A stretch of 39,324 nt of DNA from an uncultured Planctomycetota bacterium (GTDB taxonomy: Bacteria; Planctomycetota; Brocadiia; CAIUPP01): contig CAIUPP010000039.1 of the NCBI GenBank assembly GCA_903901045.1, positions 1 to 39,324 on the forward strand. Reading direction: 5' to 3'. A model generated the notes under the pieces. It worked only from the letters and a program-made list of their open reading frames with translations, was not told the DNA's origin and made no database searches. Both the position numbers and the translations under genes were made by a program. Positions within the stretch are counted from its first letter, which is position 1. Every line of letters starts with the position of its first letter. This document shows positions 1-39,324 of this stretch, one piece after another.

Positions 1-136
1 CATGGCCAACCTGAGCTACACCGGGCATTGGATCCAGAACGGCGGCACCCCCTCCACCGACGGGCGCCTCAACACCCCCACCGTCTGGCACCTCTTTGAC
101 ACCGCCAAAGGCCTCGATGCCGGCGCTCCGATGTGA
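1..136 (+). CDS. Type II-like pseudopilin, C-terminal end only (partial)
   Basis: An open frame enters from the left edge and ends at TGA 134-136. The 44 visible residues end in WHLFDTAKGLDAGAPM. This matches in style the tail of the complete pseudopilin at 23938-25137, which ends [15 protein letters not shown] and then a few more residues. The family has an N-terminal type IV pilin-like methylation helix and a C-terminal H-X9-DG region, and is exported through a type II/IV pilus-like system. Only the tail is visible, so the call rests on this resemblance and on the terminator that follows. The ATG at position 2 is probably internal, not a start. Confidence 0.55.
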   Translation, partial: MANLSYTGHWIQNGGTPSTDGRLNTPTVWHLFDTAKGLDAGAPM

Positions 137-182
137 GAGGAACCAGCCATTTGCGCTGGAGCTGCGTGCAGGCCGATGTGGG

Positions 183-220
183 AACAGGGCCGGCCCCGTA
201 TGAGTCGGCCCTGTTTTCTT
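183..220 (+). terminator. Rho-independent terminator
   Basis: The arms AACAGGGCCG (183-192) and CGGCCCTGTT (206-215) form a perfect 10-bp stem with a 13-nt loop, followed by TTTTCTT. It lies 46 nt after the stop of the partial pseudopilin gene and ends that transcript before the propeller gene. Confidence 0.8.
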
Positions 221-314
221 CGGAAGAACCCGGGTATTTCCATGCGCCGGGGCTGAGAGTTAGGATGTTCGTCAGAGCAGTATTCAGTTATCAGGGATTT
301 TGGGAGATGTTTCC

Positions 315-2393
315 ATGAGACGAGCAGGATTTGCCGTTGTGCTCACCGCATTGGTCGCCATGATTGGGTTCGCCCAGCCGGCGAAGGTTTCTCCGCAGGG
401 GTTGCGGGTGGAGTCGATTGGCACGCCCGTGAAGAGCGCGCGCTACTGGACGACGGGACTCTCGCCCAACCCGCGCGGCGGGTACAATTTCATCACCCAG
501 ATATACAACGTCGACAAGAGCGGGAAGATGGATACGGACTGGGTGGTTCTGGACCTGGCTTCCGGCCAGCCGGCGAAGCGGTTCACCTTCCCCGGCTATG
601 CCAACTCGAACTTCCAGATAGAGAACCAGTTGCGCGCCGCCAATGGGCGCATATTCTTCGCCATTCAGGGCACGCGCTTTTGCTATTACGACCCGGAAAC
701 GGAAACGATCGGAATGATCGGACCGCTATTTCCCGCCACCCCCGGGGGGCCCGGCTTCTTCTATCAGAACCAGATCGGGCCGGATGGGCTGCTTTATTCG
801 ACGACCCAGTCCAGTGACGGGTTCACCTACCTGGCCGTCGTCAACCCCGATACGCTCACCTTCAAGACCTTTGAAAAGATAGGCGGCAAGGTGCGCAAGG
901 AGATGCTGACTTACGGGTACTGGATCGAAGTGGATCCGCCGTGGGTCTACGTCTGCGTGGGGCAGGAAACCTGGGCGCTGGTGGCCGTGAACACGGAAAC
1001 TTCCGAGAGCAAGGTGCTGGCGGAGGTCCCTGCTCCCTATCGGATATCGTTCAATTCGCGCGAGCATGTCCGCGTTTCCATTACCTCGGAGTACACCGGG
1101 ACCGACATGGGGGAGGGCACTTTCAAGGACAACGTGCTCTATGTTCCCTCGCAGAAGGTGAAGACGGAGTACTTCTGGCTTGCCGCCGACAAGATGATCC
1201 CGGCGATGCAGAACTACAATGCGGCGGAACTCCCCTTCACGCCGCGCAGCATGAAGAAGTTCCCGCCTCTTGAACTGACAAAGACCAAGGCGCTGCCGCT
1301 GGGCACTCCGCCGGAGCTGGACCTTTCCGGTCTGGGCCTGGTGGTCGATAACAGTTTCACAGTCAAGTGGCGTCCGGCCGGCTCGCCCACCGCGGCGGAA
1401 TGGCGCACGGCGTCGTTCCCGTTGAAGAACGTCATCGGGATCAAGATTCAGTCACTCATTGCCTTGAAGGACGGAACCCTGCTGGGCAATGCGGAACAGT
1501 ACAACGGCTTCTTCCGCTACAAGCCGGCGGATAACAAGCTGGCGTACTATGGCAAGGCCGGACCGAGCCAGCCCGTGATCGCCGAGGCTGACGGGAAGGT
1601 CTATTTCACCGGCTACCCCAACAGCGTGTTGTACGTTTACGATCCCGCGAAGCCGTGGACTTGTCCTTTCCCCGCCGATTTCGCGGCCATCTCGAAGGCC
1701 GAGTTGAACCCGCACGTGCTGGGACAGTTCGCGGTGAAGACCGGGACGCACTACGCCTACGGCCTCGTCGCGGAGGGCGGAAGGCTCTACATGTACGGGC
1801 GCCGCGAGCGTCAGGGTCAGGGCGGCGGAGTGGGATACTATGACATCGCTTCCGGCAAGTTCGAGGGCACCAATGCGAACCTGAACTTCCTGGTGCCGCG
1901 CGGCTTCGCCGTGATGCCGGCCCTCAAGAAGATTGTCTACTCCGGCGAACTCATCGATGACCCGACCCACCCGACCGAGAAACCGGCCGAGGCGCAGTTG
2001 GTCGTCTATGATATGGAGATGAAGGAGCTGAAGCGGATCACCGTGAAGCCGGGACTGGCCTCGACGGGCTGGCTCTACGTAGCGCCCTCCGGCAAGCAAA
2101 TCGTGGGCGTGTTGAATACACCGACCGACAAGGCCATTTACCTTTTCGACATGGAGACGGAAAAGCTGGTCAAATGGGTCACGCTGACGGACGCGATTGA
2201 CTGGGTGTCCACGAACCCGAAAGATGGCAAGTGGTTTGGAAGAGTGAAGTCAACGCTGGTCCAACTGGATCCCGCGACACTCGACGTGAAGCCGATCGGG
2301 GATCTCGGGCGCGCCCTGGCGTACCCGGTATGGCAGGCCGGCGTGCTCTATGGAACGGACGGCCCGGAATTGTTCAAGGTGACGTTGCCGTAA
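315..2393 (+). CDS. Secreted beta-propeller protein of unknown function
   Basis: The product is about 692 residues. It begins MRRAGFAVVLTALVAM, a signal peptide ending near GFAQP, so it is exported. ATG 315 is chosen over TTG 300 because GGGAGA at 302-307 is a good ribosome-binding site and the signal peptide then starts cleanly. The rest is built of repeated short beta-strand units such as NRRG-free patterns of the type YDPETET, LYVYDPAKPW, VVYDMEMKELK and YLFDMETEKL. This is the look of a YVTN/quinoprotein-type propeller with seven or more blades. No catalytic motif is recognised. Terminators at 183-220 and 2417-2455 flank it, so it is probably monocistronic. It may bind or sense a polymer outside the cell, or be a lyase-like propeller; the sequence does not decide. 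Confidence 0.7.
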   Translation: MRRAGFAVVLTALVAMIGFAQPAKVSPQGLRVESIGTPVKSARYWTTGLSPNPRGGYNFITQIYNVDKSGKMDTDWVVLDLASGQPAKRFTFPGYANSNFQIENQLRAANGRIFFAIQGTRFCYYDPETETIGMIGPLFPATPGGPGFFYQNQIGPDGLLYSTTQSSDGFTYLAVVNPDTLTFKTFEKIGGKVRKEMLTYGYWIEVDPPWVYVCVGQETWALVAVNTETSESKVLAEVPAPYRISFNSREHVRVSITSEYTGTDMGEGTFKDNVLYVPSQKVKTEYFWLAADKMIPAMQNYNAAELPFTPRSMKKFPPLELTKTKALPLGTPPELDLSGLGLVVDNSFTVKWRPAGSPTAAEWRTASFPLKNVIGIKIQSLIALKDGTLLGNAEQYNGFFRYKPADNKLAYYGKAGPSQPVIAEADGKVYFTGYPNSVLYVYDPAKPWTCPFPADFAAISKAELNPHVLGQFAVKTGTHYAYGLVAEGGRLYMYGRRERQGQGGGVGYYDIASGKFEGTNANLNFLVPRGFAVMPALKKIVYSGELIDDPTHPTEKPAEAQLVVYDMEMKELKRITVKPGLASTGWLYVAPSGKQIVGVLNTPTDKAIYLFDMETEKLVKWVTLTDAIDWVSTNPKDGKWFGRVKSTLVQLDPATLDVKPIGDLGRALAYPVWQAGVLYGTDGPELFKVTLP

Positions 2394-2416
2394 ATTCCGG
2401 CTGCGATGTGGTTGGG

Positions 2417-2455
2417 AATGGAGGGCTGCCTGCGAACCGGCAGCCCTCCATTTGG
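2417..2455 (+). terminator. Strong stem-loop terminator after the propeller gene
   Basis: A perfect 14-bp stem runs from AATGGAGGGCTGCC (2417-2430) to its complement at 2439-2452, with an 8-nt loop. Only a short T stretch follows (TTT at 2451-2453). It starts 23 nt after the stop at 2393 and separates the propeller from the oxidoreductase operon. Confidence 0.75.
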
Positions 2456-2507
2456 TCTCAGGAGATTTCAGACGCACCCCGTCAGTCCGCACGTTACGGA
2501 GTCTCTC

Positions 2508-3680
2508 ATGAAAAGCTTCGGCGTTGGCATCATCGGCTGCGGCGCGCGCACGCGCTGGATCGCCAAGTTGTTGATGGAAGCCGACAAGCGCATTCGCGTG
2601 GCGGCCGTCTGCGACCCTTCAGCCAAGTCCGTTGAGCTGGCCCGCGAGACGTTCGGGCGCGATCTGACGGTCTGCGGAAGTTGCCGCGAGCTTCTGAACA
2701 GCCCCGGCATGGACTGGGTGATGATCGGCTCCTGGAATTGCTGCCACCGGGAGCACGCCGTAGCCGCGCTCCGGGCCGGCAAGCACGTCTTCTGCGAGAA
2801 GCCGCTCGCGACGACCTGGCGGGATTGCCTGGCCATTCGAAAGGCCTGGCAGGCGTCCGGGCGTTCATTCTACATCGGGTTTACGCTGCGCTCGGCGCCG
2901 CATTACACCACGATCAAGAGGCTGATCGACGCGGGGACCATCGGCAAGATCGTAAGCATGGAGTTCAACGAGACGCTGGATTTCAACCATGGCGGCTTCA
3001 TCGTCTCCGACTGGCGGCGGCTGACGAAGAACGCCGGGACGCATCTGCTCGAGAAGTGCTGCCACGATATCGACTTGGCGAACTGGCTGGTGGGCAGTCG
3101 CGCGAGCCGCGTGGCCAGCTTCGGCGGACTCAATTTTTTCACGCCGGAGAATGCGGCGCACGTTCGCCGGCTGGGCAGGGACGGGAAAGGCCGGACGGCC
3201 TACTCCGCCTTCGACGGCGGGCAGGAAGTCAGCCGCCGGAACCCCTTCACTTGCGACAAGGACATTATCGACAACCAGGTCGCGATTCTGGAATACGCCA
3301 ACGGCGTGCGCGCCACGTTCCACACCAACCTGAATGCGGGGATTCCCGAGCGCCGGATGTACCTCTGCGGCTCCGAAGGGGCGATCCGCGCGGATTGCCG
3401 CGCGGGGCGCATCGAGATCAGGCGCATCGGGTTCGCGGAGCGGGTCCGCGCCGTCCGAGTCGTCGCAGAAGGAGCGCATGCCGGCGGCGATAATGCGCTC
3501 GCGCGGGATCTGGCCGCCTCCATCACCCGCGGCAAGCCCGCCACGGCGGATATGAATGACGCGTTGACTTCAGCGGCGACCTGCTTCGGCATCGACCGCG
3601 CCATGACGACGGGAAGCGTGGTGGAGATGTCGCCGTACTGGAGAGACCTGGCTCTTGAAACCCCGGCGGAGGCGCGATGA
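2508..3680 (+). CDS. Gfo/Idh/MocA family NAD(P)-dependent oxidoreductase
   Basis: The product is about 390 residues, usual for the family. The N-terminus holds a Rossmann motif, VGIIGCGAR (residues 5-13), and the family signature EKPLATT sits at about residues 97-103. A dehydratase/dehydrogenase-type C-terminal domain follows, with a His-Asp pair in KCCHDIDL (His about 186), where the family keeps its catalytic His. These enzymes oxidise or epimerise sugars, inositols or sugar acids with bound NAD(P). The start is ATG 2508 because GGAG at 2498-2501 is correctly spaced and the Rossmann strand begins at once; longer starts run back through the terminator. Its stop overlaps the next start by ATGA (3677-3680), so it is translationally coupled to the URO-D-like gene. 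The substrate cannot be read from the sequence. Confidence 0.88.
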   Translation: MKSFGVGIIGCGARTRWIAKLLMEADKRIRVAAVCDPSAKSVELARETFGRDLTVCGSCRELLNSPGMDWVMIGSWNCCHREHAVAALRAGKHVFCEKPLATTWRDCLAIRKAWQASGRSFYIGFTLRSAPHYTTIKRLIDAGTIGKIVSMEFNETLDFNHGGFIVSDWRRLTKNAGTHLLEKCCHDIDLANWLVGSRASRVASFGGLNFFTPENAAHVRRLGRDGKGRTAYSAFDGGQEVSRRNPFTCDKDIIDNQVAILEYANGVRATFHTNLNAGIPERRMYLCGSEGAIRADCRAGRIEIRRIGFAERVRAVRVVAEGAHAGGDNALARDLAASITRGKPATADMNDALTSAATCFGIDRAMTTGSVVEMSPYWRDLALETPAEAR

Positions 3681-4723
3681 CGACCCGCGATAATCTGAAG
3701 GCGCATCTGGACAAGCTCGAAGCCGCGTTCGACCCGGCCTGGGAGAGCCGCAAGCTGGAGCTGTGGAAACGCGCGCTGGAATGCGAGCCCATCGAGGGCG
3801 GGTTCCTCCCCCGAAGCGATCGCGCGGAGCCGGTGATCGACGACTGGCCCAGGGTCAGAGTGAACGCCGCGTTGCATGACCCGGAAGCGATGCTCCTGCA
3901 GCAGCTTCGCGAGGTGTATCGCGGCGTTCGCGCGCGCTCCTGGCGCATCCCCGGCATCCGCAGCAATTTCGGGACCGGCATCCTCTCCTCCGTCTTTGGA
4001 GCCCCGGTGTTCCTGATGGGTGAGAATCTGGACACCTTGCCGACCACGCGGTCGCTTTCGGCGCAGCAGATCACGCACCTCTTGTCGCGCGGGGCGCCGG
4101 AACTCACCGCCGGCTTCGGGCCGGCCGTATTTGAATATGCCCAGTTCTTTCGCGAGCAGTTCGCCCCTTATCGCCGCATCCGCGAAAACGTCTGGTTCGT
4201 CCACCCGGACCTCCAGGGTCCCATCGACGTGGCGGAGCTCCTCTGGGGGTCCGACCTCTTCTACGCCTTGAGCGACGAGCCCGACAAGGTCGCGGCCCTG
4301 CTCGAAATCATCACCGAAACCTACATTCGTTTCATGACGCGCTGGCTGAAGGAGAACCCCTCCCGGGAGGGCGGGAAATACCTCACGCACTGGGGCTTGC
4401 TGGCGAAGGGGCAGGTATTCCTTCGCAACGATTCGCTGATGAACCTCTCGCGCGCCACGTATGAGCGCTTCGTGCGTCCCTATGACGCGCGAATACTGGC
4501 GCAGTTCGGCGGAGGAGGCGTCCACTTCTGCGGCAAGGCGGACCACGTTGCGTCCGCCATGACGGAGTCCGGCGGGGTGACCATGCTCCAGGTCGCGCAA
4601 CCGGAGTTGAACGATATGGGAAAGATCATTGCGGCCACCCTGGGCCGAAAGGTGCCCCTGTGCTGCAAGCTCGTGGAAAGCATGAGAGGATTTGACCTGA
4701 GCCGGGCTTTTATACGAGAGTAG
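3677..4723 (+). CDS. Uroporphyrinogen decarboxylase-like (URO-D / corrinoid methyltransferase superfamily) protein
   Basis: The product is 348 residues, close to the usual URO-D length. The C-terminal part has VHFCGKADH with His 283 and Cys 285, and a later Cys pair at about 329-330. An H-x-C...C pattern of this kind is the zinc site of MtaA/MtbA-type methylcobamide:coenzyme M methyltransferases, which share the URO-D fold. True HemE uses other residues and sits in heme operons, so heme synthesis is unlikely. Context favours a catabolic role: it overlaps the oxidoreductase gene by 4 bp and precedes a hydrolase and an aminotransferase. Methyl transfer from a methylated sugar or similar substrate is possible but not shown. 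Many proteins of this kind in Planctomycetota and Lentisphaerota sugar clusters have no assigned reaction. Confidence 0.75.
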   Translation: MTTRDNLKAHLDKLEAAFDPAWESRKLELWKRALECEPIEGGFLPRSDRAEPVIDDWPRVRVNAALHDPEAMLLQQLREVYRGVRARSWRIPGIRSNFGTGILSSVFGAPVFLMGENLDTLPTTRSLSAQQITHLLSRGAPELTAGFGPAVFEYAQFFREQFAPYRRIRENVWFVHPDLQGPIDVAELLWGSDLFYALSDEPDKVAALLEIITETYIRFMTRWLKENPSREGGKYLTHWGLLAKGQVFLRNDSLMNLSRATYERFVRPYDARILAQFGGGGVHFCGKADHVASAMTESGGVTMLQVAQPELNDMGKIIAATLGRKVPLCCKLVESMRGFDLSRAFIRE

Positions 4724-4810
4724 AGTGGTAGGTCATTCCCGGTTTCCCGAAGCCGGAGCAGGGTAAAAAGACTTATTCAGTTCCCGGTCTGATATGGATG
4801 GAGAGCCGAC

Positions 4811-5869
4811 ATGGCTACTTGGCGACGGAGCGTCAGTCTCCTCGATTCCCTCACGTTCTGGTGCGAGCACTGGAAGCCGGATTGCGCCTTCAGCGGAAAG
4901 ACGCCCCGGGAATTTCAGGCCTGGCAGCGGCGGTTCCGCAAACTGTACGCGCAACTGATCGGCCCCTTGCCCCAGAGCGTTCCACTTCGCACCAAGGTGA
5001 TGGAGACCGTCGACTGCGGGGACCACCTGCGCAAGAAGATCCTCTTCGACTCCTCCTGGGGCGTGACGGTGCCGGCGTACCTGCTGGAGCCCAAGGGATT
5101 GAAGAAAGGGGAGAAGCGCGCGGGCATCCTGGCGTCGCACGGCCACGGCAGCGGCAAGGGCAGCGTCGTTGGAGTGGCCAGCGAACTCGGAAATGTCCAC
5201 GAGAAGGCAAGAGTCGCGCGGCAGAACAGCAACTACGGCCTTGAAGCCGTCCGGCGGGGATACGTCGTCATCGCTCCCGACTGGTGTCCGTTCGGGGAAC
5301 GCACGCCGAATCCCGAATGGGTTCGCGTCAACCGGGACCCCTGCGACATCACCAACCTGGCGTGGCAGTACTTCGGACGCCCGCTGCTCACCCAGAGCAT
5401 CTTCGACGGCATGCGCTGCGTGGACGTGCTCGCGAAGCACCCCCACGTCGACCCGCGCCGGATGGGAGTGATCGGCTTGAGCCAGGGCGGCACGATGGCG
5501 TCGCACCTGCTGATCAACGAGCCGCGCCTGCGCGCGGGAGTGGTCAGCGGCTATATCAGCACCCTGCGCGGCGACGCCCTGACGATGCGCGGCTGCGGCA
5601 ACACCTGCGGGGCGCAGCACGTTCCGGGCCTGCTGCGCCATGGCGACCTGCCCGACATGCTGGGGCTGATCTGCCCCAAGCCGGTTCTCTTTGAAATGGG
5701 CCGGCAGGAGACCTGCTTCCATTATCCGGACATGACGAAAGCGTACGCAACCGTGGAGAAGATATATCGAGCCGCCGGCCGCTCGGAATGCATCGCTCGC
5801 GATGACCATCCCAACGGCCATCGCTGGAGCGGCGCAAAGGCATGGGAGTGGTTGGAGAAATGGCTGTGA
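4811..5869 (+). CDS. Alpha/beta-hydrolase of the acetyl-xylan-esterase / dienelactone-hydrolase type
   Basis: The product is 352 residues with no signal peptide, so it is probably cytoplasmic. The nucleophile elbow is GLSQGG with Ser 224, preceded by the oxyanion-side motif SHGHGSGKG. Near the C-terminus, HPNGHRWSG supplies a candidate catalytic His at about residue 337. This layout fits Abhydrolase_7/AXE1-like esterases that remove acyl groups from sugars. ATG 4811 is preceded by GGAGAG at 4800-4805. It lies 87 bp after the URO-D-like gene and overlaps the start of the aminotransferase gene, so the run looks like one operon. The fold is well supported; the acylated substrate is inferred only from context. 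Confidence 0.82.
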   Translation: MATWRRSVSLLDSLTFWCEHWKPDCAFSGKTPREFQAWQRRFRKLYAQLIGPLPQSVPLRTKVMETVDCGDHLRKKILFDSSWGVTVPAYLLEPKGLKKGEKRAGILASHGHGSGKGSVVGVASELGNVHEKARVARQNSNYGLEAVRRGYVVIAPDWCPFGERTPNPEWVRVNRDPCDITNLAWQYFGRPLLTQSIFDGMRCVDVLAKHPHVDPRRMGVIGLSQGGTMASHLLINEPRLRAGVVSGYISTLRGDALTMRGCGNTCGAQHVPGLLRHGDLPDMLGLICPKPVLFEMGRQETCFHYPDMTKAYATVEKIYRAAGRSECIARDDHPNGHRWSGAKAWEWLEKWL

Positions 5870-7236
5870 CACCGATTGCGAAGGCAGGAAGTATTTCGGC
5901 GGCGGAGAAGTCTCCACTCGCGCTGTTTGGCGGAAGCAAGGCGATCGCGACGGACGAGGGCGACACGTTTACCTGGCCGATCGTCACGAAAGAGGATGAA
6001 GCGGCCGTCCTGGACGTTCTGCGCCGCGGCGCCATGAGCGGGTCGGACGTGACCCGGCAGTTCGAGAAGGAATTCGCCGCATGGCAGGGTGCCGCGTTCG
6101 CCCTGGCGCACAGCACCGGAACAGCCGCGATCGAAGCCGCCATGTTCGGATGCAAAGTGGGGATGGGAGACGAGATCATCTGCCCCAGCGTCACCTACTG
6201 GGCGGCCTGCCTGCAGGTTTACAGCCTGCGCGGCACCGTGGTCTTCGCCGACGTGGACCCCGACACGCTGTGCATCGACCCGAAGGACATCGAGCACCGC
6301 ATCACCCCGAGGACCAAGGCGATCATGGTGGTCCACTACCTCGGGCATCCGGCTGATATGGACGCGATCATGGCCATCGCGCGGCGGCGCGGGGTCAAGG
6401 TCATCGAAGACGTTTCCCACGCGCAGGGGGGGCTGTACAAGGGGCGCAAGGTGGGGAGCATCGGCGACGTTTCCGGAATCTCGCTGATGAGCGCCAAGTC
6501 TCTGGTGGCGGGCGAGGCCGGCATGCTCACCACCAACGACCGAGAGATTTACGAGCGCGCCTGCGGGTGGGGGCATTACGAGCGCTTCCTGATGCCGCAG
6601 GACTTGGAGACGCCGTACTTGAAGGAGAAGACCGGGCTGCCGCTGGGGGGGCATAAGTACCGCATGCACCAGATGAGCGCGGCCGTCGGGCGCGTGCAGT
6701 TGAAGCATTACGACGCGCGCTGCGAGGAAATCCGCAAAGCGATGAACTACTTCTGGGACTTGCTCGAAGGGGTACCGGGGCTTCGCGCCCACCGCCCCCC
6801 GGCGGACTCGAACAGCAACATGGGAGGCTGGTACGCGGCGCACGGGCACTACCGGCCGGAGGAGTTGGGTGGCTTATCCGTGACCCGCTTCACGCAGGCG
6901 GTGACGGCCGAAGGCTTCCGCAGCCGCCCCGGCGTGAATATGCCGCTGCACCTGCACCCGCTGTTCAACAGCATCGACGTATACGAGGAGGGGAAGCCGA
7001 CGCGCATCGCGCATTCCGACCGCGACCTGCGCCAGCCGCGCGGCAGCCTGCCGGTCACCGAGGGGATCGCGGCGCGCACTCTGAGCGTGCCATGGTTCAA
7101 GCAGTATCGGCCGGAGATCATCGAGGAGTACGCGCTGGCGTTCCGGAAGGCGGCTGCAAGCTACCGCGAACTGCTCAAGGAGGATCCGGGCAACCCGGAG
7201 ACGCTCGGCGGCTGGCACTTCTTCGCGCACAGGTGA
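5860..7236 (+). CDS. DegT/DnrJ/EryC1/StrS family PLP-dependent enzyme
   Basis: The product is about 458 residues, somewhat long for the family (usually about 370-420). The fold-type I signature is visible: HSTGTAAIEAAM for phosphate binding, VIEDVSHAQGG for the aspartate that contacts the pyridine nitrogen (about residue 184), and LMSAKSLVAGEAGML with the Schiff-base Lys at about 213. The family aminates keto-sugars or keto-inositols, or dehydrates amino-sugars. The start is ambiguous: ATG 5842, ATG 5860 and GTG 5866 are in frame. GGAG at 5854-5857 is too close to 5860 but well placed for GTG 5866, which would give a 4-bp overlap with the hydrolase stop. It is the last gene of the + strand run and converges with the large - strand gene. 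Confidence 0.85.
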   Translation: MAVTPIAKAGSISAAEKSPLALFGGSKAIATDEGDTFTWPIVTKEDEAAVLDVLRRGAMSGSDVTRQFEKEFAAWQGAAFALAHSTGTAAIEAAMFGCKVGMGDEIICPSVTYWAACLQVYSLRGTVVFADVDPDTLCIDPKDIEHRITPRTKAIMVVHYLGHPADMDAIMAIARRRGVKVIEDVSHAQGGLYKGRKVGSIGDVSGISLMSAKSLVAGEAGMLTTNDREIYERACGWGHYERFLMPQDLETPYLKEKTGLPLGGHKYRMHQMSAAVGRVQLKHYDARCEEIRKAMNYFWDLLEGVPGLRAHRPPADSNSNMGGWYAAHGHYRPEELGGLSVTRFTQAVTAEGFRSRPGVNMPLHLHPLFNSIDVYEEGKPTRIAHSDRDLRQPRGSLPVTEGIAARTLSVPWFKQYRPEIIEEYALAFRKAAASYRELLKEDPGNPETLGGWHFFAHR

Positions 7237-7291
7237 AGCCGCCCTGTCCGAAGATGCCGGCTGACGCCGGAAGTTGACGTCATTCCGCCGG

Positions 7292-10200
7292 TCATGGCAG
7301 CCTGAACCCGGCGACCTCACCTCCTGGCGTGATCACAAAGACCCTCGGTCCGCCCGACCGTTCCGGCAGCACATGGATGAAGCCGGGGCTGCCGGGCAGG
7401 ACATCGCGGTGTGTGACATGGCCGTCGTCAATCACCGCCACCGTCCCATCCTCGGCGCCGACGACCAGGCGTCTTCCGTCAACCACCCTCAGCGCGGTCG
7501 GCGGACTCGGCAATCGCAGCCCCCAGCGCTTTTCCAGCTTGTGATTGAACGCGAGGACGTAGCCGTTCCATAATGCCACGATCACTTCCTGTCTGCCATC
7601 GCCGTCAATGTCCGCCACCGCCATGGCGCGAACGTTCCGCCCCGTGAACACGCCGGGGGCCACCATGTAGCCTGGTCCGGGGCCGAAGCTCGCGTCGTAC
7701 AACGGTCGGCCGGCGACGTCCCGGTCAAGCACCCCCGCCTGCAACTCGTTTTGAAATCGGCGCAGTCCCTCCCCCCCGCCGATGTCCCAGACCTGCAGCC
7801 GGTTCCACGCCCCGTTTACGTCGCCGACTATCACCTTGCGACCGTCGCCGGCCAGCTCTTCGTAGAACAGGTAATGCCGGTTGATGTTGCACCAACCGTC
7901 AATGTAGGTCGCGCCGGGGGGCACATCGTGGAACCCGCGCGGCGCCGCATCCAGCGACCGGTTGTTCATCACCGGGACGCGATTATAGCCGCAGTGCTCG
8001 CGGCCGATCAGCAGGTTCAGCGACCCGCCCGGCCCCGGGATCACCTGGAACAGCGTGACCGTCCCCCAGAGCACCGGCAGGCGTCGCACCAGCATGCCGT
8101 CCGGGGTGAGGATTTCCAGCGTGCAGCAACTGCCCACGTACAGGAGGTTCCGCTGGTCCAGAAAGTCAGCCGAGTACAACCCGTGGATGCCATTCAGGCC
8201 CGGCGCCGACTTGTACCAGTACCGCTTGCCCCAGGTCAGCAGCACGGGGTCGATCTGCGAGACGAATTCCCAAGCGCGCCGGCCGCGCTCATCGAAGGCA
8301 ATGACCTTCTCATCCTCGCAACCGGCGATCAGCAACCGCGGCTCCGGCCAGTAGTGCAGCACGCGCACCGGTCCGTCGGTCGCCATGCGGCGGACGACGC
8401 GGCCACAGCGGTCCGACACCACCACGCTGGCGCCCTGTGCCAGGGCCAGGCAGCCCCCCGCCGCGTCGGGCAGGTCGATCACGTTGGCCACCGGGCCGCC
8501 GACGTTCGCGGCGATCTCGCGCGTCAGTCCCGGCGCCGCCAGCCACTGCTCAGCCCGCCACGCCTCTTTCAACCGCCGGAACGCTGCGGCGCTGCGCTGC
8601 GACTGCGACTCCAGATAAGCCTGCATTCCCTTCAGCACCTGAGGGTCAGGCCGACAGTCACCGAAGCGATGCCGGCCCGCTTTCAGGCGATGGACCGCGG
8701 GCGCGCCGCCGGCCACATGCACTGTCACGGGGGAAGCAGCCTGAATGACCAATTCGCCGCTATCGAAGTCCCAGTCGACATCCACTGGAGCGTCGCTGAC
8801 CAACAGCGGCTTTGGAGCCCCCCCGGAGGCGCTGGAGGAAGCCGCAACGCACTCCACGTCCAGCCCCCAGAGGTGATCGGACGCGACTACGGCGACCCCC
8901 GCCCTTACGCCCTCGTGTTCACCAACGACGGCCATGGCCGGTTCGGGCAGCGCGAGGGCCGCGGCGTTGTCCCCGATCGGCGTGCAGCGCCCGCCGGTGA
9001 CCCCCAACAGCGAGAAGAGCCGCTGGGGCTGCTTCCCCTTCACCGCGCCCCGCCATGTCATCGCGACCTTTGCCCCGGCCGTCTCAACGTGCAATCGCTG
9101 CGACACCGCCAGCGGCGGGTTCGCGGCTGTCGCCGCGCTGTCGAAAGACCACCCCAGCAGGATCTCAAGGTCCGGCTGATCCTCTTCGCAGGCCAGCGCG
9201 TCCACGATCAGCGCGTAGCGGTTCGAGCGCAGAGCCAGCGTCCGTTGCCAGGACGCGACACCCGCGCGCGGAACGACGGTCACCGCGCCTGCGGTGAGGC
9301 CCAGAACCTCGGCGCGCTGGAGCACTGCGTCCTGACTCAGGTGCGACGGCACGATGCCGCCGGCCCGGGTGAATACCTGGTTCTCCGCGCCGGACAAGAG
9401 GGTTCTGCCCGCCAGGCGCAGCTCCCAGATGGAGCAGGTGTGAAACAACTCCCGCCCGCTGTTATATCCTTTCAGCAGCACAAAATCGCCGGAGTCGTCG
9501 GCTGCACTGCGGTAACTCGCGTACTGGAAGGCCTGCTCGATGCTCAGGTCGCTTTCGCGCGAACGCCAATGCGCCGGCGTGAAGCGTTCGACATTCCAGC
9601 GCCCCGTCATGTCCGTCGGTTCGCTCGCCGACAGGCTCGCATCGGGCCAGAACGACTGCCCCACGCGGAAGCCGCCGGTATCGATGCCCGTGCGCTCCCG
9701 GTAGCACAGCCACCGGCCGTCACCTGTGAGGTAGGCCGCCATCTGGAACATATTCAGGGCGGCGAAGTCGGTGGCCCAATCGGGGCGCCGGCCGGTGATC
9801 AGGATTTCCTGCGCCCGGAGCAGCGCCGCCAGCGCGCCGTTGCGTCGCGGTTCGGGATCGCGGCTGAGAACCAGATAGCTGAGCACGGGCGCCAGGCCGG
9901 TGCCGTACCAGAACAAGTCCTGGCTTTCCCCAGCCACCCAGACCGGTGGGTGATGCAACGGGCTGAAGAACCAGCGCGCACCCGCCAGGGCCTTCTGCCA
10001 GACCGGGTCGGGGTAGTCGCGGGCGAAATAGCGGGCCAGGCAGTACAAGCACATGGCGGCCCATTCCTCATGCCGTGAGCCGATCCGCGCCGGCGGAGCG
10101 GTGAGCCGGCAGACCAGCTCAATGCCCCGTCCGTGCGCCACCTGCCGCGCAAATGCGTTGGTGATCCTCAGCCGTTCGTCGTCGCTGAAAACAGGGCTTT

Positions 10201-11047
10201 CCTCGATCAGGTCCCAGTACAGAATCATCTGGTGCGCGCCGTAGTGATAGGGGCCGGCGACCGGATCGCGCTTGTCCTCGATCAGTTCGCCATCGAGTCG
10301 TTCCATCTCGCTCTGCGCCTGTTGATCGGGAAATGCCAGCCGCACCACCTCGCGGGCGTGCCGCGGTTCGCCCGTCATGTAGTAAAGCGCCATCCGCTTG
10401 CTGATGCTGTTCCAGCCAAAGTAGCCCCTCGACCCGTAGCCGCGCGAAGCATCCCAGGTCTCGCACGACCCCAATTCGGCCGGCGGCACAAGTCCATCGC
10501 CCAGACGAATCTTCATCGTCCAGCCCAACGCCAGCCCATCGCCAGGACGATTGCCGGCATCCCGGAGTTCCCCAAGCAGCACCCGCGTCCCCGCCTCGAC
10601 CCCGGACTGGTCGCTGCCGCCGATGAGCACCACGTTGTAACCGTTGCCGAAAGGATTGTGCAGCGTTCGGACCTCGTATCCATTCCGCCCGGGGTAACGC
10701 AGGTCCGTCAGGAGGAAGTGAAGGTCATACAGCGCGCAGGCGGTCTGATTGGTCGACCGATTCCCCAACACCACCAGATGGCTCCGGATCGGCACGGCTG
10801 CGTCGGGCGACAGGTCGGACACCACGGGAACCCGGACGCCGGTGAGAGACTCGATCCCCCGCTGAATCTCCGCAGCGCAGTCGCGGTATAACCCGCCAGC
10901 CGGAGCGACGATGCAGACGGCCGCCTTCCCGCCCTGCACCAGCCATGTGACCTGGTGCAGTTCTTTGACGCGCGTGCAGACTGGCGCAACAGGCTCCGGG
11001 GAAACTCCCGCGGGATCGCTCGGTGGAGTGCTCGACGCTTGGCGCAT
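7292..11047 (-). CDS. Large multidomain protein: lyase-like alpha/alpha toroid plus C-terminal propeller
   Basis: The product is about 1,251 residues from ATG 11047; a GTG at 11170 would add 41 low-complexity residues. The N-terminal 150 residues (VCIVAPAGGLYRDCAAEIQ, LVVLGNRSTN) resemble the small N-domain of DUF4838/alpha-glucuronidase-type proteins. Residues of about 200-550 are helical with Trp/Tyr-rich turns, as in heparinase/alginate-lyase toroids, and a beta-rich part follows. The last 400 residues are PQQ/FG-GAP-like blades, including VADIDGDGRQEVIVALWNG and AEDGTVAVIDDG. The family precedent is polysaccharide breakdown, but I cannot name the active site or the substrate. No signal peptide is seen in any plausible start, which is odd for this architecture. 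The gene converges with the aminotransferase, leaving 55 bp between them. Confidence 0.68.
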   Translation of the reverse strand: MRQASSTPPSDPAGVSPEPVAPVCTRVKELHQVTWLVQGGKAAVCIVAPAGGLYRDCAAEIQRGIESLTGVRVPVVSDLSPDAAVPIRSHLVVLGNRSTNQTACALYDLHFLLTDLRYPGRNGYEVRTLHNPFGNGYNVVLIGGSDQSGVEAGTRVLLGELRDAGNRPGDGLALGWTMKIRLGDGLVPPAELGSCETWDASRGYGSRGYFGWNSISKRMALYYMTGEPRHAREVVRLAFPDQQAQSEMERLDGELIEDKRDPVAGPYHYGAHQMILYWDLIEESPVFSDDERLRITNAFARQVAHGRGIELVCRLTAPPARIGSRHEEWAAMCLYCLARYFARDYPDPVWQKALAGARWFFSPLHHPPVWVAGESQDLFWYGTGLAPVLSYLVLSRDPEPRRNGALAALLRAQEILITGRRPDWATDFAALNMFQMAAYLTGDGRWLCYRERTGIDTGGFRVGQSFWPDASLSASEPTDMTGRWNVERFTPAHWRSRESDLSIEQAFQYASYRSAADDSGDFVLLKGYNSGRELFHTCSIWELRLAGRTLLSGAENQVFTRAGGIVPSHLSQDAVLQRAEVLGLTAGAVTVVPRAGVASWQRTLALRSNRYALIVDALACEEDQPDLEILLGWSFDSAATAANPPLAVSQRLHVETAGAKVAMTWRGAVKGKQPQRLFSLLGVTGGRCTPIGDNAAALALPEPAMAVVGEHEGVRAGVAVVASDHLWGLDVECVAASSSASGGAPKPLLVSDAPVDVDWDFDSGELVIQAASPVTVHVAGGAPAVHRLKAGRHRFGDCRPDPQVLKGMQAYLESQSQRSAAAFRRLKEAWRAEQWLAAPGLTREIAANVGGPVANVIDLPDAAGGCLALAQGASVVVSDRCGRVVRRMATDGPVRVLHYWPEPRLLIAGCEDEKVIAFDERGRRAWEFVSQIDPVLLTWGKRYWYKSAPGLNGIHGLYSADFLDQRNLLYVGSCCTLEILTPDGMLVRRLPVLWGTVTLFQVIPGPGGSLNLLIGREHCGYNRVPVMNNRSLDAAPRGFHDVPPGATYIDGWCNINRHYLFYEELAGDGRKVIVGDVNGAWNRLQVWDIGGGEGLRRFQNELQAGVLDRDVAGRPLYDASFGPGPGYMVAPGVFTGRNVRAMAVADIDGDGRQEVIVALWNGYVLAFNHKLEKRWGLRLPSPPTALRVVDGRRLVVGAEDGTVAVIDDGHVTHRDVLPGSPGFIHVLPERSGGPRVFVITPGGEVAGFRLP

Positions 11048-11170
11048 GATGCCGGACTTCTCCCTTACTACGCCAGCTTGACCCAGTGCGCCAACGAGGC
11101 CCGACAGGCCGCGTGGCTGGCGCAAGGGCGAGCTACGTCCCGCCCGGTGATCAGCGTTCAGGTTCTTCAC

Positions 11171-11607
11171 GTCCTCAATGGCATGGGGAGGCCGCTGGCA
11201 TCAGGCTCCCAACATGGCCTTCTTCTTCCAGTAGTACATAAGGTTATCATATGGAACGTGCGGGGGAATAGTGTGATCGAGCGCAGGGATGGCGTCTGAT
11301 TTGTCGTTGCCGCGCAGACGAACAGGATTTGTCTCGGCGACCGGGTTCTCTCGCGGGCAGTCACCTTATCGCCTCAGGAAACCTCGCGCCACCAGCTCTG
11401 CTCCATCTTGTCCAGTTCGTCCATGACCCCAGGGGGTAAAGGCGGAGGAGGGTGCGTCTCAAGGATTTCGCGCACCCTGGCTTATGGCGTCAGCGTTCCG
11501 GCCAAGTCTGGTCCCGCCGAGAACGAACGGACTACCTGGCAAATCGTCAACCGCCCCACAATTCCCTCCTCCGACACGTCCCGCATCTGTCTTTCGTGCA
11601 AACGCCG
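11171..11607. other. Intergenic stretch with decayed coding sequence
   Basis: The 437 bp between the isomerase-like gene and the large lyase-like gene hold no intact gene. On the - strand a 34-codon frame, ATG 11584-11586 to TAA 11482-11484, starts 21 bp after the isomerase stop and resembles nothing I know. In the same frame, directly after that stop, lies a methyltransferase-like C-terminus (11374-11481). The remaining 200 bp up to the large gene show no clear promoter or hairpin. Confidence 0.5.
11374..11481 (-). pseudogene. Remnant C-terminus of an MttB-like (trimethylamine methyltransferase family) protein
   Basis: The 35 sense codons read ARVREILETHPPPPLPPGV followed by MDELDKMEQSWWREV and a stop at 11374-11376. 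An R-ILE-H-P-PLP-GV-ELD pattern is typical of the last residues of MttB-superfamily corrinoid methyltransferases (family knowledge, from memory). No start codon and none of the roughly 450 preceding residues are present. An in-frame TAA at 11482-11484 closes the frame; it is not the amber codon that carries pyrrolysine in true MttB. I read it as a leftover of a deleted gene. A chance match is possible because only 35 codons remain. Confidence 0.42.
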
Positions 11608-12972
11608 CTACACGTTCAACACCCCGAGCAATCGGCAGAGGTCCGCCAACAACCCGGTGGCGTCGCCGTACGAGAGGATGTAGTGCTGGCTGAGGACTTT
11701 CTGCGTGAAAACCTCCATCGGTTCGTCGAGGCTGATCTGCAGGCCGGGCAGTTGGGGCGCCGGCGGCGTCCAACCGGCTTCTTCCCAATGTGGCGGGGTC
11801 GTGGCGTTGCCCGTGACGACGTGCATGGCGTAGCCGTCGCCGTGGTAGGTCAATCGCGCAAGAGTCACGCGCCCGGTCTTCACCTTGGAAACATTCAGCA
11901 GCCCTTCGCCAAATTGGCCGAAGGCCGCCGGCATGACGGTCACCGGGCCATCAACCACTTCCGACGGCACGTAGTCCGGCACGCCCATGAGGACGCCATC
12001 TTCCAGAAACTCGTAGAACTCCATGTACGCGCCGATCTGTCCGGTGAGATAACGGACCATGAGCTGGGTGACGGCGCCCATGGCATCGTTCTCCGGGATG
12101 GTGGGGATGTTCTCTTCCTCGTGAACGAGCATGAAGACACCCGCCGGAGCGAATCCAAGAAGCTTCTTCACGCCGTCGACGTCAATGAGCGAGAGGGCGT
12201 CGTAGCCGCGGCTTCGAATCCGTCGTCGGAGCGCCAAATAGAGCTTGACGGCATTCTCGACCGTCGCCGGGCGAGGCGTCTTGGTGAATGTCCAACGCTT
12301 CTTGACTTCCTGCGCCAGTGCCGCAACCTCCCGCGGATCGAGTTGCTCCATTATCTGGACCATCTCAAGCATTTCGAAGTGCTCGATCTCCGGTCCTATC
12401 CTCGCTTTGAGCGAAACGCCGTCGTAAAGCGTGCCGTACAGCCGCATGTCGCGGTAACCCATCATGCCGATCCGGGCTTCCTTCAGCAGGGAGGCCGCGC
12501 GCGCGGCCCGAGCGAAGTTCATGATCTTCTCGACCGGCGCGGGCTTGCCTTTGCAGGTGACGACGAACTTGAAGAGATACCCCATATCCTCCATCGGCTT
12601 GCGCAACGCCGCGGTGCCGGCCTGGTCGGCCGTGGTGATGAACCGGTCGCCCTCAGTCCAGCCGGACAACCCCCACATCAGGATCGGCTTGTGTTTGAAG
12701 GGCTCGATAACGTTGATAACCGCGTGCGATGGAATCCATCCGGCAACGCAGAGGATGAGAAGGTCGAAGTCGCCTCGCCCAAGCTCCTCTCGCGCGCGGG
12801 CCACGTCGGCTCCGGCTGCATCGTCGCTGACCGGCTCCGTGCATAGAAGTTCGATGCCCTGCTCTGCAAGGAGCCGCCGGGCCTCGCCGCACTTACGGGC
12901 AATGATATCGCGTGGCGTATTCACTTCGCCAAACCCGACGAATCCGGCTCGAATCTTGCGCATGGCTGTCAT
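11608..12972 (-). CDS. L-fucose/L-arabinose isomerase-family protein
   Basis: The product is about 454 residues, close to AraA/FucI-like proteins. The family's Glu-rich region is visible at about residues 280-300, with HEEENIPTIPENDAMGAV, and is followed by a run like that family's metal and substrate site. YHGDGYAMHVVTGNA and SQHYILSYGD follow near the C-terminus, the latter placing a His where FucI has one. Such enzymes interconvert aldoses and ketoses with Mn2+, though many members of this branch are uncharacterised. The first ATG (12970-12972) overlaps the stop of the kinase gene by 4 bp. A second ATG at 12961-12963 has AAAGG nine bases upstream, so either could be used. Isomerase followed by kinase is the standard order of a deoxyhexose or pentose catabolic pathway. 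Confidence 0.8.
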   Translation of the reverse strand: MTAMRKIRAGFVGFGEVNTPRDIIARKCGEARRLLAEQGIELLCTEPVSDDAAGADVARAREELGRGDFDLLILCVAGWIPSHAVINVIEPFKHKPILMWGLSGWTEGDRFITTADQAGTAALRKPMEDMGYLFKFVVTCKGKPAPVEKIMNFARAARAASLLKEARIGMMGYRDMRLYGTLYDGVSLKARIGPEIEHFEMLEMVQIMEQLDPREVAALAQEVKKRWTFTKTPRPATVENAVKLYLALRRRIRSRGYDALSLIDVDGVKKLLGFAPAGVFMLVHEEENIPTIPENDAMGAVTQLMVRYLTGQIGAYMEFYEFLEDGVLMGVPDYVPSEVVDGPVTVMPAAFGQFGEGLLNVSKVKTGRVTLARLTYHGDGYAMHVVTGNATTPPHWEEAGWTPPAPQLPGLQISLDEPMEVFTQKVLSQHYILSYGDATGLLADLCRLLGVLNV

Positions 12973-14441
12973 CCTTTCAGAGTCCGATCGAGGGCCCGGT
13001 AGCGCTGGTAGACCTCCTCATAGCGCCTGGCGCTATCAGCCCGGACGGATACTCGCTGCCTTACTCTTACCATCTTCACGCTCGCTTCTTCCAGCGACTG
13101 ATAGGTGCCATTCCCGACCGCAGAGATCATGGCGGTCCCCAAGCCTGTGGCTTCTTCGCATTCGAGAACCAGGAGGTCCCTTCGGCAGACGTCGGCCTTG
13201 ATCTGCAACCACGCATCGCTGCGCGCGGCGCCGCCGAGGGAGCGAACCTCTCGCACGGGGACGCCGAGAGATTCGAGCATCTCCAGGTTCTCGCGCACCA
13301 GGAAGGCGACGGCCTCCAGAATGGCGCGGACAAAGTGGCCGCGCCCATGAGCGAGGGTGATCCCGCAAAAAGCGCCCTTCGCCCGGGAATCCGGTTCCGG
13401 ACCGAATGCCCCGCACAGATGGGGAAGCATGAGAAGCCCGTCCGCGCCGGGTTCGACGGCTGTGGCCTCCGAGATAAGAGAAGCATAATCCGTTCCCGCG
13501 GCGAACGTGTCGCGGAACCACCGCAGGGCCATGCCCGCCGTTGGCGCCCAGGGCAAGAGAGCATACCGTCCCGGCAGCGCGTGCGCGTAGAGGCCGACTC
13601 GTCTTCGGGGATCGTACATCGGGCGGTCAATTGTAGCGCAGAGCGCCATGGCCGCGCCGGTGCACTCGGTAACCATTCCCGGCTCCAGGTTCCCCGCCCC
13701 CACGGCGCCCGCGATCTGATCGATGGGAGCCGTGGTCACAAGGGTTTCCGGGTTCAGCCCCGTTTCCCGCGCGGCAGAAGCGGTCAGTGCGCCAACGACC
13801 TCGCCGGAGGTTTTCAGCTCCGGCAGTTGCCCGGGGCTGGTCCCCAGAAAACGCAGCATCTCCGGCCACCACTCGCCGGTGTGCAGGTCATAGTAGAGCG
13901 TGGAAGGATTCAGGCCGCGGTCCGTCGCGTAGCATCCCGTAAGCCTATAGATAAGATAATCTTCCACCAGAACAAACTTGTGCGCCCGGCGGAAGGTCTC
14001 CGGTTCGTTCCGGCGCAGCCACAGCAGGCGCGTGGCAGTCCACGTGGGGACGATCTCCTGCTGGCCGGTCCGCCGGTAGACTTCCTCCACGGCGAATTCC
14101 CGGCTCAGGGCATCCGATTCGGCGCGGGAGCGGTTGTCCAGCCAGACGATGGCCTTGCGCAGGGGATGGCCGGTGCGGTCGAGAACGATCAGCGTCTCTC
14201 CCTGGCTCGTGACTCCGATGGAGCGGACATCCCCGGGCGCGACTTTCGAGGCGGACAGGACAGCCCGCGTGGCCCTGAGCGCGCTCTGCCAGTATGTTTC
14301 GGCGTCCAGCTCAACCCAATCGGGCTGGGGCTTCTGAAGCGCATACTCATCCGCATAGCTCGCGGCGACGCGGCCGAACTCATCGAAGAGCGTGCCCTTC
14401 AGCGCGGTCGTGCCGGCATCCAACGCAAGCACATAGGTCAT
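12969..14441 (-). CDS. FGGY-family carbohydrate kinase (xylulokinase/rhamnulokinase-like)
   Basis: The product is 490 residues, standard for FGGY kinases. The N-terminal phosphate loop is LALDAGTTALKG (residues 5-16), and the catalytic base is Asp 241 in TAPIDQIAGAVG. The ATP-side motif appears as ECTGAAMAL, and LGGAARSDAWLQI lies near residue 420. The enzyme phosphorylates a ketose or polyol with ATP in the cytoplasm. It sits 8 bp after the ceramidase-like gene and overlaps the isomerase-like gene by 4 bp, so the three are almost certainly co-transcribed. The likely substrate is the ketose made by the neighbouring isomerase. Sequence alone does not separate xylulose, rhamnulose and fuculose. 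Confidence 0.9.
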   Translation of the reverse strand: MTYVLALDAGTTALKGTLFDEFGRVAASYADEYALQKPQPDWVELDAETYWQSALRATRAVLSASKVAPGDVRSIGVTSQGETLIVLDRTGHPLRKAIVWLDNRSRAESDALSREFAVEEVYRRTGQQEIVPTWTATRLLWLRRNEPETFRRAHKFVLVEDYLIYRLTGCYATDRGLNPSTLYYDLHTGEWWPEMLRFLGTSPGQLPELKTSGEVVGALTASAARETGLNPETLVTTAPIDQIAGAVGAGNLEPGMVTECTGAAMALCATIDRPMYDPRRRVGLYAHALPGRYALLPWAPTAGMALRWFRDTFAAGTDYASLISEATAVEPGADGLLMLPHLCGAFGPEPDSRAKGAFCGITLAHGRGHFVRAILEAVAFLVRENLEMLESLGVPVREVRSLGGAARSDAWLQIKADVCRRDLLVLECEEATGLGTAMISAVGNGTYQSLEEASVKMVRVRQRVSVRADSARRYEEVYQRYRALDRTLKG

Positions 14442-14449
14442 GTTTGTTC

Positions 14450-15916
14450 TTACTTATCCCAAAGGCGATAGAAGGTGTTCAAAGTCTTCTCGACCAGGAG
14501 GTCCCCCCCATCGGGGCCGACGGACCCGTTGATGACCAGCGCGCCGTAACCCCCGCCGGAAACGGCTCGCAGGGTTGGCAGATAACCCAGATAATCGCCG
14601 CTCAATTGGACAAGGAACGTCTGCCGTGCCGGGCTGCGCGCCTTGATTCGCTGGCCGTAGTCCAGGTAGAGCTCGAAGGGGTTGGTGGCCAGAGCCACCT
14701 CCCCCAGACGCAGCGCGTGCAACTCCATGGAGACCTCAGGCCGGGCCGCCTGAGTCCTGTATCGTTCGATCACCGCTTCGTTGTTGCGCAGCAGCACGAA
14801 GTCATGGAGTTTGCTGTCATACGGACCCGCACCGCCTATCGCCTCGTTGGCTTTCGTTTCGGCAACGAAGCGGTTGAATGCGGCGCGCGGAGAGCGTGCG
14901 TCCCTGGGCTCGCGCGCCTGCAATGCCTTGAACAGCCGGCAGGCCTCGCGGTACTCCCCAGGCGAAACACGCCGCAAGGGCAGTTGCAGCCTTTTCACTT
15001 CGTGCCGGAACGACACCCGGCTCCGGATGCTCCCGGACGCCGCGGCGCAGCCCTCTTCCACGGCGTCGGCGAGACGGCGCGCGATCTCCACGGCGCCTGA
15101 CTCCCCCCACATGTTCGGTTCGCCGGGGGAGTTGCGCGTCAGATCGCGAGGCGACTGGTCGCCCGATGGGGCAATCAGCGCGAGAAGAAAAAAGTCCCTG
15201 GAAATGCGCGCGCGAAGCTCCCGCCGCAGGTCGCCCACAAAGTCCGCCGTGACGCAATAGGCCGCCTCCATGACTTGCGCCGGGCAGGCAAAGTTCAGGA
15301 TGACGCCGGTGGGACGCCTCTGCGCATCCCAGCAGAACAGCATTTCAACGCCGGAGTCTTCAGCCGCTTCCAACCCGACGAAATCGCGCCGTTCCGTGCG
15401 TCCGTACATCTCCACCGTGCCATCGGCGTACATGGCGCGCCGGCAATGGCCTGCCACGGCGCGCCCAAATGCGGAACTGATCCCGGCGGGACTGCGATTG
15501 CCCCATGCGCGAAGCACGGCTCGCTGGGCGCGATCCAGGAGCAGCGAACGGTACTCCTCCATCGTGATCGCGCGGGGGTCGGGGGTCCACCAGTTGAAGA
15601 AGGATGTCGCTTGAGGCGCATTGTGCGTATGAATGACGCTGAGGGTCAGTTTCGACGTATCGAAGTCCGGCATCCTGGGACGCAGGCGCGCGCGCAGCAA
15701 TTCCAGAAACTCCGCTCCGATGCCGGCTAGGTCCAGCGTAAGCAGAATCGCCGATTCGCGGCGGCCGCTTTCCAGCGCGAGGGCCGTGGCCAGGAGCGGA
15801 TCGCGCACGTGCGTGGAAACTCGCTGGTAATACTGACCGCACAACTCGACAGGCACCTTCGGGGTCACATCTTCCGAAGCCCAGCCCACCCGGAGCGCGG
15901 ACTTCTCCATCTTCAT
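14450..15916 (-). CDS. Neutral/alkaline ceramidase-like hydrolase, without signal peptide
   Basis: The product is about 488 residues. It starts with VGWASEDVTPKVPVELCGQ, the usual opening of neutral non-lysosomal ceramidase-like proteins (the family's GxxxxDITP element). SVIHTHNAP at about residue 93 matches the zinc-binding H-T-H segment, and APSGDQSPRD matches the later G-D-x-S-P segment. ATG 15914-15916 is chosen because GGAGG at 15924-15928 is spaced 7 nt; ATG 15920-15922 would be too close. No signal peptide is seen. Bacterial members inside sugar operons are often called ceramidases only by fold, and the real substrate here may be an amide of a sugar or glycolipid. It is the first intact gene of the - strand operon with the FGGY kinase and isomerase. 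Confidence 0.78.
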   Translation of the reverse strand: MKMEKSALRVGWASEDVTPKVPVELCGQYYQRVSTHVRDPLLATALALESGRRESAILLTLDLAGIGAEFLELLRARLRPRMPDFDTSKLTLSVIHTHNAPQATSFFNWWTPDPRAITMEEYRSLLLDRAQRAVLRAWGNRSPAGISSAFGRAVAGHCRRAMYADGTVEMYGRTERRDFVGLEAAEDSGVEMLFCWDAQRRPTGVILNFACPAQVMEAAYCVTADFVGDLRRELRARISRDFFLLALIAPSGDQSPRDLTRNSPGEPNMWGESGAVEIARRLADAVEEGCAAASGSIRSRVSFRHEVKRLQLPLRRVSPGEYREACRLFKALQAREPRDARSPRAAFNRFVAETKANEAIGGAGPYDSKLHDFVLLRNNEAVIERYRTQAARPEVSMELHALRLGEVALATNPFELYLDYGQRIKARSPARQTFLVQLSGDYLGYLPTLRAVSGGGYGALVINGSVGPDGGDLLVEKTLNTFYRLWDK

Positions 15917-15997
15917 AGTCATCCCTCCCGCGTGACATCCCCAGTGCGCCCGCAACTTTCAGGAGACAGCATACTGACTCTGCGTCGGGATGCCAAG

Positions 15998-17045
15998 CTA
16001 CTTCTGCCCCGCGGGAGGAATGCTGCCGAAATAAATGTCGCCAAAGGCCGCAGGGTCAGGGAAGGCAGCGCCTTGCAGGTTGGGCGACCAGAGGGACCAT
16101 TCGTTCTGGTCAGGATATTTCGGCCCCCAATACTCCATGTGCCGCTCGCGGCCGAAGTTGCCGCGCCAGCGCGTTCCTTCCGCCGGCGCGGTGATGCCGA
16201 GCTGCTCGAAGGGGAAGGCGATTCCCATGGTCCATTTCTTCGCCTCGCGGTCAACCCGGTAGGCCGTCCGGTATTGGGGGTTCCAGGAGATATCGGCGGA
16301 CCCCGAGAGGCTCAAGGGGTTCAGCGGATCGTCAATGTAGCCATAGCGCCCCTCCCACCGCCCCTCCTTCGTCGGCGCCAGGCAGAGCTGGACGCGCTTC
16401 TGGCCGACGCCGTCGGGCGCGAGGAACATCTCGACGCACTCGGTATTATAGACCGCGCCGTCGTGCCCGTACTCCTTCAACACCGTGTCTTCCATCAGCG
16501 GCTCGTCGCACTCAAATGCGACGTAGATGTTCTTGTCGTCGTACCCGAGGCGCATGCGCGTGGCGGCCTGCGTCTTGCCGAGCGACACTTCCGGCACGTC
16601 GATCCACGGCGCATCCGCCCAGGCGGGATCGTTCACGTCGCCGTCGATGGCCGGGGCCTGTTTCAGCCGCAGGAGGACCGCCTGCGCGCGCGACTTCCCG
16701 GGCAGGAAGCCTGTCCGCGCCAGCTTCTCGAAGTCCCATGAGAACGGGGAGCTCAGCATTCCGAAATTCGTCTTCATCGTCCGAGTGCCCGCGGACTCAT
16801 ACAGCCACGCGCTGGCATCGGGGAAGTAGTTGCTGGTGAAATCCGGGTCCTTCTTGCGCAGGGCCTTGAGGTCGCGATCAAAGGCCAGGTACGCCTGGAG
16901 GTTTCGCCGACCGGTTGCAGGCTCTCTTTCGTGGGGTGGATCACGTAGGCCTGATACAGGTGGTAGGTCTTGGCGATGAGCGCGAACTGATTGTAGGAGA
17001 TCTCGCTCAGGCGAATCCAGTTCAGCGCGCGCGCGTCGCCCCGGG
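15998..17045 (-). pseudogene. DUF4838-type protein with C-terminal CBM9-like domain, frameshifted and 5'-truncated
   Basis: The readable C-terminal part is about 300 residues. It contains a CBM9/DOMON-like carbohydrate-binding domain: LKQAPAIDGDVNDPAW, MRLGYDDKNIYVAFECDEP, and a late WTMGIAFPFEQLG. This pattern opens many exported glycan-binding modules. Upstream the frame is closed by nonsense, but in the next frame the sequence reads ALNWIRLSEISYNQFALIA, then KTYHLYQAYVIHPTKESLQ, which fits the helical end of DUF4838-type proteins. Joining the two needs a one-base change near 16902, in a TTT run of the + strand. The coding sense stops at about 17040, where an unrelated + strand gene fragment begins. 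The N-terminal half and any signal peptide are missing, so the gene is broken in this assembly. Confidence 0.7.
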
Positions 17046-17633
17046 TTTCCCGAGACGCTGGCCGCTCTGCGGAAATATGACGCGATTATCCTCAGCGACG
17101 TGGGGGCGAACTCGCTCCTGTTCCATCCGGAAATGGTGAATTGCTCCATTCGCCACCCGAACCGGCTGAAACTGCTGAAGTCCTATGTTCGCCAGGGTGG
17201 CGGACTGCTGATGGTCGGCGGGTGGATGTCCTTCGCCGGGATCGGCGGTAAGGCGAATTATCACGACACACCGCTGGAAGAGGCCCTGCCGGTGACCTGC
17301 CTCCCATACGACAATCGGCAGGAGGAGCCCGACGGCATTGTTCCGGCCGTGAAAGACAGGAGTCACCCCGTTCTCTCGGGAATGCCGGCGAAATGGCCGT
17401 TCTTCCTCGGTTACAACAAGGTGACGCCGAAGGCCGAAAGCCGAGTGCTCGTTGCCGTGGGGAAAGATCCGCTGCTGTGCGTCTGGCAATACGGCCGAGG
17501 CCGCGCCGCGGCATTCACGTCCGACTGCGCGCCGCACTGGGGTCCGCCGGGATTCCTGAAGTGGACCGGCTACATCCGGCTCTGGAACAATCTCGCGCAC
17601 TGGCTGTCGCAAGGCGCCCCCCACCCTTCCTGA
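17040..17633 (+). pseudogene. Putative glutamine amidotransferase-like protein (DUF1355-type), N-terminus missing
   Basis: From 17040 the frame reads PGFPETLAALRKYDAIILSD and continues to TGA 17631-17633, about 197 residues. Strong family markers are GGGLLMVGGWMSFAGIGGKA, LPVTCLPYDNR, a blade-like VWQYGRGRAAAFTSD and CAPHWGPPGF. Full-length relatives begin about 50-70 residues earlier with a class I amidotransferase-like strand and loop; that part is absent, and no credible start is found (GTG 17100 is deep inside the fold). The break coincides with the break of the - strand CBM9-type gene, so one deletion could have removed the starts of both. Activity is unlikely. Confidence 0.72.
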
Positions 17634-17956
17634 GGATTCCTTCTGACACCCAAAGCGACCGAAATGGGTGGTCTGCGGAGGAAAGGCGACCGCGAAACGC
17701 GTTCAACGCGGCGCGGGTGCAGCGATGAAGCAGCCGCCAACCCGCGGAACGACCACGTATACCTGTCCAAACCGGGGGCAAGCTCACTGGCCCGGAGTCT
17801 AACCCTGGCCTTAAACTGCTCCAGGGCAGGTCTGCTCCGCGTTGGAACTAAGTCCGCATCTCATGGAACACCTTCGTACAGGGCATGGTGCACTTCATTG
17901 ACTGCAGTTCGAGGCCAGACGAGCACGGTCCACCCGAGAAGCGTTTTGATGCCGCG

Positions 17957-18083
<127 letters not shown>

Positions 18084-18219
18084 GGGTGGTCGACTGGGTC
18101 GGGGCATGCCCTGGCGAACCTTGAAAACACTGGGCGGAGAAATAATTCCCCCTAATTCAGGCCAATTCAGCCCATTTTTCCGCCGCAGAATCGCCGCAGT
18201 ATGAGACCTGTCCTGAGGG

Positions 18220-21200
18220 CTATCGCCGCCGGACTTCCATCAGCGAGATGCCCCAGGGCTTTCCGGCCTCGGCCGGTTCGAAGGATATCGTCAAGCCGCT
18301 GTCTCCAACCGTGGTCTCGAAGTCCACCTTGCTGACGCCCTTTTCCGGCGGTTGCGGAAGCAGGTAGCTCTTGCCATCGGTGAGCGTCACCCGCGCGGCG
18401 GCGGGCGTGACCCAGCCGACCTGCGGAAGTTCGGTATCCAGCGAGGAGGAGAAGAGGGAGATGGCATAACGGCCGGGGTCCAGTGCGACTTTGAATCGGG
18501 CCTTGCCGTCGATCACGATCATGCGGCCCCTGGCATCCGGCGGACCGCTATGCCAGGAAAAAGGCTTCGCCGCGCTGTTGAAGAAGTCCTTGGGCTCCTG
18601 TTCCCACCCGAACGTGATCGTGGGCACCGGCGGGGCAACGTTCGCGGGCGGCGCATCGGGCGTTACCGCGAGGTATCTCAGCGTGAAGCCTGGATGCCGA
18701 ATCGCATGATGCCGCCACAGCCCTTTTCCGGGCACGGGCTGCAGGGTGATGTCCAGTCCGTTGGCCTCTGCGCGGCCCCAAAGCGAGATACGCTCGAATG
18801 GCGTTCCCCCCGCACCGATGCACTCCTTCGAAAGCGTCCACGGCGTGGCGACTGGTCGGTCGTTGATGAGCGCCTCGAAGAGCCCGCTGGCGCCGTTCAT
18901 GGCCTCGATATCCACGCGGTAAGAGCCGGCGGGAACGGCAACGTGATAGGTGGCGGAGCCGGGGAAGTCAACCGTGCCCGCGCCTTTCACGGCGAGTTTG
19001 GTGCCTGGCATCCAGCCGGAGCCGCCCTCGCGCATAGCCGCGAGATCGCAGACTATCGGCTGTCCGACTGCCACGGCATCGTCTACTTCGGCGCTGGCGG
19101 CCAGCAAGGACAGCCGATGCCCTTTGCCGGTATCCACGAGTTCCATGCTGTCCAGTTGCTCAAAGCGTAAGGGGACCTCCAGGAGATTCAGAAGCGTCGT
19201 CGTGCCATCCCAGTACGGCGAAACTTTGAAGGCGCGCGCGAGGCTGGCCTTGGTGGCTAACCCCCAGTAATTCCAGCGCTCGTATTGTTCCAGATTGCGC
19301 AGATCCACGGTCTCGGCCTGTCCGTCGGCATACCGAAGGGTCAATTGTGCGCCGATGTCGTGATTGAACTGCGCCGCGTCGGCCGTGCAAAGCAGGAAGA
19401 ATCGCCGCGCCTTAAGGCGCACGGGCACACGCACCAGTTCTTTGTCGTGGAGTACGACCGCCGCTTTCCCGGTGTTGGCGCTCGGATGGATGAGGTCGAA
19501 GGGAACGCCCGAGAGTTCGATGCGTCCGCCCCAAGGCAGCCCGTAGACGTAGCTTTCCTCTTCGCGGACGGAGAAATCATTCCGGAAGACCACGGGATAA
19601 ACGCTCATCTCGCGCACGGGGTAACAACCGGGTTCCACCTCATCCCACACGAGGAAGTCCAGGCGGAGCGTATCCCCGCCTACAGGGGGGGCGCCGGCAG
19701 CAGGCTTGCCGTCCACGCGAAGTTCGTTCCACGGGTTCGCGTTGGCTGCCGAGCGCAGGTCCAGTGTCCGCACGCGCGCCCGGTCGATCCCTTTCAGCGG
19801 CACGCCGGACCAGCCCCAGTCCCAGCCGACCCCGCCTTTACGCAAGCGGGGAGCCGAGTCTAGCAGGTCCTTCTCTGTCAGGCCTGCTTCCACCGCATCG
19901 GCCAGCATATAAGGAAAAACCGAAAGCGCGCTGAAATCCGTGGCGTTGGGATTATTCACCGAACTTCTTGCCAGCGGGATCAACTCCTCGAACGTCATCT
20001 CGCGCAAGGGCTTCTTGAGAAGTTTGTCCGGCCAGAATTCCTCCAGAGCGGGGACGCAGTAGGGGTCCCACATCGAGTGGATCAACTTGAGGGCGTCGAG
20101 GAAGGCGGGGTCCTTCTCCAGTTGCCAGGCGAAGGCATATTGAGCGCCGCCGAAGCTCAGGCCAGGCCTCTCCAGGCGCTTGCGCGCGACCTGGAGCCAG
20201 CGCGCCGACATTTCAGCGTCACGGGTGAGCAGCAGGTAGCCCATCAACGACGGGAGCTGAATGGTCGGCGAACGAAAATGCGGACGGTCCAATTGGCCAT
20301 AGTCGCCGGTATTGAAACCGTAGTAGTTTCCGTGGGCGTTTTCCTTGGCCTTTGTCTGCCAGCTCTTGTCGCCGGTCACCGCGGCCATACGAGCCAGGTA
20401 CTCGCCGACATACTCATCCTCCGGTCCGCCGCCATGCAGGTGGAAGTTGGCGTATTCCTTCGCCACGTCCAGGCAGCGCAGGTCACCCAGGAGCAGGTAC
20501 ATATCCATTGCGCCAAAGGTGGCCGTGCCGTAGCCGACAAGGAAGTTGCCCCAATGCTGTTCATCATGCCGGTGACCGCCGCCGATGGCTCCGGGATCTT
20601 CGTCAAAATGGACCGTATCGATATCGGTCACGTGGCGCACGAGGTTCTCCCAGAAGTCGAGGAGGCGCCGGTCGCCGCTGCGGAGGAACTGCACGAGGGT
20701 GACGCGATCGGTGGCCCCATCGTTGTTGAGCCAGCCCATATAGCCTCGTGATACCCAACTTTTGGGTCCCGAATCCCCTGCCTGTGTGGGCATCTCGTAC
20801 CCGGTGAAAAGGATGTCGCCGAAGTCCACGAAGCCGTACCAACCGAACTGCGACTGGTTGCGCAGGCGCCATTCCATGGCCAGGTCGGTGTAAGTCTCCA
20901 GCCGGGGGAAACGCGCGACGTCTCGCCGGTGGAACCGGGGCAGGATGCCGGCCCCGGAATACCACTCCGGCGACGCGAGGGCGACCAACCGCTGGTTGAA
21001 GGATGCGACGGTGTTTTCAATTTCGGTGGGAGTGAGGCCGGCATCATGGAACCAAAGGAGGACTTCATGGGTCTTCGCAATGCCCCGCCCACCTTTCGGG
21101 TAGTTGCCCAGGTCGTAATGCACCTTGTCTTCCACCTCGTCGTAGCGCCTGCGGAGGTCCAACACCTGGTCGCCCTGATCGGGCCACAGGTATTCCGTGA

Positions 21201-22377
21201 TCGTCCCTGCCGCCGCGTCCACGGCGATTTCCTTGGGAAAAAGCTTATCGAAATGGCGGATGGCCACGGTCGCGGCCGCGCGTTGTCCGCGCAACGTGGC
21301 CCACCCCTTCGCCCACTTGCCCGCCCCGGCGGCCGTCAGCTCCTTCTCGGAACGGCCCGCACTGATCTCATAAACCACCGGCTGCACGTCGGGATAGGCG
21401 ACCTTGTGGCGAAGGACGGAGGGACCTTTTTCCAGCATCGCGGCAAACTGCGTCCCGGCCGGCATTTCGGTCGGCGTTGCGCCGCCGAACAGGACTGACC
21501 GCGCGCCGGTCAGGTCAAACTGCTGTCGTAGTGCCAACCGGCGCAGGAAGTCCTCTTTCACATTTGCGGAGAAGACGACTGTGTGCGTAACCCAGATCCA
21601 TGGTTTCCCGGCATGGAAGGTCAACCGTACCGTGTAAGGGTACTCCTCCCGTCCGGCCGCATTCGCCTGCCAACCGTCCAGTCGAATGACCGTCCGCTGC
21701 GCGCCGCTCCATTCAACCGCAGCGACGAAGGGTTTCTTCGACCCTGAGGGAACAAAGCGCTCGGCCGAGGTCCCGGCCTGCGCGCCGCTCTTGCGCAGCC
21801 AGTTCTCTTCCTGTGGAGGGCCCGGCGGGGTACGTTCCACGTCGAGAAACATCTGTCCGGCAGAGCGCAGCACCTGCGCTCCTCCCGAGAGCGTCACGGC
21901 TTCGGGCAGGCTGAAGGAACGCTTGTTGACCCGCGCCGTCAGCGCGCCCGTGTTGACCGTAAACGCCTCCGGCGACTCCGTGACTGCAATTCCTCCCACT
22001 TGGGCCCGCGCCTTGACCTCTGGTCCGTACAACAGTCGGTAGTTCAGGGTCTGATTCGCATCAAGGGACGTCTGGAAGTCGAGCATCACCCACATGGCCG
22101 ACCCATCGTCCCACCGTGCCGTGATACGCACATCCGCCGGAACGTCTTTGCCCTCTCCGTCTACGAGGCGGACCGAACCGGCGTCCATGAGCGCTTGTCG
22201 GGGCAGAGGCACGCCAGTGGTCACCACGTCATTCCGACGCGCGATCCCGGTAGGCTCAGTGACCGTCAAGGGAACTTCAGCGGCCATCACTGCTGCGGCG
22301 GCAAGAATAAGCGCGCCCACCGTGATGCAGGCCAAGCCGCACGACTTTGGCTGAATCCTCTTCCGGGACTGCAGCAT
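18220..22377 (-). CDS. Exported PL26 / PcRGLX-YetA-like protein (exo-rhamnogalacturonan lyase relative)
   Basis: The product is about 1,385 residues. ATG 22375-22377 is preceded by GGAGG at 22386-22390 with 8-nt spacing and begins MLQSRKRIQPKSCGLACITV, a signal peptide with a long hydrophobic core ending near VMAAEV. The N-terminal domain (VPLTVTEPTGIARRNDVVTT, VPADVRITARWDDGSAMWVM) has the RIFT-barrel pattern of PcRGLX/YetA-like proteins. A large middle part follows with GHRHDEQHWGNFLVGYGTAT, as in exo-rhamnogalacturonan lyases. The last 400 residues are beta-rich, with GSYRVDIEAMNG-type carbohydrate-binding modules. PL26 enzymes cut rhamnogalacturonan exolytically. It is divergent from the GntR-SBP gene; the 91 bp between them hold the promoter and twin sites. 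It is larger than characterised members and its substrate is inferred. Confidence 0.78.
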   Translation of the reverse strand: MLQSRKRIQPKSCGLACITVGALILAAAAVMAAEVPLTVTEPTGIARRNDVVTTGVPLPRQALMDAGSVRLVDGEGKDVPADVRITARWDDGSAMWVMLDFQTSLDANQTLNYRLLYGPEVKARAQVGGIAVTESPEAFTVNTGALTARVNKRSFSLPEAVTLSGGAQVLRSAGQMFLDVERTPPGPPQEENWLRKSGAQAGTSAERFVPSGSKKPFVAAVEWSGAQRTVIRLDGWQANAAGREEYPYTVRLTFHAGKPWIWVTHTVVFSANVKEDFLRRLALRQQFDLTGARSVLFGGATPTEMPAGTQFAAMLEKGPSVLRHKVAYPDVQPVVYEISAGRSEKELTAAGAGKWAKGWATLRGQRAAATVAIRHFDKLFPKEIAVDAAAGTITEYLWPDQGDQVLDLRRRYDEVEDKVHYDLGNYPKGGRGIAKTHEVLLWFHDAGLTPTEIENTVASFNQRLVALASPEWYSGAGILPRFHRRDVARFPRLETYTDLAMEWRLRNQSQFGWYGFVDFGDILFTGYEMPTQAGDSGPKSWVSRGYMGWLNNDGATDRVTLVQFLRSGDRRLLDFWENLVRHVTDIDTVHFDEDPGAIGGGHRHDEQHWGNFLVGYGTATFGAMDMYLLLGDLRCLDVAKEYANFHLHGGGPEDEYVGEYLARMAAVTGDKSWQTKAKENAHGNYYGFNTGDYGQLDRPHFRSPTIQLPSLMGYLLLTRDAEMSARWLQVARKRLERPGLSFGGAQYAFAWQLEKDPAFLDALKLIHSMWDPYCVPALEEFWPDKLLKKPLREMTFEELIPLARSSVNNPNATDFSALSVFPYMLADAVEAGLTEKDLLDSAPRLRKGGVGWDWGWSGVPLKGIDRARVRTLDLRSAANANPWNELRVDGKPAAGAPPVGGDTLRLDFLVWDEVEPGCYPVREMSVYPVVFRNDFSVREEESYVYGLPWGGRIELSGVPFDLIHPSANTGKAAVVLHDKELVRVPVRLKARRFFLLCTADAAQFNHDIGAQLTLRYADGQAETVDLRNLEQYERWNYWGLATKASLARAFKVSPYWDGTTTLLNLLEVPLRFEQLDSMELVDTGKGHRLSLLAASAEVDDAVAVGQPIVCDLAAMREGGSGWMPGTKLAVKGAGTVDFPGSATYHVAVPAGSYRVDIEAMNGASGLFEALINDRPVATPWTLSKECIGAGGTPFERISLWGRAEANGLDITLQPVPGKGLWRHHAIRHPGFTLRYLAVTPDAPPANVAPPVPTITFGWEQEPKDFFNSAAKPFSWHSGPPDARGRMIVIDGKARFKVALDPGRYAISLFSSSLDTELPQVGWVTPAAARVTLTDGKSYLLPQPPEKGVSKVDFETTVGDSGLTISFEPAEAGKPWGISLMEVRRR

Positions 22378-22390
22378 TCCAGCACCCTCC

Positions 22391-22400
22391 AAGTTCACTT
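22391..22400. promoter_or_regulatory. Candidate operator 1, AAGTTCACTT
   Basis: It has the form AAGT-N2-ACTT, with dyad-symmetric arms. It lies just upstream of the ribosome-binding site of the lyase-like gene and 44 bp, close to four helical turns, from a second site of the same form. It suits a dimeric GntR-type regulator, but binding is inferred. Confidence 0.4.
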
Positions 22401-22405
22401 GGATA

Positions 22406-22434
22406 TTGACAATGAGGAATCCGTACGTTACGAT
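22406..22434 (+). promoter_or_regulatory. Predicted sigma70-type promoter of the GntR-SBP gene
   Basis: TTGACA (22406-22411, exact consensus) is followed by a 17-bp spacer and TACGAT (22429-22434, four of six matches). The spacer contains the palindrome CGTACG at 22422-22427. The start codon is 35 bp downstream of the -10 box. Confidence 0.6.
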
Positions 22435-22444
22435 AAGTGTACTT
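22435..22444. promoter_or_regulatory. Candidate operator 2, AAGTGTACTT
   Basis: It has the same AAGT-N2-ACTT form as 22391-22400. It directly abuts the predicted -10 box, a position where a bound repressor would block transcription start. The two sites bracket the promoter and suggest autoregulation together with control of the divergent lyase gene. Confidence 0.42.
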
Positions 22445-22468
22445 AGGTAGAATAAGGAAGTCAAAACC

Positions 22469-23851
22469 GTGGCACATATTCCAGACACATTTGCCGTTCT
22501 GGATCGTGGTTCGCATGTGCCGACCTACATCCAAGTCAAGCGAAGCATTGCCAATGCTATCCAGAACGGGACGTTCCACCGCGACGCGAAGCTCCCTTCT
22601 GCTGCGGACCTGGCCCGTGAGTTCTCAGTCACATCCACAACTCTTAACCGCGCCATCCAGGAATTGAAGCGCGAAGGGTGGGTGACCACCAAGCGCGGCA
22701 GCGGCATATACGCGGCATCAGGCCCGTCTGAAACTATGGTCCGTGATGGCGGGGATCCGCGCGAACTCCGCGTCCCGGAACTTGGCCCGATTTGCCACGA
22801 ATCCAGGGTGGCGTTTCTGAACCGGCTTCAACGCGAGATGCCGGGTGTTTCGATTCGGGAAGGCGCCCCGGACGCCATTGTGCGGCGGATGTACAGTCCG
22901 GTGCTTCCCTGCTTTGCATCGGGTCTCGAAGACCTGACAGACATCTTGCTGCCGCGCTGGGACCGCCGCATTGACGACCCGGCCATCGCGCCGTTCTGCC
23001 ATGAGGGGCGTCTGCTCGCCTCCGGCCCTGGGATTGACGCCCTCACCGTATTCCTGAATGAAGACCTTTTCGATCAGTGCGGCGTGCCATTGCCGGGCTC
23101 GGACTGGACGCTGGCGGACATGCTCGACCTGGCCGCTCGCCTGCACCGCCCGGAGCGCGGGCAGCACGGGCTGGCGCTTGCGCCAAACTACTTCACGTTC
23201 GCGTATTTTGTTTGGCAGAATGGCGGCAACCACTTCAGCGACGATGGGTCTCGCTGCACCCTCGATTCTGCGGAAGGCTACGGGGCGATCCAGTGCCTGG
23301 CGCGCCTGACGCAATCCCTTCCTTCGCAGCGGTCGGACCTTGCATTGTTCACGCAGGGACGCGCGGCCATGTTGATGTCCTATGGGAGCCGTTACGCGCA
23401 TGCGCGCGCAAACGCGAGCTTTCGCTTGTCGCTCCGATGTGTGCCGGAGTACCAGAAGGGGATTGCACCCGTTGAAGCCAACGGCCTGGCCCTTGTCAAG
23501 GGCAAGGCCGCGCGCGAGTCAGGGCTTCAGTTCCTGACGCTGTGCCCCGACTACTACTACAACTGGTGGCACGGTTGCGAGCGGGTCCCGCTCTCCATGG
23601 ATCGCGCGCGCGATGATGTCTCCCCGGCGACGCAGCCCTTGCGCGATGCCCTGCCCTTCGGCCGCCACATGCTTCACAATGTCCCGCCGAAGTTACGGAC
23701 GCCTCAACATGACGTGGCCGGGCATCTGCTAGGCGACCAAGTCCGGCACATCGTCGAAGAGCCTTCGGAGCGAATCGAGGAGCGGCTGCGGATTCTCGCC
23801 AGCCACATGACGTCCATTCTTTCACAGAGACTTCGCCTGCCGGACCTATAG
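22469..23851 (+). CDS. GntR-type regulator fused to a periplasmic-binding-protein (SBP family 1-like) sensor domain
   Basis: The product is 460 residues. Residues of about 15-82 are a GntR winged helix: [49 protein letters not shown]. Residues of about 100-400 carry the signature of family 1 extracellular solute-binding proteins: [20 protein letters not shown] (about 190-210) is the usual 'kdlFkkaGl...TWdE' element, and [17 protein letters not shown] and a late FTQGRAAML fit the second lobe. No signal peptide or membrane segment is present, so it acts in the cytoplasm as a one-component sensor of an imported sugar. The start is GTG 22469 with AAGGA at 22454-22458. LacI-type regulators use a related but different (type I) fold; here the fold is the ABC-importer type. 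It probably controls the divergent lyase gene and the genes downstream. Confidence 0.85.
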
Positions 23852-23937
23852 CCGGCTGGAAAGGAGGAACCGAGCGTCGCAGGGACGTAACGTGGGCTGA
23901 GTCAATCGAAGTCACACCTATCGAAAGGAGGCCAACC

Positions 23938-25137
23938 GTGAGAGCTTTGCGGACGTTTCTGTCGGCATTCACGTTGATCGAGCTTCTGGTCGTGATAGCG
24001 ATCATCGCTATTCTGGCCGGAATGCTGCTGCCGGCTTTGGCGGCAGCGAGGGAGAAGGCGCGGCGCACCTCCTGCCTGAACAATCTCAACCAGATTGCCA
24101 AAGCCACGGAGAGCTACTGCAGCGACTACGCCGGCTACTACCCCGCGGTTCCAGGCGCCAGTTCCAGTCCTGCCGGCACGTTCCCCTTCGTCGACTCGAG
24201 GGGGCGCGGGACGGTGGACTGCTGGGGATATTCATTAAAGAACAATCAGAATTTCGCCGTTGCGGGGATCGCACTGAAGGACGGCACTGGAACACTCCGC
24301 ACTGCGGGTGTTGCCATGCCCGACGGCCAGTTCTACATGATGCCGGAGTATCTCGGGTTGCTCTTGAGCACGAACTCACTTCCGGACGGCAACTGCCTGT
24401 TCTGTCCATCGTTCGGCCAAACCTTCACCGAGAACTTCATCAAGCCCGGTGGCACGTTCCAAACGTTCATGTGGATCGACCCGTTGATGTGGAAGAAGCT
24501 GGGCGGCCCCAGCGCTGCTGACATGCAGTACAAGAGTCCCGACCGGATCTTCGGCGTCGGCACGTGGTGCAATAATGGGGTCAGCGGCCTGGCGTACCAG
24601 TCGACGTACGCCTACCGCAATACGCTCGTCGAAGACGGCCAATGGGGAGGGACTGCCCCGAATCCGCGCGAGTGGCCGTTCTACATCCCCAACGTCAAGC
24701 CTCGCCTCCACGTCAAAGCCCTGGAGCCGGTATTCAGGTCTCAAAAACTCCTGGGGTCGCGTGCCATGGTATCTGATGGTTGGATGCGCACGGGACCAAC
24801 CGCATTCAAGAACAAGCCGGGGCTCGGGTATCAGCTTCACCGCGACGGCTACAATGTCCTCTACGGCGATTGGAGCGCCAAATGGTATGGTGATCCGCAG
24901 CAGCGGATCATGTGGAGTTGGCTCGACCTCGGCACCCCAGACGCCCCGACGGACTCTGGCGGGGCCGTGACCGGACATGTGACGTGCCTGGGCAACTCCT
25001 TCATGGAAAATAAGGTGTATGACACGAACCTGAAGAACGGGTGCCGTGATTTTGAGATCTGGAACACATTTGACGTCGCCTCCGGCATCGACGTGGGCGG
25101 GACGGATGCCTGGAACAACCCCGTGGCGTACCCGTAA
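23938..25137 (+). CDS. Type II-like pseudopilin (prepilin-type methylation domain, C-terminal H-X9-D motif)
   Basis: The product is 399 residues. The N-terminus is [20 protein letters not shown], a short basic leader and the [20 protein letters not shown] prepilin helix, with the conserved Glu at position 5 of the mature protein. It continues [19 protein letters not shown], typical of DUF1559-like pseudopilins in Lentisphaerota and Planctomycetota. Near residue 300 is [16 protein letters not shown], matching the H-X9-DG family motif with W in place of the G. GTG 23938 is preceded by AAAGGAGG (23924-23931). It lies 86 bp after the regulator gene and before the hydrolase genes. No secretion or pilus machinery genes are nearby. 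A role in surface display or handling of polysaccharide is inference from position. Confidence 0.88.
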
Positions 25138-25169
25138 GCATTCGCCTGAAGGATGAGATCCGTAGTCAT

Positions 25170-25200
25170 GCGACCCGCCCGCTTGCCGCGGGCGGGTCGC
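25170..25200 (+). terminator. Perfect 13-bp stem-loop after the pseudopilin gene
   Basis: GCGACCCGCCCGC (25170-25182) pairs perfectly with 25188-25200 across a 5-nt loop. No T-tract follows, so it may act as a weak terminator, an mRNA-stabilising hairpin or both. It would let the pseudopilin be expressed at a different level from the downstream enzymes. Confidence 0.55.
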
Positions 25201-25332
25201 GGGGCTCATGGCCTACGCCCGTACTTCGCCTCGACAACATGCACACCTGTCTGCAAACCGCGTCAGCGCCGCGACTCGATGGCCCAAACCGCCTCATGAC
25301 GAACGGCACGGGTTGAACCCGGCAAGGAATGA

Positions 25333-27369
25333 ATGTTGGATACCGCAGAAGGTCATTCATCCACCGACCCCCTCATCTTGTACCGAATATGGCCGGAACA
25401 CTGGCTGACGGACGCGGCGCTTGAGAAGTTATTGTCCTTCTTTGCCGGCGCAAAGCGGTCGGTTGACGAGCTGATCTTCTTTAACGAATGCTATCACGCC
25501 CCCATGCGCCTGGATCGGGAGCGCGCGCGGATGGAGCGGCTGCGCCGGGCCATGGCCCTGGCGCGGCAGCAGTTGGGCGTGCGGGCCGGGATCAATATTC
25601 TGGCTACGATCGGACATCGCGAGGAGGGGGCGTCGGGGAGCCTGCCCGAGAACTGGGCGCGCATCGTGGGAGCGGATGGCGCCATCTGCCAGTCCGCCGC
25701 GTGTCCCGCCGACCTATATTTCCTCGACTACGTGGCCGCCTTATACAGCGCCGCAGCGGCAGCGAGGCCGGATGTAATCTGGCTGGACGATGACTTCCGC
25801 CTGCAATACCATGAACCGGTCACGCTGGCCTGTTATTGTAGCGGTTGCCTGAAAGAATTCGGCCGCCGTGTGGGCGGGTCGTATGCGCGGCAGGAACTCC
25901 TCAATGCCTGGAATGACGCCTCCCCCGACGCCCCCCGGTTGCGTCGGGCGTGGCTGCAATTCAACCGTGACCGACTGCGCCGGGTGATGCAGACGGCGGA
26001 GCGCGCCGTCCATGCCGTCGATCCTCATCTCCCCATCGGGCTGATGACCGGAGAATTCGTGTACGACGGTTACGGTTATCGAGAACATGCGCGGACATTG
26101 ACCGGCCCTACGGGCGCTCGCGTGCTCTGGCGGCCAGGGGCCGGGTTTTGGAATGACAACGGTCCGAGAGAAGTCATCAGCAAGGCGCACTCCATTGGCA
26201 GGCAGGTGGCAGGGCTGCCCGAATGGGTGACGGCGGTGCAGGGGGAGATCGAGAACATCCCGTATCAGAAGCTGCTCAAGAGCGTGCACATGACGATGGT
26301 GGAGTGCGCCGTCGATCTGGCGGTCGGTTGCACCGGTATCCAGCATAACGTTCTTCCGTACCGTGAGCAGCCTGAGGAGGAACACCGCCCGTTCCTGGAA
26401 CAGACGGCGCGGAATCGTTCATTCTTCGAGCGCATCCGCCGTGCCGCAGGGCGCGCTGCGGTGGCTGGCATTTATCCTGCATGGACCGACGACCTTTTTC
26501 TGGCGCAGGGGCATGCGAAGGACTGGTTCGCGCCGCAGGGCGGGATCGTGTCGCTGCGTGCGCAACAGGTGCTTGGCGAGATCGGTTTGCCGATCGCGTA
26601 CAGCCCCGCGGCGCGGTGCGCAACGACCCTGGCCGGGCCGTTGCCGGCGCTGTTCAGCAGCGGAGCACTGACGGAATTCCTGCGCGGCGGGGTATTCATG
26701 GACGCAGAGGCATGCCGCCAGCTGCACGAGCGCGGCCTGGGGCATTTGACCGGTGTGACGCGGTTGGAGCCGGTGGAGCGGGACGTCCTGGAGCGCTTGT
26801 CCGAGCACCCGCTGAATGGCAACGGGCAGGGCCTGACACGGGATGCGCGTCCCGCATTCTTCTCGCATGAGCCGGAGCGGTCGTACCGGCTGGAACCCAT
26901 GCCGGGCGCCAGCGTCCTCGCGCAGATCGAGAACTACGAGGGGGAAGATCGCGGGAGTTGCCTGACCCTGTTCGAGAATGCCTTGGGCGGCCGTGTGGCA
27001 GTATGCGGATACAGCCCCTGGGCATTCATCCACAGCCTGATCAAGGTCCGGCAACTGCGCGCAGTGTTCTTGTGGCTCGCGCGAGGCGATTTGCCGGCCA
27101 TGGTCGAGAGCTACGGGCGCGTCCATGTCTGGGCGCGCGCGCGCGGCGACGGGAAGCGCTGCTTCTTCCTGCTGAACGCCAGCCAGGACGCCGTGCCGGG
27201 GGTGACCCTGCGTCTGGCCTCTTCAGGACGCTTCGACCTCATGACGCCCAATGGAGAAGAAGCGAAGGCGGCATCAGCGTCGGCAGCCGGCGCGGGGCAT
27301 TGCCTGGACGTCGGCGGACTCGGCCCATGGGCTTGTTGCTTCATATCGGAGGAGGGATCGTGCGACTGA
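25333..27369 (+). CDS. GH-A clan-like (GH42-type architecture) protein, substrate unknown
   Basis: The product is 678 residues with no signal peptide, so it is probably cytoplasmic. The first 380 residues look like a TIM barrel: DELIFFNECYHAP, PDVIWLDDDFRLQYHEP and a Cys-rich ACYCSGCLKEFGRR, a pattern seen in uncharacterised glycoside hydrolase-like proteins of these phyla. A middle segment (FSSGALTEFLRGGVFMDAEA) resembles the amidotransferase-like trimerisation domain of GH42 beta-galactosidases. The end (VHVWARARGDGKRCFFLLNA) resembles a small beta-sandwich. Candidate acids are the Asp run in LDDDF and Glu in VQGEIENIP, but I cannot assign them. ATG 25333 has AAGGA at 25324-25328. The stop overlaps the start of the next gene by 10 bp, so the two are translationally coupled. 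Confidence 0.6.
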   Translation: MLDTAEGHSSTDPLILYRIWPEHWLTDAALEKLLSFFAGAKRSVDELIFFNECYHAPMRLDRERARMERLRRAMALARQQLGVRAGINILATIGHREEGASGSLPENWARIVGADGAICQSAACPADLYFLDYVAALYSAAAAARPDVIWLDDDFRLQYHEPVTLACYCSGCLKEFGRRVGGSYARQELLNAWNDASPDAPRLRRAWLQFNRDRLRRVMQTAERAVHAVDPHLPIGLMTGEFVYDGYGYREHARTLTGPTGARVLWRPGAGFWNDNGPREVISKAHSIGRQVAGLPEWVTAVQGEIENIPYQKLLKSVHMTMVECAVDLAVGCTGIQHNVLPYREQPEEEHRPFLEQTARNRSFFERIRRAAGRAAVAGIYPAWTDDLFLAQGHAKDWFAPQGGIVSLRAQQVLGEIGLPIAYSPAARCATTLAGPLPALFSSGALTEFLRGGVFMDAEACRQLHERGLGHLTGVTRLEPVERDVLERLSEHPLNGNGQGLTRDARPAFFSHEPERSYRLEPMPGASVLAQIENYEGEDRGSCLTLFENALGGRVAVCGYSPWAFIHSLIKVRQLRAVFLWLARGDLPAMVESYGRVHVWARARGDGKRCFFLLNASQDAVPGVTLRLASSGRFDLMTPNGEEAKAASASAAGAGHCLDVGGLGPWACCFISEEGSCD

Positions 27370-30300
27370 GCAACTGCGCGCAATACGCCGGACTTGCCGT
27401 GACGTCCATCGTCCTGTTGGCCGCAGGATGCGGCTTTTCCCCGCGAATGAGTTACCCTTGCGTTCGCGCCGAGTTGCCCCCTGTGTTGGACGGGGACTTA
27501 TCCGACTCGTGCTGGGCCGGCGCGGAGGCGGCCGCTGTGGACGAGCCGGTCAACGGCCTGCTCCAAACCAAGCCGCGCACCGTATTCCGCCTACTGTGGG
27601 ATGACGCTTACCTGTACTTCTCCGCCACGGTGCAGGATGCGACCCCAGTCTGCGTCGGCGCCGCACGGGACGATCGCGTGTGGGAGGGCGACTGCTTCGA
27701 ACTCCTCCTCAACCCCGGCGACCGACGGGGCGAGTACTACGAGACGGACTTCAACTCTAACGGCGTCATCTGGGATTCTCTCTGGGTGCGACACCGCAAC
27801 GGCGACTCGCGCATCCTGCGCAGTTGGACGGCGCCCAGCTTGGAATGCCGGACGAAGCCACGGCCCGGCGGTTGGACGCTTGAAGGACGCATACGGCTCG
27901 ACGAATTTGTCGGGGCGGCCCATCTTCCGCCCGTGCACGGCGACCGCTGGCGCTTCAATGCCCACTACCTCGACGCGCGGCCGGGCACAGGGACCCAGGC
28001 GGTCTTCTCCTGGGCGCCAACGACTGATTCTATCGACACCGGCCAGTTTGGCGAGATCCTCTTCCTCGACCCTGCCGGGGTCGAGGCCTATGAACGTCAA
28101 GAAGCGCTCGCGGCAGGACTGTTGCGCGACGGGACGCTTGCGAGGGCAGATCCCCTGGCTGACCGGGTCGAGACGCTGACGGTCCGCTCGCAGATGGGGA
28201 CTGTCTTTCATCGCGTCGCTCAGCCCGACGGCTGGTCCCTGGCGCCTGGGTTCGGCCGATTCGTTCCCCACGCCGCGACCAAGAAGGAACCGCCCGGCCT
28301 GTTCGCCGCGCGGCCGGCCGCCGAGATGGACCCGATGCTCGTGGATTTCACGGCGTGGGAAGAGGGGACGCTCCTGCTCATTGGCAAGCTCGATGCCCCG
28401 GCCGCCCGAGCCGTGACGAAGGGCCTGGCAGACGGTGTCAGGGTCCGGGCGACCGCGGCGGGGACGCCTGCCAGGAGCCTATGCCTCGATAAAGACAACT
28501 GGCTGGCCGAGTCCCTCCCAGTGCACAAGGGACAGGCGGTGCGCTTGCAGGTCGATGCCGGGCAGGCAGGCAATATCGCATGGGATTTTGCCCTTCTCGG
28601 CGTTTACCTTGTCAAGGGAGATGCCCAGGAGTCGAGCGACCTGCCGGCGGAATGGGAGCGCATCGGCGATGCAGACCACGTGCGCGTGGAGCCTTCCTCC
28701 CGAGTGACCGGAGGGAGTTCAATCCGAATCGAGGCGGCGGACAACCTGAGCGGATTTTGCCGCTGGGTGCCGCGCACGCAGGGCGAGACGCTCTACCGCA
28801 TCACCGGATGGGTCCGTTCTGATCTGACGGGCGTTACTCGGGCGCACATCGGCGTGGATTACTGTTCGGCACAAAAGAAGTTCCTCCGGCAGGCCTGCAC
28901 ATGGGCGCCGCTGGAGGGGCACCTCCGCTGGGGCCTGTACAACCTCTCCGGGCGAACAGATTGGCATCGCTTTGTCGCATACGCCTTTGACGTACCGGCC
29001 GAAACGTCGTGGTTGAAGCTCTGGTGCGGGGTCAATGCCTGGGAGACCCCCGGCGCGGGCGGCAGCGCGTGCTTCGAGGATGTGCGCATCGAGCCGATCA
29101 CCCCCGACCCGACCTGGCCGCTGGGTTTTCCTCCGGCACGTTGGCAACCTGAGCGCGCGCCAGCTTGCGCGGACGAAGTCCGGGATTCCGGCTATTGTGT
29201 CTCTTCGGCCTCTTACCTGGAATACATCCTGCCCGAAAGCGTGCCTGCCCACGCAGCGGACTCGCGCCAGTTGGCGACCTTTTCTTTGCCGGGCTGGAAA
29301 GAGCCGCTGTCTTTTACGGTCTACGCCCTCAGAGACCTGACGGCCGTTCGCATCCATGTTTCCGACCTGGCGATGGCCGGCGCGGCGGGCGGCCGCATTT
29401 CCGCCAGCCAGGTCGAGGTCCGGCGCGTGCGCTCGATTTATAAGCGCCGGGACTTGATGAGCAACGAGTATCTGCTTTCTCCAAACCACATTGAAACGTT
29501 CGAATCACTCGACATCCCGGCCAATCGAGTTCAGCAGTTCTGGCTGACCGTTCAGGTCCCCCCGAACGCGCCACCGGGACAGTATACAGGGCAAGTTGTG
29601 GTGGAGCCTGTTAACGCCCCAGTGAAAACGCTTCAACTGACATTGGATGTCCTGCCGGTGCGGCTCGAGACGCCGCGCGGAGTTGCCGTCGGCCTGTATA
29701 GCTACCACCTGAAGAGTGACACAAAGGCCCGGTTGCTCGCGGCGCTCCTGGACATGAAGGAACACGGGATGACGACGACCTTCATGTTCAACCCGAATCT
29801 GAACATTCCCGTCGCGAACAACCCGACCGGCAAGCCGCAGCTCCTCTGGAATGAGGCCAACCAGTTGGGGGAGTTGTTGGAGACATACAAAGAAGCCCGG
29901 TTCACAGTACCGTTGTACCTGATCGCGCCGGCGGCTTTGTTCAAGGCCGCCGAGTCGTGCGGCGGCCCCTGCGGCACGGCGGGGTTCGCGGCCGTGTATC
30001 GGGACCTGTGGTCCCAAGTACTTGCGGAGAAGACGCGACGGAATTGGCCGGACTTCATCGTAGCGCCCTACGATGAAGGTTATCCATATCCCTTCACCGA
30101 CGAGCGTTTCACCATTACCCGCTCCTGCGGCAATGTCCTCAAGGAACTGGGCATACCGGTCGCACTCCACTCGTTGAATCACCCCATCCCAAGCGCGATC
30201 CGGTTCGAAAAGGAGTTCTACGCTCTCGCTGACTGTATTCTCTTGACGTTCTGTCATCCGCCCGTTTGCGTGACGGAGTCCTATCGAGGGTTCGGGAACT

Positions 30301-30911
30301 GGGACGTCTACCGCACACACGTCCGTGACGACGGGAAGAAACTGCTCCTCTACAACATCGACACCACGGGCGTTCATCCGGAAGCGATGCGCTTCGGTTA
30401 TGGAGTGGCCCTCTGGAGCCGTAAGGCCGACGGCCTCATGGATTGGCACTACCAGGAGTCACAACGCGACGGCGGATACGGGATTTCCTCGCAGGCGGGG
30501 TCCGCGGTGATGAACTTCACCTACCCGCCGATCGGCGACTTTCGGGGCGGACCGTCCATCGGATGGGAGGCTGTGCGGGAGGGGACGAAGGACTACACGC
30601 TGCTCTACACGCTGCGCACGCTGACGGAGCGCGCCGAACGTTCACCCGATGCGGCGTTGCGCAAAGAGGCGGCCGCGGCCTGGCGAGAGGTCGAGGCTCT
30701 TCTCGACCGATTGACGTTCTCAACTATCGACACCACGGGCGAGCTATCGCTCCCGAACCGGTGGACGAGCGAGCGGTGGACCGAGGAGGGCGTCAAGCTC
30801 CTGGGCGGGGAGTTCAAGGTCCCCAACGGTTGGTTCCTGGCCGACTACGACCGATTGCGGCGAATGCTTTGTGACCGTATCCTGCTGCTGCAGGATCGCA
30901 TGGGAGACTGA
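27360..30911 (+). CDS. Lipoprotein with CBM9-like module and GH123-like / DUF4091 domain
   Basis: The product is about 1,183 residues. GTG 27360 is chosen because GGAGGAGGG lies just upstream and the protein then begins MRLSNCAQYAGLAVTSIVLL with lipobox AAGC (Cys 24). It is therefore a lipid-anchored envelope protein. Residues of about 35-225 form a CBM9-like domain (PPVLDGDLSDSCWAGAEA, LWDDAYLYFSATVQDA). The middle holds beta-sandwich modules, among them a CBM4/9-like jelly roll. The C-terminal half is TIM-barrel-like with adjacent Asp-Glu in APYDEGYPYP (about 904-905), as in the GH123 catalytic pair, and ends with the DUF4091 signature SIGWEAVREGTKDYTLLY. GH123 members cleave beta-N-acetylgalactosaminides; this protein may act on another linkage. 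It is coupled to the preceding gene by the 10-bp overlap. Confidence 0.75.
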   Translation: MRLSNCAQYAGLAVTSIVLLAAGCGFSPRMSYPCVRAELPPVLDGDLSDSCWAGAEAAAVDEPVNGLLQTKPRTVFRLLWDDAYLYFSATVQDATPVCVGAARDDRVWEGDCFELLLNPGDRRGEYYETDFNSNGVIWDSLWVRHRNGDSRILRSWTAPSLECRTKPRPGGWTLEGRIRLDEFVGAAHLPPVHGDRWRFNAHYLDARPGTGTQAVFSWAPTTDSIDTGQFGEILFLDPAGVEAYERQEALAAGLLRDGTLARADPLADRVETLTVRSQMGTVFHRVAQPDGWSLAPGFGRFVPHAATKKEPPGLFAARPAAEMDPMLVDFTAWEEGTLLLIGKLDAPAARAVTKGLADGVRVRATAAGTPARSLCLDKDNWLAESLPVHKGQAVRLQVDAGQAGNIAWDFALLGVYLVKGDAQESSDLPAEWERIGDADHVRVEPSSRVTGGSSIRIEAADNLSGFCRWVPRTQGETLYRITGWVRSDLTGVTRAHIGVDYCSAQKKFLRQACTWAPLEGHLRWGLYNLSGRTDWHRFVAYAFDVPAETSWLKLWCGVNAWETPGAGGSACFEDVRIEPITPDPTWPLGFPPARWQPERAPACADEVRDSGYCVSSASYLEYILPESVPAHAADSRQLATFSLPGWKEPLSFTVYALRDLTAVRIHVSDLAMAGAAGGRISASQVEVRRVRSIYKRRDLMSNEYLLSPNHIETFESLDIPANRVQQFWLTVQVPPNAPPGQYTGQVVVEPVNAPVKTLQLTLDVLPVRLETPRGVAVGLYSYHLKSDTKARLLAALLDMKEHGMTTTFMFNPNLNIPVANNPTGKPQLLWNEANQLGELLETYKEARFTVPLYLIAPAALFKAAESCGGPCGTAGFAAVYRDLWSQVLAEKTRRNWPDFIVAPYDEGYPYPFTDERFTITRSCGNVLKELGIPVALHSLNHPIPSAIRFEKEFYALADCILLTFCHPPVCVTESYRGFGNWDVYRTHVRDDGKKLLLYNIDTTGVHPEAMRFGYGVALWSRKADGLMDWHYQESQRDGGYGISSQAGSAVMNFTYPPIGDFRGGPSIGWEAVREGTKDYTLLYTLRTLTERAERSPDAALRKEAAAAWREVEALLDRLTFSTIDTTGELSLPNRWTSERWTEEGVKLLGGEFKVPNGWFLADYDRLRRMLCDRILLLQDRMGD

Positions 30912-30977
30912 TCGGCAGGAAGGTCCACGGTGGTCGTGGGCCGCCGGTTATCCGGGGAATTATGAAGGACTCCAAAA

Positions 30978-33900
30978 ATGACAGACAGAATGTTTCGCGC
31001 ACGGCTCATACAGGCGGGCCTTCTCCTGCTCGCTTGTTTCTTCATCGCGCCGGTGAGCGCGCCGGCCCAGACCACGTCCGTCCTCGCGCCTCCTCGGACC
31101 GAATCCCAGTACCGTCCGCTCGAATGGAGCTACTTCGGCACCGGCGGAGGAGGCTGCGTGCAGGAAGTCGCCGCGGCCCCCTCGCGACCGGATCGCATGT
31201 ATGCCAGCATCGATGTCGGTGGCACATATATCTCGGACGACGGCGGCCTGCACTGGCGGCCAATCTACGCGCCCTTGAGCCGCTTCAACAACTGGGCCAC
31301 GCGCCCCTATTGCATCGCCGTGTCCTATCAAGACCCCGACGTGTTCTATTTCGTAGGCGAGATGGGCCCGTTTACGAGCCGTGATGGCGGGCGCACTTAT
31401 CAACGCATTGGCGAGTTCAGTCCCGAAACCTACAACAGCCAAACCGTCTGCATCAATCCCGCCGACGATCACGACTGCGTTATGTTCTTCCGCAAGCAGG
31501 TCCTGCGCACCCGCGATGGAGGCATGACGGTCCAAGCCTTTCCGCTCCCGCCGGGAGTGGGCGCGCTGGATATGTGCCAGGCTTTCTATCCCCCCAAGGG
31601 GGCCGAACCGGTGGTCGTGATCGGCAACGGGAAAGAGGAGAAGTGGTACCGAACGGCGGATGGGGGCGCCAAATGGACGTCCCTGGCCATGGAAGGTTGG
31701 CCCGGCGGCGCGCCGACGCACGGCCCGGAGAACCACTTCTGTCCGTTACGGGTGAGTTTCGACCAGACGGCGGACAAGCCGTTGCTCACGATGCCCAGCA
31801 GCAAGAATCTTGAGCATGTCTATCGCAGCACTGACTTGGGCGACCATTGGCGCGAACTGCCCTTGCCTCCAAACAAAGATGGAAAACCGTATCCCAGAAG
31901 CAGCGTCCTGTGCGTGTTCCCGCATCCCACGGACCCCAACACGTATGGCTTGACCCGTTTCCCTGCGCCGAACCACATCACGCGCGATGGCGGGAAGACG
32001 TGGTTCAGCCCGACGGGCATCGTGGGTGAGTCGCCCATGGACCACAACAACGGCGGCTCCGAGGACGGCCGCAGCGACCTTGAGTGCATGGGGTTCTATT
32101 TTCCAATGGGCGCACCAGAGCGTGTCTACGTGATGAGCATGTTTTTTCTTCGACGCAGCGACGACGGCGGGCGGACGTTTACGCTCACCACGAGCCGGAT
32201 AGTCGGCAACTACAGGCACTTTGTGTCCACAGGCATGGACGCGACTTACCTCAATGTGTATACCGCTGATCCGAACACAGGCTACCGTTACATTTCCGAC
32301 GACGATGGCGGGCCGCATCGCAGCGAGGATTTCTGCCGCACCTTGTTCACGCTGGAGAAGGTGACGACCGAGCCCGCAGATTCCGGCCACTTCAAGGCGG
32401 GTCAGGGCATCTGGAACGCTGGCGCCTGCGCGACGATGCTGATCGACTCCGCCTTCAATCCGTCACGCATCTATGCTTGGTTCAACAATAACACGACGGT
32501 GAACCCTTCGGACCTGAGCTACTCGTACAAAGTCGCTGGGCTGCATCAGGAGCCACAACAGAACCCGTTACGCAGCGGCCTGTACGTGAGCACGAACCAC
32601 GGCGAGGATTTCCTCCCGTGCAGCAGCTACAAGAGTTTCCCCTACCGATGGGCCGCCCTCACCGACGCGCTGGCCATGGACCCGCGCAGCCCGAAAGACA
32701 AGCGCACGATCTGGATTGCCGTCCCAGCAGGTGTGTTCCGCTCAGACGACAGCGGTCACGAGTGGGTGTGCCTGAACGACAAGATCGCCAGGAGCTTCGG
32801 AGCCACCTTGCCGCCGTACGACGACGGCGAAGCGTGGGACAACCTGTCATGGGGCTTCGCCCGCGTCCGGCTCGATCCCCTAGACGGCAGGGTTGTTTAC
32901 GCCCACCTGATGCGCCACTCCGGCAAGGTTGACCAACCGCTCGCCGCCATCATCAAGAGCACCGATAACGGAGAGACGTGGAAGACGGTGGAATCGCCAG
33001 TGAAATCCTGCCCGGCGTTTGAGGTCTCGCCGCTCGATCCGCAGCGACTCTACGCCGCGGACGAGAACTTGGGCCTGTTCATCTCCACCGATGGCGGCAA
33101 GACTTGGGCGAACCGCGGCTTTGCGCTGGGGCCCGACCGCAACCTGCAGGACACGATCGGCAAGGAATGGATCGTGCGCATCTGGCCGAGCCGACGGCAT
33201 CGCGACCTAGTTTTCGTCGGCGTGGATTCCGTATTCGCGCAGCAACCGCGCGCGGGCGTGTTTCGTTCCGCTGATAACGGCCAGACCTGGCTCGACATCA
33301 CAGGCGACATCCCCCATCTCCGCATCATGAACGTCAAGGAAGACGACCTCGATCCCCGCTATATCTACGCGGGAACAATGGGCGGTGGGGGTTTTCTGGC
33401 CTTCGATCGGCTGCCGATGCCCCGCGACGGCCGGGCCTCCCTGCTCCCCGTCCCAGCGGCCGAGAGGCCGAGATCGTACATCTTGAACGGTTCATTCGAA
33501 GTACAGAAGAACGGGCAACCCGCTGACTGGTCCCTATGCACCTCTCCCGCGCGCAATGATGTCCAAAAGTACCTCCACCTCAGCAAAGACAACGTCAAGG
33601 ACGGCGAGTGGTCGCTGATGGTCGACGTCACGCCAAAGGATCTGATGCCGGACGTGTCGTTTCTCTTCAATGGGGGCGTCTCCTCCGACGTCCTCAAGGC
33701 AAGAGGAAAGACGCTCGTTCTGAGCGGATGGATCTTCGTAGAGAAGGGGGCGGATCCCGAACCGGTGATGTTCCGCGTATGCACAAACGGTCTTGATGCC
33801 GAAGGCAGGCCCACCGACCTCGGCTGTGCGATCAACGACGTGGCGCGCGGCAAGCCCGGCGAGTGGACGCGGTTCAAGTTGAGCGGCGTCCTGGACGCTC

Positions 33901-34022
33901 AGAAACCGATTAGAGGCGTGTGGATGCAGTGCGGCTGGAACACCGGCAAAACCGCCACGACCCAGTATGTGGACGACCTGCGGCTTGTCGTCAAGGAAGA
34001 TCTGATGCCAGGCGCAGACTGA
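30978..34022 (+). CDS. Secreted BNR/Asp-box beta-propeller with C-terminal carbohydrate-binding module
   Basis: The product is 1,014 residues. A signal peptide, FRARLIQAGLLLLACFFIAP, ends near APAQT. At least eight Asp-box-like elements (S-x-D-x-G-x-T-W type) are visible: SDDGGLHW, SRDGGRTY, TRDGGKTW, SDDGGRTF, SDDSGHEW, STDNGETW, STDGGKTW (about residue 702) and SADNGQTW (about 764). This suggests one or two seven-bladed propellers, as in sialidases, VPS10-type proteins or GH74. The sialidase Arg triad is not evident. Residues of about 830-1010 (ILNGSFEVQKNGQPADW) form a CenC-type jelly roll. ATG 30978 has AAGGA eight bases upstream. It lies 66 bp after the lipoprotein gene in the same direction. 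GH74-type cleavage or simple glycan binding are the main options. Confidence 0.75.
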   Translation: MTDRMFRARLIQAGLLLLACFFIAPVSAPAQTTSVLAPPRTESQYRPLEWSYFGTGGGGCVQEVAAAPSRPDRMYASIDVGGTYISDDGGLHWRPIYAPLSRFNNWATRPYCIAVSYQDPDVFYFVGEMGPFTSRDGGRTYQRIGEFSPETYNSQTVCINPADDHDCVMFFRKQVLRTRDGGMTVQAFPLPPGVGALDMCQAFYPPKGAEPVVVIGNGKEEKWYRTADGGAKWTSLAMEGWPGGAPTHGPENHFCPLRVSFDQTADKPLLTMPSSKNLEHVYRSTDLGDHWRELPLPPNKDGKPYPRSSVLCVFPHPTDPNTYGLTRFPAPNHITRDGGKTWFSPTGIVGESPMDHNNGGSEDGRSDLECMGFYFPMGAPERVYVMSMFFLRRSDDGGRTFTLTTSRIVGNYRHFVSTGMDATYLNVYTADPNTGYRYISDDDGGPHRSEDFCRTLFTLEKVTTEPADSGHFKAGQGIWNAGACATMLIDSAFNPSRIYAWFNNNTTVNPSDLSYSYKVAGLHQEPQQNPLRSGLYVSTNHGEDFLPCSSYKSFPYRWAALTDALAMDPRSPKDKRTIWIAVPAGVFRSDDSGHEWVCLNDKIARSFGATLPPYDDGEAWDNLSWGFARVRLDPLDGRVVYAHLMRHSGKVDQPLAAIIKSTDNGETWKTVESPVKSCPAFEVSPLDPQRLYAADENLGLFISTDGGKTWANRGFALGPDRNLQDTIGKEWIVRIWPSRRHRDLVFVGVDSVFAQQPRAGVFRSADNGQTWLDITGDIPHLRIMNVKEDDLDPRYIYAGTMGGGGFLAFDRLPMPRDGRASLLPVPAAERPRSYILNGSFEVQKNGQPADWSLCTSPARNDVQKYLHLSKDNVKDGEWSLMVDVTPKDLMPDVSFLFNGGVSSDVLKARGKTLVLSGWIFVEKGADPEPVMFRVCTNGLDAEGRPTDLGCAINDVARGKPGEWTRFKLSGVLDAQKPIRGVWMQCGWNTGKTATTQYVDDLRLVVKEDLMPGAD

Positions 34023-34174
34023 GCCCTCGCTGCAACGGAGGCGCGCGCCCTGCTGTCTCATGACGGTTCGGAGTCCGTGATTTGCGAACGAATCACAATG
34101 ACTGTTGTATCCGCCAAGCCATGGGCGTGAGAGACGACGCGCATTCAAGGCAGTTGTAAAGGAGGTCGAAAAAC

Positions 34175-35638
34175 ATGTACTTTATCTCCGGGCAAGACCC
34201 GAACGAGATCGGGGATTTTGATGTTGTGGCAAAGGACGGACAACTGCACTGTTTCTACCTCTCGCTTCCCAGCCACGACACCATTGGTCACTTGGCAAGC
34301 GATGACGGCATCAACTGGTCGCCGCTGCCGGCGGCCATCAGGACCGGTGATCCCGACGACTTTGACGGTGATCAAATCTGGACGATGGGGGTCTTCCAGA
34401 AGGACGGCCATTGGTTTATGCTCTACACGGCGCTCTCCCAGCGCGGCCTGATGCAGACCACCGGCCTGGCGACCAGCCCGGACCTGATTCACTGGACGAA
34501 GTCGAAAACGAACCCGGTGATTAAGGCCGACCCCCGCTGGTATGAGGCCGTGCAAAAGGGGAACTACCGCGTGGACTGGCGCGATCCCCATGTGGTAGTG
34601 AAGGACGGCGTCTGTCATGGGTTCATCTGCGCCAGGCAGAACCAGGGGCTCCTCAATCGCCGCGGATGTGCCGGATACTTCACCAGCAAGAACGGCCACC
34701 ACTGGCAGGTGAAGCCTCCGGCCTGCACGCCGAGCAACTGTTTTGACTGGGAATGTCCTTCCGTCTTCGAAGCGGATGGCCGCTTCTATATGGTAGCCAT
34801 CGCGGGCGGGCCTGGCCGGCAAGTCTACCGCGTGGCGGAACGGATCGAAGGCCCATACCGCCGGATGGCCGACGACACGTTGCTTCCTTCCGGCAACTTC
34901 TCCGTCCGCCCTTGCGTCTGGAGAGGTAAGCTGCATCTCTTCCACTGGCAGCGTGGCCTCAGGGACTGGGGTGCCAATGGAGGCGGTGGGTACGCCATGC
35001 TAGCCAGCCCGAAGGCCGCCAACGTCGTGCCCGACGGAGCACTAAGCGTTGAGAGCTTTGACTGGTCGTCCCTATATCGTAGTCGGCGCAAAGAGATCGG
35101 CGCGCGAACCCCTGCGGCCCCATCGTGCGGAACATGGCGGTGGTCGCGCGGGCTCCTGCGCGCAAGCAGGATGAACGGCCCGGCCATCTGGCTCACGCAG
35201 CGCGATCATGAGGACTTCATTCTCTGCGCCGATCTCGCCTTGAACGAAAAGAACCCTGCCAAGGAGTTCGGCCTGGTCTTTCGTGCGGACACAATGGGTG
35301 ATCAGGGAATGTATGCCACAGTCATTCCCGGACGGTTCTCGGCGGAATTGGTCAAGTACGTCTACAACCGTCGCCGGGGGCCCGACTCACTCTGGCGCGG
35401 CCGCAGTGTCGAGCAGACGTGCCATGTCGCCCCGGTCGCGGACAGAAAGTATCGGTTGCGTGTGATCGTGTTCGGCCCCTCCATTGAGTTCAACATCAAT
35501 GGCCGGTTGGTTCTTGCTCGCATGAACCTGCCTCGGCGCAATGGTCGTGCGGGACTATTCATCGAAGACGGCGAGGCGGTATTTTCCGATATTTCAATAC
35601 AGCCGCTGTCGGCACCCAAGTGCAATTGGGAGTTCTGA
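34175..35638 (+). CDS. GH32/GH43-like five-bladed propeller with C-terminal beta-sandwich
   Basis: The product is 487 residues, without a signal peptide. DWRDPHV (Asp about 137) matches the R-D-P transition-state motif, and DWECPSVFEADG (Glu about 193) matches the E-C acid/base motif of GH32. The N-terminal nucleophile motif WMNDPNG is not present; the aligned part reads NEIGDFDVVAKDG, with Asp 14 or Asp 16 as candidate nucleophile. Residues of about 320-487 form a lectin-like sandwich (FGLVFRADTMGDQGMYATVI), as at the C-terminus of GH32 enzymes. GH32 cuts fructans; the loss of the first motif suggests another substrate or an inactive relative. ATG 34175 has an excellent AAAGGAGGT (34158-34166). 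It is the last island gene, 163 bp before the right repeat. Confidence 0.72.
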   Translation: MYFISGQDPNEIGDFDVVAKDGQLHCFYLSLPSHDTIGHLASDDGINWSPLPAAIRTGDPDDFDGDQIWTMGVFQKDGHWFMLYTALSQRGLMQTTGLATSPDLIHWTKSKTNPVIKADPRWYEAVQKGNYRVDWRDPHVVVKDGVCHGFICARQNQGLLNRRGCAGYFTSKNGHHWQVKPPACTPSNCFDWECPSVFEADGRFYMVAIAGGPGRQVYRVAERIEGPYRRMADDTLLPSGNFSVRPCVWRGKLHLFHWQRGLRDWGANGGGGYAMLASPKAANVVPDGALSVESFDWSSLYRSRRKEIGARTPAAPSCGTWRWSRGLLRASRMNGPAIWLTQRDHEDFILCADLALNEKNPAKEFGLVFRADTMGDQGMYATVIPGRFSAELVKYVYNRRRGPDSLWRGRSVEQTCHVAPVADRKYRLRVIVFGPSIEFNINGRLVLARMNLPRRNGRAGLFIEDGEAVFSDISIQPLSAPKCNWEF

Positions 35639-35800
35639 TGAACGAGGACACTCGTCGTTCTCGGGAATTCCATCTGACAGCGGCAGTGTCCCAGAAGGGG
35701 CGATGAGCCGTTACAGGGCGTGTGCCGCCTCCTGTAGGTTTGCTACGATAACTCTTCTTCAGTCGAAAACAGAGAAGTCTCAAAGACAGGTGCATCCGGA

Positions 35801-35966
<166 letters not shown>

Positions 35967-36005
35967 TTTGCCTCGACTGCCCACGATCGCGGCAGGCCGC
36001 CTTGT

Positions 36006-36050
36006 GAAGCCTTGGAAGCGCAAGAACCCCATTGCGATCCAAGGCTTCTT
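36006..36050 (+). terminator. Stem-loop terminator downstream of tRNA-Arg
   Basis: GAAGCCTTGGA (36006-36016) pairs perfectly with 36038-36048. An inner CGCAA/TTGCG helix extends the stem, and TTCGTT follows. It begins 40 nt after the tRNA CCA end. Confidence 0.65.
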
Positions 36051-36107
36051 CGTTGTCTGGCCGCCGGGCCGCCGCATTACTCCGGCGCAGCGGCTGTCTG
36101 GCGCCTG

Positions 36108-36941
36108 CTATTCCCCCTGGTACTCCGCGCTGCCGAACCCCAGTATCGGGTAGAAGACCATGGGGAGAAGGAGCAGCCCGACCGCAAACCCCGCTCCCTT
36201 CCCAAACTTCTTTGCGACGGCGATGGAGACGAGGAGCAGGATGACGATGCTGACGATCGGAACGAGGCACAGAACGACCCACCAGACGGGCTTGCCTGCG
36301 ATCTTCACCAAAATGACGAGGTTGTAGATCGGGACGATCGCGGCCCAACCCGGCTGAGCGGCCTTGGTGAACACTTTCCAGAAGCCCGCGATCACGAGGG
36401 CGGGAATGCCCAGCAGCAAGCCGAGCCCGATGGCCAGGCCGAGATGGCCGGTGAAGCCTGCGCCTGCGAGAATCAGCACGACGACGCCGACTGCAATGAG
36501 CAGGTTCTTCTTCTCTTTCAGCCGCCCCTTCCATCCATCCGCCGCGACGGCTTCTGCGCCTGCCTTCCGGCCCGCCACCAGCAACGTGGGAGTCTCCGGC
36601 TCGTCGGGCAGGTCCCCATCCGGGAGTGATCCCAGCGATAGCGAGCCGCTGTCGAGCGATTCCAAATCTATTGAGTCCGGGTCGGCGGCAGGCGCGGCCG
36701 AGGGGGGCGCAGGTGGCTTGGCTGCGGGAGGCGCCGGAGGCGCGACAGGCTTGGCAACGGGCTTGGCCGGCTCTTCTGCGGCAGGCTTCGCCTTCGGCTG
36801 CGCCGCGGCAGCGACAGGGGCGGCGTTCTCGGGAACGACCAGAATCTCTCCACAACCCGGGCATCGCACTTTCTTGCCTGCCGAGGCTTCGCCGGCCTTG
36901 AGAAGCTTGTTGCAGCCGTCGCATCTCCATTGAATACTCAC
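36108..36941 (-). CDS. Zinc-ribbon membrane protein of DUF5684 type
   Basis: The product is about 277 residues. The start is GTG 36939-36941, with AAGGAG six bases upstream. The protein then begins VSIQWRCDGCNKLLKAG, and Cys 7/10 and Cys 27/30 form a CxxC-CxxC zinc ribbon. A Pro/Ala-rich linker (about residues 40-90) and an acidic stretch (DSIDLESLDSGSLSLG) follow. Four hydrophobic segments come after it, including FWKVFTKAAQPGWAAIVPIY and WWVVLCLVPIVSIVILLLVS, matching the DUF5684 consensus that ends FYPILGFG. The function is unknown; a cytoplasmic sensor head on a small membrane domain is plausible. It is divergent from the glycosyltransferase gene. Confidence 0.82.
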   Translation of the reverse strand: MSIQWRCDGCNKLLKAGEASAGKKVRCPGCGEILVVPENAAPVAAAAQPKAKPAAEEPAKPVAKPVAPPAPPAAKPPAPPSAAPAADPDSIDLESLDSGSLSLGSLPDGDLPDEPETPTLLVAGRKAGAEAVAADGWKGRLKEKKNLLIAVGVVVLILAGAGFTGHLGLAIGLGLLLGIPALVIAGFWKVFTKAAQPGWAAIVPIYNLVILVKIAGKPVWWVVLCLVPIVSIVILLLVSIAVAKKFGKGAGFAVGLLLLPMVFYPILGFGSAEYQGE

Positions 36942-37050
36942 TACGATCTCCTTCTTTGCCGCAAAAAACTCAGCGCCCTTGTTCGCCTGCACTTTAGCGC
37001 GCCCAATATCGCGAAGTCAAACCGCCGGGCAGGCAGGGGAAACGCGCTGG

Positions 37051-37068
37051 GGGCCGCGCGCGCGGCCC
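37051..37068. repeat. 18-nt perfect GC palindrome GGGCCGCGCGCGCGGCCC
   Basis: It lies in the 222-bp divergent region between the membrane-protein and glycosyltransferase genes, just before a TTGCGC/TATATT promoter-like pair. It could be an operator or a DNA structure (alternating CG). It does not look like a terminator, because no gene ends here. Confidence 0.5.
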
Positions 37069-37098
37069 TTGCGCGCGCCAAGGGCTCTAGACTATATT
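37069..37098 (+). promoter_or_regulatory. Weak candidate promoter of the glycosyltransferase gene
   Basis: TTGCGC (37069-37074), an 18-bp spacer and TATATT (37093-37098, five of six matches) lie 65 bp before the start codon. The -35 box is poor, and the box pair abuts the GC palindrome at 37051-37068. Confidence 0.35.
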
Positions 37099-37163
37099 CC
37101 ACTCCCGAAGGCTTTGCCCCGGCGGCCTCTTGAGCGACGCGCTGCGGGGTGAAAGGAGATTTC

Positions 37164-38246
37164 TTGGACGGAAGCGTCGGAATCGTCTCGCTGACGGCGC
37201 TGACGTTGGCGCGCCCTGAGACCGGCCTGCCTGTCGGCGGCGCGGAGACGCAACTCTACCTGCTCGCGCAGGCGCTGGCGGCCGAGAAAATCCCGGTGAC
37301 GCTCTACGTGGCCGACCTGGGGCAAGGGCCGCTGACGGAGGAAGGGATTCGCTTCGAGCCGTTGCTGCCGCTGACGCCGGAGTTGCGGCTTCGCCCCCGT
37401 CATTTCCCGCCGGCGCTGCTCAAACTGAAGCGGGGTCATCACCGGCTGTACGTCACGCGCGGAGCCAGTTCGATCAACGGATTGACCTGCCTTGCCGCGC
37501 ATTGGGGAGGCGGGCGGCACATGCACATGGTCGCCCACGACGAAGAGGCCGCGGGGCTGGCGGAGGCCACGCTTTCCTTCCTGGCGCGCCGCGCACATCA
37601 TTTCGGCTTGCGCCACGCCGACGTGCTGACATGCCAGAACGGCTATCAAAAGGAGGCGCTCCAGCGCGTCTACCGGCGAGAAGCCTCGATTCTCCCCAGC
37701 CTGCCGCATGCGACATCCACGGGGGAGGGGACGCGCGCGGGGTTTCTGTGGGTTGGACGCGATATCGATTTCAAAGCCCCGGAGTTGTTCATCGAGTTGG
37801 CGCGCCGGTTGCCCGACCTGCCTTTCACCATGGTCTGTCAGCGCCAGCCGGGGCGGGATATCGAGCGTTTGCGCGCCGCCGCGCCGCCGAACCTGCGCTT
37901 CATCCCCGGAGCGCCGTATCCGCAAGTGCGCCAATTCTTCGCCTCGCACAAGGCCTGCGTCTGCACCAGCCGCGCTGAGGGTTTCCCGAACACCTTCGTC
38001 CAAGCGGCCGGCGCAGGCACCCCCATTCTTTCGCTGACGGTGAACCCCGACAATATCCTGGCCCTCACCGGCGCGGGACTGGCCTTCAACGGCGATTTCG
38101 AGGCGCTGGTGTCGTCGAGCCGGAGGCTGGCCGAGGATGAGGGGTTGTGGCGGCGCATGAGCGAAGGGGCCAGGCAGCTCGCCGCGCGTCAGGCAGGCGC
38201 CGCCGAGAGGGTCGTCGCCGCCATTCGGCAGGCGATGCAGGGGTGA
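37164..38246 (+). CDS. GT4-like glycosyltransferase (group 1)
   Basis: The product is about 360 residues of GT-B type. The N-terminal part has the donor-gate pattern TGLPVGGAETQLYLLAQAL. The C-terminal part has GFLWVGRDIDFKAPELFIEL, CTSRAEGFPNTFVQ (Glu at about 272, the family E-x7-E region) and AAGAGTPILSLTV, all typical of group 1 enzymes. They move a sugar from a nucleotide donor to a glycan or lipid. TTG 37164 is chosen because AAAGGAGAT (37152-37160) is spaced correctly; GTG 37149 has no such site. The acceptor is unknown. No other capsule or LPS gene is beside it, so it may be a stand-alone gene. Confidence 0.8.
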   Translation: MDGSVGIVSLTALTLARPETGLPVGGAETQLYLLAQALAAEKIPVTLYVADLGQGPLTEEGIRFEPLLPLTPELRLRPRHFPPALLKLKRGHHRLYVTRGASSINGLTCLAAHWGGGRHMHMVAHDEEAAGLAEATLSFLARRAHHFGLRHADVLTCQNGYQKEALQRVYRREASILPSLPHATSTGEGTRAGFLWVGRDIDFKAPELFIELARRLPDLPFTMVCQRQPGRDIERLRAAAPPNLRFIPGAPYPQVRQFFASHKACVCTSRAEGFPNTFVQAAGAGTPILSLTVNPDNILALTGAGLAFNGDFEALVSSSRRLAEDEGLWRRMSEGARQLAARQAGAAERVVAAIRQAMQG

Positions 38247-38442
38247 GCGGCATGGATCGCACTCTCGCAGCCGCCGGCGGGATGTGAATGGCAACCGGCG
38301 GCGTCTCTCCTTCGATAATGATGCCCGCCCGGCTGAGAGATGGCACGCGCCCGCGTTCCCCCGGTGCAGTTGATTCAGGCGGCGGACGAGGGGGATAATG
38401 AACGCCGGGCGGACGGCGGAAGCGCTTTGAGGAAAGGTTACC

Positions 38443-39045
38443 ATGCGTTCATTCTGGCTGGCGTTCGTTCCGCTGTTCGTCGCGGTGGATCCCATTGCGG
38501 TGGTGCCGCTGTTCGCCGCGCTGTGCGGCGAGATGGAGGAGAGCGCGCGGCGGCGCGTGATCGCGCAGTCGGTGACGACCGCGCTGGTAGTGGCGATCGG
38601 CTTCATCTTCATCGGCAAGCTGCTGCTGCGGATGCTGGGGGTGACGGAGCCGGACTTCCTGGTGGCCGGCGGCGCGCTGCTGTTCGTCATCGCGCTGGCG
38701 GACCTGGTGGCGGGGACAGAGCGCCGGCGGCATGCGATCTCGGAGGCGACCATCGGCGCGGTGCCGCTGGGGGTGCCGCTGATCGTCGGGCCGGCGGTGC
38801 TGACGACGTCGCTGCTGCTGCGCGATGCGCCCGAGGTGGGCGTCACGGTGACGACGCTGGCGGTGACGGTGAATATCCTGCTGACGGGTCTGGCGCTGCT
38901 CTGGTCGCGCGTGCTGCTGGGCTGGCTCGGCGCGGCGGGAACGCGCGTGCTGAGCAAGCTGGCCTCCCTGATCCTCGCGGCGCTGGCGGTGATGTTCATG
39001 AGGCGCGGCGTGGAAGGGATTATCGCGCTGATGCACAAGACTTAG
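38443..39045 (+). CDS. marC: MarC family integral membrane protein
   Basis: The product is 200 residues, the usual size. It begins MRSFWLAFVPLFVAVDPIAV, the family opening with PLFVAVDPI near residue 15. The repeated motif appears as TIGAVPLGVPLIVGPAVL, and five or six membrane segments are seen, including VVAIGFIFIGKLLLRML and LASLILAALAVMFMRR. The exact role is not settled: marC was once linked to multiple antibiotic resistance, and the family is also listed as putative small-molecule exporters (NAAT). AAAGG precedes ATG 38443. It is 196 bp after the glycosyltransferase gene, and the space between shows no clear hairpin. Confidence 0.85.
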   Translation: MRSFWLAFVPLFVAVDPIAVVPLFAALCGEMEESARRRVIAQSVTTALVVAIGFIFIGKLLLRMLGVTEPDFLVAGGALLFVIALADLVAGTERRRHAISEATIGAVPLGVPLIVGPAVLTTSLLLRDAPEVGVTVTTLAVTVNILLTGLALLWSRVLLGWLGAAGTRVLSKLASLILAALAVMFMRRGVEGIIALMHKT

Positions 39046-39048
39046 CGT

Positions 39049-39142
39049 GGGTTTCACAACTGTGGCGCGAGTTATGAAACCCGCGAATATATTGTCGCGG
39101 ACTTGATAGTCCGCGCTACATGTCTAGAACCGGTTTCACAAC
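39049..39142. repeat. REP-like cluster of inverted and direct repeats between marC and the transposase gene
   Basis: GGTTTCACAAC occurs at 39050-39060 and again at 39132-39142, and its near complement AGTTATGAAACC at 39071-39082. The first and second form an imperfect 13-bp hairpin (one mismatch, 8-nt loop). Between lies a perfect 8-bp hairpin, CGCGGACT-TGAT-AGTCCGCG (39096-39115). The cluster starts 4 bp after the marC stop, and it may be the left edge of the insertion sequence or a dispersed palindrome family. Confidence 0.6.
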
Positions 39143-39212
39143 CTTGTTAGATGTAAGCTTTTAATTTTCATGCAGAGATGTTTAACCTTGCCGTGGAAAG
39201 GAGAATCTTTTC

Positions 39213-39324
39213 ATGGCAAGACATCGAGACGAACTGACGGACGCACAATGGGCGAAGATCGAACCGCTGTTGCCGAAGGTCAAACCCTCGCCGAAAGGCG
39301 GACGCAAGCCGGTGGATAGCCGGC
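39213..39324 (+). CDS. IS5-type transposase, N-terminal end only (partial, cut by the window)
   Basis: The 37 visible codons read MARHRDELTDAQWAKIEPLL and continue PKVKPSPKGGRKPVDSR. L-TD-QW--IEPLLP is the DUF4096/helix-turn-helix opening of IS5-family transposases. AAAGGAG at 39197-39203 is well spaced from ATG 39213. The DDE domain would lie past the right edge, so whether it is intact is unknown. The left inverted repeat cannot be assigned with certainty. It shows that a mobile element sits about 3.2 kb beyond the tRNA-Arg, independent of the island. Confidence 0.8.
   Translation, partial: MARHRDELTDAQWAKIEPLLPKVKPSPKGGRKPVDSR

Follow-up and report, generated by a model that had tools for sequence, protein, structure and literature searches.

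What would a solute-binding protein of the ABC-importer type do inside the cell, behind a DNA-binding domain? The question is raised by one gene in a stretch of 39,324 nucleotides from an uncultured Planctomycetota bacterium, analysed at its full length and called the window below. The earlier note had claimed that this gene joins a GntR winged helix to a family-1 solute-binding protein (SBP) domain, with no signal peptide, and the parts of the gene to which the analysis refers are as follows.

22469 to 23851, plus strand: GntR-SBP regulator gene, 460 aa (open reading frame, Pfam, fold).
22526 to 22711, plus strand: GntR winged helix-turn-helix, aa 20-81 (PF00392, E 3e-14).
22751 to 23836, plus strand: family-1 solute-binding domain with both lobes, aa ~95-456 (PF01547 and PF13416 above cut-off; fold).
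22850 to 22873, plus strand: spot in the N-lobe, aa ~128-135 (VSIREGAP), without some 19 residues that are found in SBPs (length between anchor columns).

The open reading frame (22469-23851, plus strand) starts with GTG and is intact, and its GC content by codon position (0.67/0.48/0.73) follows the pattern of the neighbouring genes. In Pfam the product scores 52.8 bits with PF00392 against a curated cut-off of 27, 37.3 bits with SBP_bac_1 (PF01547, aa 192-357, E 4e-9; cut-off 26) and 32.9 bits with SBP_bac_8 (PF13416, E 8e-8; cut-off 27); the SBP begins upstream of the Pfam match, since the predicted fold spans aa 95-456. The maximum 19-residue Kyte-Doolittle mean over the whole protein is 0.97, and therefore a signal peptide and a membrane helix are absent; the N terminus is not hydrophobic, as it would be in an exported SBP, and a DNA-binding domain stands there instead. 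Pfam, fold and hydropathy thus agree with the claimed architecture. Searched by sequence against the PDB, the two halves are hit separately, the one by SBPs (5f7v at the top with E 3.6e-8, and YesO), the other by GntR domains (YvoA at the top, and AraR), and among the best 60 of 507 profile-search matches none had its best stretch over both domains.

The sensors that are usual behind a GntR helix were looked for as well. Neither Peripla_BP_3, nor UTRA, nor FCD was found in the protein by Pfam at E up to 1, by which a sensor of LacI, UTRA or FCD type is ruled out, and HutC-type matches of NCBIfam are confined to the first ~90 residues. The same Pfam search at E up to 1 gave neither an SgrR-type HTH nor SBP_bac_5.

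Structure prediction, which had been proposed as a check, returned an SBP fold and not a UTRA, FadR or LacI one, with a second model that agrees on the C-lobe only. The first AlphaFold model, built on a nine-row alignment (A3; mean pLDDT 67.4, pTM 0.65), resembles family-1 SBPs of known structure across aa 95-456, with a Foldseek E of 1.6e-17 to 5f7v. In VIA it reaches Z 27.8 with 5ci5 (rmsd 3.2, 343 aligned, residues 95-453), 27.1 with 5f7v, 27.0 with 6rjy and 25.7 with 5z6b, which is YesO with a rhamnogalacturonan trisaccharide. The second model, for which a cleaner alignment (A5) was used, is confident in the GntR part (pLDDT means of 74-90 across residues 11-80) and in most of the C-lobe, and poor in the N-lobe and in the stretch ~364-408; its top Z is 16.9 over aa 189-455, and it supports an SBP for aa ~187-455, that is for the C-lobe. 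The C-lobe is thus supported by two models and the N-lobe by one. The VIA-align lists for both models consist of SBPs only; the absence of other folds from them excludes none. In the place of the all-helical FCD C-terminal domain of FadR an alpha/beta SBP fold is predicted, and the protein has both the SBP_bac_1/8 domain and the two-lobe fold of a family-1 SBP. From these models we regard the SBP identity as firm and the exact structure of the N-lobe as less so.

The N-lobe is shorter than in ordinary SBPs. Its length, counted as the residues between two fixed anchor columns (one truncated SBP row was dropped), is 29 in the window protein and 44-52 in all 35 measurable SBPs. Twelve of the 16 Planctomycetota fusions described below measure 28-35, ten of them 28-29, and the other four 43-54. 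The absent stretch sits right before the PD-x-x-x strand of the SBP alignment. The ligand contacts of YesO are kept at two of the seven compared positions (Pro176 as Pro239, Tyr252 as Tyr305) and changed at the others: His175 to Ala238, Asp178 to Tyr241, Asn251 to Ser304, Asn254 to Ser307 and Gln255 to Arg308. Because these contacts are mostly lost, the ligand of the window protein may well differ from that of YesO, and rhamnogalacturonan is unproven as a ligand.

Such losses could also be read in another way, namely that the SBP binds no ligand at all and serves as a module for dimerisation or protein interaction, the regulator answering another protein or being constitutive. Ten of the 16 fusions lack ~19 residues of the N-lobe and another two lack 13-15, which would suit it, as would the few YesO contacts and the SBP domains that are very divergent in the tree. 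On the other hand, the family-wide SBP positions N197, G205, P209 and W249-Q250-x-G252-G253 are present in the window protein and in its homologue L081, the first model is a complete two-lobe SBP, and the N-lobe is of full length in four of the 16 fusions, and we consider a sensor without ligand quite improbable.

The preferred reading, in which the binding protein is the sensor, has relatives among known regulators. GntR subfamilies are distinguished by the C-terminal domain as FadR, HutC, MocR, YtrA, AraR and PlmA in two papers of 2015 and 2026 (PMC4494728, PMC12842492), and an SBP type is absent from the subfamily lists in the sections of these papers available to us. FadR, HutC, MocR, YtrA and PlmA share the N-terminal GntR winged helix with the window protein and differ from it in the C-terminal domain. 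AraR is closer, being a local repressor of sugar genes in which a GntR HTH is combined with a two-lobe, binding-protein-like sugar sensor, but its effector domain is of the LacI type (Peripla_BP_3), whereas the window protein has a family-1 ABC SBP (SBP_bac_1/8) of ~360 aa. SgrR and DsvR, according to the part of PMC13060122 at hand, are likewise one-component cytosolic regulators with a C-terminal ABC-importer SBP, but this is SBP_bac_5, their HTH is not called GntR there and their regulons are other ones. YesO (which binds the rhamnogalacturonan trisaccharide), Lmo0181 and AbnE are family-1 ABC SBPs and share the fold; they are secreted or lipid-anchored parts of importers, whereas the window protein has no signal peptide, carries a DNA-binding domain in front and has the shortened N-lobe.

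The earlier note had called the use of this fold as a cytosolic sensor rarely described. That stands for the GntR subfamily lists, within the sections available, and not for the wider case: fusions of an HTH with an SBP are known (SgrR, DsvR), and AraR pairs GntR with a LacI-type domain. The principle of an SBP as a regulator is not new, then, since the HTH with SBP_bac_5 is already on record in the available text. No description of GntR with SBP_bac_1 was found in the titles and abstract openings searched, which lay mostly outside subscription journals, and such architectures are likely to be already listed in databases of the Pfam type.

The recurrence of the architecture was followed through the phylum. 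The bacterium's own genome has GntR at 45 places (41 above the cut-off) and SBP_bac_1 at 5, and the two coincide twice, in the window gene and in a second fusion on another contig (C68; L094, also L047). The PF13416 family search of this genome missed the second fusion, to which hmmscan gives E 4e-21, so the first-pass family search has false negatives. A genome of the same family and another genus (G001, contig JAKJEM010000057.1 of Planctomycetota bacterium UR.bin147) holds a homologue (L081, also L012) that is 28% identical and has its two domains in the same order. As there is a homologue in another genus and a second fusion in the own genome, the fusion is not a matter of chance. When a profile of ten fusions was run against 392 Planctomycetota genomes, with up to 4 candidates scored per genome, at least 15 fusions spanning both domains were obtained from 10 genomes of 6 family codes; with G001 this makes at least 16 Planctomycetota fusion genes in 11 genomes. 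Pfam places GntR above the cut-off in all 16 and an SBP in 15, with L093 giving a weak SBP_bac_8 match only.

A seventeenth fusion comes from Bacillota: WP_121614118.1 of Mesobacillus foraminis, annotated as 'extracellular solute-binding protein' and encoded in a finished plasmid record (NZ_CP033045.1). PDB matches and the family profile reveal both of its parts, and its identity with the second fusion of our genome is 26% across both domains (E 1e-41). It is likewise a GntR with an SBP, but it belongs to Bacillota, stands beside a genuine sugar ABC importer and resembles the un-shortened second fusion, not the window protein; no ABC importer gene was met among the Pfam-scanned neighbours in the window. 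In the plasmid record (positions 39-4614 of L143) it follows the SBP gene and two permease genes of the importer, and the two binding proteins may not share a ligand because they are only remotely alike. The plasmid collection thus has one record with a fusion of the L094 type, and for the window type, the clade-A type and two other fusions no plasmid or phage record covered 80% of the query.

With at least 16 members in Planctomycetota and one in Bacillota, the recurrent regulator family that the earlier note had expected is borne out. The same counts bear on the suspicion that the fusion arose as an error of the assembly or of the reading frame, or that it is a relic in decay. In favour of this are an assembly in 154 contigs and the rarity of the fusion (10 of 392 genomes), but the intact frame with its normal codon pattern and the repetition of one architecture in 16 genes from 11 genomes, together with a finished plasmid record of Bacillota, make it hardly credible.

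In the tree of SBP domains (52 rows) the window protein groups with L081, L088 and L089 in clade B (97/96), and seven fusions form clade A (88/49 at the base, 99/96 at one fork inside). The fusions outside these clades sit on scattered long branches, their SBP domains being very divergent. The tree needs ~4 label changes and has several long-branch rows, and the AU test does not reject a single fusion clade (p 0.093).

What the regulator would govern has to be sought in its neighbourhood.

18220 to 22377, minus strand: PcRGLX-type (rhamnogalacturonan exolyase-like) secreted protein (PF21345, E 9e-19; PF21346, E 1.6e-9; PF19501, E 4e-6).
22388 to 22403, no strand: candidate operator, 16-bp palindrome TCCAAGT-TC-ACTTGGA in the divergent gap.
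23938 to 25137, plus strand: large pseudopilin (N_methyl with DUF1559; PF07963, PF07596).

The start of the lyase, picked by reading the list of open reading frames and the sequence, is likely the ATG at 22377, inside a longer listed frame (18220-22488), and is followed by the signal-peptide-like MLQSRKRIQPKSCGLACITVGALILAAAAVMAAE. Regulator and lyase are then divergent across a gap of 91 bp (22378-22468), in which 10 bp separate the palindrome from the ATG of the lyase and 65 bp from the GTG of the regulator. GntR operators are palindromic with the consensus NyGTNxACNy, according to the available text of PMC4494728, and the window palindrome has GT-N2-AC, CCAAGT-TC-ACTTGG fitting the consensus. 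Three palindromes of this kind occur in the window, and the candidate operator is the only one that is not a CG run. When the bases of the gap were shuffled 5000 times, 168 shuffles also had a palindrome with 7-bp arms, and the uniqueness of the window palindrome in the whole genome says little because the reversed control, too, occurs once per strand; taken on its own this palindrome is weak evidence.

A better view is given by the loci L088 and L089, which come from two species of one genus (g87). In both, 15 bp separate the 12-bp palindrome TGCATACATGCA, which does not fit the above consensus, from the start of the regulator downstream of it, and the aligned upstream flank shows little conservation. 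Exact copies precede the lyase start as well, by 31 bp in L089, where a PcRGLX-type gene is directly downstream of the regulator, and by 41 bp in L088, where the lyase is ~5 kb away and is recognised by its 64.5% identity to the L089 lyase over 1200 aa. The two genomes (7.2 and 7.5 Mb) contain 4 and 3 exact copies, the control 0; two copies in each are the regulator and lyase sites, and the remaining three are also close to inferred gene starts. Four protein stretches from the genes at these three sites (two from one gene) had no match among solved structures. By reasoning, a chance coincidence of TGCATACATGCA at both regulator and lyase is very unlikely, and from these sequences we take TGCATACATGCA as the predicted operator of the g87 regulator and the lyase as its predicted target. 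As a concrete pair of operator and target, the two sites make the mechanism directly testable.

Lyase-like genes recur around the family: in 9 of 16 fusions a lyase, hydrolase or right-handed beta-helix gene recognised by Pfam stands within three genes. Right-handed beta-helix genes adjoin the fusions of L125 and L126 and both of L127 (a pseudopilin intervenes at one of them), a heparinase II/III-type gene adjoins L129, an alpha-L-fucosidase L093, and a GH42-like gene is a few genes from L090; genes of other kinds surround L091, L092 and L128, and the contig of L072 is 3 kb long. In L127 (8617-11657, genome G165) two GntR-SBP fusions stand head to head with a beta-helix gene behind each, and an inverted repeat seen by eye in the ~317-bp gap between them, near AAACTGACTTAGCCAGT...ACTAAGCCAGTTT, is imperfect.

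The search brought some further observations. In the window itself an isomerase-like gene, with weak matches to sulfoquinovose and L-arabinose isomerases, adjoins a xylulokinase-like FGGY kinase (11608-14441). Binding proteins serve as sensors in yet another form near the G001 fusion, where a gene about two genes away (862-4377 of L081) encodes a hybrid histidine kinase whose sensor domains are SBP_bac_3. Many SBP hits of the phylum sit in frames of 770-1140 aa, and in two loci (L046 139-2742, on contig C62 of our genome, and L014 79-2502; 867 and 807 aa) an SBP and a MalF-like permease seem to share one frame, the SBP matches lying in front and, by eye, permease-like sequence behind.

The pseudopilin gene follows the window regulator directly, after 86 bp, is its neighbour also in L081, and probably belongs to one operon with it; among the 16 fusions seven have a pseudopilin within two genes. 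This neighbour is not specific to GntR-SBP proteins: of the 41 GntR genes of our genome, 24 have a large pseudopilin gene of the N_methyl/DUF1559 type (>=380 aa) no further than 2.5 kb away; the pilin is directly behind the regulator gene on the same strand in 15 cases, divergent in 8 and placed otherwise in 1, and uniform random placement gave a mean of 3.5 pairs and a maximum of 11 in 2000 draws. LacI-type sensors are carried by 28 of the 41, of which 17 are near a pilin and make up 17 of the 24. It looks like a module of regulator and pseudopilin that extends through the whole genome.

One could suppose from this that the window protein is an activator, or that it acts mainly on the downstream operon, from the pseudopilin (23938-25137) onward, and not on the lyase; the pilin on the same strand 86 bp behind, and the presence of one near 24 of 41 GntR genes, would speak for it. 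But the conserved g87 site precedes the lyase even at a distance of ~5 kb, and sites 10-41 bp from start codons fit repression better, for which reasons we judge a role of this sort unlikely.

We propose instead, as the probable explanation, that the window protein is a one-component GntR-SBP regulator, which would locally repress a divergon with a polysaccharide lyase until an oligosaccharide in the cytosol relieves the repression. DNA binding, dimerisation, repression, the class of ligand and allostery are what we infer for it. On the model of AraR and of further GntR repressors, an apo-dimer would sit with its winged helices on the short palindrome in the 91-bp gap and probably repress both the divergent lyase and its own gene. 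The C-terminal two-lobed SBP of the ABC-importer type would remain in the cytosol and bind a sugar or an oligosaccharide, most likely one set free when the neighbouring enzymes degrade their polysaccharide; the ligand would close the two lobes, reposition the winged helices and so release the operator. Sites so near the start codons fit a repressor, and the association with lyase genes, divergent in the window, directly downstream in L089 and both within clade B, may be counted as support from gene order. Against the proposal count the mean pLDDT of 67 in the first model and the lower Z of the second, the weakness of the window palindrome by itself, the departure of the g87 site from the GntR consensus, the few YesO contacts kept, and the Pfam-scanned window neighbours, which include no importer gene by which an oligosaccharide could enter the cytosol.

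If so, a sensor class would be added to the GntR family, with binding proteins of the importer type recruited as cytosolic switches. Tentatively, and with somewhat more doubt than belief, we may even suggest that these proteins constitute a seventh, unrecognised GntR subfamily of Planctomycetota, in which cytosolic family-1 SBPs with a remodelled N-lobe would sense lyase products and repress single lyase divergons, and in which the loss of a segment of the N-lobe would mark the passage from an importer part to a Venus-flytrap switch coupled to DNA. More fusions may be hidden under the name 'extracellular solute-binding protein', as the Bacillota example bears that name only. And since these regulators adjoin lyases of Planctomycetota whose specificity is largely unknown, their ligands would reveal the substrates of the enzymes.

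Follow-up and report, generated by a model that had tools for sequence, protein, structure and literature searches.

The window analyzed here (the entire contig C39 of genome G000, 39,324 nucleotides) carries a gene whose product, judged by its sequence, belongs to a set of about 55 paralogous subunits in a single genome, which resemble type IV pilins and are unusually long. Most of the corresponding loci appear to couple a sugar-sensing regulator of the GntR or LacI type with one pilin and with secreted, often carbohydrate-related proteins. This layout suggests one dedicated pilus subunit per glycan-degrading locus. We estimate the probability at slightly below one half that these pilins are sugar-induced and locus-specific, are assembled by a shared machine, and handle the glycan of their own locus.

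The Window Pilin and Its Paralogues

The genome is a 4.77 Mb bin of 154 contigs with a completeness of 94.1% and a contamination of 3.06%. The window pilin gene (Table 1) starts with a GTG codon behind a strong Shine–Dalgarno sequence (GAAAGGAGG, 23923–23931). Its product has a class III prepilin N-terminus and matches N_methyl and SBP_bac_10/DUF1559 in Pfam, both above the curated cut-off, as well as TIGR02532 in NCBIfam, also above cut-off. The DUF1559 match (33.9 bits, gathering threshold 23.3) is confined to residues 36–80 and aligns with only the first 45 of 268 model positions. The H-X9-D motif occupies residues 301–311 within a hairpin that spans residues 301–317. In this protein the motif reads H-X9-DW. 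TIGR04294, which we take to be the H-X9-DG prepilin family, was matched neither by the window pilin at E 0.01 nor by 53 family members at E 1e-3. An AlphaFold2 model based on 36 sequences (pLDDT 50.5) is reliable only at the N-terminal helix, which comprises residues 13–63, and at the H-X9-D hairpin; we count its poor quality against the glycan-handling reading. A profile search of the PDB with the pilin returned matches at the pilin end only.

A search of the genome for related sequences gave 124 matches, and genes were called on the stretches around them by a custom gene caller script. We delimited the family as 55 long members, namely those whose score against the family profile exceeds 350 bits, together with two genes cut by contig ends; the 350-bit cut-off is our own choice. 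Four lower-scoring long relatives (g0572, g0583, g0600 and g0601) were counted among 14 other prepilin-like genes. TIGR02532 and PF07963 matched in 53 of 53 members examined, and the only Pfam matches in these proteins were PF07963 and PF07596 (SBP_bac_10/DUF1559, at E 1e-3). Pfam recognized no lectin or carbohydrate-binding domain in the 53 pilins, a result that weighs against glycan handling. The recognizable extra functional domain by which modular pilins are defined was found in none of them, and what they contain is a long variable extra region. The median mature length of the family is 430 residues.

In the alignment of 53 members the N-terminal helix and one 21-residue segment are highly conserved, and the stretches between them vary strongly. 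Glu15, C46, C156, H301, N306, G310 and D319 are invariant, and D311 is conserved in at least 90% of the sequences. The bare H-X9-D pattern is weak evidence of kinship, because it also turns up in 58 of 175 unrelated genes; its extended version is conserved in 53 of the 55 paralogues. Tandem pairs or triples of pilins that share one upstream regulator were observed at L045:7512-10415, at L060:8934-11774 and on several contigs of a second genome, G001.

Gene Neighborhood in the Window

The earlier note on this DNA had described a complete pseudopilin with an H-X9-D motif, placed between a sensor-regulator and enzyme genes, and the tail of a like protein at the left edge. The open reading frame, the Pfam and NCBIfam matches and the position of the motif agree with this description of the gene. 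A GntR regulator on its 5' side and enzymes on its 3' side agree with the proposed placement (Table 1). The edge fragment is indeed a relative, since it aligns with the C-terminal end of the family profile. When it was compared with the fetched genes, the hits shown, apart from itself, belonged to family members or to a piece of one. The tail is incomplete because the window is the whole contig and the contig end cuts the gene.

Table 1. Features of the window, with positions counted from its first nucleotide.
Feature	Position	Strand	Remarks
C-terminal tail of a second family pilin	2..136	+	44-aa open frame; aligns with the C-terminal end of the family profile
Gene adjoining the tail, 692 aa, hydrophobic start	315..2393	+	No Pfam match
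Large protein with PcRGLX domains, which resemble rhamnogalacturonan lyase; oriented divergently to the regulator	18220..22377	-	
GntR-type regulator, C-terminal part like ABC-type solute-binding proteins	22469..23851	+	Pfam; 86 bp upstream of the pilin
Family pilin	23938..25137	+	399 aa; N-terminus of prepilin type that includes the conserved helix, then a variable middle and the H-X9-D hairpin
First gene downstream of the pilin, 678 aa	25333..27369	+	No Pfam match
Protein of 1183 aa (as called) with domains like CBM9 and the GH123 N-terminus	27360..30911	+	Pfam
Sortilin/BNR-type propeller protein, 1014 aa	30978..34022	+	Pfam
GH32/GH43-like enzyme, 487 aa	34175..35638	+	GH32 N-terminal above cut-off; GH43 just below

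The claim that a carbohydrate region also lies beside the tail turned out to be loose. The adjoining gene has no Pfam match, and it is followed by an oxidoreductase, a weak URO-D match, an abhydrolase and an aminotransferase. Elsewhere on the contig, the minus-strand segment 11608-17149 contains a sugar isomerase-like gene, an FGGY kinase (xylulokinase-like) and neighbors that together resemble a pentose or deoxysugar pathway. A tRNA gene at 35890-35963 on the plus strand is the sole Rfam match in the window.

Upstream Regulators

The upstream sugar-sensing regulator, to which the earlier note gave no particular weight, is the most regular part of the layout. We located GntR (PF00392) and LacI (PF00356) domains genome-wide and calculated expected values by taking sites as random over the genome. 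Such a domain lies within 2.5 kb upstream of 35 of the 55 family pilins, where 1.65 are expected, and within the same span downstream of only two. Viewed from the regulators, 35 of the 58 above-cut-off domains in the genome are found in the 2.5 kb preceding a family pilin; 25 of them share its orientation and 10 are divergent. None of the 14 other prepilin-like genes on the same stretches has a GntR/LacI domain upstream (Fisher p 9e-6). Moving the four lower-scoring long relatives into the family changes the comparison to 35/59 against 0/10.

The immediate upstream gene is on the same strand as the pilin in 41 of 53 cases. Among 51 such genes analyzed with Pfam, 29 encode a LacI-type sugar-binding domain (Peripla_BP_3); GntR domains were recognized in 21, LacI in 10, FCD in four, ROK in two and solute-binding domains in two. 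The window regulator combines a GntR DNA-binding part with an ABC solute-binding-like part, and a domain of the latter kind occurs in 2 of the 51 genes, most of the others having one of the LacI type. There are also 20 pilins among the 55 that lack an upstream GntR/LacI domain, and this count speaks against our main reading; some of the 20 are truncated at a contig end or located behind ROK-type regulators. A search for a shared operator or leader upstream of the pilins yielded k-mers that are mostly Shine–Dalgarno-like words.

Downstream Genes

The next downstream gene shares the strand of the pilin in 49 of 52 cases. According to Pfam, the 47 first downstream genes include LamG (11), CBM9 (6), GH123_N (4), DUF4838 (4), beta-helix (4) and PcRGLX (3) proteins; one 59-aa fragment of a pilin C-terminus (g0146) and one GntR gene are also part of this set. 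The 45 second downstream genes include LamG (8), GH123_N (4), CBM9 (2) and GH42 (2). Two control sets of 60 genes each were drawn from stretches away from pilins and from distant genes of pilin stretches. None of these families was among the top 25 listed for the controls, which leaves room for single LamG or CBM9 proteins, and the Fisher test on downstream families took the control count as 1 in 120. The whole genome has 39 LamG domains, and 24 of these are on the same strand as a family pilin and no more than 5 kb downstream of it, where about one is expected, with the proviso that domains within one protein are not independent. By a simple rule, a start resembling a signal peptide was assigned to 25 of the 47 first downstream genes; among distant genes the count was 45 of 175, and among the control genes 29 of 184.

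Pilins that are close in the tree more often share homologous downstream genes (47 loci, permutation p 0.0012), a test that does not separate co-evolution from joint duplication of pilin and enzyme genes. The corresponding nearest-paralog test gave 11 of 47 (p 0.012). Regulator similarity does not track pilin distance (p 0.20, n = 41). The co-variation of pilin and downstream gene fits a tie of the pilin to a substrate or an enzyme. A genome-wide count of these pilins beside CAZyme clusters, as the earlier note had proposed, is strongly positive in this genome; enrichment was found and not its absence. The repeated pairing with sugar clusters, which that note had drawn from two cases in the window, is likewise borne out here by the enrichment of regulators and of LamG, CBM9, GH123 and PcRGLX proteins.

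Assembly Machinery and SusC/SusD

As previously claimed, no secretion machinery is found near the pilin: contig C39 contains no match to a secretin, a T2SSE ATPase or a prepilin peptidase. The genome does encode all three elsewhere, with 4 secretin matches, 16 T2SSE-domain matches and 2 prepilin peptidases, and on three contigs a secretin and an ATPase lie within a few kilobases of each other. Only 1 of the 55 family pilins is within 10 kb of any such machinery gene. These orphan pilins, far from the machinery genes, could thus be served only in trans. The missing machinery nearby is not a gap, since many pilins can be served by a single machine located elsewhere. The suggested absence of SusC/SusD also holds. 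SusD (PF07980) and the TonB-dependent receptor (PF00593) gave no match in either G000 or G001, and the Bacteroides control was positive.

Occurrence in Other Genomes

A single-protein search at E 1e-25 matched 2 of 29 genomes, namely G000 and G001, the latter from another genus of the same family. Gene calling on 28 stretches of G001 gave 40 family members, some of them fragments; tandem copies share a regulator. A GntR/LacI domain is present within 2.6 kb upstream of 22 of these 40 members, where 0.9 are expected, and downstream of none. Among 18 first downstream genes, PcRGLX, LamG, GH123-N, beta-helix and CBM4_9 occur in one protein each, alongside housekeeping-like genes. The enzyme link in this genome is weak. 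A strict rule that places every pilin with a CAZyme is disfavored, because few of the 18 downstream genes are CAZyme-like.

A phylum-wide profile search at E 1e-50, in which at most seven candidates were scored per genome, gave a match in 1 of 244 genomes (G000); the sample may not have included G001, and relatives in other genomes may have escaped the search. A scan of named genome contigs returned three weak loci, two labeled Candidatus Brocadiia and one Planctomycetota, and their proteins hold pilin-like segments of a different kind. These labels make Planctomycetota the likely phylum of G000. Long proteins with a weak internal match to the pilin profile were observed on Planctomycetota contigs at L091:2100-6528 and L093:8297-10513. 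A search of plasmids for relatives gave no match. DUF1559-like prepilin genes also occurred on IMG/VR contigs (L147-L226), in 184 of 334 candidate stretches, of which the best 80 were kept. Some of these contigs are near-identical across samples. The genes may stem from misfiled bacterial DNA or be phage-borne pilins.

Proposed Function and Alternatives

How might such a locus work? Breakdown products of a glycan would bind the regulator, so that pilin and enzymes are made together. One of the prepilin peptidases encoded in the genome would cut the pilin, which could then join a filament via its invariant N-terminal helix. Assembly would rely on a shared machinery of the T4P or T2SS type, the parts of which are encoded elsewhere in the genome. 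The variable C-terminal region may contact the glycan of the locus, and the polymer would be held or pulled toward the periplasm and cleaved.

A more far-reaching version of this idea is a kind of glycan utilization locus with its own variable type IV pilin in place of SusC/SusD (a "pilin-PUL"). Pilins selected by their regulators would load a shared pilus machine, switch its glycan specificity by transcription and pull whole polysaccharides to the enzymes. We regard this version as tentative and rather doubtful. The earlier interpretation, a new type of utilization system, stands with respect to the pairing with sugar loci and to the lack of SusD and TonB-dependent receptors, and falls short on the enzyme side in G001. 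From the gene content, the step to such a new type seems plausible.

An alternative role for the pilin is that of an export adaptor, meaning a pseudopilus subunit that is specific to its locus, works within a shared type II secretion system and, instead of catching glycan, helps to push out or anchor the secreted proteins of that locus. The excess of signal-peptide-like starts in the first downstream genes over distant and control genes (25/47, 45/175 and 29/184), the correlation of pilin similarity with downstream homology, and the three contigs on which secretin and ATPase genes are close together all point this way. Known T2SS pseudopilins, however, are few per system and much shorter than the median of 430 residues observed here, and the GspG model gave 35.4 bits with the window pilin against a cut-off of 88.85. 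We judge export to be unlikely. The pilins may also adhere to or sense a glycan-bearing particle and have no direct part in degradation or uptake. That one pilin is present per degradative locus and is tied to the type of downstream gene exceeds the needs of general adhesion and makes such a role distinctly unlikely, even if sugar-sensing regulators stand upstream and modular type IV pilins with adhesive domains are widespread according to the available text of PMC8179133.

Tandem copies and tree branches specific to G000 could mean that duplication of whole loci has spread regulator, pilin and enzyme, with a pilin role unconnected to the neighbors; joint duplication could by itself yield the correlation between pilins and downstream genes. 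We surmise that this scenario is improbable. Regulators from several families occupy the same position in front of the pilins, which argues against one copied block, and their similarity does not track that of the pilins. The layout also recurs in G001 with diverged pilins. The idea that bin, gene caller or family delimitation created the pattern can draw on the 154 contigs, the 3.06% contamination and the cut-off of our own choosing. We find it hardly credible, as the pairing is seen within contigs, recurs in a second genome and persists (35/59 against 0/10) when the four lower-scoring long relatives are added to the family.

If the replacement of SusC/SusD by a pilin is real, it would provide a function for at least part of the DUF1559 expansion in Planctomycetota. 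It may further account for the handling of large glycans by bacteria that have no TonB-dependent SusC/SusD systems. The layout of regulator, pilin and enzyme names candidate pilins, predicts the glycan of each one from its neighbors, and turns the hypothesis of polysaccharide-catching pili into a testable one.

Comparison with Known Systems

The following comparisons draw on the available portions of the papers cited. Across 1425 Planctomycetota genomes many CAZyme clusters were reported, none of which the authors knew to be functionally characterized (PMC11131199). In a literature mainly outside subscription journals, we found no paper that ties pilins of this kind to sugar regulators and CAZyme loci, and none on one dedicated pilin per locus.

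DUF1559 prepilin-like proteins form the largest paralog group of Planctopirus limnophila, with 68 members of unknown function, two of them essential (PMC10632474). Tuwongella encodes 100 N_methyl proteins, 91 with SBP_bac_10, and their genes are distributed evenly along the genome, often with signal-peptide genes as neighbors (PMC8567305). We count this even spread against a locus-specific glycan reading. The pilins described here resemble the N_methyl and SBP_bac_10 (DUF1559) family of Planctomycetes in their prepilin N-terminus, their DUF1559 match, their many paralogs and their unknown function (PMC8567305, PMC10632474, PMC4807772). As far as the accessible text of these reports allows a comparison, they differ by a longer, nearly invariant 21-residue segment, by a partial DUF1559 match (in the window protein) and by a fixed place behind sugar regulators.

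Pili that grasp polysaccharides have precedents in Planctomycetes. Gold-labeled dextran binds to pili-like fibers of P. limnophila and G. obscuriglobus (PMC5394234), and a 2025 review hypothesizes dedicated pilin-like "fishing rods" for polysaccharides (PMC12078418). In contrast to our candidates, which are tied to single loci, no pilin gene is named in the available text of these two sources. PilB and PilC of Streptococcus sanguinis similarly join a pilin module to a large additional region to be displayed on a filament (PMC8179133). Unlike these proteins, as described in the portion of that paper at hand, the pilins of G000 have no recognizable extra domain and occur as dozens of paralogs, one per sugar locus.

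The window pilin is similar to the major T2SS pseudopilin GspG over about 60 residues of the N-terminal helix, but it is far longer, scores below the GspG cut-off and is encoded apart from secretion genes. The loci as a whole are organized like the SusC/SusD loci of Bacteroidota, which also unite a regulator, a surface component and enzymes. Unlike those loci, the loci of G000 lack SusD and a TonB-dependent receptor and have GntR or LacI regulators and a pilin, which would stand where SusC/SusD does in Bacteroidota.
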